Shown here: in pieces, positions 1 to 46,212 of the stretch
How the letters are laid out: each line of letters starts with the position of its first letter
Position numbering within the stretch: position 1 is the stretch's first letter
NCBI GenBank assembly: GCA_945902755.1
Contig: CAMDNC010000004.1
Coordinates: forward strand, 1 to 46,212
Origin: Flavipsychrobacter stenotrophus
GTDB taxonomy: Bacteria > Bacteroidota > Bacteroidia > Chitinophagales > Chitinophagaceae
Reading direction: 5' to 3'
Length of the DNA stretch: 46,212 nucleotides
Position numbers and translations under genes: made by a program
The notes under the pieces: model-generated
The model's database searches: none
Seen by the model: only the letters and a program-made list of their open reading frames with translations
Told to the model about the DNA's origin: nothing

Positions 1-576
1 ATTACTGACTATGGGAAAATTGAATATTCACCCAACAATGGTGTCACATGGATAGACTTACTTAAAGATTCAAGTGGGTTGGTATATTGGAACGATTATC
101 CAGGTGCTGCTTATAAAAAGCCTGTTTTGTCGGGCAACAGCAATGGTTGGGAACGTTTTAAGTGCAATATAGCAATACCCGATTCTATACATGTATTTAG
201 CAATAACTATTGGGTCGATACAGCTTTTTACAGATTCACTTTTGTTACAGATAGTGTAGAAACTTACAAAGACGGTTTGATGTTCGATAATATCAATATA
301 ATTGAATTAACCGAAAGTGTCTCAGACCCTTATGCTTCTAATAACCTAATAACCGTATACCCTGCACCTGCACAAAGCAAGCTGCGTATAAGCTATGCAC
401 AGCCCATGCGCCAGCCACAAATACGCATCACCAATAGCCTAGGACAGACCATGCGCATCATAAACAACTACACTGCTACAGATATAGACATCAGCGACCT
501 ACCCAATGGGGTATACATGCTACAATGCGCCGATGACAAGGTGTGTGCTAGTAAAAGATTTGTGGTGAGTAGATGA
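1..576 (+). CDS. C-terminal part of a secreted protein with a T9SS type A sorting domain (5' end outside window)
   Basis: The reading frame is open from base 1 without a stop, so this is the last 191 residues of a longer protein. A TTG at 79 is only an internal codon. The last ~75 residues form a type IX secretion sorting domain: a YPAP motif (usual form YPNP), alternating strands with ITNSLGQ, then DLPNGVYML and a basic end (KRFVVSR). Such domains direct proteins across the outer membrane of Bacteroidota, are then cleaved, and the cargo is released or anchored. The part before it (WNDYPGAAYKKP, then the NNYWVDTAFYRFTF stretch) looks like a beta-rich module of the kind found in extracellular enzymes and adhesins, but the catalytic part, if any, is outside the window. 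The gene converges on the helicase gene at 618. Sorting domain is confident; function of the cargo is unknown. Confidence 0.85.
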   Translation: MTDYGKIEYSPNNGVTWIDLLKDSSGLVYWNDYPGAAYKKPVLSGNSNGWERFKCNIAIPDSIHVFSNNYWVDTAFYRFTFVTDSVETYKDGLMFDNINIIELTESVSDPYASNNLITVYPAPAQSKLRISYAQPMRQPQIRITNSLGQTMRIINNYTATDIDISDLPNGVYMLQCADDKVCASKRFVVSR

Positions 577-617
577 TATATTATTGTAAACAATAAAATA
601 TTTCCAAAACGAACCGT

Positions 618-3600
618 TTATTCATCATCATCCATCTCCGTATCATCATCTGTACGAATGAGCTCATAACGTTTGGCAAAGTTGCACCAATGGCACTTTT
701 CGTCGCCACAGCCTCTGTCAAATTCGTGGTTCATAATGCGGGTGTAGGCATCTTTTAGTTGGTGGCGCACTATTTGTTCATCAGCCTCAAATACGGGTAC
801 TGTATACTGCTTAAACTCACCCTTATCGGTCTTCTGAACATAGTCAAACTTGCCAATGTTCACATGCCAGTTGCGGTCGTCATAGTTTTCTATTATTAGT
901 TTGTAAAACACCATTTGCCGCCAATAGTCGCCACCCAGTGGGTCTTTTTCATTGGGTGGTGCCAGGTATTTCGAAGCAGACTTTTCAGCACTACCTGTTT
1001 TATAGTCTACCACAATACAGGTATCACCATGCATCTCTATCTTGTCTATCTTACCCGTCACAGGTACGCCGTCTAGCTGGTAACGAGGAATATTAAACTC
1101 TATCTCCACTTGGGTGTGCAGGGTAGGTAGGTAGTGGTCGTAGTAGTCGCTCAGTAGGGTTTCGCCTTGCTCCATTCGCCGCTCAAACTGTATGTGTGTG
1201 AAGCTGGATAACTCTCGGTACATCTCAGACTTAAACGCAGCTATCACATTTTCCTTGGGTGGAAATGCACCATCATGCAGTTTGCGGTCTAGGTACAGCC
1301 GCTCTAGCGCATAGTGTATAGCTGTACCAAACGAGAGCGCATCGCTCTTCTGAAAAGGCACACGTAGTATGGTTTCGTAGTAGAAACTTAGAGGGCATTT
1401 CAAGAACTTATTGAGCTGGGTAGCACTCATCGCAAACTGTTGCAGATAGCGGTCTATCCACTGAGCATTGGCAGTGCGTATGCGCACATCAGGTACGGGC
1501 GTTATAGCCCACTCTATGTGCTTCTGTATCTGCTCATTGCTCAGCACTATTCTGTTAGTGCCATCGGCATGTGCTATTTCGTCCAGAAAGGCCGATGGCT
1601 CCAGCCCCTTGCCACTATTGTCGTTGAGCGCATGTGATAGATAGAGGTGCTTGCGGGCACGTGTAAGTGCCACATAAAATAAGCGTCGGGCTACCTCTAC
1701 CTTGTAAGAGCTGTCGGCATCATCGGCAGTAGCAGTAAGGGTATCGGGTAGGGAAAAACTACCCATTCCCGACTTCTTCTTCTCCCAGAATCCTGAGGTA
1801 CACCCTATTAGGAATACGTACTCAAATTCGTTGCCTTTGGCACCATGAGCAGAGTAGAAATGTACCCCATTGTCTGACTGGACCACGCGCTGCATCTTCA
1901 GCGGCAATCCCTCCGTGTCCATACGCTCTATCATTCGCAGAAACTCAGGTATGCGCATACGTATATCGCGGTTGTAGGCATCTTTCACAAACTCAAAAAA
2001 GGAGTGAATGAGCTGCAGAGTATTGAGGTGCTCAGCGGTTTTGAGCACATTGGCTACCATACCACTTTCGTGTATTATTTTCTCTATTAGTAGTGGCAGT
2101 GGCATGGCTAGCTGCTGCTGCTCCCAGTGGTCCAGATTGTGACCCAAGCGGTGCATTTCCTTTGCCGACTTCAAGTTAAGCGCTTCTATCATCAGCGGGT
2201 TAGATAGTGCCATACGCCACCTTATAGCCCCTTTATCTTTGCGCTGCTGCTGTATGTACATTGACAGCAAGGCTATATCATTGGGCGCTATACCAAAGTA
2301 GGGCGCATGCATGAGCTCAAACAACAGGTCCTCTCTATCGAAGTTTTTTTTGCGCTCCGCATCTAGGTAGCGCAGCACATTGAGTAGTTGGGTTATGAGT
2401 GGGTCGGTAAGGATATTCACCTCTTTTTTTAGGTTATACTCTATTCCCTTGCGCTGCATAAGCGCTATTATATTGTCGGCTTGTTTGTGCTGCGCATACA
2501 GCACTGCTATATCGCGCAGGGGCACACCTTTATCTCTCAGCGCCTCTATTTGCAGCACTATGTGTGCTTCTTCTTGTAGTATATTCTGATATACCCTTAT
2601 CTCTGGCTCCACAGTGTCTTTACCCTCCAGAAACCGTTCATTGGCCGCTACTATGTTTTTGTCCAGTTGCAGACTGTGCAACTGATTGATGAGGCGTTGT
2701 TTGTTGTGCTGTATAGTGGCCATAGCCCTATCTATCACCGCCTGCGACGAGCGGTAGTTCTGAGGTAGTACTATCACTTTTATATCGGCACTGTGCCTAT
2801 CGTAGAAGTCTATGATATTGCGGATGCGCGCCCCCTGAAATTCGTAGATACTTTGGTCGTCGTCGCCCACTACAAACACATTGGGGTTGTCCCAGTAAGA
2901 GGTTAGAAACGTCAGCAATTCGTTTTGGGCACCGTTAGTATCCTGAAACTCATCTACGAGTATGTATTGGTATCGCTCCTGATAGCTTTGCAACAAAACC
3001 GGATGTTTACCAAAGGCATCGAGCACCCAAAGTATCATGTCGTGATAGTCGTAGCGGGCAGCAGCACGCATGCGGTCTTGATAGTTGGTAAAGAGTGCAG
3101 CAGCAGCTCTGGTAATCTCCATTTTACGTTTTTCGTCGTCAATTTTAGATTGCTTCAGGTCGCCTTTTTTATTGTTTTTACTGTTTACTTTATAAATGTA
3201 CTCTTCACGATTGGGCAAGTCGGCCAGATAGTCGTCTATAGCGTCAGATATGTTGGAGGGAGTAAGGTGCTCCTGCTTCATCATGTCAAACAGTTTCACC
3301 AGCCTTTTGGTATCGTAGTAGAGCTCGCCACTAAGCCTGCGTAGCAAGTGCCCTTGTGGTAGCTCCTCTAGCATCGTGTGCAATAATTCGGCTTTCTCTA
3401 GGTCGTCTATAGCCTGCATCTCTCTACGAGAGAAGTAGTCAGGGTTGGCCTGAATGACCATATTACAAAAGCTATGAAAGGTATAGATGTTGATTTTGTG
3501 CGCAGCTGGTCCGGTTATCTGCACCAGTCGGCGGCGCATAGAGTTGGTAGCCTCGTCAGTGTAGGTAAGGCACAGCACTTCTTGTGGCTGCACTTGCGCC

Positions 3601-3773
3601 TCGCTGCGCAGCAAGTTGGCAATACGCATAGCCAATACTTCGGTTTTGCCTGTACCCGGGCCAGCTATTACCATCACCGCACCATATATAGTATCTACAG
3701 CATCGCGCTGGCGGTCGTTGAGGTTGTTATATCGGTCTTGAAACAGATCTTCTTTGTTGACAGCAGTTTTCAT
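618..3773 (-). CDS. UvrD/Rep-family DNA helicase fused to a PD-(D/E)XK nuclease with a probable Fe-S cluster
   Basis: A 1051-residue superfamily 1A helicase. Walker A GPGTGKT is at residues 38-44, YTFHSFC near 97-103, the Walker B motif DEFQDTN at 274-280, and GDDDQSIYEFQGA from about 303. Later motifs are QNYRSS, the HGAKGNEFEYVF stretch and the VALTRARKHLYLS motif. The last ~260 residues are a RecB/AddB-like nuclease: GTAIHYALE (H820), GKIDKIE (D910) and VVDYKTG (D923, K925). Cysteines C793, C1022, C1027 and C1030 are arranged as one distant Cys plus C-x4-C-x2-C, the layout that holds a 4Fe-4S cluster in AddB, AdnB and Cas4-type nucleases. The inferred role is double-strand break end-processing or repair. 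It does not look like a classical RecB, because no RecC or AddB partner lies next to it. It stands alone, divergent from nothing and followed by a convergent gene. Start at 3773 is the first ATG and fits the helicase N-terminus. Confidence 0.9.
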   Translation of the reverse strand: MKTAVNKEDLFQDRYNNLNDRQRDAVDTIYGAVMVIAGPGTGKTEVLAMRIANLLRSEAQVQPQEVLCLTYTDEATNSMRRRLVQITGPAAHKINIYTFHSFCNMVIQANPDYFSRREMQAIDDLEKAELLHTMLEELPQGHLLRRLSGELYYDTKRLVKLFDMMKQEHLTPSNISDAIDDYLADLPNREEYIYKVNSKNNKKGDLKQSKIDDEKRKMEITRAAAALFTNYQDRMRAAARYDYHDMILWVLDAFGKHPVLLQSYQERYQYILVDEFQDTNGAQNELLTFLTSYWDNPNVFVVGDDDQSIYEFQGARIRNIIDFYDRHSADIKVIVLPQNYRSSQAVIDRAMATIQHNKQRLINQLHSLQLDKNIVAANERFLEGKDTVEPEIRVYQNILQEEAHIVLQIEALRDKGVPLRDIAVLYAQHKQADNIIALMQRKGIEYNLKKEVNILTDPLITQLLNVLRYLDAERKKNFDREDLLFELMHAPYFGIAPNDIALLSMYIQQQRKDKGAIRWRMALSNPLMIEALNLKSAKEMHRLGHNLDHWEQQQLAMPLPLLIEKIIHESGMVANVLKTAEHLNTLQLIHSFFEFVKDAYNRDIRMRIPEFLRMIERMDTEGLPLKMQRVVQSDNGVHFYSAHGAKGNEFEYVFLIGCTSGFWEKKKSGMGSFSLPDTLTATADDADSSYKVEVARRLFYVALTRARKHLYLSHALNDNSGKGLEPSAFLDEIAHADGTNRIVLSNEQIQKHIEWAITPVPDVRIRTANAQWIDRYLQQFAMSATQLNKFLKCPLSFYYETILRVPFQKSDALSFGTAIHYALERLYLDRKLHDGAFPPKENVIAAFKSEMYRELSSFTHIQFERRMEQGETLLSDYYDHYLPTLHTQVEIEFNIPRYQLDGVPVTGKIDKIEMHGDTCIVVDYKTGSAEKSASKYLAPPNEKDPLGGDYWRQMVFYKLIIENYDDRNWHVNIGKFDYVQKTDKGEFKQYTVPVFEADEQIVRHQLKDAYTRIMNHEFDRGCGDEKCHWCNFAKRYELIRTDDDTEMDDDE

Positions 3774-3859
3774 AATGACTATGAAGGTAAGGAAGGATGA
3801 TAAAAAAACGAGTAACGAACCAATCTAAATTAACAGGAGAAGGAGCATACAGTACGCTA

Positions 3860-4453
3860 CTAATATTCCTTTATCCACAACTTCAGCAGATCGTTGTGGA
3901 AAGTAGCGCATAGCTTGTAGCAGCCCGGTATTTCGGCTACAGACAACCAATAGGTGGCCAAACGTGTGCCATTGGGCATTGCCTTTAGCTGGCTGAGCAG
4001 GTGATGGTTGTATAGGTCGTAAAGCTCTGACGATCGCTCTATTTTATCGTCGAGCGAGTCTTCGAGTACTATATTCTCGTGAAACGAGTTGTAGAAATAT
4101 ATGCCTGTGTAAGTAGACAGGTCGAGGTCGGTGAAATTGCCATGAATGAGTTTTGCATTGTTGATGCCCAGCTTAGTTATGACCTTATTGCCAGCCTGTA
4201 CAAAGTTGCGCCGCTGCTCTATGCCATAAAAGGTAGCGGTAGTGAAGTGTGCAGCTGCAATGCAAAATTTGCCTGCACCAGCCCCGATATCTATAATGCG
4301 GGCATTGGGCGAAGCTGCCAAAAAATGACCTGCAGCACGCGCAATGTGCAGGGGGGTCCAGTGCATCTCAGACAGGTTGCGGATGTATATGGGATACAAA
4401 CTATCGAAAGCAGTATCTGTACTGAAGTAATCGGTATGGGTGTGTGAAGGCAT
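3860..4453 (-). CDS. class I SAM-dependent methyltransferase
   Basis: A 197-residue protein when started at the ATG at 4453 (MPSHTHTDYFS). An ATG further upstream at 4522 would add a 23-residue extension that runs across the -7 box at 4462-4469, so I reject it. The SAM-binding motif I reads IDIGAGAGKFCIAA, followed by an acidic residue in YGIEQRR and by NAKLIHGNF (motifs II/III). The SFHENI stretch comes next. The fold is that of small Rossmann methyltransferases of the type listed as generic class I enzymes; the substrate cannot be told from the sequence. It lies 86 bases downstream of the helicase gene on the same strand but has its own promoter-like box, so co-transcription is doubtful. 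Confidence 0.7.
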   Translation of the reverse strand: MPSHTHTDYFSTDTAFDSLYPIYIRNLSEMHWTPLHIARAAGHFLAASPNARIIDIGAGAGKFCIAAAHFTTATFYGIEQRRNFVQAGNKVITKLGINNAKLIHGNFTDLDLSTYTGIYFYNSFHENIVLEDSLDDKIERSSELYDLYNHHLLSQLKAMPNGTRLATYWLSVAEIPGCYKLCATFHNDLLKLWIKEY

Positions 4454-4461
4454 TAGTACCA

Positions 4462-4469
4462 CAAAATTA
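4462..4469 (-). promoter_or_regulatory. Bacteroidota -7 box (TAATTTTG) for the methyltransferase gene
   Basis: On the minus strand the box reads TAATTTTG, matching the TAnnTTTG consensus. Only 8 bases separate it from the ATG at 4453, so the transcript would start about 3-5 bases before the start codon. No clear -33 TTG is seen at the usual distance. Confidence 0.45.
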
Positions 4470-4671
4470 ATTTTTAGCAGGATAACGGCTGTTGTTTTTT
4501 GTGGGTGGGGGAAAGAATACAATATATATCAGTAGAGCAAATAATTACTTTGAAAAACTACGTCAGAGGTTCATATACATTGGAAACGGAGTTTATTTCT
4601 GTAGGGGTGAGCGATAAAAGCAATGCAATGCCAAGAGATAACAATTATATAATTACCTGTATGGAAAGTTG

Positions 4672-4679
4672 TATCTTCG
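4672..4679 (+). promoter_or_regulatory. promoter -7 box (TATCTTCG) upstream of tig
   Basis: TATCTTCG followed by C is a TAnnTTCG variant of the Bacteroidota -7 element. It would give a leader of roughly 70 bases before the trigger factor ATG at 4755. The same octamer stands before the glycosyltransferase gene (14944-14951). The stretch 4454-4754 (about 300 bases between the divergent genes) holds this box, the box at 4462 and the hairpin at 4696-4731; I see no gene in it. Confidence 0.45.
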
Positions 4680-4695
4680 CACACTTTTTAACAGC

Positions 4696-4731
4696 AAGCC
4701 GGACCTTATGATGGGTACCGGTTGTTTTTTT
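4696..4731 (+). promoter_or_regulatory. hairpin plus T-run inside the tig leader (possible attenuator)
   Basis: AAgCCGGACC pairs with GGTaCCGGTT (two single-base bulges, about 9 base pairs, 8-base loop) and is followed by a run of seven T (4725-4731). This is the shape of an intrinsic terminator. It lies between the -7 box at 4672 and the tig start at 4755 with no gene before it, so it would act on the tig transcript itself or end a short leader RNA. Structure judged by eye only. Confidence 0.4.
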
Positions 4732-4754
4732 AACATTTAAAAATATAACAACTT

Positions 4755-6164
4755 ATGGCTACTGTGACGCGCGAAAACATAGGTACGTTGCATGACAAGA
4801 TAACCGTGAAACTTGTAAAGAACGACTACATGCCGTCGTTTGAGAAGACAATGAAACAATATGCCAAAACAGCAAATGTACCCGGCTTCAGAAAGGGTAT
4901 GGTGCCTACTGGTATGATACGTAAGATGTACGGTCCGTCGGTGTTTAACGAAGAAGTGATAAGGGTAGCAGGCAAAGAACTGGAAACGTATATGAAGAAT
5001 GAGCGAATAGCCATCTTTGCACAGCCAATGATACTGCCTCCTGAAAACGACTACCACCTCAGTATGGCAAACCCTACGGATGTGGATTTCACGTTTGAGA
5101 TAGGACTGAAACCAGATTTTGATGTAGAGTCTGTAATAAAAGGATCGAAACTGACACGCTATAAAATACCTGTAACCGAAAAAATGATGGATGATGAGAT
5201 GGATCGCATCAAACGCAGATCGGGTAAGGTAGATGCCCAGCTTGAAGTGACCGACAAAGAAAACATCATATACAGCGCCTATGAGATATGCGATGCAGAT
5301 GGCAATGTGGCAAGCGGCAGCGAAAAAGTAGAAGATACTGAGGTGCTAGATAAAATGCCTAGTAAGTTGAAAGAAATGCTGATGGGCAAAAAACCAGAAG
5401 ATACACTGGTATTTACCCCAGCATCGGTATGTACAGAAGAAGAACTGGCAGGATACCTGAAAGGACTGAAACTGGATGCAGGAGCAGCCAACCAAACCTG
5501 CAAAATGACCATTACCAAGGTGGGCCACCTGATACCTGCCGAAATGGGCAGCGAACTGTATGAAAAGGTGTTTCCTGGTAAAAACATCAACAGCGAAACA
5601 GAATTCAGAGAGCTGGTAAAGGCTGAATTGGAGAAAGAATTTGACCGCATAGCTGGCGAGCGTCTGCACAATGAAATGTTTGAGTTATTGGTACACAATA
5701 CTCCCATACAACTACCTGAAACCTTCCTGAGACGCTGGCTGCGCGAAGGTGGTGAAAAAATAAAATCAGCTGAGGAAGTAGCAAATGAATTCCCTGGTTT
5801 TGAGCACCAACTGCGTTGGCAGTTGATAAGCGACACTATAATGGGCAAAAACGGCATAAATGTGACGCGCGATGAGGTAATGAACGATGTAAAAACACGT
5901 GTGCTGGCTTACTTTGGTTTGGGCCCAGATGACGAGGACGAAACACCATGGATGGATGGCTACCTGAAAACACTGACCAAGGACGAAAAAATGATGGATG
6001 AAACCTATCGTCGTTTGTTGTTTGGTCGTTTGTTCAGCTTCTTAGAGACTCAGTTTGCTACTGAGCACAAGGAGATAGATGAAGAAGGATTCTTCAAGCT
6101 GGCTGATGCACATGCTATGCATCACCACCACGACCATAGCCATGGCCATCATCATGCTCACTAA
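4755..6164 (+). CDS. tig: trigger factor, ribosome-associated chaperone, with His-rich tail
   Basis: A 469-residue protein. The N-terminal ribosome-binding domain carries the GFRxGxxP signature as GFRKGMVP at residues 44-51, in the loop that contacts ribosomal protein uL23 in the known family. The middle part, where other trigger factors have an FKBP-like prolyl isomerase domain, is weakly conserved as is usual in Bacteroidota. The C-terminal helical part (about residues 270-440) provides the chaperone arms. The last 17 residues contain 11 histidines, which suggests metal binding similar to the tail of SlyD. The gene ends at a good terminator (6189-6222) and seems monocistronic. The start at 4755 has no Shine-Dalgarno sequence; an A-rich stretch precedes it. 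Confidence 0.93.
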   Translation: MATVTRENIGTLHDKITVKLVKNDYMPSFEKTMKQYAKTANVPGFRKGMVPTGMIRKMYGPSVFNEEVIRVAGKELETYMKNERIAIFAQPMILPPENDYHLSMANPTDVDFTFEIGLKPDFDVESVIKGSKLTRYKIPVTEKMMDDEMDRIKRRSGKVDAQLEVTDKENIIYSAYEICDADGNVASGSEKVEDTEVLDKMPSKLKEMLMGKKPEDTLVFTPASVCTEEELAGYLKGLKLDAGAANQTCKMTITKVGHLIPAEMGSELYEKVFPGKNINSETEFRELVKAELEKEFDRIAGERLHNEMFELLVHNTPIQLPETFLRRWLREGGEKIKSAEEVANEFPGFEHQLRWQLISDTIMGKNGINVTRDEVMNDVKTRVLAYFGLGPDDEDETPWMDGYLKTLTKDEKMMDETYRRLLFGRLFSFLETQFATEHKEIDEEGFFKLADAHAMHHHHDHSHGHHHAH

Positions 6165-6188
6165 TAACTAACATACTGAAACAATGAC

Positions 6189-6222
6189 CATCAAAGCCAC
6201 TCCGCAAAGGGTGGCTTTGATG
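6189..6222 (+). terminator. terminator hairpin after tig
   Basis: CATCAAAGCCACTC pairs with GGGTGGCTTTGATG, 14 base pairs with one G-U, loop CGCAAA. It starts 24 bases after the tig stop. No strong T-run follows. The arms TCAAAGCCAC/GTGGCTTTGA recur in the hairpin at 39529-39563. Confidence 0.7.
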
Positions 6223-6261
6223 CATAAATGAGTAATAACATATACGGTGGATAAGTTTAAT

Positions 6262-6269
6262 TAACTTTA
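6262..6269 (+). promoter_or_regulatory. -7-like box TAACTTTA before the exported protein gene at 6309
   Basis: TAACTTTA is one base off TAnnTTTG. The identical octamer lies before the genes starting at 17823 (17844-17851) and 37503 (37528-37535). It would give a leader of about 35 bases that contains the Shine-Dalgarno at 6292. Confidence 0.35.
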
Positions 6270-6291
6270 CCTGTAAACTATAAAAAAACTG

Positions 6292-6298
6292 AAGGAGG
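6292..6298 (+). promoter_or_regulatory. strong Shine-Dalgarno sequence (AAGGAGG)
   Basis: A full AAGGAGG lies 10 bases before the ATG at 6309 and so fixes that start. This is unusual: Bacteroidota genes mostly lack such sites because the 16S rRNA 3' tail is occluded by ribosomal proteins. Confidence 0.7.
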
Positions 6299-6308
6299 AA
6301 CGTAGAAC

Positions 6309-6860
6309 ATGAAGGGCCTAAAAATATGTGTAGGTATACTGATGGTGATATTGTTGTCGGGGTTTGCACCTGAAACCTGGGTGAAAATACAGTCTAAGGA
6401 CAACAAATTCAGTATTGAGTTTCCGAGAAAACCAGAGGAGTCTGAGCGGAAGATACAAACTGAAATAGGTGAGCTGAATATGAATGTAGTGATACATGAA
6501 GTAGGGAAATACAAAGACGAAAACTCAGTGTATGGGGTCATTTACTCAGACTACCCTGACAGCTTAGTGAACTCAGACTTTAAGGATGAGTATATCGACG
6601 AGTTTTTTGAGAATGCAATAAAAGGCACAGTAAGCAACCTGAAAGGACAGATAATAGAAGAAAAAAGAGTGCTGCTAAGCAGTTACCCAGGCAGAGAGGT
6701 AAAAATAAGCTTTATGGAAGGGCAGGGAATCATGAAACTACATGTTTATCTGGTAAAAAATAGAGCATACATACTGGAAGTGGGCTGCGAAACCAAAAAC
6801 GACAATAACAAATCGATGGATAGATTCTTTAGTTCGTTTGTGCTGAAAGAGAAAAAGTAA
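6309..6860 (+). CDS. small exported protein of unknown function
   Basis: 183 residues. A signal peptide covers about residues 1-20 (MKGLKICVGILMVILLSGFAP). The mature part begins WVKIQSKDNKFSIEFPRKPE, a short beta-strand pattern I have seen at the start of many uncharacterised Bacteroidota and PsbP-like exported proteins; it ends with a helix and FFSSFVLKEKK. No catalytic motif is visible. The start is fixed by a strong Shine-Dalgarno sequence at 6292. The gene is 154 bases ahead of the MoxR gene with no evident terminator between, so joint transcription is possible but unproven. Signal peptide is well supported; function is not. Confidence 0.75.
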   Translation: MKGLKICVGILMVILLSGFAPETWVKIQSKDNKFSIEFPRKPEESERKIQTEIGELNMNVVIHEVGKYKDENSVYGVIYSDYPDSLVNSDFKDEYIDEFFENAIKGTVSNLKGQIIEEKRVLLSSYPGREVKISFMEGQGIMKLHVYLVKNRAYILEVGCETKNDNNKSMDRFFSSFVLKEKK

Positions 6861-7014
6861 TAGCGTATTGAACTTTGACCTAGGTACAGTGAAGAGTAGA
6901 AAAAACTAAAGATAAAAGTGCAGTAATGCCAAGCATTTCTTTTCACAAAAAATTACAACGCGGCAATGAGATAGTACGTTATTATGGTGTAAAATTGTAT
7001 AAAGTATTATACAC

Positions 7015-8022
7015 ATGACAGATGCTGTAACGGAAACACTGGCTGCTGAAGAAAATAAGATAGACGCAACAGAGGCAATAGCCAGACTGGCTAACCAAAT
7101 GGAGCAGGTGATACGAGGTAAACGTACACAAATAGACATGGTGATAACATGCCTACTGGCTGGTGGGCACATACTAATGGAAGACAATCCTGGCACGGGT
7201 AAAACCGTGCTGGCTCGTACGCTGGCACAGTGCATAAGTGGTGGTAGTGATGCTGGGCATGTATTATTTAAACGCATACAGTTTACACCCGATTTGCTAC
7301 CTATGGACCTTATCGGTACACATATATTTGACGACCGATCGAAAGAATTTGTGTTTAAAAAAGGACCTCTGTTTTGCAATGTACTGCTGGCAGATGAGAT
7401 AAACCGTGCATCGCCCAAGGTGCAGAGTGCCCTGCTAGAGGCTATGGCAGAGCACCAAGTAACAGTGGGGGATAGTACGCTGATGCTAGAGCAGATGTTC
7501 TTTACGATAGCCACTCAGAACCCTATAGAAATGGAGGGTACCTATCCCCTACCTGCGGCTCAGCTTGATAGGTTCTTTATGAAAATTTACTTTGGGTATG
7601 TGGATGAAGAAACCGAAATGAACATCTACAGAGAGTATTTGCAAATAGCACGTAACCTCACAGACCTGCAACAGGTACTAACCATGCACGACATACTAGA
7701 CCTGCAAGCACAAGCCGGACAAGTGCATGTGCACGAAGAAATAGTAAGGGGCGTGAGCAACATAGTGCGACAAACACGCTCGCACCCTGATGTATCGCTG
7801 GGTGCATCTACTAGGAGTGGTATTGCTTTTCTGAAGTGTCTGCGTGCCTACGCACTGGTGAAAGGAAGAACCTTTGTAACAGAAGATGATGTGCGCGATA
7901 TAACGCGCGCCGTGCTGGAGCACCGACTAATATATAGAAACAAAGATGGAAAGCTGAAAGCACTGGAATCCATTATAGTGAAAGAATGCGAACGGCTTGC
8001 AAAACTTAGGTTGTTTGGGTAA
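7015..8022 (+). CDS. MoxR-family AAA+ ATPase
   Basis: 335 residues. Walker A is PGTGKT at 59-64, Walker B LLADEIN at 124-130, followed by RASPKVQSALLEAM; sensor 1 is ATQNPIEMEGTYPLP and an arginine-finger region AQLDRFF follows. The C-terminal lid holds ASTRSGIAFLKCLRAYAL and DDVRDITRAVLEHRL. MoxR ATPases act as chaperones that help mature or activate partner proteins, often together with a DUF58/VWA-domain protein. No such partner gene is next to this one; the next gene, 49 bases on, encodes an exported repeat protein. The start at 7015 is the first ATG and follows an AT-rich, promoter-like stretch. Confidence 0.9.
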   Translation: MTDAVTETLAAEENKIDATEAIARLANQMEQVIRGKRTQIDMVITCLLAGGHILMEDNPGTGKTVLARTLAQCISGGSDAGHVLFKRIQFTPDLLPMDLIGTHIFDDRSKEFVFKKGPLFCNVLLADEINRASPKVQSALLEAMAEHQVTVGDSTLMLEQMFFTIATQNPIEMEGTYPLPAAQLDRFFMKIYFGYVDEETEMNIYREYLQIARNLTDLQQVLTMHDILDLQAQAGQVHVHEEIVRGVSNIVRQTRSHPDVSLGASTRSGIAFLKCLRAYALVKGRTFVTEDDVRDITRAVLEHRLIYRNKDGKLKALESIIVKECERLAKLRLFG

Positions 8023-8071
8023 GGGTCAATTACAGTCAGGCTTTAGTTTTTAGTTTTACAATAAAAGAAAA

Positions 8072-10204
8072 ATGAATTTCGCTGGTGACGGCGTCTTACA
8101 AATGGCTACTGAAAGTAAAGCAGCAGTGCAGAGAGGGAGTAAACACATGTACACAGCAATAATTGTGCTGTGTATGCTGTGCGTAGCCGTAATGGGTTAT
8201 GGGCAGCGTGGTGGTGTGCAACGCGAACTACCCCCTGAGCTGATGCCCAAACACCCAGTAGGCAAAGAGGCACAAAGAGCCAATATTGATGCCAAACGGG
8301 CCATCGAAAACATGTATGGCGAGGATGCACTGCCAAGGTCTAGAGAGTTTAAAAGAACAGATAGTACCTACTATGTGGGGTGGATGTTTGAAGGGATATA
8401 TAAGTACAACCATGCGGCAGATTATGCGGGATTTAGAAATGCAATAGTAGCCCTAGAAAAGGCGTTGCAACTGCTGGAGCGTGACTATAAACGAGCACTA
8501 AGTGTACGTTCCGACAACATATTGATAGTACTGCCTGCCTACAACTTTCAAATAGACTATACTACTATAGCCAATACGCTGGTACATGCATATGGCAACA
8601 CCGACCAACCCGATAAAATAATTCCTGTATTGCGGAGGGCAATAAAGTATAATTTTCAGAGAGAGTATTATCTAGACCCTTACAACATGCTAGCTTGGAC
8701 GGTGCACCGCAACCGGTTCTATACCACTGCCAAGTACCCTTTTCTGAAAAACACGATCGATGAAAATGAAGCCCTTGCCAATAGGTATCTGGATAGTGGT
8801 ATGCACAGGATAGATAAAAACAAGGCTATCAACGCTACGTTGTTTCCGCCAGGCTATATAGCCCAAGAAAAAAGCGGCGTGTATCACTACAAAAACATAT
8901 TACATGCTTACAACTTCAGAATAGATTCAGCTGAGTACTACTTTGAGCTTATGCGCAAAAACGGCAGACTGCCGCACAACAATTATGCTAACTTCAAAAG
9001 TATATGTGGCGACTTCAGAACCGCAGAGGCTGAATACAAAATAGCCAGCGAGCAAGATGCAGGAGACAAACGACTGCAAGAGTGGGCCTACTTCACCACC
9101 ATACTGCACCTATACAAAGCCAACCCTAAAAATGGTGCAGCGCTAGCACGTAACATGATAAGGGCTGGTGGCTCTACACCCGGCTATGGCTGGTATAATA
9201 TCGCTCTGGCACGTAGCCTTACTTACGACGGACAAGTGGCGCAGGCTGAACGATATGGCAAAAGAGCAGCTGACTTTAAAGAGCTACATATAGGCACCAC
9301 ATTGGGTCAAAGTCACTATGAGTTCAGTTTGCAAGTCATAAAACTTGTAAACAAAGAGCAAGCATGGCAGATGGACAAATTTGAACATAGCAACTGGTGG
9401 TATAACCCCAAGGTGCTGGCAAGTATGGCCCGCAAGCTGAGCGACAAATACCTGCAACAGTTTTTGATTATCAACCAATTTGCTCAGAACCCAGAACGTG
9501 AGCGGGTGATATATAAACTCTTCTCTACTGAAAATGTAGTGTCGTGGGACGAGATATGGTATCTGGTCAAGGATTTCAGTACCCGATATTTCCTTAACAG
9601 ATTCAGGAAAGAAGCGGCTACAGACAAAAGACAGTACATACGCAAGTATTTTGAGTTTTTTACAGCTAAGCTGCTCATGGAACAAGGCAAACACAAACAG
9701 GCCAAACCAATGTTGAATAAGCTACTGCGCGACCCTAACACTGATGCTGAATACGAAAAACTGTTTACTGCTAGATTATATCAGGCGGAAGCAGAGTGTG
9801 CAAATGCGCTAGGTAGTGGTAGAGAAAGAGATGAATGGCTATATGAATTGTACAAGCTATACCCACAGTTAATGCCATTTACAGGCCTGAAACCCAACCT
9901 GACACTGCATGTGAGCGGTGATGTGGACCAAGATGTGGTGAAGCGACTACGTGCATGTAACATAAACTGGATAAATGGCAACAGCACTGTACGTGCACCA
10001 GAAGCCTATGTGATATTTACAGGCAAAGGCAAGAAAAAAAGTATCACCTACTATGTGCTGGATAATGGCGGCAACTATATAGTAGCGCAGCAGTCGTTCG
10101 CTTGGCAGAAAGCCGAGGAAACAGGTAAAGAACTTGCTTATCGCCTGTTTAATATAGGTGGCAAGGAACCCGAAGAAACCGAAGAACAACAGAAAACCCA
10201 ATAG
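8072..10204 (+). CDS. large exported helical-repeat (TPR-like) protein of unknown function
   Basis: 710 residues. A hydrophobic segment (AIIVLCMLCVAVMGYG) preceded by basic residues acts as a signal peptide. Starts at 8072, 8102 or 8147 are all possible; a TAGTTTTA box at 8051-8058 fits 8072. The rest is rich in paired helices with TPR-like spacing, for example around AALARNMIRAGGSTPGYGWY, and AKPMLNKLLRDPNTDAEYEK. The last ~120 residues differ: a KPNLTLHVSGDVDQ stretch and YVIFTGKGKKKSITYYV suggest a small beta domain, ending in a Glu/Gln-rich tail. I do not recognise the family. It follows the MoxR gene by 49 bases and they may be co-expressed. Tetratricopeptide character is inferred from helix periodicity only. 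Confidence 0.7.
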   Translation: MNFAGDGVLQMATESKAAVQRGSKHMYTAIIVLCMLCVAVMGYGQRGGVQRELPPELMPKHPVGKEAQRANIDAKRAIENMYGEDALPRSREFKRTDSTYYVGWMFEGIYKYNHAADYAGFRNAIVALEKALQLLERDYKRALSVRSDNILIVLPAYNFQIDYTTIANTLVHAYGNTDQPDKIIPVLRRAIKYNFQREYYLDPYNMLAWTVHRNRFYTTAKYPFLKNTIDENEALANRYLDSGMHRIDKNKAINATLFPPGYIAQEKSGVYHYKNILHAYNFRIDSAEYYFELMRKNGRLPHNNYANFKSICGDFRTAEAEYKIASEQDAGDKRLQEWAYFTTILHLYKANPKNGAALARNMIRAGGSTPGYGWYNIALARSLTYDGQVAQAERYGKRAADFKELHIGTTLGQSHYEFSLQVIKLVNKEQAWQMDKFEHSNWWYNPKVLASMARKLSDKYLQQFLIINQFAQNPERERVIYKLFSTENVVSWDEIWYLVKDFSTRYFLNRFRKEAATDKRQYIRKYFEFFTAKLLMEQGKHKQAKPMLNKLLRDPNTDAEYEKLFTARLYQAEAECANALGSGRERDEWLYELYKLYPQLMPFTGLKPNLTLHVSGDVDQDVVKRLRACNINWINGNSTVRAPEAYVIFTGKGKKKSITYYVLDNGGNYIVAQQSFAWQKAEETGKELAYRLFNIGGKEPEETEEQQKTQ

Positions 10205-10264
10205 TGGTGCTAAGTGATATCTTGTGTTGTTGACAATAGATTCATCTTTCTCTACCACAGACTA

Positions 10265-11263
10265 TTAGCCAAGGTCAATTTCGGTATTATCGCCTATGTT
10301 GAGGCTTTGGCTCAACCCGCGTATGTAAGCATCATTGCCTATTATGGAGGAATTGAGAACTACTTGCTGCAACTCGGCATATGAACCAATGATGGAGTCG
10401 CGAACGATGGAGGATTCTATCTTAGAGTGTTCTCCTATAGTAACATTTGGCCCGATGATGCTGTGGCGAATAATGCACCCCTCAGCAATATTGACCGGAT
10501 GTATGATAACGGTACTTTCGTATTGATATGCTTCTTTGTGAGGATGTGTTTCCTCCATTTGCCGCAATAAAGTAGCATTGGTAGAGAGTAACGTTTCTTT
10601 TTTGCCGCAGTCGAACCAGTTATTGACACGGAAAGCATGCAGTTTCGTGCCTTGCTCCACCATTAGTTGCAGCGCATTGGTAAGGTGATATTCGCCATTT
10701 TCATCGGCTGGTTTGCTGAGGATGTTTTCGAGTGCAGCAAACATTGCAGCAGTTTCTTTGATGTAATAGATGCCCACCATTGCCATGTTAGACTTAGGTA
10801 TTAGTGGTTTTTCCACCATTCTCACTACCATATCCTTATCGTTGAGCTCAGCCACACCAAAACTACGAGGGTCGTCCACCTTTCTTACACCTATTTGCGA
10901 TACATCACTATTGATGATCTCCTTTACATTATAATCGCAAACTGTATCGCCCAGCACTATCATCACTTCATCATTCATTACAGCATCGCGTGTGAGGCAA
11001 ATAGCATGACCAGTTCCTCGTCTGTCGCTCTGATTGACAAAAGTACAAGTTAGGTTAGGGTATGTTTTATCAATGTATCGTTGAATTTTTTCGCCCAGAT
11101 AGCCAATCACAAACACAAACTCAGAAACACCTGCGTCTACCAGTTGATCTATTATTACGCCCAATATGGTTTTGCCAGCTATAGGAATAAGGGCTTTGGG
11201 TTGGGTATAAGTAAGTGGTCGTAGTTTGGTACCTGCTCCGGCAACTGGTATAATAGCTTTCAC
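10265..11263 (-). CDS. sugar-phosphate nucleotidyltransferase with left-handed beta-helix
   Basis: 332 residues if translated from the GTG at 11263. This start gives the family N-terminus VKAIIPVAGAGTKLRPLT with the nucleotide-binding G-x-G-T-x-L-R-P signature and the PKAL lysine (K23). Starting at the upstream ATG (11344) would add a hydrophobic 27-residue stretch lacking similarity, so I reject it. Middle motifs are RGTGHAI, VLGDT (metal-binding Asp) and VEKP. From about residue 245 the chain shows hexapeptide repeats (IAEGCIIRHSIIGPNVTIGE), a left-handed beta-helix. It resembles RmlA/GlmU/mannose-1-phosphate guanylyltransferase enzymes that make NDP-sugars. The exact sugar cannot be told. 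The gene converges with the repeat-protein gene at 10204. Confidence 0.85.
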   Translation of the reverse strand: MKAIIPVAGAGTKLRPLTYTQPKALIPIAGKTILGVIIDQLVDAGVSEFVFVIGYLGEKIQRYIDKTYPNLTCTFVNQSDRRGTGHAICLTRDAVMNDEVMIVLGDTVCDYNVKEIINSDVSQIGVRKVDDPRSFGVAELNDKDMVVRMVEKPLIPKSNMAMVGIYYIKETAAMFAALENILSKPADENGEYHLTNALQLMVEQGTKLHAFRVNNWFDCGKKETLLSTNATLLRQMEETHPHKEAYQYESTVIIHPVNIAEGCIIRHSIIGPNVTIGEHSKIESSIVRDSIIGSYAELQQVVLNSSIIGNDAYIRGLSQSLNIGDNTEIDLG

Positions 11264-11281
11264 ACAAAACGATTTGAGGTA

Positions 11282-11289
11282 TAAAAGTA
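11282..11289 (-). promoter_or_regulatory. -7-like box TACTTTTA for the nucleotidyltransferase gene
   Basis: On the minus strand TACTTTTA ends 18 bases before the GTG at 11263, which supports that start over 11344. Confidence 0.35.
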
Positions 11290-11347
11290 CAATTATTATA
11301 AGTACAGTGGTCAGTGCCAAGAATAAGTTACAAAAGCACAACACTAA

Positions 11348-11374
11348 AAATGGGTTGCGAGATGCAGCCCATTT
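11348..11374 (-). terminator. intrinsic terminator of the RNase E/G gene
   Basis: Read on the minus strand, AAATGGGCTGC pairs with GCAACCCATTT (11 pairs, one G-U, 5-base loop) and is followed by TT, giving a five-T run. It lies about 60 bases after the stop of the ribonuclease gene. Confidence 0.7.
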
Positions 11375-11435
11375 GACAATGTCTTTTTCAATACAAATAC
11401 TATTACAAGGTGCAATGGGATAACTACTAAAGCAA

Positions 11436-12995
11436 CTATAATTTTATAAGGTCATCAGTTAGCGCATCATAAAAGTTGTACTCAGTAAGCGGAGAATCAT
11501 TGTCGCCCACTACTGTAACTTTTACTTTATACTCTTTGTCCCACTTCTTTACAATAGATGGTTTAAAGATACTCCACTTGGTAAGGTAGGCCTCCAATAT
11601 AGGGTGAACATGCAATTTTAGTTTTCTCACACCCTGACTCACTATGTATTTGAGGTCTTTTTCTATATCGTCTGCCAATAATATAGAAGGTCCTATTTTA
11701 CCTGTACCCTTGCAGGTAGGACAAAGTTCAGCGGTGGAAATGTTGATCTCTGGACGCAAGCGCTGGCGGGTGATCTGCATCAGTCCGAACTTAGAAATAG
11801 GTAATACCGTGTGTCTAGCGCGGTCGTTGGTCATCAATGCTTCTACTGCATCAAAGAGTTGCTTGCGGTTATCTGCAAGTTTCATGTCTATGAAGTCAAT
11901 GATGATAATACCACCTAAATCTCTAAGTCTCATTTGACGCACAACTTCCTGTGCAGCCTCAAGATTAGTAGCCAACGCATTAGCCTCTTGACCCGCCTCG
12001 GGGCTACGAGTGCCACTATTAACATCAATAACATGAAGTGCCTCTGTATGCTCAATGATTAAATAAGCACCACTATTCATATTTACGGTTTTGCCAAAAG
12101 CAGATTTCACCTGTTTAGCTACCCCATAGGTGTCAAAAATAGAACCATTACCATTGTGCAGGCTTACAATATCTTCCTGACCTGGCGATACTTTTGAGAT
12201 ATATTCTTTGGCAACGGCAAGCAGATTTTTGTCATTTACCACTACCTTCTGGAAGCTATCGTTAAGTAGATCTCTGAGTATTGAAGTGGTTTTATCTTGC
12301 TCGCTCATTATCATCTGAGGAGGTTTAGCGCCCTTCAGATTTTTTTCAATGCCTTTCCAAATTTTCTCTAGCTCTAGTATATCGGCATGAAGTTCGGCAG
12401 TATTTTTGCCTTCGGCAGCAGTACGTACAATTACACCCAGATTTTTAGGTTTGATGCTTTCTACTATGCGCTGCAGTCGCTTGCGCTCTTCAGACGAGTG
12501 TATTTTTCGTGAGATAGCCACTACATCATTGAATGGGGTGACCACCACAAACCTTCCGGGAAGTGATATTTCGCAACTAAGCCTTGGTCCTTTTGAAGAA
12601 ATGGGTTCTTTGAGTACCTGAACAAGTATTTCGGGTTTTCCGTTGAATACTTCGGTTATCTTCCCAGACTTCAGAATTTCGGGTTCGTTTTTGAATCTAC
12701 CAAAATCATCCCCCCAATTTGCGCTTCCTTCGATGCACAATTTGGTGAATTTGATAAGGGATCGTAAATGAGGGCTGAGATCAGTATAATGTAGAAATGC
12801 ATCTTTTTCATAACCTACATCTACAAAAACTGCATTAAGACCAGGCATGAGTTTTTTGATTTTGCCAAGGTGAATATCACCCACAGCAAATTGACCCTGA
12901 CCGCGTTCATAATGTAGTTCGACTAGTTTCTTGTCTTCAAGTAACGCCAACTCTACACCTTCCCCCGATGCATTTATAATAAGTTCTTTATTCAT
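11436..12995 (-). CDS. rng: ribonuclease E/G family endoribonuclease
   Basis: 519 residues from the ATG at 12995 (MNKELIINASGEGVELALLE). An upstream ATG at 13025 would add ten residues that fall across the likely promoter box. An S1-type RNA-binding part occupies about residues 35-130 (LNAVFVDVGYEKDAFLHYTD). The catalytic domain holds IHSSEERKRLQRI, HVIDVNSG and IIIIDFIDM, whose aspartates coordinate the catalytic Mg2+ in the family. The zinc-link motif CPTC (ELCPTCKGTGKI) joins dimers. There is no long unstructured degradosome scaffold as in enterobacterial RNase E, so it is RNase G-like. It matures rRNA 5' ends and degrades mRNA. It is the last gene of the HU-TPR-mS38-like-rng row, after a 161-base gap with a hairpin (13074-13112). 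Confidence 0.92.
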   Translation of the reverse strand: MNKELIINASGEGVELALLEDKKLVELHYERGQGQFAVGDIHLGKIKKLMPGLNAVFVDVGYEKDAFLHYTDLSPHLRSLIKFTKLCIEGSANWGDDFGRFKNEPEILKSGKITEVFNGKPEILVQVLKEPISSKGPRLSCEISLPGRFVVVTPFNDVVAISRKIHSSEERKRLQRIVESIKPKNLGVIVRTAAEGKNTAELHADILELEKIWKGIEKNLKGAKPPQMIMSEQDKTTSILRDLLNDSFQKVVVNDKNLLAVAKEYISKVSPGQEDIVSLHNGNGSIFDTYGVAKQVKSAFGKTVNMNSGAYLIIEHTEALHVIDVNSGTRSPEAGQEANALATNLEAAQEVVRQMRLRDLGGIIIIDFIDMKLADNRKQLFDAVEALMTNDRARHTVLPISKFGLMQITRQRLRPEINISTAELCPTCKGTGKIGPSILLADDIEKDLKYIVSQGVRKLKLHVHPILEAYLTKWSIFKPSIVKKWDKEYKVKVTVVGDNDSPLTEYNFYDALTDDLIKL

Positions 12996-13005
12996 TGGTA
13001 ACAAC

Positions 13006-13013
13006 CAAATCTG
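13006..13013 (-). promoter_or_regulatory. possible -7 box (CAGATTTG) for rng
   Basis: CAGATTTG on the minus strand is one base from TAnnTTTG and ends 10 bases before the ATG at 12995, so rng could have its own near-leaderless transcript besides readthrough from upstream. Confidence 0.35.
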
Positions 13014-13073
13014 CTTCAGCTGCAATCGCCCCCATAGTATCAGCGAGGCCTTAAGGCTGTAGTAATAAATCTA

Positions 13074-13112
13074 CACATCGCCGGCAGCACAAAAATGTGT
13101 ACTGGCGATGTG
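13074..13112 (-). promoter_or_regulatory. structured element in the mS38-like/rng intergenic gap
   Basis: CACATCGCC (13074-13082) pairs perfectly with GGCGATGTG (13104-13112), and the loop can fold further (AGCACA with TGTG-CT). There is no T-run, so a simple terminator is unlikely. It sits 79 bases before the rng start. A processing site or 5' leader structure acting on rng is one possibility. Confidence 0.45.
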
Positions 13113-13156
13113 CAGAAATGCGGCAGCGTTTGTAAGGAAGCAGTGGGATTAATAGC

Positions 13157-13249
13157 CTACTTATTCTTTTTATGACGGTTCTTTCTCAGACGTTTTTTAC
13201 GTTTGTGAGTGGCTATTTTATGTCTTTTCCTCTTCTTACCACAAGGCAT
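13157..13249 (-). CDS. 30-residue basic AURKAIP1/COX24 (mS38-like) ribosomal small-subunit protein
   Basis: Translation of 13249 down to 13157 gives 30 residues starting MPCGKKRKRHKIATHKRKK and ending KNRHKKNK before TAG. More than half of the residues are Lys, Arg or His. This matches the very short AURKAIP1/COX24-domain proteins of Bacteroidota, relatives of the mitochondrial ribosomal protein mS38. Such a peptide would insert into 16S rRNA of the small subunit. It lies 18 bases after the TPR gene and ahead of rng, consistent with a ribosome/RNA-themed operon. Gene finders with a 40-60 codon minimum would miss it. The identification rests on the recognisable sequence pattern and the conserved place beside rng. 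Confidence 0.85.
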   Translation of the reverse strand: MPCGKKRKRHKIATHKRKKRLRKNRHKKNK

Positions 13250-13267
13250 AATATGAGATTTTAAAAG

Positions 13268-14134
13268 TTACTTTAATGAATTTATGTGTTGGTCAATATC
13301 TCTGCTGAATTCAGGGTTGTTTACAACCATTTTGCATTTTTCCAGCAGCTCTATTGCTTTTTGTTTATTACCGGTTTCTTCGTAAGCCTGAGCAAGGAAG
13401 TATAAAGCTTCTTTGTTGTTAGGCTCTGTTTTCAGCACAGTTTCAAAACGTTTTATCGCTTTTTCATACTGTCCCGACTGTATTGACATTCTTCCCAAAA
13501 GCATATTGGCTGGTACGTCGTCAGGCTTCTCACGAGTGATAGCCAAAAGCATTTGTACACCTACCATAGGTTGTTCTGTGCCTTGAATGTAAGCGGACGC
13601 CATTGCCAATTTTGCTTCTTCGTTGGTAGAGTCGATTTTCAAGGACAACTCCAAACAACTGATTGCTTCTGATGCTTCCCAGAGTTGAATGGCGCGATTG
13701 CCCTCATGCTCAAGTAGTTCCAAAAATAATTGGGCTGCAAAGGTGAGCTTTTTTTCCGAACTTTCCAATTTTGCTGCCATTGCTCTATAAAAAACTCCAA
13801 CAGGGTACTGTTTGTTGCGTTCCCATACCCCCGACAGTTTCGTAAAAACTACAGCCATGCGTGATGAGTCACGGATGGCTGCAAGTTCGTTTTCGATGAA
13901 TAATACAGAGTCAGCTACTGTTTTGGGTAGTTGCTTACGGGACGCTGTAAGTATAGAGTCAAAAGAGGCTGCCTTCATGGTGTTAGGGCCCTGGGAACCA
14001 GCGCCATTAGCGGCTGCCTGCTGCATAGGTGTTACAGCTGGCTTTTTGGCTGGTGGTACTGTGTTGCCTCCCCAGTATAAAAGAGCGATTAATATTATTG
14101 CTACTGCGATTGTGATATAATGTACCTGCCTCAA
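13268..14134 (-). CDS. membrane-anchored TPR protein
   Basis: 288 residues. One N-terminal transmembrane segment (ITIAVAIILIALLYWGG) is followed by a Pro/Ala/Gln-rich linker. The remainder is tetratricopeptide repeats; the clearest pair covers the last ~90 residues, with ANMLLGRMSIQSGQYEKAI and EALYFLAQAYEETGNKQKAI. It would sit in the inner membrane with repeats in the periplasm or cytoplasm and bind other proteins. It lies 51 bases after the HU gene and 18 before the mS38-like gene, so all are probably transcribed together. Specific partner unknown. Confidence 0.8.
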   Translation of the reverse strand: MRQVHYITIAVAIILIALLYWGGNTVPPAKKPAVTPMQQAAANGAGSQGPNTMKAASFDSILTASRKQLPKTVADSVLFIENELAAIRDSSRMAVVFTKLSGVWERNKQYPVGVFYRAMAAKLESSEKKLTFAAQLFLELLEHEGNRAIQLWEASEAISCLELSLKIDSTNEEAKLAMASAYIQGTEQPMVGVQMLLAITREKPDDVPANMLLGRMSIQSGQYEKAIKRFETVLKTEPNNKEALYFLAQAYEETGNKQKAIELLEKCKMVVNNPEFSRDIDQHINSLK

Positions 14135-14185
14135 CGCTTTAAATTTTGTTGCAAAGGTAACGAAATCACTAATGCAGTGTGGTCA

Positions 14186-14512
14186 CTATTCAGTATCGGC
14201 ACTATCATCATCGGCATGTGCTACTAGCTCATGGGATGACTCCTTTACGGCCAATACAAATTCTTTTGATGGCTTGAAGGCTGGTACAAAATGTTCGGGT
14301 ATTTCTACTGCAACATTCTTCTTGATGTTTCTACCTACTTTCGCGGCGCGTTTTTTGAGTATGAAACTACCGAATCCACGAACATAAACGGGCTCGCCTT
14401 CTTCCAGAGAGGTTTTAACCTCCTTAAAAAATGCTTCTAAAGCAACTAGGATATCTACTTTGGGTATTCCTGTTTTTTCTGCAATGCTGCCTACGATATC
14501 TGCTTTTCTCAT
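14186..14512 (-). CDS. HU/IHF-family DNA-binding protein
   Basis: 108 residues from the ATG at 14512 (MRKADIVGSIAEKTGIPK). An upstream in-frame ATG at 14560 adds 16 residues without family similarity. The HU signature is present: an N-terminal helix pair, GEPVYVRGFGSF, the beta-arm region GRNIKKNVAVEIP, and PAFKPSKEF. A short acidic tail (HADDDSADTE) extends beyond the usual ~90-residue HU. HU proteins bend and compact DNA as dimers. It is the first gene of the leftward HU-TPR-mS38-like-rng row. Confidence 0.92.
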   Translation of the reverse strand: MRKADIVGSIAEKTGIPKVDILVALEAFFKEVKTSLEEGEPVYVRGFGSFILKKRAAKVGRNIKKNVAVEIPEHFVPAFKPSKEFVLAVKESSHELVAHADDDSADTE

Positions 14513-15045
14513 AACGATATATTTTAAGTTTATTAAACAATATGCTCCTCTACAATACATTGATAATCAACTATCAGTCCACTTTTGCCAATTTACCCAA
14601 ATGATTCGTTTATAATTATTGAAAATACTTCCAAAAACACACAAAACGATGATTAACAGCGCATAACATGTATTGATAATGACACTATGTTTTTCACAAA
14701 TTTACTAATAATGATTGTCCCAATGTTATAAGATTGTGCTAAAGTCAAAAAGTGTGCAAAAAGTGTAGAAATTATTCTACATTTTTTGCCTAAATTGTGT
14801 AGATAACACAATATACGAATCGATTACGGAAAACAAAACCCTACTATATGTTTGTTTTAGTGCAACAATTATCTGTGTGTAAACCATAATTAGAATCCAT
14901 AATGCTGCACAAAGCGTTTTTTATACAGATAGGGCAAAAAGATTATCTTCGCTGCTAAATTCTTGCCTGGCATCACTACAATAGCATCTAAATTTAGTGC
15001 ATTATAAATGTAAATGGCAGCGGTAAATATTAAAGGTTTTTAAGA
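14513..15045 (+). other. gene-free AT-rich divergent promoter region
   Basis: 533 bases between HU (leftward) and the GT4 gene (rightward). I see no ORF with coding character. It holds a 7-base inverted repeat TGTAGAA-ATTA-TTCTACA at 14764-14781 followed by a T-run, which could be a weak terminator or an operator, and a -7 box at 14944-14951. The rest is AT-rich and unstructured to the eye. Confidence 0.6.
14944..14951 (+). promoter_or_regulatory. -7 box (TATCTTCG) for the GT4 gene
   Basis: The octamer TATCTTCG followed by C is identical to the one before tig. The leader to the ATG at 15046 would be about 90 bases. Confidence 0.4.
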
Positions 15046-16287
15046 ATGAATATCTGGGCATTCCCGTCAATATATCCTTTTGAGCATCCTGAGCTAAGAT
15101 GGCGAGGAATTTTTGCGCACAGGCAATATAAAGGGTTGATAAAAAACGGAGCTGATTTGCAAGTAATCGTTCCTACATTATGGAATCCACCTTTTCCTTT
15201 TTCGGAGCTAGACCCTGAATGGAAAAATTATGCAAGATGGTCATACCCTAACAAAGCTGTGCATGATGGTGTAACAGTACATTATCCAAGAATTAGGAAT
15301 ATAAGACCCAACAGACTAGAAAAGAAAACCTATCTGGAGCGCTATGTTGATTGTATCATCGGCTTTTTCAGGTCGAATAATATAAAACTAGACGCACACA
15401 ATGACTTTTTCTATTCTCAGTGGTTACCAGATTCTTATTTAGTGCAAGAAGCTGCACATAGGCTTGGGGTTAAATCGGGAGTACTGGCCATAGGTGATGA
15501 CGTAACAGTATACCCCAATGAGAATAAAAGAAATTTTGATATATTTAGTAAAACCTGGATAGAAGCAGACTTGCGTTGTGCAGTTGCTGACTACTTATGC
15601 GTTACTGCCAACGAACTAGTAAAACAGAACCTACCCTATGATGTCATACATATGGGCGCAGAACATGACATCATACACCCAGTAAGTGTGCAAGAAAAAA
15701 GTGCACTGAAACGCCAGTACAGTATACCAGAGGATAAGATAGCAATACTCAATGTTGGGTCGGCAATTGTAAGAAAAGGATGGGTGGACCTGCTGGATGC
15801 ATTGCAAATAGTGAAGGAAACAACTGATAATTTTGTGCTGGTAGGGGTATACTCCAAACCTTTTGATCTGAACCTGAAAGAGGAAGCAAAGAAGCGTGGC
15901 CTGGAAAAAAACTTTGTGGGGCTAGGTGAGATTAAACCTGATATGTTGCATACTGTTTACAATGCCGCTGACATTTTTTGTTTACCCTCGCATTGGGAGG
16001 GTATAGCGTGTGTGTTGCTGGAGGCTATGTCGGCAGGTTTACCCTCCGTAACAACTGCGATGTGCGGCCATCCGGAGGTTATCAACAATAACGATAATGG
16101 TATTTTAGTGCCCATGAAGTCGCCAGCAGCATTAGCAACGGAACTATTGAGCCTCATTACAAATACAGATCAACGCAAAAGACTAGGCGATACTGCCCGA
16201 AATTTTATTGTAAATGAATGGGGAGATTATGCCGAAACCTCTATGAAATTGTATAAACGAATAGAAGAACTTTTAGCGGTTAAATAA
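15046..16287 (+). CDS. GT4-family glycosyltransferase
   Basis: 413 residues, GT-B fold. The N-terminal acceptor domain begins MNIWAFPSIYPFEHPEL and contains WRGIFAHRQYKGL. The C-terminal donor domain holds LNVGSAIVRKGWVDLL, a GLGEIKPDMLHTVYNAADIF stretch and the EX7E motif EGIACVLLEAMSAGLP (the two glutamates bind the nucleotide sugar). It probably transfers a sugar from a nucleotide donor during capsule, O-antigen or exopolysaccharide synthesis on the cytoplasmic side. It stands alone, convergent with the beta-propeller lipoprotein 12 bases away. Donor and acceptor unknown. Confidence 0.88.
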   Translation: MNIWAFPSIYPFEHPELRWRGIFAHRQYKGLIKNGADLQVIVPTLWNPPFPFSELDPEWKNYARWSYPNKAVHDGVTVHYPRIRNIRPNRLEKKTYLERYVDCIIGFFRSNNIKLDAHNDFFYSQWLPDSYLVQEAAHRLGVKSGVLAIGDDVTVYPNENKRNFDIFSKTWIEADLRCAVADYLCVTANELVKQNLPYDVIHMGAEHDIIHPVSVQEKSALKRQYSIPEDKIAILNVGSAIVRKGWVDLLDALQIVKETTDNFVLVGVYSKPFDLNLKEEAKKRGLEKNFVGLGEIKPDMLHTVYNAADIFCLPSHWEGIACVLLEAMSAGLPSVTTAMCGHPEVINNNDNGILVPMKSPAALATELLSLITNTDQRKRLGDTARNFIVNEWGDYAETSMKLYKRIEELLAVK

Positions 16288-16299
16288 ATACCAGAACAA

Positions 16300-17823
16300 C
16301 TAAGGATTTTTAAAACGAACATCGGCTGAGTAAGGCATAACTGTAACTTGATACCTTTTGTTGCTTAGGGGTTTCAATGTGTTAAGATCATAAACCGAGT
16401 ACCAGCCTGCTCGCCCCCCACATGCGGTAGCATGGTGCGGTGCAGGACCATCAGGATTGCCATTAGTACTAGCTACCATTATTGTACCATTTTTATCGTC
16501 TACACTTATGCCATGAGGCTGATAAAAGTCGCCATTTAGCACAGCTACTACATCGTATGTTTTGTAATTAATAACGTACACAGAACCTCTCCTTCCTGGT
16601 AAAGTAGATGAGTTGACATCCTCCATACAGGTTACAAACAGGTAAGGCTTAGTTTTAGAAATGGCCACCTCTTGGGGCAGATTACCTACTGGAATTACAG
16701 CTAGGACGGCATCTGTATGTGCATCTATCACTCTTACTTCATCTGTACCCTCACAGGTAAGAAAATATTTACTGTAATCTGGCGACATTAAAATTTCATG
16801 CGGGTTAGGGGAGGTATTGTCTCCACTATTGGTTGTGGCAGGAGGGTTGCCGTTGATACTTATACGCTTGTAGTAAGGGACCTTGGGCGCATATTTATAC
16901 ACGACATTGCCATACTGTGCAGTTATGAAGCAGGTATCGAAATTAGCATCACTTGCTATGCCATGTGGATACACAAACGCCCCAGCACCACTACCCGTAA
17001 GACCCGGAAGGTTCACCATATTGCCAGTAGACACATACAGTACTCTTCCATTACTGGTCCAGTCAGTGGTGGCCAATGCTGTGTCGCCCGGAGCTATATA
17101 GAGTATGTTCCATGAGCCACTACCTAATGTCACATTTCCTACCACTTTATCTGTAAGCAAATCTATCTTCTGTAAACCAGTACCGTTTAGGAAACTAACA
17201 TAGGCAAATCTTCCCGCAGCATCGGTGCGAAGACAATGGGGACTTTCTGTGTTAGAAGGATCAAACCCTACGCTTATGTAGCGCATTACCAAATTAGAAG
17301 CTGCATCTATAACTGCCACCTGATCGCAACCTTGTTGAGTAAGGTAATACTTTTGGCGAGTGTCTGCATTAGCTGAGAAAGGAATATTTCCATCTTTGTC
17401 GGGCGCACCATTAGCTATCCATGTTCGCAATGTGCTATATTCGTCATCACTAAGTGTATTTGCATTGGTGCCAGACGCATCGTAGGGCATAGTAGGAGTA
17501 GCTACAACACCTCTATCAGCATTTGTGTTTACAAAGTATAACAAAGGACTGAAATCAGGGCTGTATGCTATAATAGATGCACCACTATTGCCACCCTGTA
17601 GGAGGTGCTCCCACGTGTCTAGCAATAGCCCAGCACTGTTTTGATAACTAGCAGCATTGTGACAACCCGCAGTCGCACATTTATTAATCATTATTTTGCC
17701 TATCTCATCCGGAAAACCTCCGTAATCTGGTATGGCTATTTGCTGCACAGGGTGCTTGCACGAATTAGCAATAAAAAACAAAAAAACAGCTAACAGCCCA
17801 AATATTAAAGACAACTTACGCAT
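16300..17823 (-). CDS. lipoprotein with a cytochrome-like segment and YncE-type beta-propeller
   Basis: 507 residues. Signal peptide with lipobox ending ANSC (lipidated Cys22), so it is a lipoprotein. Residues 49-55 read CATAGCH, a C-x4-CH variant of the haem c motif, followed by the PTMPYDASG and LSDDEYSTLRTWIANGAPD stretches typical of cytochrome-c-like domains. From about residue 150 onward seven-bladed propeller repeats appear, for example VAVIDAASNLVMRYISVGF and VRVIDAHTDAVLAVIPVGN. Similar proteins with the same CATAGCH start occur in Bacteroidota, but their role is not known to me. Haem binding is possible, not shown: the motif is non-canonical. No operon partner. Confidence 0.75.
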   Translation of the reverse strand: MRKLSLIFGLLAVFLFFIANSCKHPVQQIAIPDYGGFPDEIGKIMINKCATAGCHNAASYQNSAGLLLDTWEHLLQGGNSGASIIAYSPDFSPLLYFVNTNADRGVVATPTMPYDASGTNANTLSDDEYSTLRTWIANGAPDKDGNIPFSANADTRQKYYLTQQGCDQVAVIDAASNLVMRYISVGFDPSNTESPHCLRTDAAGRFAYVSFLNGTGLQKIDLLTDKVVGNVTLGSGSWNILYIAPGDTALATTDWTSNGRVLYVSTGNMVNLPGLTGSGAGAFVYPHGIASDANFDTCFITAQYGNVVYKYAPKVPYYKRISINGNPPATTNSGDNTSPNPHEILMSPDYSKYFLTCEGTDEVRVIDAHTDAVLAVIPVGNLPQEVAISKTKPYLFVTCMEDVNSSTLPGRRGSVYVINYKTYDVVAVLNGDFYQPHGISVDDKNGTIMVASTNGNPDGPAPHHATACGGRAGWYSVYDLNTLKPLSNKRYQVTVMPYSADVRFKNP

Positions 17824-17843
17824 ACATCACAACTGAGTAACAA

Positions 17844-17851
17844 TAAAGTTA
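17844..17851 (-). promoter_or_regulatory. -7-like box TAACTTTA for the beta-propeller lipoprotein
   Basis: TAACTTTA on the minus strand, 20 bases before the ATG at 17823; the same octamer as at 6262 and 37528. Confidence 0.35.
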
Positions 17852-18026
17852 CGAGATATTACCTCTATCTTGGCAGTAGAAGTGCACCGAAATGACAAAA
17901 ATCAGCATAAGGACACTTCACTAGGTACTGTGTAAATCCAAATTTAACGATCAATGACTTAACAATTTTGACTAAAATAATAACGTAAAATGATTTTTAT
18001 CATTGAATAGGAAAAGTAGAAGTGTT

Positions 18027-18034
18027 TAACTTCG
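18027..18034 (+). promoter_or_regulatory. -7 box (TAACTTCG) for the PhyH-type gene
   Basis: TAACTTCG followed by C, a TAnnTTCG box. The leader to 18117 is about 80 bases, A-rich, with no Shine-Dalgarno. Confidence 0.4.
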
Positions 18035-18116
18035 CAAAAATTAACAACTTACATGGTCGTTATAAGTTGAACCAAACAACAGCAAAACACACTTTCCTCT
18101 CAAAAAAAAATAAAAC

Positions 18117-18908
18117 ATGGAAAACAATTTCAAAAAAGAGCTAGAAGAATTAGATATTCTCGGGTACACCATTATTGAAGATGTCCTATCGCCAGATGAA
18201 CTTGCTTTGGTAAGAAAGAAAATTTTTGAAGTGTATGAAATTCAAAAGAAGGAAACGGAACCTTTCTTTGATCTTGATTCAACAGAGGAGAGCAACATCG
18301 CTAGAGCTCCCTTTGTGTACGACAAATTTTTCTACACTCTATTCAACAACGATAAAATCATACCTATTATCAGAGCCATACTGGGCAACTATTTTATTCT
18401 TCAGGCACAAAATGGCGTTATAGTGTACCCTAATCTGGTACATAGTATGAGCAATTGGCATAGAGATTTATCTCACCAGAACTTTGTGTGCGACCCTATG
18501 ATAGCAATCAATGCATTCTACTGTATCACAGACTTCAACTCGTCTACAGGTGCTACACAATTAGTGCCACATTCTCACAAAATAGGCTATCAACCATCTG
18601 CTGAATTTATTGAAAAACATTCTATTTCTGTGGAAGCTAAAGCTGGTTCCTTATTCTTATTTAACACCATGATGTTTCACCAAACAGGTAGAAATATATC
18701 TGACGGTCCAAGAATAGGACTCAGCCACATGTACACAAAATACTTCGTGAAGCAACAAATGGACATACCCGCTCTGCTTAATTTTGAAGAGCCTGAAGAT
18801 CCATTCTTGCATATGCTGTTGGGTTTTGGTTGTAATGTGCCTACCAACGTACTCAACTACAGAAAACATCGCTACGAGGTAACAAAAAACAGAAGGAAAA
18901 AACAATAA
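18117..18908 (+). CDS. phytanoyl-CoA dioxygenase (PhyH) family Fe(II)/2-oxoglutarate oxygenase
   Basis: 263 residues with a double-stranded beta-helix. The iron triad reads H115-x-D117 (WHRDLSH) and H188 (MMFHQTGRN), and R199 (GPRIGLSH) is placed to bind 2-oxoglutarate. The N-terminus LGYTIIEDVLSPDEL is the usual PhyH opening. Enzymes of this family hydroxylate small molecules or lipids; the substrate here cannot be told. The gene is monocistronic: own -7 box before, intrinsic terminator (18926-18958) after. Confidence 0.88.
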   Translation: MENNFKKELEELDILGYTIIEDVLSPDELALVRKKIFEVYEIQKKETEPFFDLDSTEESNIARAPFVYDKFFYTLFNNDKIIPIIRAILGNYFILQAQNGVIVYPNLVHSMSNWHRDLSHQNFVCDPMIAINAFYCITDFNSSTGATQLVPHSHKIGYQPSAEFIEKHSISVEAKAGSLFLFNTMMFHQTGRNISDGPRIGLSHMYTKYFVKQQMDIPALLNFEEPEDPFLHMLLGFGCNVPTNVLNYRKHRYEVTKNRRKKQ

Positions 18909-18925
18909 AACACTACTACTTTTTG

Positions 18926-18958
18926 CACCGTACTTTCTAACAGAAGTACGGTGTTTTT
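18926..18958 (+). terminator. intrinsic terminator after the PhyH-type gene
   Basis: CACCGTACTT pairs perfectly with AAGTACGGTG (10 pairs, 8-base loop) and is followed by TTTTT. Confidence 0.85.
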
Positions 18959-19155
18959 GTGTAAATCAGAGATAGTTCTCCATTACACAAATCCATCACT
19001 CAACAACAACGGTACATTAAAAAAAGCGGATTCCTACTAGGGCCACATCTGGGGATTATTGCAAGTGCAACAAAATGCTTTTTGTAAATACCCACCAAAA
19101 AGACACCATAAAACCTATTCATTTTTGCTATCTTCAACGCAAATTATCTATCTAT

Positions 19156-20034
19156 ATGCAACTACTTGACGGCGTACTGGTATCGGGCCACATAAAAGAA
19201 CAGATAAAGCAGGAAGTAACTGAATGGCAAGCTGAGGGTGGCAAAAAACCACATTTGGCCGCCATACTAGTAGGTAACAATCCTGCCAGTGAAGCCTATG
19301 TGGGCTCAAAAGTGAAACACTGCGAAGAACTGGGGTTTGACTCTACCCTACTTCGATTACCAGCCGACATCAGCGAGGCTGCACTGATAGCCGAGGTAGA
19401 ACAACTGAACAATGACGATGCTATAGATGGCATACTGGTGCAACTGCCTCTGCCTGAACATATATCGCCCGACTCAGTAATAAATGCAATAACACCCGAC
19501 AAGGATGTAGATGGTTTTCACCCTATATCGCAAGGGCGAATGCTGCTGGGGCAGCCAACCTTTTTGCCAGCTACACCCTACGGCATAATGCTGATGCTGG
19601 AATACTACAAAATAGACACCACAGGTATGCACTGCGTGGTGATAGGGCGAAGCAACATCGTGGGCACACCCATGACCATACTTATGAGCCGCAACGGCAA
19701 TCCGGGTAATGCTACGGTAACCATGTGCCACTCGCGCACCAAAAACCTTAAAGAACACACCCTAAGTGCCGACATCATAATAGCTGCCATAGGCCGACCA
19801 AAATATGTGACTGTTGATATGGTAAAACCCGGTGCTATAATAATAGATGTAGGCATTAACCGTATAGATGATCCCACCAAAAAAAGCGGCAGCAGACTGG
19901 TAGGTGATGTAGACTTTGACGATGTAGCCCCCATAAGCAGCTATATAACACCAGTGCCTAAAGGTGTGGGGCTAATGACCATATGTGGATTGATGAAAAA
20001 CACACTACTGGCTGCTAAACTAAGAGGTAGATAG
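19156..20034 (+). CDS. folD: bifunctional methylenetetrahydrofolate dehydrogenase/cyclohydrolase
   Basis: 292 residues from the ATG at 19156 (MQLLDGVLVSGHIKEQ), the normal FolD start. A longer reading from 19075 adds 27 residues without similarity and overlaps promoter-like sequence. Motifs: AYVGSKVKHCEELG with the catalytic lysine, DGILVQLPLPEH, DKDVDGFHPI, the NADP-binding IGRSNIVGTPMTILM stretch, and PKGVGLMTICGLMKNTL at the C-terminus. It interconverts 5,10-methylene- and 10-formyl-tetrahydrofolate in one-carbon metabolism (cytoplasm). It lies about 110 bases before queE, whose own promoter region intervenes. Confidence 0.96.
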   Translation: MQLLDGVLVSGHIKEQIKQEVTEWQAEGGKKPHLAAILVGNNPASEAYVGSKVKHCEELGFDSTLLRLPADISEAALIAEVEQLNNDDAIDGILVQLPLPEHISPDSVINAITPDKDVDGFHPISQGRMLLGQPTFLPATPYGIMLMLEYYKIDTTGMHCVVIGRSNIVGTPMTILMSRNGNPGNATVTMCHSRTKNLKEHTLSADIIIAAIGRPKYVTVDMVKPGAIIIDVGINRIDDPTKKSGSRLVGDVDFDDVAPISSYITPVPKGVGLMTICGLMKNTLLAAKLRGR

Positions 20035-20103
20035 CGCTAAAAACGCCAACTACTATAGAAATATAGACACACAATACAGTGCTGAATATTTAATAGGGTA
20101 ATG

Positions 20104-20121
20104 TTCGCAATACTTTGCGAA
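20104..20121 (+). promoter_or_regulatory. perfect palindrome overlapping the queE promoter
   Basis: TTCGCAA-TACT-TTGCGAA is a perfect 7-4-7 inverted repeat that overlaps a -7-like box (GAACTTTG at 20119-20126). The layout fits an operator for a dimeric repressor. No T-run follows, so it is not a terminator of folD. Confidence 0.5.
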
Positions 20122-20146
20122 CTTTGCCGGCTATTAACAAAAACAA

Positions 20147-20764
20147 TTGAACACAAAAATACATACAAGTTCATATCCAGTGATGGAGCACTTCTATACC
20201 TTACAGGGCGAAGGAGTGCACACTGGCAAAGCTGCCTACTTTGTGCGGCTGGGTGGGTGCGATGTGGGCTGCGTTTGGTGCGATGTAAAAGAAAGCTGGG
20301 ATGCTGCAGCACATCAACATATGACCACACAAGACATCGTAGCTGCTGCAACCGAACACTCAGGACGACTAGTGGTAATAACTGGTGGAGAACCAGCTAT
20401 GCACAACCTTGATGACCTCTGCCATGCACTTCATGAAGCCGGCTGTAGTATACACATAGAAACATCTGGAGCACACCCACTTACTGGTCTGCTTGACTGG
20501 GTTACATTATCGCCCAAAAAGTTTAAAGCCCCGTTGGACAGCGCTCTGGCTGCTGCCAACGAACTAAAAGTGGTAGTATACCACAAATCGGACCTGGAAT
20601 GGGCAGAACAACATGCAGCCAAAGTAAATGACAGTTGTAAGCTATACTTGCAACCAGAATGGAGCAAACGAGATGCAGTAACACCGCTGATAATAGACTA
20701 CATAAAACTGCACCCTGAATGGCAGTTATCTTTACAAACTCACAAATACATCAACATACCATAA
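20147..20764 (+). CDS. queE: 7-carboxy-7-deazaguanine synthase (queuosine pathway radical SAM enzyme)
   Basis: 205 residues. The start is taken as TTG 20147; an ATG at 20183 would cut the PVMEHFYTLQGEG opening, which is conserved. The cluster motif C-x3-C-x2-C reads GCDVGCVWCD and binds the 4Fe-4S cluster and SAM. TGGEPAM follows (GGE motif), then IHIETSGAHP and SPKKFKAPL. QueE converts 6-carboxy-tetrahydropterin to 7-carboxy-7-deazaguanine for queuosine in tRNA. The uppP start is 3 bases after its stop, so the two are co-transcribed although their functions differ. Regulated possibly by the palindrome at 20104-20121. Confidence 0.92.
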   Translation: MNTKIHTSSYPVMEHFYTLQGEGVHTGKAAYFVRLGGCDVGCVWCDVKESWDAAAHQHMTTQDIVAAATEHSGRLVVITGGEPAMHNLDDLCHALHEAGCSIHIETSGAHPLTGLLDWVTLSPKKFKAPLDSALAAANELKVVVYHKSDLEWAEQHAAKVNDSCKLYLQPEWSKRDAVTPLIIDYIKLHPEWQLSLQTHKYINIP

Positions 20765-20767
20765 CGC

Positions 20768-21586
20768 ATGACTTGGCTCGACACCATTGTACTCAGCATA
20801 GTAGAAGGCATTACTGAATTTTTGCCCATTTCATCTACTGGGCATATGATCATCACTGATGCTATCATGAACCCCAACAAGACCTTTACAGAACAGGAGC
20901 GCGAGTTTACACGACTGTTTGAGGTGTGTATACAACTTGGTGCCATACTATCTGTAGTGGTGCTGTACTGGAAAAAATTCTTTGACCTGAAACGTATGGA
21001 CTTCTACCTAAAACTAATAGTAGCTGTTTTTCCAGCACTGGTTTTTGGAAAGTTGTTTTCAGACAAGATAGACGAACTGCTAGAGAGCCCCACCACTGTA
21101 GCCGTAGCGTTGCTGGTGGGTGGTGTGATATTATTATTTGTTGAAAAAATGTTTGGCAAGAGCAGCACAGACCATGAAGAAAACCTGAGTTTTAAGAAGA
21201 GCTTTTTGATAGGTATGTGGCAGGTAATAGCCATGATACCTGGCACTAGTCGCAGTGCTGCCACCATCATTGGGGGTATGCAACAGGGGCTTACCAGAAG
21301 ATTTGCTGCAGAGTTTTCATTCTTTTTGGCAGTGCCTACCATGATGGCTGCAACTGGCTATAAACTACTGAAAGCTGTAAAGGAACACCCAGAAATGCTA
21401 CAAGACAAAAATAACCTGATGATGCTAGGGGTAGGTAATGTTATCGCTTTTGTAGTGGCACTTCTAGCTATCAAGACCTTTATACAATATGTGCAAAAAA
21501 ACAGCCTGAAAGCCTTTGGAGTATATAGAATAATCGTAGGCATAGTGATACTGGGACTCTCTATGAGTGGCTATATAAAAGGCTAA
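20768..21586 (+). CDS. uppP: undecaprenyl-diphosphatase (bacitracin resistance protein)
   Basis: 272 residues, about 7-8 transmembrane segments. Both family signatures are present: EGITEFLPISSTGHMII near the N-terminus (catalytic Glu and Ser/His region) and MIPGTSRSAATI in the middle (Arg). It dephosphorylates undecaprenyl diphosphate in the inner membrane to recycle the lipid carrier for peptidoglycan and O-antigen synthesis. Sits 3 bases behind queE and ahead of a strong terminator (21605-21642). Confidence 0.95.
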   Translation: MTWLDTIVLSIVEGITEFLPISSTGHMIITDAIMNPNKTFTEQEREFTRLFEVCIQLGAILSVVVLYWKKFFDLKRMDFYLKLIVAVFPALVFGKLFSDKIDELLESPTTVAVALLVGGVILLFVEKMFGKSSTDHEENLSFKKSFLIGMWQVIAMIPGTSRSAATIIGGMQQGLTRRFAAEFSFFLAVPTMMAATGYKLLKAVKEHPEMLQDKNNLMMLGVGNVIAFVVALLAIKTFIQYVQKNSLKAFGVYRIIVGIVILGLSMSGYIKG

Positions 21587-21604
21587 ACTCATTTAGAAAG
21601 AGAA

Positions 21605-21642
21605 CAAACTACAAACCCACCAAATGGTGGGTTTGTAGTTTG
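21605..21642 (+). terminator. perfect 18-base-pair terminator hairpin between convergent genes
   Basis: CAAACTACAAACCCACCA and its exact reverse complement flank AA. It lies between uppP and the leftward DUF2795 gene. T and A tracts on both sides are short, so it could serve both directions. Confidence 0.75.
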
Positions 21643-21677
21643 TAAAATATGCGGTAAAACTGTAACCGTAACATTCA

Positions 21678-21899
21678 TCAATATTCATCCTCGTTAAAGA
21701 AGAAGTCTTCTTGCGTTGGGTAATCGGGCCAAATATCTTCAATGCCCTCATAGATTTCTCCTTCGTCATCAAGCTCCTGTAGGTTCTCTACAACTTCAAG
21801 TGGAGCGCCAGAACGAATAGCATAGTCTATAAGCTCATCTTTGGTGGCTGGCCATGGTGCATCCTCAAGATGTGACGCTAATTCTAATGTCCAAAACAT
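21678..21899 (-). CDS. DUF2795 domain protein
   Basis: 73 residues. The sequence MFWTLELASHLEDAPWPATKDELIDYAIR is the DUF2795 pattern: a helix pair containing DAPWPATKDELIDYA and an APLEVVENLQEL stretch. The C-terminal third is very acidic. The family is common and conserved in Bacteroidota; its function is unknown. It is monocistronic, with its own TACATTTG box (21934-21941). Confidence 0.9.
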   Translation of the reverse strand: MFWTLELASHLEDAPWPATKDELIDYAIRSGAPLEVVENLQELDDEGEIYEGIEDIWPDYPTQEDFFFNEDEY

Positions 21900-21933
21900 A
21901 TTATAGTAAGTTTAATTTTATTATCAATTCTCG

Positions 21934-21941
21934 CAAATGTA
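21934..21941 (-). promoter_or_regulatory. -7 box TACATTTG for the DUF2795 gene
   Basis: A full TAnnTTTG match on the minus strand, 34 bases before the ATG at 21899. Confidence 0.55.
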
Positions 21942-22240
21942 AGGGAAAAATCAAAAACGAAAACACAATTTTTATGTTATGGAATTAATGTCTTTTTGCA
22001 ACCTGACACTTTAATACTATTCTAATACCTCAATGAGATTTTCAAGGCAGTAATTGGTCATTTTCTAAACAAGAACTCAGTTCGATTACCTATCAGCCTT
22101 TTGGTAACATCAGATACCCAAACACCTTATAACGAATATAAGTAAGCGCTCTAAAGCAGCTACTTTCTACTTCCTCACAACCATTATTCATACATTACCC
22201 AAAATAATACGACCTTTGCAGCCTTAAATGATGTTGGAGT
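21942..22240 (+). other. gene-free spacer with the ybeY promoter
   Basis: About 340 bases separate DUF2795 and ybeY starts (21900-22240). No coding sequence is seen. It holds the leftward box at 21934 and, rightward, GACCTTTG at 22211-22218 followed by C, a near-match to TAnnTTTG that lies 22 bases before the ybeY ATG. Confidence 0.5.
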
Positions 22241-22681
22241 ATGCCTGCCAAATTTCACGAACAGGAAGTAAAAAGTAGCCTCAAAAACAAAAGAAAACTA
22301 TCCGCGTTTCTGGATAGGCTGGTGGCTACACACTTACCAGAAATAAAGAAAGCTGCCCTGAACTACATTTTCTGCACAGACGAATACTTGCTGACGATCA
22401 ATCAGGAATACCTGAAGCATGATACCCTTACCGATATTATCACCTTTGACCTAAGTGATGGCAATGGCATCTTGACGGGCGAAATATACATAAGTACTGA
22501 GCGTGTGGCAGACAATGCTGCCCGGTATGGCACTACGGTAGCTGACGAAATGCATAGGGTTATTTTTCATGGTGCGCTGCACCTGTGTGGCTTCAAAGAC
22601 AAAAAAGATGCCGACAAAAAACTAATGCGCCAGAAAGAAGACGAATGTCTGGAAGCATACAAAAACGAAACTGAACAATGA
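22241..22681 (+). CDS. ybeY: endoribonuclease YbeY (16S rRNA maturation and ribosome quality control)
   Basis: 146 residues. The UPF0054 zinc motif reads HGALHLCGFKDKKDAD. In E. coli it is HGxLHLxGYDH with three metal-ligand histidines. The third His is replaced here; Bacteroidota members I recall also lack it, so this is probably lineage-typical. Upstream part: DTLTDIITFDLS and GEIYIS are also typical. It overlaps the next gene by four bases (ATGA), so translation is probably coupled. Confidence 0.93.
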   Translation: MPAKFHEQEVKSSLKNKRKLSAFLDRLVATHLPEIKKAALNYIFCTDEYLLTINQEYLKHDTLTDIITFDLSDGNGILTGEIYISTERVADNAARYGTTVADEMHRVIFHGALHLCGFKDKKDADKKLMRQKEDECLEAYKNETEQ

Positions 22682-23415
22682 ACATAGATACACTATTCGA
22701 GGACGACGATATACTAATTGTAAACAAGCCGGCAGGCATGTTGGTAGTGCCCGATAGATTTAACGCTGCACTGCCTAGCCTGAACAAAACCATGGAGAAA
22801 AAAGCGGGTCAGAAGGTATGGGTGGTACACCGCCTTGACCGCGATACGAGTGGTGTGCTGTGCTTTGCCAAAAACGAAGCGGCTCATCGCTACTTATCAT
22901 TACTGTTTCAGGAGCGCGATGTGAATAAATATTATGCTGGCCTTGTAACAGGCATCGTAGTACCTGATCAGGGACGAATAGAAAACTTTATAGCTGAGCA
23001 CCCTGCCAATAACGGAAAGATGATAGTAGCACGTAAAGGCAAGGTAGCAGTAACCGACTATAAAGTTGCAGAGCAGTGGCCATTGTATGCGCTGATGCAA
23101 TTTCAGATACATACCGGACGTACTCACCAAATAAGGGTACACATTCAGTCGATAGGGCATCCGTTAGTGTGCGACCCACTGTATGGAGATGGCAAACCAT
23201 TTATGCTTTCTGACATCAAACGCAAATATCGCATGTCTGAAAAAGATGAGGAAGAACGACCACTACTTAACCGGTTGGCACTTCACGCTTACAAGCTGGA
23301 GTTTTATAAAGAAGATGGTACTGCCATTGTAGCAGAAGCACCTTTACCCAAGGACATGGCGGCCTGCGTGAAACAACTAAACAAATGGTGTCCACCAGTA
23401 GACTCAGGTATTTAG
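22678..23415 (+). CDS. RluA-family pseudouridine synthase
   Basis: 245 residues. The catalytic motif HRLDRDTSGVLCFAKN contains the active-site Asp. Other family motifs are IVNKPAGMLVVP near the start and the HTGRTHQIRVHIQSIGHP stretch, followed by DPLYG. No N-terminal S4 domain, so it is of the short RluA/RluC-like type; whether it modifies 23S rRNA or tRNA cannot be decided. The start ATG overlaps the ybeY stop. Confidence 0.93.
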   Translation: MNIDTLFEDDDILIVNKPAGMLVVPDRFNAALPSLNKTMEKKAGQKVWVVHRLDRDTSGVLCFAKNEAAHRYLSLLFQERDVNKYYAGLVTGIVVPDQGRIENFIAEHPANNGKMIVARKGKVAVTDYKVAEQWPLYALMQFQIHTGRTHQIRVHIQSIGHPLVCDPLYGDGKPFMLSDIKRKYRMSEKDEEERPLLNRLALHAYKLEFYKEDGTAIVAEAPLPKDMAACVKQLNKWCPPVDSGI

Positions 23416-23492
23416 TGAGCTACTACGATTATAGATTTGTTATAAGTGAGCAGTATCAGTCACATATAGTGCTTTTGTCATAATTCATTGTG

Positions 23493-23500
23493 TACCTTTG
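23493..23500 (+). promoter_or_regulatory. -7 box TACCTTTG abutting the DUF502 start
   Basis: A full TAnnTTTG match followed by C. It ends 6 bases before the ATG at 23507. TTTG in the box creates an in-frame TTG at 23498 that must not be taken as the start. A TTTTG lies 15 bases upstream as a possible -33 element. Confidence 0.6.
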
Positions 23501-23506
23501 CAGCTT

Positions 23507-24100
23507 ATGCGGCGTATTGCTTCCATTTTACTTCGTTCGTTTCTTCAGGGCCTTATATTACTCAGCCCCATTGCACTTACGGGTTATCTACTTTTTACTA
23601 TATTCACCAGCGTAGACAGTTTGGTACCCTCTATGCCCAGGGGCATCGGTTTTCTGGCCATAATAGGTACTGTAACTGTAATAGGGTATCTAGGTACACG
23701 TTTCTTTGTGGGTAAATGGCTATTCGACTCTTTTGCCTACCTCATGAGCCACACGCCTGGCGTGAAGTATATCTATTCTTCCATCCGCGATGTAGTAACC
23801 TCATTTGTGGGAGATAAAAAAAGATTTAACGAAGCAGTATGGGTGAGGGTGAATGAAAACCCTGAAATATGGCGCATAGGCTTCCTGACTAGAGATGATA
23901 TGGGGAATATGGGCATGGCTGGAAAAGTGGCTGTTTACTTGCCACACGCCTATGCTATATCTGGCTGGGTGATAGTGGTTGATCGTGCTAATACGAAACG
24001 TGTAACGAATATGACATCGGGCGAGGCAATGAAATTTGCTGTAAGTGGCGGTATCACCACTGTCGATGAATTAGAACAAGAGAATGAAAAGGAAAATTAA
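23507..24100 (+). CDS. DUF502 family membrane protein
   Basis: 197 residues from ATG 23507 (MRRIASILLRSF). Two transmembrane segments near the N-terminus (LILLSPIALTGYLLFTIF, and FLAIIGTVTVIGYLGTRF) and a soluble rest with MSHTPGVKYIYSSIRDV, a DUF502 signature. Function unknown; DUF502 proteins are widespread and sometimes called transporter-like. The 3' end overlaps serC by 17 bases, so these two are transcribed together. Confidence 0.88.
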   Translation: MRRIASILLRSFLQGLILLSPIALTGYLLFTIFTSVDSLVPSMPRGIGFLAIIGTVTVIGYLGTRFFVGKWLFDSFAYLMSHTPGVKYIYSSIRDVVTSFVGDKKRFNEAVWVRVNENPEIWRIGFLTRDDMGNMGMAGKVAVYLPHAYAISGWVIVVDRANTKRVTNMTSGEAMKFAVSGGITTVDELEQENEKEN

Positions 24101-25157
24101 CTTCAATCCGGGTCCTGCTACTCTGCCTGTAAGTGTGCTAGAGCAAGTGGCTGCGGCTATACTCAGCTATGAGGATACCGGCATATCTATACTGGAATTG
24201 CCTCATCGCAGCAAGGCGTTTAAGGCAATAATAGAAGAAAGCAAAGACCTAGTAAGGGAACTGTGCGGCATAGACAACAACTATGAAATAGTGTGGCTAC
24301 ATGGCGGCGGCAGACAACAGTTTTGTATGGTACCTGCCAATTTTTTACCCTCCGGCGCTACTGCTGCCTACATAGACAGTGGCTACTGGGCACACGAGGC
24401 TATGGAATATGCACAGTACTATGGCAGCACACAGATAGTAGCCAGCTCGGCACCAGAGCAGTATACCCGCCTGCCACAGTGGCCAGAGGCAATACCCGCC
24501 AATGCTGCCTTCCTGCACCTTACTACTAACAATACGATCTATGGCACACAGTGGCACCATACGCCCCTATCTTCAGTGCCAGTAATAGCAGATATGAGCA
24601 GCGATATACTGAGCCGCAAACACGACTACAGCCAATATGCATTATTTTATGCTGCTGCACAGAAAAACCTAGGCACCCCGGGAGTGGCACTAGCTGTGAT
24701 TCACAAAGACCTGCTAAAAACAGCCAATAAGCAGCTACCTCCACTACTAAGCTATGCAGCACAGGTGCAACAAAACTCTATTGTAAATACTGCCAATGTA
24801 TCGGGCATCTACACTGCATTGCTGATGCTGAGATGGATTAAAAACACTGGCTTATATGTGATAGAAGCTGATAACCTCAGCAAAGCAGCACTGCTCTACA
24901 ATGTGTTGGATAATAGTACTATTTTCAAAGCACGAGTCGCTGAAACCACCCACCGTAGCTTAATGAATGTTTGCTTTACGGCTACCAGCAAGCAACATGA
25001 ATCTGCTTTAGTGGCGCTATGCGAAGAAAACAATATTGTAGGAATAGAAGGCCATAGACACACGGGAGGATTCAGAGTTTCGCTGTACAATGCCTTGCCG
25101 CTACATGATGTGGCGCTGCTGGCAGAGCTCATACAGGCTTATGAACGCAGCATCTAA
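24084..25157 (+). CDS. serC: phosphoserine aminotransferase
   Basis: 357 residues starting MKRKINFNPGPATLPVSVLEQ. This is the SerC opening (N-F-x-P-G-P-A-x-L). The PLP lysine lies in YAAAQKNLGTPG. WLHGGGRQQF corresponds to the substrate/PLP phosphate region (GGxxxQF). The C-terminus GGFRVSLYNALPL is conserved. It makes 3-phosphoserine from 3-phosphohydroxypyruvate with glutamate, and the related step in vitamin B6 synthesis. It overlaps DUF502 by 17 bases; the coupling is translational but functionally unexplained. Convergent with rnz 30 bases downstream. Confidence 0.95.
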   Translation: MKRKINFNPGPATLPVSVLEQVAAAILSYEDTGISILELPHRSKAFKAIIEESKDLVRELCGIDNNYEIVWLHGGGRQQFCMVPANFLPSGATAAYIDSGYWAHEAMEYAQYYGSTQIVASSAPEQYTRLPQWPEAIPANAAFLHLTTNNTIYGTQWHHTPLSSVPVIADMSSDILSRKHDYSQYALFYAAAQKNLGTPGVALAVIHKDLLKTANKQLPPLLSYAAQVQQNSIVNTANVSGIYTALLMLRWIKNTGLYVIEADNLSKAALLYNVLDNSTIFKARVAETTHRSLMNVCFTATSKQHESALVALCEENNIVGIEGHRHTGGFRVSLYNALPLHDVALLAELIQAYERSI

Positions 25158-25187
25158 GCGTTTTATTCTTTAGGTATGGAAGCAATA

Positions 25188-26090
25188 CTAAATGTCGTAC
25201 GCTACACCTTCTTCGCTTACTATTACATTAGCAAAGTGCGCCATAGCCTCCTTACCAAATTCGTCTAGATCTTTGTATTTAGACGAGAAATGCCCCAACA
25301 ATAGCAAACCGGCACCCGCCTTTGCCGCCAGCTGGGCCGCTTGTGCCGCAGTGCTATGATGGCGTGCTGCTGCTTTATCAGCATCTTGCTCCAGATAGGT
25401 ACTTTCGTGGTAGATGGCGTCTACACCATTTATATGTTCTAGGTAATCCTCTGTGTACAATGTATCAGCGCAGTAAGCATACTTCTTAGGTGCGGGCCCC
25501 TCTTCTGTTACCCATTCATTTTTTACAATGTTACCATCTGGCAGTAGGTAGTCATGTCCTTGTTTCAGTAGTTCAAAACCATCTGTAGGTATGTCATACT
25601 CTTTACATTTGTCAGGCAGTATTCGTCGGCCTCTGGTTTTGGTAGTGATCAGGAATCCAAAACAAGTAATGCCATGGGACACCGGAAAACACTTTACAGT
25701 ATAAGAAGGAGTGTCGGCTAGCATACCTCCGTTTTCAGGTAGCTCATTGAAAAAGAAAGGATAGTTGAGTGTAGTATTTGCGGCAGCCAGTATTGCATCT
25801 AGTATTGGTTTTAATTCCTTTGGGGCATGCAGGTATAATGGTGCAGTGCGCCCCATAAGGCTCATACTATTGATGAGACCTGGCAATCCAAAATAATGGT
25901 CGCCGTGCATATGACTGATAAACAAGTGCTGAACATTTTTCCACTTCACGCCATACCGCTGCATTTGAATCTGTGTGCCTTCACCACAGTCTATTAGCAG
26001 CACCTCGCCATACACAGTTACCGCCTGCGATGTAGGATGTCGCCCAAATGCAGGCAATGCAGAATTGTGACCAAGAATTGTTACCCTCAT
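25188..26090 (-). CDS. rnz: ribonuclease Z (tRNA 3' processing endonuclease)
   Basis: 300 residues. Metallo-beta-lactamase fold with the zinc motif SHMHGDHYFGLPG (HxHxDH). Further ligands appear in VSHGI, the ADTLYTEDY region and LLGHFSSKY. HESTY and HHSTAAQAA belong to the RNase Z C-terminal motifs. The protein begins MRVTILGHNSALPAFGRHPT, the usual start. It cuts 3' trailers from tRNA precursors. A TATATTTG box lies only 5 bases before the ATG. Confidence 0.95.
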   Translation of the reverse strand: MRVTILGHNSALPAFGRHPTSQAVTVYGEVLLIDCGEGTQIQMQRYGVKWKNVQHLFISHMHGDHYFGLPGLINSMSLMGRTAPLYLHAPKELKPILDAILAAANTTLNYPFFFNELPENGGMLADTPSYTVKCFPVSHGITCFGFLITTKTRGRRILPDKCKEYDIPTDGFELLKQGHDYLLPDGNIVKNEWVTEEGPAPKKYAYCADTLYTEDYLEHINGVDAIYHESTYLEQDADKAAARHHSTAAQAAQLAAKAGAGLLLLGHFSSKYKDLDEFGKEAMAHFANVIVSEEGVAYDI

Positions 26091-26095
26091 TGATA

Positions 26096-26103
26096 CAAAT
26101 ATA
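26096..26103 (-). promoter_or_regulatory. -7 box TATATTTG abutting the rnz start
   Basis: A full TAnnTTTG match on the minus strand, 5 bases before ATG 26090; the mRNA would be leaderless or nearly so. Confidence 0.55.
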
Positions 26104-26518
26104 ACTATCTGCAGTCATTCAGTATATAACTACTTATACCCGATATTGTACAGCTTAATCGGCATCATAAAATTACTAATAGTTTCCAACAACGGCGCGC
26201 AAACCATAAATGGACTGACATTACAACAAACCAACCATTGGATGCTGAAAACAACAAAGAACAATGTGAAGCAAGCGCAGCACTCTGCAATATTGGAGCT
26301 GCTTCTGGCTCAGCTACACTGCTGTTCAGCTACCGATAATCTAATGGTTTTTTTGCCTTATATCAATACAAACGTCTACACAACTGATATCTATCAGTAA
26401 ATAAATTATATAGTATTGACCATCGTCATTTTAACAGAAGTCAAATTATTACAAGTTTGCTATATAATCAGTTCACAACTATAGTTAAAACATTATCAAC
26501 TGCAAAAATAAAATAAAA
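26104..26518 (+). other. gene-free AT-rich region between rnz and the histidine kinase
   Basis: About 430 bases between starts of the divergent genes. An 84-codon open frame at 26146-26400 begins with TTG and has no recognisable pattern or promoter; I think it is chance. The only clear signal is CAAGTTTG at 26452-26459. Confidence 0.5.
26452..26459 (+). promoter_or_regulatory. -7-like box CAAGTTTG for the histidine kinase
   Basis: CAAGTTTG followed by C is one base off TAnnTTTG; the leader to 26519 is about 55 bases. Confidence 0.35.
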
Positions 26519-27661
26519 ATGCATAAATTAAATATACTCCAAAATGACCAGACTATATTCTGGCAAATAGTAACTGACAATGCAACTGTAATGCTATCAT
26601 ACTGGGATAAAAATTTGATGTGCAGGTTTGCCAATAACGCATATTGCAGACTATTCAATATTGATTCAAATGATTTAATTAATAAACTAACCCTACCTGA
26701 ATTAGTTGGCTCACGATTTAACATTATTGAACCTTATGTAAAAGAAGTATTGCTGGGAAAAAATCAAATATTTGAAAGAGAAGCGATAGTCAATGATGGC
26801 AAATCAGGATATGCGCTTGTCAATTATTTCCCACATATTGTAGATGGAGTTGTAGAAGGATTCATATCACAAGCTGCAGATATTACGCCACTAATGCAAC
26901 TGGAGTTGGAGCTGAAAGCTAAAAACAAGATGGTGGTAGAGCAAAATACACGATTGCTTAATTTTGCAAATATTGTTTCTCACAACCTTAAAAACCATGC
27001 CATCAATCTGGCAACAGTACTTGATTTTTATCTGAATGCGGAAAGCACTGAAGAAAAAGAAGAAATGATGGGATATCTCAAAGGTGTATCAAAAGGATTC
27101 AGCCAAACTGTAGAAAACCTCAACGAAATAGTACATGCGCAAAATTTGGGATCAAAAAAACCCGTAACAGTTAATCTGCATGAATATATAGAGAGAGCTC
27201 TAGAAATTTTACGTATCGAAATAGTCAATACTCATGCTACAATTAACAACATTGTAAGCGTGGGTACAGAACTCAGGATAAATCCAGCATACTGCGAAAG
27301 TATTATTCTTAACTTGATTAGCAATACTTTAAAATATCGCCATCCTGACAGAACACCAATGGTGGAAATTTACACTCAAGATCAGAATGGTTATTTAGTT
27401 CTGCATGTAAAAGACAACGGACTTGGTATAGATTTAGAAAAACATGGCAAAGATTTGTTTGGCATGTACAAGACATTTCACGGCAATACCGACGCTCATG
27501 GAATAGGTTTATTTATTGCAAATTTTCAGGTGCAAGCAATGGGTGGATATATTGAGGTAGAAAGCACCGTCAATGTTGGTAGCACCTTCAAAGTATTCTT
27601 CTGCAAAAACCCACAACATGACTCCCTTACCAACCCGCTAAATAATGTAGTTTTTCAATAA
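26519..27661 (+). CDS. PAS-domain sensor histidine kinase, orphan
   Basis: 380 residues, no transmembrane segment, so cytoplasmic. N-terminal PAS domain about 15-125 (YWDKNLMCRFANNAYCRLF, closing SQAADIT). A short coiled linker (LQLELELKAKNK-type) leads to the dimerisation helix with the phospho-acceptor H155 in VSHNLKNHAINL. The ATPase domain shows LNLISNTLKYRHP (N box), VKDNGLGIDL (G1) and AHGIGLFIAN (G2), ending with GSTFKVFF. No response regulator is adjacent, so it is an orphan kinase. Base composition is low in GC (15 of 60 bases in 26641-26700), unlike neighbours such as the epimerases. Confidence 0.9.
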   Translation: MHKLNILQNDQTIFWQIVTDNATVMLSYWDKNLMCRFANNAYCRLFNIDSNDLINKLTLPELVGSRFNIIEPYVKEVLLGKNQIFEREAIVNDGKSGYALVNYFPHIVDGVVEGFISQAADITPLMQLELELKAKNKMVVEQNTRLLNFANIVSHNLKNHAINLATVLDFYLNAESTEEKEEMMGYLKGVSKGFSQTVENLNEIVHAQNLGSKKPVTVNLHEYIERALEILRIEIVNTHATINNIVSVGTELRINPAYCESIILNLISNTLKYRHPDRTPMVEIYTQDQNGYLVLHVKDNGLGIDLEKHGKDLFGMYKTFHGNTDAHGIGLFIANFQVQAMGGYIEVESTVNVGSTFKVFFCKNPQHDSLTNPLNNVVFQ

Positions 27662-27716
27662 AGCGTCAATCGTATATTGCTTGCATATAGGTTAACCGAT
27701 TGATATCCAAAATATG

Positions 27717-27746
27717 CAGGGCGTTCATGGATACATGAACGCCCTG
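27717..27746 (+). terminator. terminator hairpin between the histidine kinase and desaturase genes
   Basis: CAGGGCGTTCATG and CATGAACGCCCTG pair perfectly (13 pairs, tetraloop GATA). It lies between two convergent genes; flanking T/A tracts are short. Confidence 0.75.
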
Positions 27747-27788
27747 TAAAATTTGTTATTGTAAACTAATTCCTACTATTCAGTATGC

Positions 27789-28865
27789 TTAATTCTGCCC
27801 CATTCGTTTCAGGTGTGCTACGTGCGATGCTATAGCGGTGGTCATGCGTGGATGCTCAAGATATGGAATATTCATATCGGCGCATGTCTGCTTTATAATT
27901 CGGCTGATATTGGGGTAATGTGCATGCGATATCTTGGGAAACAAGTGATGCTCTACCTGGAAATTAAGACCACCTACAAACCATGTAATGATTTTATTGC
28001 GAGTAGCAAAATTGGCTGTTGTTTTCAATTGGTGTACCGCCCACTCATCTTCCAGTTTGTTAGATGGTTGTTTCGCCTCCGGAAAGCCTGTTTCCTCTAC
28101 CGTATGTGCTAGCTGAAAAACTATGCTGAGCACCACACCAGTTACAAATGTATAAGTAAGGAAACCAATGAGCCATGGCACAAAACCGCACATGATGATG
28201 GGCAACACAATATACATTCCAAAGTGAAAAGCCTTGAACGACCAGAAAAGAATATGGTCAGTATTGCTGAGTTTTTTCAATGGCACATTACCCACCTTAC
28301 CACTGAAGTATTTTTTGTAATCGGTATAAAACACCCAGAACAAGTACAGCAAACCATACAAAAACCAGAAATACAGATGCTGGTACTTGTGTAGCTTATA
28401 ATACTTCTGAGTAGGAGCCAACCTTAGGAAAGGTTCTGCCTCTATATCATCATCTATACCATCAATGTTGGTATAGGTATGATGGATGATAACGTGTTTA
28501 TTCTTCCACATAGCACTGCTGGCGCCCAAAAAATCGAGACTGAATGCTGCAAGGGTATTTAACCACTTATACTTACTAAAGCTGCTATGAGAGCCATCAT
28601 GCATTACGTTAAAGCCAATACCAGATGTAAATAAACCCAGTATCACACACTCTGGTATGGCCAGCCACGCAGCAGGAGTAAAGAAAACCAGATGAATGTA
28701 AACAAACAAATAACCAGTTACAAGGATTATTGCTTTTGTATACAGCTTGCTGTTACCCGTAGGGTCTATCTTGTGCTTTTCGAAATATTCATTTACTCTC
28801 CTTTTAAGCTCTGCATGCACTGATACTGCTGAATGACCAAACTTAGGTGTTACTACACTTGACAT
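27789..28865 (-). CDS. membrane fatty-acid desaturase (acyl-CoA/acyl-lipid type)
   Basis: 358 residues with about four transmembrane segments. The three histidine boxes are HDGSH (89-93), HVIIHH (124-129) and QVEHH (303-307); the QxxHH third box is typical of front-end and acyl-lipid desaturases and there is no fused cytochrome b5 domain. HTVEET and HQLKTTANFATRN are also characteristic. It introduces double bonds into fatty acids of membrane lipids and is often cold-induced. Electron donor and regiospecificity are not visible. A TAATTTTG box lies at 28919-28926. Confidence 0.92.
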   Translation of the reverse strand: MSSVVTPKFGHSAVSVHAELKRRVNEYFEKHKIDPTGNSKLYTKAIILVTGYLFVYIHLVFFTPAAWLAIPECVILGLFTSGIGFNVMHDGSHSSFSKYKWLNTLAAFSLDFLGASSAMWKNKHVIIHHTYTNIDGIDDDIEAEPFLRLAPTQKYYKLHKYQHLYFWFLYGLLYLFWVFYTDYKKYFSGKVGNVPLKKLSNTDHILFWSFKAFHFGMYIVLPIIMCGFVPWLIGFLTYTFVTGVVLSIVFQLAHTVEETGFPEAKQPSNKLEDEWAVHQLKTTANFATRNKIITWFVGGLNFQVEHHLFPKISHAHYPNISRIIKQTCADMNIPYLEHPRMTTAIASHVAHLKRMGQN

Positions 28866-28918
28866 AAAAACACGATTATATTACTGCTGTATTATTACTT
28901 TAAAAAACAAGCAACATA

Positions 28919-28926
28919 CAAAATTA
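28919..28926 (-). promoter_or_regulatory. -7 box TAATTTTG for the desaturase gene
   Basis: A full TAnnTTTG match on the minus strand; the leader to 28865 is about 50 bases. Confidence 0.5.
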
Positions 28927-29049
28927 ACGTCTATTTACCCGCAATCCAAATAAGTGCAAAAATATGACAATGCTGCAGAATGCAGGTGACGACCGTCATT
29001 CGATGCAGAAAGAGCTATGTTATTTAGAGAAAAGAAAAAACACCCAATA

Positions 29050-29388
29050 TCATTTAGATAGCACATAACCCCACTCACGAAGCCATGTTGTTACTTTTTC
29101 TTTGTAGTCGCCCTGTATTAGTATCAGACCCTCCTTAGCACTCCCGCCCGCACCGCACTTTGTTTTCAGTTGTTTGCCCAGCGATTCCATATCGTCTGCT
29201 GTACCTACAAAACCCTCCACTAGTGTCACTACTTTGCCAGCTCTTTGTTTGGTATCCAGTTTTACCCTTAGTTTCTGTTTTTCTTTGGGCAATGTGACCA
29301 TTTCTTCCGGCTCCGGATAGTCATTAAAAAAGTCTTTATTGGTAGAGTAGGCAAGACCGTCAGGTCTTGGGCTGTTCTTTTTCGACAT
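29050..29388 (-). CDS. SUI1/eIF1-like translation factor (YciH family)
   Basis: 112 residues. The C-terminal domain has the SUI1 pattern: KLRVKLDTKQRAGKVVTLVEG (abbreviated here), LKTKCGAGGSAKEG with the CGxGG motif, and IQGDYKEKVTTWL. The N-terminal part (SPRPDGLAYSTN) is a flexible extension usual for bacterial members. Bacterial SUI1 proteins are thought to influence start-codon selection. It lies 11 bases after the DUF349 gene on the same strand, so the two are an operon. Confidence 0.93.
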   Translation of the reverse strand: MSKKNSPRPDGLAYSTNKDFFNDYPEPEEMVTLPKEKQKLRVKLDTKQRAGKVVTLVEGFVGTADDMESLGKQLKTKCGAGGSAKEGLILIQGDYKEKVTTWLREWGYVLSK

Positions 29389-29399
29389 TGTTGTGCTGC

Positions 29400-31049
29400 T
29401 TATTCTGCTGTTTGTATTGGCTCATCTTGTGGTTGGTCGTCTGCAGCAGCTACTACTTCAGTTGTTGCCGCTGCAGGCTCTGTATGCGTGGCAGGAGCAG
29501 GTGTTGTTGCTTTTTTACCATATTCATCCTGCAAAGCAGCATATTTTTCTTTCAGACGTTTTATTTTTTGTTGCCCCTCTACAAGCAACTTTTCCAGATG
29601 TTTGCGCAGTTCTTCTGCCTTCTTGCCTGGAGTTATGTTTTTGAGCGCCTCAGCAAAATCTACTAGTTTTTCTTCTTCCTCGGCAATATCTGTCAGTAGT
29701 TTGCCAACCATTTCTTTGGCTTGCTCCGTACGTACTTGTTTTTGTACCTCTACAAACTGTTTGCGTTGCTCGCGGTTGGCATCTTTGCGAGCAAAGAAAT
29801 GCTTGCGAGCAGCAATAAATTCATCCCAAATCTTATTTGATACATCGCGCGCTACCGGACCTATTTTTTTCCACTCATCCAGCAATTCATTCATTTCGGC
29901 TGTAGTGTCGTTCCAGTTTGTAGCATTTTTTATCTGATTGGCACGGTGCAACAGTTCCATTTTCAGGTTGTAGTTCTGCTCATGTACCGTACGTATACCT
30001 TCTGTGTGCTGTTTTTTTGCTGAAAAGAAATGCTCTTGGGCCGCCATAAATCTTGCCCATACTTCTTCTCCCTTGTCACCATTTACCCTGCCTGTTTTTT
30101 TCCATTCTTCCATCAGGGCAGCATAGGCTAGTGATGTAGCATTCCAGTCAGTACTTTCTTTGAGTGCTTCGGCTTTCTCGGCAAGTGCAGTTTTCTCCGC
30201 AAAAAACTGTTCTTGTTCTTTTTGTATACGGTCAGTATGTTCTCTTTTGCGGTCAAAGAAGGTAGCCTTTGCCGCTATGAAGCGTTGCCATAGTTCTTCG
30301 TTCTTCTTGCTCAGGGTATGACCTATCGTCTTCCACTCGTTAGTAAGCCTGTGAAAAGTGTCGGCAGTTTTCTTCCACTCTACCGATGTTGCTAATGATT
30401 CAGCCTGCTCCACAAGATCCATTTTCAGGTCCAGATTCACCAGCAAATCCTTTTCTTGTTCTTCAAAGAACTGCTTCCTACGGTCGTTAAACTTATTTTT
30501 GGCAGCTTCTATGCGGTTCCATAGTTTATCGCTGCGAAACTTATCTGCATATCCGCTTAATTTCCATTTTTCTATCAGGTCGCGTATAGCTGCGTTAGCA
30601 TCTTTCCAGTCATTGCTGTCAGCTAGTGCTTCTGCTTGTTCTGTAAGAGCCAGCTTCACCGCATAGTTTTGCTCTGTTAGTTCACTTACTAGCTTGTCCC
30701 ACTCAGCTACTTCTGCACTTAGTTTCTCTAGATTTCCTATTGCAGCAGCGCTGTTAAGTGCACTTTTGAGTGAATGCACCTTTTCAGCCATTTTTATTTT
30801 GTCTTCAGTTGCATTCCATTCGGTAGCTGTGTCGGCTACTCTCGATTGGAGTGCGTAGTATTTTTCGCCCAACGAACTTAGCATCGCAATGCTATTTTCT
30901 GGAGTCAATTCTGCTATCAGCCGTTCTCTTCCTTCATGACCGGCATAAATTACCAATTTTCCGTCTTCGCTCAGCGTAAAAAGTTCCTTACCATCGAACG
31001 ATAAATCGTTCCACCATGAGATAATGTCAAAATTCTGTTCCTGCAACAT
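29400..31049 (-). CDS. DUF349 repeat protein
   Basis: 549 residues from the ATG at 31049 (MLQEQNFDIISWWNDL). An ATG at 31103 would put an 18-residue extension across the promoter box at 31055-31062, so I prefer 31049. At least four DUF349 repeats are visible, each with WK-x-G, LW-x-RF-x-AA and FF-x-R spacing, for example ELWQRFIAAKATFFDRKRE and EVWARFMAAQEHFFSAKK. The protein is helical and highly charged, with an Ala/Pro/Gln-rich acidic tail. The family is widespread in Bacteroidota; function is not established. It precedes SUI1 in one operon. Confidence 0.9.
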   Translation of the reverse strand: MLQEQNFDIISWWNDLSFDGKELFTLSEDGKLVIYAGHEGRERLIAELTPENSIAMLSSLGEKYYALQSRVADTATEWNATEDKIKMAEKVHSLKSALNSAAAIGNLEKLSAEVAEWDKLVSELTEQNYAVKLALTEQAEALADSNDWKDANAAIRDLIEKWKLSGYADKFRSDKLWNRIEAAKNKFNDRRKQFFEEQEKDLLVNLDLKMDLVEQAESLATSVEWKKTADTFHRLTNEWKTIGHTLSKKNEELWQRFIAAKATFFDRKREHTDRIQKEQEQFFAEKTALAEKAEALKESTDWNATSLAYAALMEEWKKTGRVNGDKGEEVWARFMAAQEHFFSAKKQHTEGIRTVHEQNYNLKMELLHRANQIKNATNWNDTTAEMNELLDEWKKIGPVARDVSNKIWDEFIAARKHFFARKDANREQRKQFVEVQKQVRTEQAKEMVGKLLTDIAEEEEKLVDFAEALKNITPGKKAEELRKHLEKLLVEGQQKIKRLKEKYAALQDEYGKKATTPAPATHTEPAAATTEVVAAADDQPQDEPIQTAE

Positions 31050-31054
31050 AAAGG

Positions 31055-31062
31055 CAAAACTG
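31055..31062 (-). promoter_or_regulatory. -7-like box CAGTTTTG abutting the DUF349 start
   Basis: CAGTTTTG on the minus strand ends 5 bases before ATG 31049; one base off TAnnTTTG. Confidence 0.45.
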
Positions 31063-31195
31063 AGTTTTTTATTGCCAAAAAATTCTGGCAATCGGACAAG
31101 CACTGTTGTGTCATCCTGCTATACAATTGGTGCAATTTAGTGCTATTTTACATTTAGCCAAAGCACACCCAATAGAAACATTAATAAAATTCAAG

Positions 31196-31951
31196 TTATC
31201 CGAATACTTTTTTCAGTATATCGGTTATTCTGGCAGCCGGATTCGTCCGTATTTTCAACTCTTCTTCTGCCACATTCACAAATATACCATTCAATGCACG
31301 TTCTGTTACATACCCGGTTAGGTCTGTATTCACCTTCTGGCGGGTGGTGGGCAGTTTGTTGTAAATGGTCACTATTTCTGTCCAGTAACGGGTAGCATTT
31401 ACTTTGTTGAGCGACGACTGTATTACTGGCCTGAAAGCCGAAGTAAGCTGTGTAGTTGTGTTGCTTCTCAGGTATTGCGTTGCAGCATCATTGCTTCCCC
31501 TTAGTATAGATATACCATCTTGAATGCTCATACCAGTTATGGCATTGGTAAAGATAGGCACAGCTTTTCCGGATGCATCCTCGGCAGCACGATTCATAGA
31601 AAGTATCGCTCTATCTACCTGTGCGCCCATACCCAATGCACGCAGCGTAGTTTCCACTTTTTTAGCTTCGGGTGGCAGCAATACTTTTATGAGCTGATTA
31701 CCAAAAAAACCATTTACAACCGACACTCTGCTGGTAGCATTGCGAGTACCTACCTGTAGTGCCTCTTTTAATCCGCTGGCAATTTCGCTTTGTGTAAGGC
31801 TGTTGCTTCCACCTCCAGTACCTGGCACTTTTACGTTCCCTAGGTTTTTCTTAGCATCGTTAATGATACTCTTAAACCCCTGAGCGTCGGCATTCACTGT
31901 GGCACAGCCTAGCCCCACAATTAGCAGTACGGATTTTGATGTAATTTTCAT
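31196..31951 (-). CDS. DUF4197 exported protein
   Basis: 251 residues. The signal peptide ends around NADAQG. Mature part: LTQSEIASGLKEALQVGTRNA and a C-terminal NLxGYVTERALNGIFV-type motif (DLTGYVTERALNGIF) match DUF4197. A Gly-rich linker precedes the domain. Predicted periplasmic; function unknown. A TACCTTTA box lies 31 bases upstream. Confidence 0.88.
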   Translation of the reverse strand: MKITSKSVLLIVGLGCATVNADAQGFKSIINDAKKNLGNVKVPGTGGGSNSLTQSEIASGLKEALQVGTRNATSRVSVVNGFFGNQLIKVLLPPEAKKVETTLRALGMGAQVDRAILSMNRAAEDASGKAVPIFTNAITGMSIQDGISILRGSNDAATQYLRSNTTTQLTSAFRPVIQSSLNKVNATRYWTEIVTIYNKLPTTRQKVNTDLTGYVTERALNGIFVNVAEEELKIRTNPAARITDILKKVFG

Positions 31952-31982
31952 AAGCGTTTATTTCCCTGATCAGAAATGAATA

Positions 31983-31990
31983 TAAAGGTA
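31983..31990 (-). promoter_or_regulatory. -7-like box TACCTTTA for the DUF4197 gene
   Basis: TACCTTTA on the minus strand, one base off the TAnnTTTG consensus. Confidence 0.4.
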
Positions 31991-32027
31991 CAGTATATTT
32001 CAAAAGGTGGAAGTAGCCTTGCTACAA

Positions 32028-33311
32028 TCAGCTCAATGTTTGTTTTTTGTTAACACCACTACCCTGCACAGCACTACCCAGCAGCGACACACTTATCATT
32101 ACTGGCAAAAACAACAAATATTTATAAGGTATCTGTATGAACACATAAAAAACAACAAGATACACCTTGAATGAAAACAACAAAAATACGTACACATCGT
32201 AGCGGGTATGATGTTTTATGTAGTACCACCCCAATCCCACTACAGCCACTATACAGGCCGTCAGATGTATGTTTTTATAAACTGCCAACTTATGAGCTAA
32301 TGTGCCTGGTATCCATGCCAATGCGTAAGACGTAAAACCCAGACCATTTTTGAGGTATACACTCCCATCAAACACCTGCATATCTCTAGTCCATTCGCCC
32401 AGCGCCGCATGGGTGTGATAGGCATACCCTTTGATGAAAATAGATGGGTCGATACGCAAAAAAGGCAACCAGTAAATAACAATGGTAGCAACAATTGCTA
32501 TCTCTCCTATCAGCACAGCTTTGCGCCTATTACCAGATTTGTACAATAAAACCATACACATAGGCACCCAAAAAACAATGCTGTATCTGGACAAAAGACA
32601 AGCAGAAACACCTAGAGCCAACACCAATGTATTTTTTTTGTGTAGCGCCTCAGCCACCAGCATATAGTAGGCGACAATGAGCCCCTCTACAGCAAACACA
32701 AACACCTTCCAGTCGTGCTGTATATACACCCACCATATTACCAGTGGCCATATAGGTATCAGCAGCTCCCAGCTTAGCTTGCGGCATTGACGGCTACTCC
32801 GCACAAAATACCACAACGATGCCAGCCATAATGCCAGAGTGGGTATCCATCGGTAGTCTTTTTGTGCCCACTCGCACAGCATATAGGGTATCCATTGCAA
32901 GGGCAGATAGGTAGGAAAAAGATCATAACCCATAAACTGAATCGTATAGTACGGTTGGCTGCCGTTCATCCATCGTTGCACAAGGGTTTTTATTTGTGGT
33001 AGGATATCAGAGTCGCTTTTAGTATCGCCATAGGTAAGGTGGTACCACCAGTAATGTTTCAGACTACTAATCACTAAATAAGAAAGTGCCAGAAATAACA
33101 CCCATTGTATAATGGTTACAACTTTAACTTTCAAAGGCGCCATTGATTCCTCTGCAATAGCTGGCGATGACGCAATGCGCAAATACAACCATGCTATGCC
33201 TATACCACAACCAGCAAAAACAATAGGCGAAAAATATGGGCCCAAAGTATTAACAAGGAAAGTGGCAAACAATAACTCCAGCACACACAGCAAGGCCAGT
33301 AAAATTTTCAT
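32028..33311 (-). CDS. GT87/DUF2029-like polytopic membrane glycosyltransferase
   Basis: 427 residues with about ten transmembrane segments. The loop after the first few segments contains TYGDTKSDSDILPQIK and the PTYLPLQWIPYMLCEWA region; the last segment ends in a short basic tail. The pattern fits GT87/DUF2029 lipid-linked-sugar mannosyltransferase-like proteins, which use polyprenyl-phosphate sugar donors outside the inner membrane. No conserved catalytic residue can be assigned with confidence. Divergent from ctaA. Confidence 0.65.
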   Translation of the reverse strand: MKILLALLCVLELLFATFLVNTLGPYFSPIVFAGCGIGIAWLYLRIASSPAIAEESMAPLKVKVVTIIQWVLFLALSYLVISSLKHYWWYHLTYGDTKSDSDILPQIKTLVQRWMNGSQPYYTIQFMGYDLFPTYLPLQWIPYMLCEWAQKDYRWIPTLALWLASLWYFVRSSRQCRKLSWELLIPIWPLVIWWVYIQHDWKVFVFAVEGLIVAYYMLVAEALHKKNTLVLALGVSACLLSRYSIVFWVPMCMVLLYKSGNRRKAVLIGEIAIVATIVIYWLPFLRIDPSIFIKGYAYHTHAALGEWTRDMQVFDGSVYLKNGLGFTSYALAWIPGTLAHKLAVYKNIHLTACIVAVVGLGWYYIKHHTRYDVYVFLLFSFKVYLVVFYVFIQIPYKYLLFLPVMISVSLLGSAVQGSGVNKKQTLS

Positions 33312-33432
33312 TCGGTAGGTATTGACTCTACAAATTAAAAAAATATAATCGAGTAAGACACTTGTTGTAGTAAAATGAAAGCAATATCCTATTGTAATTG
33401 CTCAAAAATGACCTTCGGTTGGGTTAGTTCCA

Positions 33433-33440
33433 CTATTTTT
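33433..33440 (+). promoter_or_regulatory. -7 box TATTTTTG for ctaA
   Basis: A full TAnnTTTG match followed by C. Its TTG (33438-33440 region) creates an in-frame TTG at 33439 that is not the start; the GTG at 33457 is 16 bases downstream of the box. Confidence 0.55.
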
Positions 33441-33456
33441 GCATAAAATTTTTCCA

Positions 33457-34506
33457 GTGGACAATCGTAAGAGAAGGGCGGTAGCGTGGTGGCTGATTGC
33501 AGGAATAATAATGATAGTGATAGAGTTTTTTATGGGTGGTGTAACCCGGCTCACCGGATCGGGGCTATCTATCACTGAGTGGAAACCAATAATGGGGGCA
33601 CTTCCCCCTCTCAACGATGCTGACTGGAACACTGCTTTCGATAGCTACAAAAACATTGCGCAGTACAAGTTTCTGAATAGTCATTATACACTTTCCGATT
33701 TCAAATTCATCTTTTATTGGGAGTGGGCGCATCGCCTATGGGCACGTATGCTGGGCGTGGTGTTTCTGATAGGTTTTGTATACTTTTTATCCAAAAAGTA
33801 CTTTGATAAAGGCATGATTAAGCCCTTCATAGTGCTGTTCTTTCTGGGTGGTGTACAGGGCTTCATAGGCTGGAAAATGGTAGAAAGCGGCCTTAATGAC
33901 ACCGACCTTTATGTAAAACACACTTGGCTGGCCACTCACTTTCTCAGTGCGGTTACACTGATGTGTTATACGTTGTGGTTTGCGCTGGTATTGCTCATAC
34001 CACCGCATCGCAGGGCAGGCAGCAATGGCATGGTAAAGGCTAGCATTGGGCTCATAGCTCTGCTGTATGTGCAATTGGCATATGGTGCGTTTATGGCAGG
34101 GCTTCATGCCGCTAAAAATGCACCAACCTGGCCTACCATCAATGGCGACTGGATTCCAGCAGGCATGGGTGCCAATAGTTGGATACACAACCCTATCAAT
34201 GTGCATTTTATACACAGAGGGTTGGCTTATCTGCTGCTGGCTGGCATCATACTCTGGTTTGTATATGCAGGCAAACAAGCCAAACTGGCAAGTGAAAGTT
34301 TACTGTCGAAGTCGCGCTGGTGGCCATTGGCGCTCGTGACGGTACAGGTGATACTAGGCATAGCTACGGTACTAACAGCACCCTACATTGTGTTTGCAAA
34401 ATTTGGTATTTTCGAAACCATCGCCGAGGCGCACCAATTGGTAGCTTTAATACTGCTGATGTCGGTGGTAGCTAATTTGTACATATCAGGCAGACGCACT
34501 GCCTGA
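33457..34506 (+). CDS. ctaA: heme A synthase (CtaA/COX15)
   Basis: 349 residues from the GTG at 33457 (VDNRKRRAVAWWLIAG). The longer frame from 33439 begins inside the -7 box. Seven or eight transmembrane segments. Haem-ligand histidines are in WEWAHRLWARMLG, KHTWLATHFLSA, NVHFIHRGLAYLL and IAEAHQLVAL. GGVTRLTGSGLSITEWKP is the COX15 signature. It converts haem O to haem A for cytochrome aa3-type oxidases in the inner membrane. No ctaB or cox genes are adjacent. Convergent with the PspC gene 13 bases on. Confidence 0.94.
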   Translation: MDNRKRRAVAWWLIAGIIMIVIEFFMGGVTRLTGSGLSITEWKPIMGALPPLNDADWNTAFDSYKNIAQYKFLNSHYTLSDFKFIFYWEWAHRLWARMLGVVFLIGFVYFLSKKYFDKGMIKPFIVLFFLGGVQGFIGWKMVESGLNDTDLYVKHTWLATHFLSAVTLMCYTLWFALVLLIPPHRRAGSNGMVKASIGLIALLYVQLAYGAFMAGLHAAKNAPTWPTINGDWIPAGMGANSWIHNPINVHFIHRGLAYLLLAGIILWFVYAGKQAKLASESLLSKSRWWPLALVTVQVILGIATVLTAPYIVFAKFGIFETIAEAHQLVALILLMSVVANLYISGRRTA

Positions 34507-34519
34507 TATGTAACGGTAT

Positions 34520-35194
34520 CTATCTTCTTCCCTTGGCCCTGAACACGCTGGCTAGGTCGCGGCTCATTTGCTCTGCCCTGCGTTTAAGATCCTGCAGTTC
34601 TTCATTCATATTGCGGGTAATATCGTTGATGGTGTTGGCACTATTATCTGTCATATACAGCAAGTCATCGGGCGACTTGGCTGCTGGTATTATAGCCCAG
34701 GCTATGATATAAGCTATAAACCCAATACCCAATGTAAAAAATAATACAGCCATGATTAGCCTTATTATCACAGGGTCTATGTCAAAGTAGTTTGCCATGC
34801 CACTACACACACCACCTATTACTTTGTCATAAGGATTGCGCAACAACTTTGCTTGCCTAGGGCGTGCATAATTGCTACTATTGTAACCACCTGCGTTGTT
34901 GCCACCACTTTTACTATCAGTGGTGCTGCTGCCATCGCCAGATAGGTCGCTGGCTGCACCCAAGGTACTTATCACATTTTGCACATCCGTGCGGTCTATG
35001 GCCTGTGCGCCACTTTCCAGTTTCAGTGCAAATAACTCTGAAATACGATGCTCTATATCTTCAATTATTTCTTTGCCTTCCTCGCCGGTAAACTGGCGTT
35101 TCAGCGACTTTATATAATCACTGAGCAGTGTATATGCGTCTTCTTCTATGGGTAGTATTCTACCAGCAATGTTGATTTGGATGATGCGTTGCAT
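34520..35194 (-). CDS. PspC-domain protein
   Basis: 224 residues. PspC domain around residues 115-170: RNPYDKVIGGVCSGMANYF and FFTLGIGFIAYIIAWAIIPA with the paired transmembrane segments. An N-terminal part (IAGRILPIEEDAYTLLSDYI) and a C-terminal helix with heptad-like spacing flank it. PspC in other bacteria senses envelope stress. The gene follows the PadR gene by 22 bases, an arrangement common in Bacteroidota. Confidence 0.9.
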   Translation of the reverse strand: MQRIIQINIAGRILPIEEDAYTLLSDYIKSLKRQFTGEEGKEIIEDIEHRISELFALKLESGAQAIDRTDVQNVISTLGAASDLSGDGSSTTDSKSGGNNAGGYNSSNYARPRQAKLLRNPYDKVIGGVCSGMANYFDIDPVIIRLIMAVLFFTLGIGFIAYIIAWAIIPAAKSPDDLLYMTDNSANTINDITRNMNEELQDLKRRAEQMSRDLASVFRAKGRR

Positions 35195-35216
35195 GTGTGT
35201 GTTGTTTAGTTTTTGT

Positions 35217-35549
35217 TTATATTGATGTAGTTAGGTGATTTACTGCGTTGCTTAGTTCTGTCCAGGTGGTGCGTAGTTGCGTGTAAAACTGTTTACCCTC
35301 TTCAGTCAGCGTAAAGTACTTTCGGGGTGGCCCCGATACCGATTCTTCCCACCTGTAGTTGAGCATACCTGCATTCTTTAGCCTTGTAAGCAGCGGATAC
35401 AGTGTACCCTCCAGCACTACAAGTTTTGCTTCCTTTAGCTGCTCTAGTATATCGCTGGGGTATGCCTCGTTTTGCTGCTGTATAATGCCCAGTATACACA
35501 ACTCCAGCAATCCCTTTCGCATCTGCGATTCTGTGTTTTCTATTGCCAT
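35217..35549 (-). CDS. PadR-family transcriptional regulator
   Basis: 110 residues. Winged-helix domain: LELCILGIIQQQNEAYPSDI, then LEGTLYPLLTRLKNAGML with the PadR motif (ExTLYPLLxRL), then the wing PPRKYFTLTEEGKQF. Probably represses its own operon with pspC. It follows a TACCTTTG box (35567-35574). Confidence 0.93.
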   Translation of the reverse strand: MAIENTESQMRKGLLELCILGIIQQQNEAYPSDILEQLKEAKLVVLEGTLYPLLTRLKNAGMLNYRWEESVSGPPRKYFTLTEEGKQFYTQLRTTWTELSNAVNHLTTSI

Positions 35550-35566
35550 ATTACCGTTGTTGAATA

Positions 35567-35574
35567 CAAAGGTA
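35567..35574 (-). promoter_or_regulatory. -7 box TACCTTTG for the padR-pspC operon
   Basis: A full TAnnTTTG match on the minus strand, 17 bases before the ATG at 35549; leader of about 10-15 bases. Confidence 0.55.
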
Positions 35575-35830
35575 GGCTAAAAACAGTATTATGCAATACA
35601 TAGTACCTTGTTAAGAAAATTTTGTGATTCGGTATTTCCTTGGCAGGTAAGCGTAACGCTCCCATCATCCCTTAAAACAGTACAGTAAATTGCAATATAG
35701 CTGTGAGTAAATTTTAGAATACTCAAGTAATAATAAAAAGTAAATAATGGACAAATTAATGCTTGCGCATAAAATGTAAAAATTGAATAGAATGCAGCGA
35801 ACTGAAAATCGAGCTAAACTTTGCAGTATA

Positions 35831-36220
35831 TCAAACATTGTGTGGATCAACAATGTGCAATCCGGCAATATTTAAAAAGTCGCGAGTGTTGTTGGTAATG
35901 AGCGTTAGCTCGTAAATAATTGCAGTTGCTGCTATAATAGCATCGGCCAATTTCAATTTCCGTTTGGATCTACGTAATTCTATAGCTTTTTGGGTCACCG
36001 CTTTATCTAGTGGTAAAACAGTTGCCAGACTTACAAATTCCTCAATGAGTGGCATTTTTTCAGGCACTTCATTATAGGTAAGCACCTCAATTTCTACTAC
36101 TACTGAGATAACAAAATTTTCATCAATCGCTTTCTTTACAAATTCTTTTCCGGCAACAGGTAGCTTTTCTGCAAACAAATGAGCAATAACATTCGTGTCG
36201 ATTAGATATTTCTGTTCCAT
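35831..36220 (-). CDS. PIN-domain toxin (VapC-like ribonuclease)
   Basis: 129 residues. Acidic PIN residues: D8 in LIDTN, E45 in VVVEIEVL, D93 in LADAIIAA and D114 in NNTRDF. The usual TxDxDF near the end reads TNNTRDF, common in this subgroup. VapC toxins cut RNA, often tRNA or rRNA loops. The start (ATG 36220) overlaps the antitoxin stop by 19 bases, the usual layout. Target unknown. Confidence 0.88.
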   Translation of the reverse strand: MEQKYLIDTNVIAHLFAEKLPVAGKEFVKKAIDENFVISVVVEIEVLTYNEVPEKMPLIEEFVSLATVLPLDKAVTQKAIELRRSKRKLKLADAIIAATAIIYELTLITNNTRDFLNIAGLHIVDPHNV

Positions 36221-36447
36221 TCGTCACGCATTTGTTGAATATGTTTGTCCATTTTCTCACCTTCTTCCTCTGTCAGGATACCAAAAAAATCAGAAGGTTT
36301 TTTTTTCGGTAAAATAGCAGAAGTTGTACTTACCAACTCCTCATCTATGTAGAAAAGCACATGCACTTCCTTGCCTACATAATCAGCAGGCAATGATACA
36401 GTCATATTAAAATCTTTTTTGTGCGGAGTTACAACTGTCTGTACCAT
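36202..36447 (-). CDS. antitoxin of the PIN toxin pair
   Basis: 81 residues. N-terminal half has beta strands (DFNMTVSLPADYVGKEVHVLF); the C-terminal half (KKKPSDFFGILTEEEGEKMDKHIQQMRDEWNR, in part) is the amphipathic toxin-binding helix seen in Bacteroidota antitoxins paired with PIN toxins. It overlaps the toxin gene by 19 bases and is translated first. A 5-base inverted repeat AGCAG-GTA-CTGCT (36473-36485) some 26 bases upstream could be an operator. Confidence 0.85.
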   Translation of the reverse strand: MVQTVVTPHKKDFNMTVSLPADYVGKEVHVLFYIDEELVSTTSAILPKKKPSDFFGILTEEEGEKMDKHIQQMRDEWNRNI

Positions 36448-36612
36448 AAAAATTTAGTTTGATATTAAAGCGAGCAGGTACTGCTAAGATATAACATTGG
36501 CGTGTATTTACTGTATTACTGATACGGAAAATTACTGCTCCGGTATTCAGGAAGCTCAACAATATCGAATAGACATAAGACATTGGTTCAAAACTGACAC
36601 CCTGTTTACTGT

Positions 36613-37503
36613 TTACATATCACCCAGCACCACTGACTTCTCTTGTAGTATATTATTGGCATCATCATGCAGGCGCACTATGTATTTACCCTTTTTGTCC
36701 CTTAGCAGGTTCAGTTCCACCGCCGCTGTAGAGCCATATTTATCGCTCACTATAGTACCTACTTGTTTATACTTACTGCCGTCAGGCCTGTACACAGATA
36801 CATACACATTGCGGTAGCCTTGGTTTACAGTCCAGTTTACGTTTACATACACTCTATCTTCTCCCTTGCGCAGCACTGGCCTGTTGGGTACAGCGGCTAT
36901 TGTTTGCTCCATATAGTAGGTAGGTACTGGCTCCTTACGCACCTTGGCTAGGTATTTCACCAGCTCCTCCGACACTATAGGGTTGTCGTGAGTATAAGCT
37001 GAGTGAATGGGATGATTATTAGTAAACACCCATACAGCGGCTTGTATGAGCCTAGGTGCTAGGTTGTTGTTTTTGCCATAACGCAGCACATTTATAAGAT
37101 TGGTATCCTGTTGCTTGTAATAGCTATACTCTAGCCCCTTGTAGGGGCAGCTAGCACCACTGTTGCCACAGTAGGTTTGTAACTGAACATTTTTCTGTTC
37201 TTCCGCATTTAGCACTAGCACCTCATCTCCTTGCAGTATCAACGGCTGGCAGCCTATGCTACTATCTTTGGGTCTAAACTCCAATCCAGATTCTATTTTT
37301 ATTGATAGCGTATCGCGGCTTGTACTTTTTACATCCAGCGACAATCCTTTGTTGCAATAACCACCCGTTGCTACCGGCATTATAGAAATCAACTTCTCTT
37401 TTATTGCCTTTCGTAGGGTAATTCTCTTCATTTTAGCCGCTGCTGCCACAGTGCTAATACACAAAATACTGGTAATCATTATCCTCAGAATGCGCGTCAT
37501 CAT
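36613..37503 (-). CDS. exported protein of unknown function
   Basis: 296 residues; ATGs at 37503 and 37500 are adjacent, and a Shine-Dalgarno (TAAGGAG at 37506-37512) is better spaced for 37500. A signal peptide covers about 1-23 (MTRILRIMITSILCISTVAAA). The body has an unusual Cys-containing core, CGNSGASCPYKGLEY, and the motif RLIQAAVWVFTNNHPI, which loosely resembles thioester-domain (TQXA) proteins, but a Cys-Gln pair is not obvious. The C-terminal ~80 residues look like a beta-sandwich (RVYVNVNWTVNQGYRNVYVS). I cannot assign a function. Confidence 0.72.
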   Translation of the reverse strand: MMTRILRIMITSILCISTVAAAAKMKRITLRKAIKEKLISIMPVATGGYCNKGLSLDVKSTSRDTLSIKIESGLEFRPKDSSIGCQPLILQGDEVLVLNAEEQKNVQLQTYCGNSGASCPYKGLEYSYYKQQDTNLINVLRYGKNNNLAPRLIQAAVWVFTNNHPIHSAYTHDNPIVSEELVKYLAKVRKEPVPTYYMEQTIAAVPNRPVLRKGEDRVYVNVNWTVNQGYRNVYVSVYRPDGSKYKQVGTIVSDKYGSTAAVELNLLRDKKGKYIVRLHDDANNILQEKSVVLGDM

Positions 37504-37505
37504 AA

Positions 37506-37512
37506 CTCCTTA
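37506..37512 (-). promoter_or_regulatory. Shine-Dalgarno TAAGGAG for the unknown exported protein
   Basis: On the minus strand TAAGGAG is followed by TT and two ATGs (37503 and 37500). The second is at a better spacing (5 bases). Confidence 0.6.
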
Positions 37513-37527
37513 GTTTTACGGTCTACA

Positions 37528-37535
37528 TAAAGTTA
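37528..37535 (-). promoter_or_regulatory. -7-like box TAACTTTA
   Basis: Same octamer as at 6262-6269, where it also precedes a gene with a Shine-Dalgarno. Confidence 0.35.
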
Positions 37536-37578
37536 CAAATTATGGAACATTAAATTACCAACATCAATCTAGTAGCTA

Positions 37579-39426
37579 CTATTCTTGATTGAGCTGTATA
37601 AGATCTGGCGCTGTGATGTAATTGCTCCTGTATCTGAACCGAACATTGGTATTGGTCACTATCTTAAAACCCCTCATATTATCAGGCGCAACCGGAAAAA
37701 AGAACGCACGTATTTCTATCGTCTCAAATACCAGGTTTTCGTTGCGGGTGCGGATTCCTGCACCCAGTGCGCTATACAGCCTGGCTTGGTCTGCTGGTAC
37801 GTTCTCTGGGGTTATCAGGCTCAGGTTAGCCCACGGAAATGTAGCCACCTGAAAACCTAGTATTTTGAAAGGGAAGTAAAACACAGTTTCTAATTGCAAG
37901 CTGAGTCGGCGAGTACCATAGGCCGAGTCCGACAGAAAACCCTGAAGACCATAATAATTATTGATGTAGAGCGGCGCATAGGTCACCCTATTATGCAGAT
38001 GTGTATAGCTAAAATTGATGTACTGCCTTATCATCAGTGCATTCCAGAACTGCAATCTGCTATACGCTGTCGCACCTACAAGGATGCTCGCATCTTGTAT
38101 CTTGCCCTGATGCAAAAAACCGCCAGTTCGCATAAAAACATTCACAAAGCCACCAGAACCAGTTGCCAGATATCGCGATGCATTGATACCTGCATAGGGT
38201 CTTATCATCCCAAGTTGCTCATGAACACCACCTGTAACAGATACATTGTACCCATACGGCAAATCCTCTGTGGTACCAAAACCATATATATACTGTGTTT
38301 TGTAATAATTTTGTCTGAAAAAAGTAAACTGAGCCAATGCTGCCCGCGAGCTATTAAAAACAGGATTGAACTGCTCGCCTATGCGGGGTGGCACTTCCCT
38401 AAAGTCCCTCTGATAACAACGTACCGCCAAAAACCTACGGTCACGTATAGTATTGTTGGTAGCAGTGAGTTGCCTTATGCCTATATTATAACCCGCCCAG
38501 CCATCTAACAAGTAATACCTGTACTTATTGAAAATAGTATCTGATAAATTGTAGAGATTGTATGACCTGTTGTAACTCACAGTCAATGCCCCCGCAAACC
38601 TTGAGTAAGGCGACACAAGCCTACGTGTGAGCTGCAAATAATCGGTCGACTCCTCTGCTCGTGTATAGGGGCTTACATATATCTCGCTATGACCTACAGT
38701 AGCATCTATATAGGTGTGCCCCACATTGTTTTTGCGGTAGTAGGCACCACCACCCCTTGCCGGTGAGCGGTCACGATTATAGAGCCCCGATAGCTCTAGC
38801 CGCTGCCCCATACCACCCAGATTAGCATCATAGAGCTGTGCAGTAGCCATGCGTACACCTTGCGCACCCGCACCACCACCTATACTGAACAGGTCTTTGG
38901 TGTACACCCGCACATCTACCGAGTCAGGATTGCCAGGTATGCTATCTATGTATATCCGCACATCATTGATATACTCTAGCGAGCGTATAAATCGTTCGTT
39001 ATCTGCCACCATATAGGCATTCACCTGCATACCCTCCTTTATAAACAGGTTGTTGCGTATTACAAACTTGCGTGTAGCAAGGTGCAGCCTCTTACCAATA
39101 CGCGCACCTAAACTCTCATCTCGCTCACAAGAGTCAGTTATAGACCTATCAAAGCTCAATGTCTGTATGTCTATATTTCTTATAATTTTGCCTTGATAAG
39201 GCATGTATGCATCCTCACTTTTTTTGTTGAGAAAACTACCATCATCATGTGTTTTCATCATAGAAAACACTACTTGTTGTAGTGCCTTATTTACTCGCGT
39301 ACTTCTGGTAAACTGCAGTTTCTGCACCAAAGCACTGTCGCTATCGGGCAAGCCCTGCGCCATTGCCTCTGCACATCGCAGACACAGTACCACAACCATA
39401 AACCTAAACAGCAGTTTTGTTTTCAA
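37579..39426 (-). CDS. BamA/TamA-like outer-membrane beta-barrel protein
   Basis: 615 residues starting with TTG at 39426; the signal peptide MKTKLLFRFMVVVLCLRCAEAM needs that start, as no in-frame ATG lies upstream before a stop. A POTRA-like part lies at about 75-175 (IIRNIDIQTLSFD, RSLEYINDVRIYID, DSVDVRVYTKDLFS). The rest is beta-barrel with alternating strands, for example DANLGGMGQRLELSGLY, and a final aromatic-rich strand (RFRYRSNYI). Proteins of this type sit in the outer membrane; an assembly role is possible but unproved, as the POTRA region is short. Upstream distance to the GT2 gene is 167 bases. Confidence 0.8.
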   Translation of the reverse strand: MKTKLLFRFMVVVLCLRCAEAMAQGLPDSDSALVQKLQFTRSTRVNKALQQVVFSMMKTHDDGSFLNKKSEDAYMPYQGKIIRNIDIQTLSFDRSITDSCERDESLGARIGKRLHLATRKFVIRNNLFIKEGMQVNAYMVADNERFIRSLEYINDVRIYIDSIPGNPDSVDVRVYTKDLFSIGGGAGAQGVRMATAQLYDANLGGMGQRLELSGLYNRDRSPARGGGAYYRKNNVGHTYIDATVGHSEIYVSPYTRAEESTDYLQLTRRLVSPYSRFAGALTVSYNRSYNLYNLSDTIFNKYRYYLLDGWAGYNIGIRQLTATNNTIRDRRFLAVRCYQRDFREVPPRIGEQFNPVFNSSRAALAQFTFFRQNYYKTQYIYGFGTTEDLPYGYNVSVTGGVHEQLGMIRPYAGINASRYLATGSGGFVNVFMRTGGFLHQGKIQDASILVGATAYSRLQFWNALMIRQYINFSYTHLHNRVTYAPLYINNYYGLQGFLSDSAYGTRRLSLQLETVFYFPFKILGFQVATFPWANLSLITPENVPADQARLYSALGAGIRTRNENLVFETIEIRAFFFPVAPDNMRGFKIVTNTNVRFRYRSNYITAPDLIQLNQE

Positions 39427-39528
39427 TCTGGCACAGTATTCAATGACAACAGCACAAAAATCATGCTATTGTACAAATATAGCCGTATGTGGCTTAGTAT
39501 ACTAACGCTACAAGTATTCATTAAAGTA

Positions 39529-39563
39529 TCAAAGCCACACCTCGCATACAGATGTGGCTTTGA
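39529..39563 (-). terminator. terminator hairpin after the GT2 gene
   Basis: TCAAAGCCACA and TGTGGCTTTGA pair perfectly (11 pairs, 13-base loop) about 30 bases after the GT2 stop. The arm sequence repeats that of the hairpin at 6189-6222. Confidence 0.65.
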
Positions 39564-39593
39564 AAATAATGACGGTTACAACAGCTTAGCTAT

Positions 39594-40334
39594 TTACCAT
39601 TTCTTTTTGAAGTCGCCCCTACTGAAGAACTTTTCTATGAGGCAATACAGTACGATAAAGAAGTAACGGCTTCCCATCTCTCGTATCTTCAGGTTTGACG
39701 TTCCGTGTTTTCTGTTCTGCCAAGAGTTGGGCACTATAGCAAAGCTGTAACCTCTCACCATAGCCTTAAGTGGTAGCTCCACAGTAAGATTGAAGTGTGG
39801 CGACATGTAGGGCTTCAATCCCTCCATAGCCTGACGGGAGTAGAGCTTAAATGCATTGGTAGTATCGCGATAGCGCATCTTAAACACTATGCTTATAATA
39901 CGGTTCACAAACCGGTTGAGGTACAGTTTCTTTTTAGGATAGTCTATTACTTTGCCTCCCTTGCCCCAGCGGTCCCCAAACACACAATCTACTTTTTGGT
40001 CTATCATCGTGTTGTAAAACTTCACCAAATCGTCAGGGTCGTCAGATAGGTCGGCCATTACAATAGCCACACAGTCGCCGCTAAAGTTCTCCAGCCCCCT
40101 ACGTATCGCATACCCAAAACCATTGTGTGGTGGAGGGTTAAATATTGTACGCAGCTCGGGCATCGTTTTTTGCAACTCAGTGATCACATCTATCGTGTTA
40201 TCCTTCGAGTTGTCGTTTATCACCAGCAGTTCGTGGTCTATTTTGTTTGCTCTAAGTGTACTGTTAAACGCATTCAGCGTATCCGGCAGATTCAGAGCTT
40301 CATTATATGCAGGTATTACTACGCTGAGCTTCAT
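39594..40334 (-). CDS. GT2 glycosyltransferase, dolichyl-phosphate-mannose-synthase-like
   Basis: 246 residues, GT-A fold. MKLSVVIPAYNEALNLPDTL is the GT2 start; VINDNSKDNT, MADLSDDPDDL (DxD-like) and FKLYSRQAM are the usual motifs. No C-terminal transmembrane pair typical of GtrB-like enzymes is clear. It probably forms a polyprenyl-phosphate sugar or extends a glycan at the cytoplasmic face. It is downstream of the epimerase pair but a hairpin (40362-40393) lies in the 96-base gap. No own promoter box was found. Confidence 0.88.
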   Translation of the reverse strand: MKLSVVIPAYNEALNLPDTLNAFNSTLRANKIDHELLVINDNSKDNTIDVITELQKTMPELRTIFNPPPHNGFGYAIRRGLENFSGDCVAIVMADLSDDPDDLVKFYNTMIDQKVDCVFGDRWGKGGKVIDYPKKKLYLNRFVNRIISIVFKMRYRDTTNAFKLYSRQAMEGLKPYMSPHFNLTVELPLKAMVRGYSFAIVPNSWQNRKHGTSNLKIREMGSRYFFIVLYCLIEKFFSRGDFKKKW

Positions 40335-40361
40335 TTGTGGCGTGTTGTCTTTTTATTTTTA

Positions 40362-40393
40362 AATCACCTGAGTGATACCTTACTCAGGTGATT
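40362..40393 (-). terminator. hairpin between the epimerase and GT2 genes
   Basis: AATCACCTGAGT and ACTCAGGTGATT pair perfectly (12 pairs, 8-base loop). On the minus strand an AT-rich stretch follows. Either it ends the epimerase transcript or it lets partial readthrough into the GT2 gene. Confidence 0.7.
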
Positions 40394-40430
40394 GTTTTGA
40401 TGTCTTATTATCAAGAATAGCTGTAGCACC

Positions 40431-41495
40431 CTATACCCTACTCTTCATGTTCTCAAATATCTGCTCCATAGTTACCTCCAGCGAGTACTTATAGTCCCAA
40501 CCCGGATAATGCGCTTTAAACTTAGTCAGGTCTGATATGTACCAGATGTGGTCGCCAGATCTATTGCCATCAGTGTAACTATAGTTCATTTTGTTGCCGG
40601 TTATCTGCTCGCATATTTGTATGGCTTCCAGCATAGAGCAGTTAGAGAATCTACCTCCACCTGCGTTGTACACCTGCCCACCCGGCTGAGGATTCTGGTA
40701 AAAATGCCAGAACATATTTACGAGGTCCCAAGCGTGTATATTGTCGCGCACCTGCTTGCCCTTGTACCCAAAAATGGTATAATGATCCTTGGTTATAGCG
40801 CACTTCATGAGGTAGGATAAAAAACCATGCAACTGTGCACCAGAGTGCTGAGGACCAGTAAGGCATCCGCCTCTGAACACGGCTGTGTTCATGTCAAAGT
40901 ATTTGCCATACTCCTGCACCATAACATCAGCAGCCACCTTCGATGCGCCAAATACAGAGTGCTTTGAGTTGTCGATACTCATGGTTTCATCTATACCATT
41001 TTTGAAAAACGGATGAGACTCATCTATTTCCCAACGTTTTTCCAACTCCACCAGTGGCAGGAAGTTTGGGGTGTCACCATATACCTTGTTGGTAGAGGTG
41101 AAAATAAATACTGCCTTAGGGCAATGCAAACGGGTGAGCTCCAGAAAGTTGAGTGTACCATTGGCGTTGATGGTAAAGTCCGTAATTGGTTCTTTGGCAG
41201 CCCAGTCGTGGCTGGGTTGTGCTGCTGTGTGCACCACTATTTTTATGTCGTTGCCATATTCTTTAAATATGGTTTCCAGACTGCTGTAATCTCTTATATC
41301 GTGATTGTAGGCTTTGTAGTTACTGTATTTTCCTTCCAGTACTTCTTTGTTCCAGCTCGTAGATGCCGATGGTCCAAAAAAATAGGCACGTTGGTCGTTG
41401 TCTATTCCTATTATAAGGTCCATTTTATCGGCAAGGAAACTTACGCTTTCGCTACCTATCAGCCCGTTCGAGCCACTTACTACTGCAATATTCAT
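40431..41495 (-). CDS. NAD-dependent epimerase, CDP-paratose 2-epimerase-like (first of two)
   Basis: 354 residues, short-chain dehydrogenase/reductase fold. The NAD motif GSNGLIG is at 8-14, D31/N32/D33 follow beta-2, and S134 (FTSTNKVYG) is the catalytic Ser/Thr. At the YxxxK site the sequence is [11 protein letters not shown]182 replaces the catalytic Tyr, K186 is kept. I recall FGASK in related proteins, so it may be family-typical. [12 protein letters not shown] and [15 protein letters not shown] resemble CDP-tyvelose/paratose epimerases. It probably makes an NDP-sugar for the glycan built by this cluster. It starts 4 bases after the second epimerase stop. Confidence 0.85.
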
Positions 41496-41499
41496 TGGG

Positions 41500-42573
41500 T
41501 TATGCGTTTAATATTGGTTTTAATTGTTGTTCGTTTGCATGTATCCAGGTATACGTATCAGTAATTATGTCCTTTACGTTGCGCTTGGGAGCCCAACCGG
41601 TGAGGGCTGTTATTCGACTGTTGTCGGTTATATACAGTGGTATATCGCCCTTGCGGTTTTCCATCACAGCTGCAGCGCCTACTTTGTTACCCGTCACCTC
41701 CTCACAAATTGCTGTTAACTCCTGCAGCGATACGCTCGACTCCAGTCCTCCGCCAGCATTGAGTGTTTTACCGTTCACCACATCAAAGTTGTGAATCTCA
41801 TAGTCTACCAAATCAAACAAATCGTAGATATGCATAGCATCACGCACTTGTTTGCCGGTGCCACCATATCCAAAATAGGCTACATCTCTGCCCCAGTAGT
41901 GGCGCACCACCCATAGGGTTATCACACCTTGGTCTACCTTACCCATCTGATGTGGACCTGCTATTACCCCACAGCGGTTGATCACATACTGCACCCCAAA
42001 GAACTCTCTGAACTCCTCTAGCAGCAATTCTGATGCCAGTTTTGTAGTGCCATACACCGAGCGGGCTTTATCTAACGGAAAATCTTCTGAAATCCCCCTA
42101 CTGCTCACCCCTGCCAGCGATTGTTCTTCGGCTATGTTGAACCTGGTTGCCCCTTCGGTGTAAACAATATTTTCCAGGTGGGCTATGGGGTACACCCTGC
42201 TTGTAGATAAGAATAGGAACTTCGCGCCACTGCGTGCTGCCAGCTCCAGTGTATTGATGGTGCCACTCAGATTGGTATTGATAACATAGCTAAGTTCAGC
42301 ACCCATACCCGCCATCACAGAGGGTTCTGCGGCAGCATCTATGATGTAGTCAAACTTACGGTTCATCTCCAGGTCTTCTCTGTTGCGTATGTCACCATGC
42401 ACAAACTCTATACCAGCTGCTTTCAGCTTGGGTAGATTCAGTTCCGATCCTCTGCGTTTCAGGTTGTCCAGCGTCACTATGTTGTAGCTGGGATACTTAG
42501 CTTTCAGCATCAACGACAGATTGCTGCCTACAAAGCCGCAACCACCAGTAACCAGTATAGATATATTATTCAC
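41500..42573 (-). CDS. NAD-dependent epimerase/dehydratase, CDP-paratose 2-epimerase-like (second of two)
   Basis: 357 residues. GGCGFVG at 10-16 is the NAD motif, S123 (LSTSRVYP) and Y174-x3-K178 ([11 protein letters not shown]) the catalytic set, complete here. [19 protein letters not shown] and [15 protein letters not shown] match the same family as the neighbouring gene. The two may act on the same or successive NDP-sugars or form a heteromer (inference). It follows the membrane protein gene by 30 bases and precedes the next epimerase by 4, so these three are an operon. Confidence 0.85.
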
Positions 42574-42603
42574 TTAATGAGTGTTTTGGGGTGCAAAATT
42601 AGA

Positions 42604-43878
42604 TTATCGTAATTTAGTTCGGGCTTGTTCAATGCAATAAATATTCAATCTACATGCTTCATCTGAAATGACTTTTGCTCTTTGTAAATCCGGATATTGA
42701 TATTGAATATCTCGTTTCGAAGTATAAAAAGTAACAAATCCTGTCCTGCCTTCTTCATAGTTCAATGTATAAACTGTAATAAGTATAATTATTGACACTG
42801 ATGAAATGTCTAAAAGCTTATTCGTGTCTTTATACTTTAACAGAAATAAAATGAAAACGACACCAGCGAACAAGTGCGAGTAGATTGTATACCGACTTGA
42901 ACAAGAGATTTCAACCTCGGTATTGCCTCTAAAAATGGACATAACACCTAATGAAGACAATATAAATAGGCCAAGAAATAGAAAAATCATGGCATGGACA
43001 GACGATCCCGATAGCCTCTTCAAAGACCCTTTTCTATTTACAGGCAACAGAAATACAAACAAAAATAACATTAACACTGCAGCTATCAATCCTGACTTAA
43101 ATCCAAAGTGAGAACCAAGGGAATGTAGAAAATAAGGTATAAATTTTGCAGGATTCAATGTAAAAAAATCTGATGCCCCTTTATTAAAAGATATGTAGTA
43201 AAGTGGAGTCACTAAAATGAATGTAAATATGGCAACAACCCTCTTCGTTTTAGACCCCGTCAACAAAACATAGGCAGTAACAAGAAAAGATCCAATAACG
43301 CCATTTCCACTCGAAAAAACACACAAAATCTGCAACAACACCGCTATTATCAAAAACTTATTGGAAGATATTGAGTAAAAATACATACTGTATAAAAACA
43401 GCAATATGATGCCAAAGTTTTGCATGCCTGCCATGGCAAAATTGGCATTTTCATAATTAGTAAGATCAAAAATACTAATACTTAATGCAAGTGCACCAAC
43501 TTGCCATAGGTTAGGCAACACTTTTCTAACCAAATGAACTAATAATAAATAGATAGATACCAGTAGAAGTGCGTTAAATAAAATAATATACCGGAAATTT
43601 ATAGTACCAAAAAATCCTTTGAAAAAAACGTACGAAAGTCTTGATGAAAATATTCTATGCTCATTGTGTTGAGTAAACAACAGTCTAAACTTCTCCTCTA
43701 TAGTTGCATTTTTATAACTATTGAGAAATCCTAGAATAGCGTCATAGTCGTCATACCTTGGTAAATTCACGGCATATACATAAACGTGGTATATGAAAAT
43801 AAATATGGGAATGCCAATTATTACAAATGGCATCAACTCATTTATAAGAGTGTCTTTGTTATTGTTAATTGCCGTCAT
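42604..43878 (-). CDS. polytopic membrane protein of unknown function in the glycan cluster
   Basis: 424 residues with about ten hydrophobic segments. A loop after the first segment reads NLPRYDDYDAILGFLNSYKN; an Asp-rich loop at this place is where GT-C type glycosyltransferases bind their metal/donor, so a GT-C enzyme is possible. The last ~70 residues are soluble and basic. I do not recognise the family. GC is low (16 of 60 in 43141-43200 and 19 of 60 in 43681-43740) against 29 of 60 in 42421-42480 of the next gene. It is the first gene of the operon with the two epimerases, and an inverted repeat sits just before its start. Confidence 0.65.
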   Translation of the reverse strand: MTAINNNKDTLINELMPFVIIGIPIFIFIYHVYVYAVNLPRYDDYDAILGFLNSYKNATIEEKFRLLFTQHNEHRIFSSRLSYVFFKGFFGTINFRYIILFNALLLVSIYLLLVHLVRKVLPNLWQVGALALSISIFDLTNYENANFAMAGMQNFGIILLFLYSMYFYSISSNKFLIIAVLLQILCVFSSGNGVIGSFLVTAYVLLTGSKTKRVVAIFTFILVTPLYYISFNKGASDFFTLNPAKFIPYFLHSLGSHFGFKSGLIAAVLMLFLFVFLLPVNRKGSLKRLSGSSVHAMIFLFLGLFILSSLGVMSIFRGNTEVEISCSSRYTIYSHLFAGVVFILFLLKYKDTNKLLDISSVSIIILITVYTLNYEEGRTGFVTFYTSKRDIQYQYPDLQRAKVISDEACRLNIYCIEQARTKLR

Positions 43879-43884
43879 GAATGA

Positions 43885-43900
43885 ATGCTGTTTACAGCAT
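43885..43900 (-). promoter_or_regulatory. inverted repeat just before the membrane protein start
   Basis: ATGCTGT-TT-ACAGCAT is a perfect 7-2-7 palindrome 6 bases upstream of the ATG at 43878. It could be an operator or a hairpin that hides the start. Confidence 0.4.
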
Positions 43901-44146
43901 GATCTTATGGAAGAATAAAAATTTGGCTAATCTCTAACATCTCATTTCAAAAAGGTATAGTTATTCAACGAATACTTTTAACACTAACTGCCAAACTGAA
44001 CGCAAAATTACTTTAAATATGTTAACCCTCACCGCAATTTTATTAGTCAGCCTTTAAGCAACAGATTTTTACAATTTCGATTATTTGCCGAAGGATAAAC
44101 ATTTTTTTGTCGTCAAATATTTAAGCTGAAAAACTCCCCCAAAAAT

Positions 44147-45832
44147 ATGACACTGAAAAAATGGATTTTACCTTGCGTTGCAACGTTGTGTGTGCTGCAA
44201 TCACATGCCCAATACAACCAATTATGGATACCAGACACACTATCTGGCACTACGTTCGATCTCGTTATCAGAGACACTTTCAGACAAGTAGCACCCGGCA
44301 ATCAGACCATTACTGGCGGTATAAATGGTAACTTCTGGGGCCCTACCATGATATGGAACAAAAATGAGGTAGTACACATCAACGTCAACAACCAACTTAC
44401 CGATACTACCACCATACATTGGCATGGTATGCATCTCCCCGCCATTATGGATGGCGGTCCTCACCAGCCCATCCCTCCCTTTACTACTTGGGCTCCCTAC
44501 TGGAAGGTCAATAACAATGCTGGTTTGTACTGGTACCACCCACACCTGCACATGATGGCAGAAGAGCAAATGACTATGGGCATAGGTGGCATGATCATTA
44601 TACGCGACTCTGTAGAAAGCGCTCTCAATCTACCTCGCACTTATGGCGTAGACGATATTCCACTGGCGCTAAGCGATCGCAAATTTGATGCCCTCAATCA
44701 GTTTACTGTAGCCCCTTATGGCGATAGTATGATGACCAATGGAGTGCTACGGGCCGAATACACAGTACCAGCACAGGTAGTACGGCTTCGTCTGCTCGAT
44801 GCTGCCAATGAGCGCTCTTACAACATAGGCTTCAGCGACAATCGTACCTTTTATGTCATCACTACCGATGGTGGCCTAGTAAATGCACCTGTACCTGTTA
44901 CCCGGTTTTTATTGTCTGCCGGTGAGCGAGTTGAGATTTTAGTGAATTGCACTGGGCAAGCAGGCACCACTGTAGATCTTAGAGCCTTCAACGCTGAAAT
45001 AACGCCACAAATACCTGGTGGTGAGTCCTTCCCTACTGGTCCTTTTGCTAACGCACTGGGCCATATCAATTTCAATATCCTTCACCTTAGCATAGGCGCA
45101 GCCACTACAGGTGCTATCACCACTATTCCTACCGCTCTTACCACCAATACATTTTACAATGAGTCTTCAGCTTTGCTTACACGCACAGTTACTATTTCCG
45201 ACAGCGCAATCGGGGCCGGTGGACCTACTTTTTTCTTGAACCATAGATTGTTTGAGATGGACCACATAGATTATCACATACCGCTCGACAATACAGAAAT
45301 TTGGGAGCTTAAGAGCACCTCAAATTTTGGTCATCCTTTTCATATTCACGATGTGCAGTTCTATTTGCTTACCATAAATGGTGCCACTCCTCCTGCTTCC
45401 CAGCAAGGGTGGAAAGATGTGGTGCTAGTACCTGCTAACCAAACCGCAAGATTCATTACCCGATTTACAGAATATTCCGACTCCTTGAAACCTTACATGT
45501 TCCACTGCCATATAGCACTACACGAAGATGCTGGCATGATGGGGCAGTTTGTAGTAGGCAATAGCCCAGCTGGCATTATGAACAAAACACAAAATGCCCG
45601 AATGAAACTATACCCAAATCCTACAAAGGGTTTGCTTCACTTTGCTATGACCGACAATATTATCATCAAACATGCAACCGTCATCAATATGCGCGGGCAA
45701 GTAGTACGAGAATTCGAATTGAATACTCATGAATCTGACCTAAACGTTGCTGACTTAAGCACAGGTTTGTATTTCCTCCGGCTCACAGATGCAGAGGGTG
45801 GTAGTTATGTAAAGTCTTATTTGATGGAATAA
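44147..45832 (+). CDS. multicopper oxidase exported by T9SS
   Basis: 561 residues. Signal peptide 1-21 (ending SHAQ). Copper ligands: HWHG (H91, H93) and YWYHPHLH (H131, H133) for the trinuclear site, then FGHPFHIHDVQF and the type 1 and trinuclear motif HCHIALHEDAGM (H453, C454, H455, H459, M464). Three cupredoxin domains as in CotA and CueO types. From residue 486 a T9SS sorting domain follows (MKLYPNPTKGLLH, then LSTGLYFLRLT), so the enzyme is exported to the surface or medium. The substrate (phenols, Cu(I), bilirubin, Mn(II)) cannot be told. The redoxin gene starts 18 bases after the stop, suggesting one operon. Confidence 0.93.
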   Translation: MTLKKWILPCVATLCVLQSHAQYNQLWIPDTLSGTTFDLVIRDTFRQVAPGNQTITGGINGNFWGPTMIWNKNEVVHINVNNQLTDTTTIHWHGMHLPAIMDGGPHQPIPPFTTWAPYWKVNNNAGLYWYHPHLHMMAEEQMTMGIGGMIIIRDSVESALNLPRTYGVDDIPLALSDRKFDALNQFTVAPYGDSMMTNGVLRAEYTVPAQVVRLRLLDAANERSYNIGFSDNRTFYVITTDGGLVNAPVPVTRFLLSAGERVEILVNCTGQAGTTVDLRAFNAEITPQIPGGESFPTGPFANALGHINFNILHLSIGAATTGAITTIPTALTTNTFYNESSALLTRTVTISDSAIGAGGPTFFLNHRLFEMDHIDYHIPLDNTEIWELKSTSNFGHPFHIHDVQFYLLTINGATPPASQQGWKDVVLVPANQTARFITRFTEYSDSLKPYMFHCHIALHEDAGMMGQFVVGNSPAGIMNKTQNARMKLYPNPTKGLLHFAMTDNIIIKHATVINMRGQVVREFELNTHESDLNVADLSTGLYFLRLTDAEGGSYVKSYLME

Positions 45833-45850
45833 TCTTAAAACTAACCAATC

Positions 45851-46212
45851 ATGAAATTTATAAGCTTTCTCAGTCTCACCACATTGCTATTGTTGCAGAG
45901 CATAAGCGGGTGGTGTGGCTACAAACCCGGAGATACCGTAGCCGACTTCTCTCTACTGAATGTGGACGGAAATAGGGTATCGATGCAAAGCTACAAGCAG
46001 GCTAAAGGTTTTATCATAGTATTTACCTGCAATCATTGCCCCTTTGCCAAGCTTTATCAGCAAAGGCTCAATGATATGAATACGACTTACAAAGCGCTGG
46101 GGTATCCGGTACTAGCCATAAGCTCAAACGATGCCGAAGCAGTACCAGAAGACAATATGACCGAAATGAAAAAGAGAGCCAAAGAGAAGCACTACAATTT
46201 CCCTTATCTCTA
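45851..46212 (+). CDS. exported thioredoxin-like (redoxin) protein, 3' end outside window
   Basis: The frame runs from ATG 45851 to the window end without a stop (120 codons). Signal peptide: MKFISFLSLTTLLLLQSISG. The mature part, KPGDTVADFSLLNVDG, is the AhpC/TSA-type start, and IVFTCNHCPFAKLYQQRLN carries the CxxC redox motif CNHC. It is like periplasmic thioredoxin-fold proteins of the peroxiredoxin-like branch. It is 18 bases behind the multicopper oxidase and may assist its copper loading or disulfide state (inference). Confidence 0.85.
   Translation, partial: MKFISFLSLTTLLLLQSISGWCGYKPGDTVADFSLLNVDGNRVSMQSYKQAKGFIIVFTCNHCPFAKLYQQRLNDMNTTYKALGYPVLAISSNDAEAVPEDNMTEMKKRAKEKHYNFPYL

Follow-up and report, generated by a model that had tools for sequence, protein, structure and literature searches.

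TAnnTTTG, the -7 box of Bacteroidota promoters, adjoins the start codon of a DUF502 gene in Flavipsychrobacter stenotrophus, raising the question of whether the mRNA of this gene, and of others like it, begins with the start codon itself. The window analyzed here is a stretch of 46,212 nucleotides, contig C4 of an assembly of 3.52 Mb in 266 contigs. A preliminary description of the window had pointed out such boxes at four genes, encoding DUF502, ribonuclease Z (rnz), DUF349, and a methyltransferase-domain protein, and had proposed near-leaderless mRNAs for all four. Re-reading the sequence returned each box at the same position and distance from the ATG (Table 1), with an exact TAnnTTTG for DUF502, rnz, and the methyltransferase and one mismatch for DUF349. 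The transcription start site (TSS) had been placed about 3 to 5 nt past the box, which is close to the report for Flavobacterium johnsoniae, where the distance from the -7 box to the TSS is 4 or 5 nt in many cases (PMC6847099). With a usual start site 4 to 5 nt, perhaps up to 7 nt, past the box, a box ending 4 to 7 nt before an ATG would put the TSS on the A of that ATG or within 1 to 2 nt of it.

Table 1. Features of the window discussed in the text
Feature	Position	Strand	Description
Putative -7 box TACCTTTG of DUF502	23493..23500	+	TACCTTTG-CAGCTT-ATG, 6 nt to ATG
DUF502 coding sequence, ATG 23507	23507..24100	+	Pfam PF04367, E 1.6e-23
Putative -7 box TATATTTG of rnz	26096..26103	-	TATATTTG-TATCA-ATG, 5 nt to ATG
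rnz (ribonuclease Z) coding sequence	25188..26090	-	NCBIfam NF000801, above cut-off
Box TAATTTTG at the methyltransferase gene	4462..4469	-	TAATTTTG-TGGTACTA-ATG, 8 nt to ATG
Methyltransferase-domain coding sequence, ATG 4453	3860..4453	-	Pfam PF13847, E 6.1e-10
One-off box CAGTTTTG at DUF349 (preliminary description)	31055..31062	-	CAGTTTTG-CCTTT-ATG, 5 nt to ATG, one mismatch
TAAATTGC, likely promoter of DUF349, an instance of the conserved TAnnTTGC box	31132..31139	-	82 nt to ATG
DUF349 coding sequence, ATG 31049	29400..31049	-	Pfam PF03993, E 3.5e-67

Conservation of the four boxes in relatives

In all 35 genus genomes, TAnnTTTG stands 4 to 7 nt ahead of the DUF502 start, with 29 of the boxes at 4 or 5 nt (13 at 4 nt, 16 at 5, 4 at 6, and 2 at 7), and the box reads TACCTTTG in 27 of them. 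The DNA farther upstream has diverged, most columns there showing 30 to 60% agreement except for a T 4 to 5 nt ahead of the box. The start codon is ATG in 32 of these genomes and GTG in 3. The DUF502 relatives include metagenome-assembled genomes labelled Taibaiella sp., Chitinophagaceae bacterium, and Sphingobacteriales bacterium. Among 14 loci from other genera or families, 11 could be placed and 3 could not, and one of them (L189, 6 nt) was scored as abutting by eye; in the named relatives L037 and L044, the box lies 18 nt upstream. A leaderless mRNA is the best reading for DUF502, which we regard as a strong candidate. The longest DUF502 open reading frame (ORF), which would begin at TTG 23498, starts inside this putative promoter box, an example of how annotated starts could be corrected simply by looking for an abutting box.

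The rnz box abuts the start in 13 of 34 orthologues. It is present in 12 of 20 stand-alone copies, defined as those where no ORF of 80 or more codons on the same strand ends within 60 nt, versus 1 of 14 copies that closely follow another gene (Fisher p 0.003, uncorrected for relatedness). The single closely following case, L064, was scored as abutting in these counts and is probably a chance match; its box overlaps the upstream stop codon, and its start is TTG. For L049, the contig extends just 26 nt upstream of the gene, which leaves its neighbour out of view. An A at -1 is found in 8 of 12 abutting copies. The rnz gene is a fair candidate for a leaderless mRNA in part of the genus.

The one-off box at DUF349 was found only in the source genome and in G007, two near-identical genomes, and thus in 2 of 33 orthologues. 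One-off strings close to the start also occur in two further orthologues, but these are unrelated to it. A TAnnTTGC box lies 38 to 84 nt upstream in 33 of 33 orthologues (the start codon of two of these was picked among nearby in-frame ATGs). CAGTTTTG is, on these counts, probably not the DUF349 promoter, and since TAnnTTGC sits this far upstream in every orthologue, the mRNA is probably leadered and outside the leaderless class. The conserved box fits TAnnTTGY, the SM5 promoter of Flavobacterium psychrophilum, which was assigned to a probable alternative sigma factor (PMC9723704). SM5 was assigned there to other genes, and the likeness for DUF349 is a match of sequence.

The DUF349 leader in the window (31050-31139, minus strand) contains the inverted repeat ATTGCCA...TGGCAAT. 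The 33 leaders often fold as a hairpin of differing sequence, with a mean z of -1.1 and 19 of 33 below -1 relative to mononucleotide shuffles. In L100 and L103, the hairpin is followed by a T run, resembling a terminator or attenuator.

For the methyltransferase, a box lies 7 to 8 nt from the candidate start in 5 of 22 orthologues and 13 to 49 nt from it in 6, and the remaining 11 have none. These figures cover 22 of 30 loci (L105-L125 and L132), 8 more distant ones being left out, with start codons picked among nearby in-frame ATGs. A single set of four genes was therefore rejected, DUF349 having its conserved upstream TAnnTTGC and the methyltransferase box being poorly conserved. The proposed leaderless state survives as a prediction for DUF502 and, in part of the genus, for rnz; it probably does not apply to DUF349, and it may or may not hold for the methyltransferase. 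The expectation that relatives keep the box at the same distance fared likewise, holding for DUF502 and for rnz in part of the genus, failing for DUF349, and mostly failing for the methyltransferase.

Boxes abutting start codons as a class

TAnnTTTG alone occurs in the window at chance frequency (54 matches versus 49.2 expected), and therefore only its placement relative to start codons can be meaningful. Eight strict TAnnTTTG-N3-10-ATG strings are present, three of them the exact boxes of Table 1. The remaining five comprise two intragenic copies on the same strand, one intragenic antisense copy, one copy ahead of a 13-codon ORF, and one (26491-26510) ahead of no called gene.

Larger samples comprised 386 kb of the source genome (an 11% sample) together with the window, and 400 kb of a second genome of the genus. 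A box 3 to 8 nt ahead of a candidate in-frame start was found for 14 of 267 genes in the former, versus 1.24 expected, and for 16 of 250 in the latter, versus 0.83, the expectation being derived from 29 letter-permuted motifs. Every in-frame ATG lying between the preceding stop and the called start was considered, and its distance from TAnnTTTG was measured. The called starts come from a simple home-made codon-usage caller, which misplaced the DUF502 start; taken alone, they gave 9 and 12 abutting boxes, with controls of about 1.0 and 0.6. Genome-wide raw counts made without gene calls, in which intragenic copies are mixed in, were 214 for TAHHTTTG-N4-7-ATG versus 143 for the reversed pattern and 637 versus 470 for TANNTTTG-N3-10-ATG.

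Chance could produce such boxes, as AT-rich DNA contains many copies of TAnnTTTG, some of which will land before an ATG. This is true of the five other strings in the window, probably of the one-off DUF349 box, and possibly of the methyltransferase box. For DUF502, chance is excluded by the conservation in 35 of 35 genomes, and for the class it is excluded by the permuted controls, and we consider it a highly improbable account of the whole.

Eight genomes of other genera and families, sampled at 100 kb each, have a box 3 to 8 nt ahead of the start in 22 of 559 genes, with about 2 expected. The box-to-ATG distances are two-humped in the two genus genomes (26 at 4 to 7 nt, 17 at 8 to 15, and 51 at 16 to 25) and also in the other eight (18, 9, and 46 in the same bins). 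With bins picked after viewing the histogram, the first hump exceeds the dip at binomial p values of 2e-4 (genus) and 4e-4 (others), and the second at 7e-4 and 1e-5. The idea that abutting boxes are special to the genus was rejected, as the genomes from elsewhere show the same two humps, though the genes differ. With controls subtracted, abutting boxes make up 22% and 29% of the boxes within 3 to 40 nt in the two genus genomes, and 7 to 38% in the eight others, where numbers are small.

The second hump bears on whether the motif acts in DNA at all. Being conserved and fixed in position ahead of the ATG, it could instead work at the RNA level, as a translation or regulatory element, with transcription from promoters farther upstream and ordinary leaders. 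We find this very hard to credit. TAnnTTTG is already known as the -7 box, and its second peak lies at 16 to 25 nt, where a promoter gives an ordinary leader; rnz is without the box where it closely follows another gene, and the upstream columns of DUF502, mnmG, purB, and arginase contain no second conserved box.

The mnmG, purB, arginase, and era genes, whose names rest on NCBIfam, were chosen for an abutting box in one genome; they therefore demonstrate that fixation of this state is possible but say nothing about its frequency. The box abuts in 30 of 30 loci across the genus for mnmG and in 30 of 30 for purB, where all are at 4 to 5 nt and 27 at exactly 4 nt (30 loci each, out of 33 matching genomes). 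It abuts in 26 of 30 genus rows for arginase, a denominator that includes a fragment without a start (L318) and a paralogue (L320), and in 17 of 30 loci for era. Over the six gene sets formed by these four with DUF502 and rnz, the box abuts in 149 of 186 orthologues, without exception at 4 to 7 nt; in this count, L064 of rnz was omitted by hand and the arginase rows L291-L317 were used (25 of 27 abutting).

By eye, all 13 era orthologues without TAnnTTTG (among L261-L290) have TAnnTTTA at the abutting position of 4 to 7 nt, as do both full-length arginase misses, L314 and L316, suggesting a tolerated variant of the last base. Elsewhere in the class, 29 purB loci have the box at 4 nt in 2 cases, at 14 to 28 nt in 9, and farther away in 2, and 16 are without a strict box. 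Among the loci without it (within L321-L349, other genera and families), several were seen by eye to have TAnnTTCG-like strings instead, perhaps a variant of the -7 box.

The control gene dapF, leadered in the source genome, has a box in 19 of 29 loci, at distances spread over 4 to 36 nt, and none in 10, two of which had little upstream DNA. Four of the 29 have a box at 4 to 7 nt (3 at 4 nt and 1 at 7). One of 30 loci, L419, was dropped as a fragment, and start codons were picked among nearby in-frame ATGs. Set against the fixed genes, this scatter indicates that abutting boxes are gained or lost in some genes and fixed in others. They are retained across the genus in DUF502, purB, mnmG, and arginase, and gained or lost in rnz and dapF.

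A box that is a promoter may still leave a leader of 1 to 5 nt, the mRNA being near-leaderless and the exact start site unselected. The orthologue spacing does range from 4 to 7 nt, and outside the six gene sets distances of 8 or 10 nt occur in the methyltransferase and in individual copies of dapF, so that 7 nt is no strict limit. However, the 29 DUF502 boxes at 4 or 5 nt and all purB boxes match the reported box-to-TSS spacing, and the counts dip at 8 to 15 nt, and we regard retained short leaders as unlikely. Both the tight spacing and the dip that follows suggest transcription beginning at the start codon itself, with leaders of a few nucleotides disfavoured.

We favour, at a probability of about 0.75, the reading that a -7 element of the Bacteroidota housekeeping sigma factor adjoins the start of DUF502 and, within this part of the genus, that of rnz. 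Conservation of the box, its narrow spacing, and the two-humped distances are seen in the sequence; use of the box as promoter, the position of the TSS, and initiation at a 5' end are inferred. The mRNAs would be leaderless, with the ribosome initiating at a 5'-terminal AUG (GUG in a few relatives), and both genes would be members of a discrete class comprising about 5% of the genes in the genus, with DUF349 outside it.

More tentatively, and with less than even confidence, the reading might be extended to Bacteroidia at large. A discrete leaderless class would then hold about 4 to 6% of genes, or roughly one-fifth to one-third of the genes with TAnnTTTG within 40 nt in the genus studied, with the start codon as TSS and leaders of a few nucleotides avoided. 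Selection would keep core genes (purB, mnmG, and DUF502) leaderless as a second translation route in bacteria whose ribosomes do not use Shine-Dalgarno sequences.

Relation to known leaderless genes and promoter architecture

Published shares of short leaders in the phylum are low: 3.7% of 5' untranslated regions under 10 nt in Bacteroides thetaiotaomicron (PMC7366714) and 5.5% leaderless mRNAs in F. psychrophilum (PMC9723704). In F. johnsoniae, leaders exceed 10 nt for 87% and are at most 10 nt for 13% (PMC6847099). The first two figures weigh against our preferred reading. The published leaderless mRNAs resemble the candidates here in being a minority of genes with TAnnTTTG adjoining the start codon. 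They were measured by RNA-seq, whereas ours are predicted from sequence in another, uncultured lineage; beyond the published cases, the present data add conservation per gene over a genus and a two-humped distance profile.

Of 37 Bacteroidetes/Chlorobi genomes in a 2011 survey, 1 was recorded as having leaderless genes; by its own account, the survey sought only Pribnow-like promoters (PMC3160421), and a class defined by the -7 box may explain why it found almost none in this group. The leaderless genes of Actinobacteria and Deinococcus-Thermus in that survey share the signature of a promoter box a few nucleotides ahead of the start codon. There, the box is Pribnow-like and the genes make up 19 to 39% on average (PMC3160421), whereas the present candidates have the Bacteroidota -7 box and amount to about 5%. 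On the strength of base biases, leaderless mRNAs were suspected in the phylum by a study of 2017 (PMC5397173). Judging mostly from listings of the open-licence literature, we found no report of conserved leaderless genes or of a two-humped leader distribution in the phylum. That a minority of Bacteroidota mRNAs is leaderless is thus already known; new relative to the literature found would be a discrete, conserved cohort with tight spacing. The modest but real result, in our view, is that leaderless candidates forming a partly conserved class can be recognized from sequence in Bacteroidia. Bacteroidia ribosomes are reported to fail to recognize Shine-Dalgarno sequences (PMC9976891). How they select starts is still under study, and genes with a promoter box fixing the start codon would supply test cases for leaderless initiation in the phylum.

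In 120 pooled, related box sequences, the AT content is 0.80 to 0.81 at 4 to 6 nt ahead of the box and 0.78 at both 14 and 22 nt, a pattern resembling the AT-rich blocks that have been described near -18 and -28 in F. johnsoniae (PMC6847099). A -33 TTG/TTTG element has been reported for Bacteroides and is described as not evident in F. johnsoniae. The 120 pooled boxes show no TTG peak at -33, and there is a small TTG excess 15 nt ahead of the box (10 versus a mean of 3.1). No TTG occurs within 30 nt ahead of the rnz and methyltransferase boxes. Abutting and leadered genes of the genus do not differ significantly in a pyrimidine at -1 (p 0.50) or an A at -3 (p 0.34). The spacers between box and start codon are poor in A (6 to 17%) in five of the six gene sets, and the rnz spacer has 31% A.

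The 13-codon ORF of the window (MIFVLLSLNTVPD; within 39423-39481, minus strand) has TATATTTG 9 nt ahead of its ATG and ends on the TTG start of the gene at 37579-39426, and it is perhaps a leader peptide with coupled translation.
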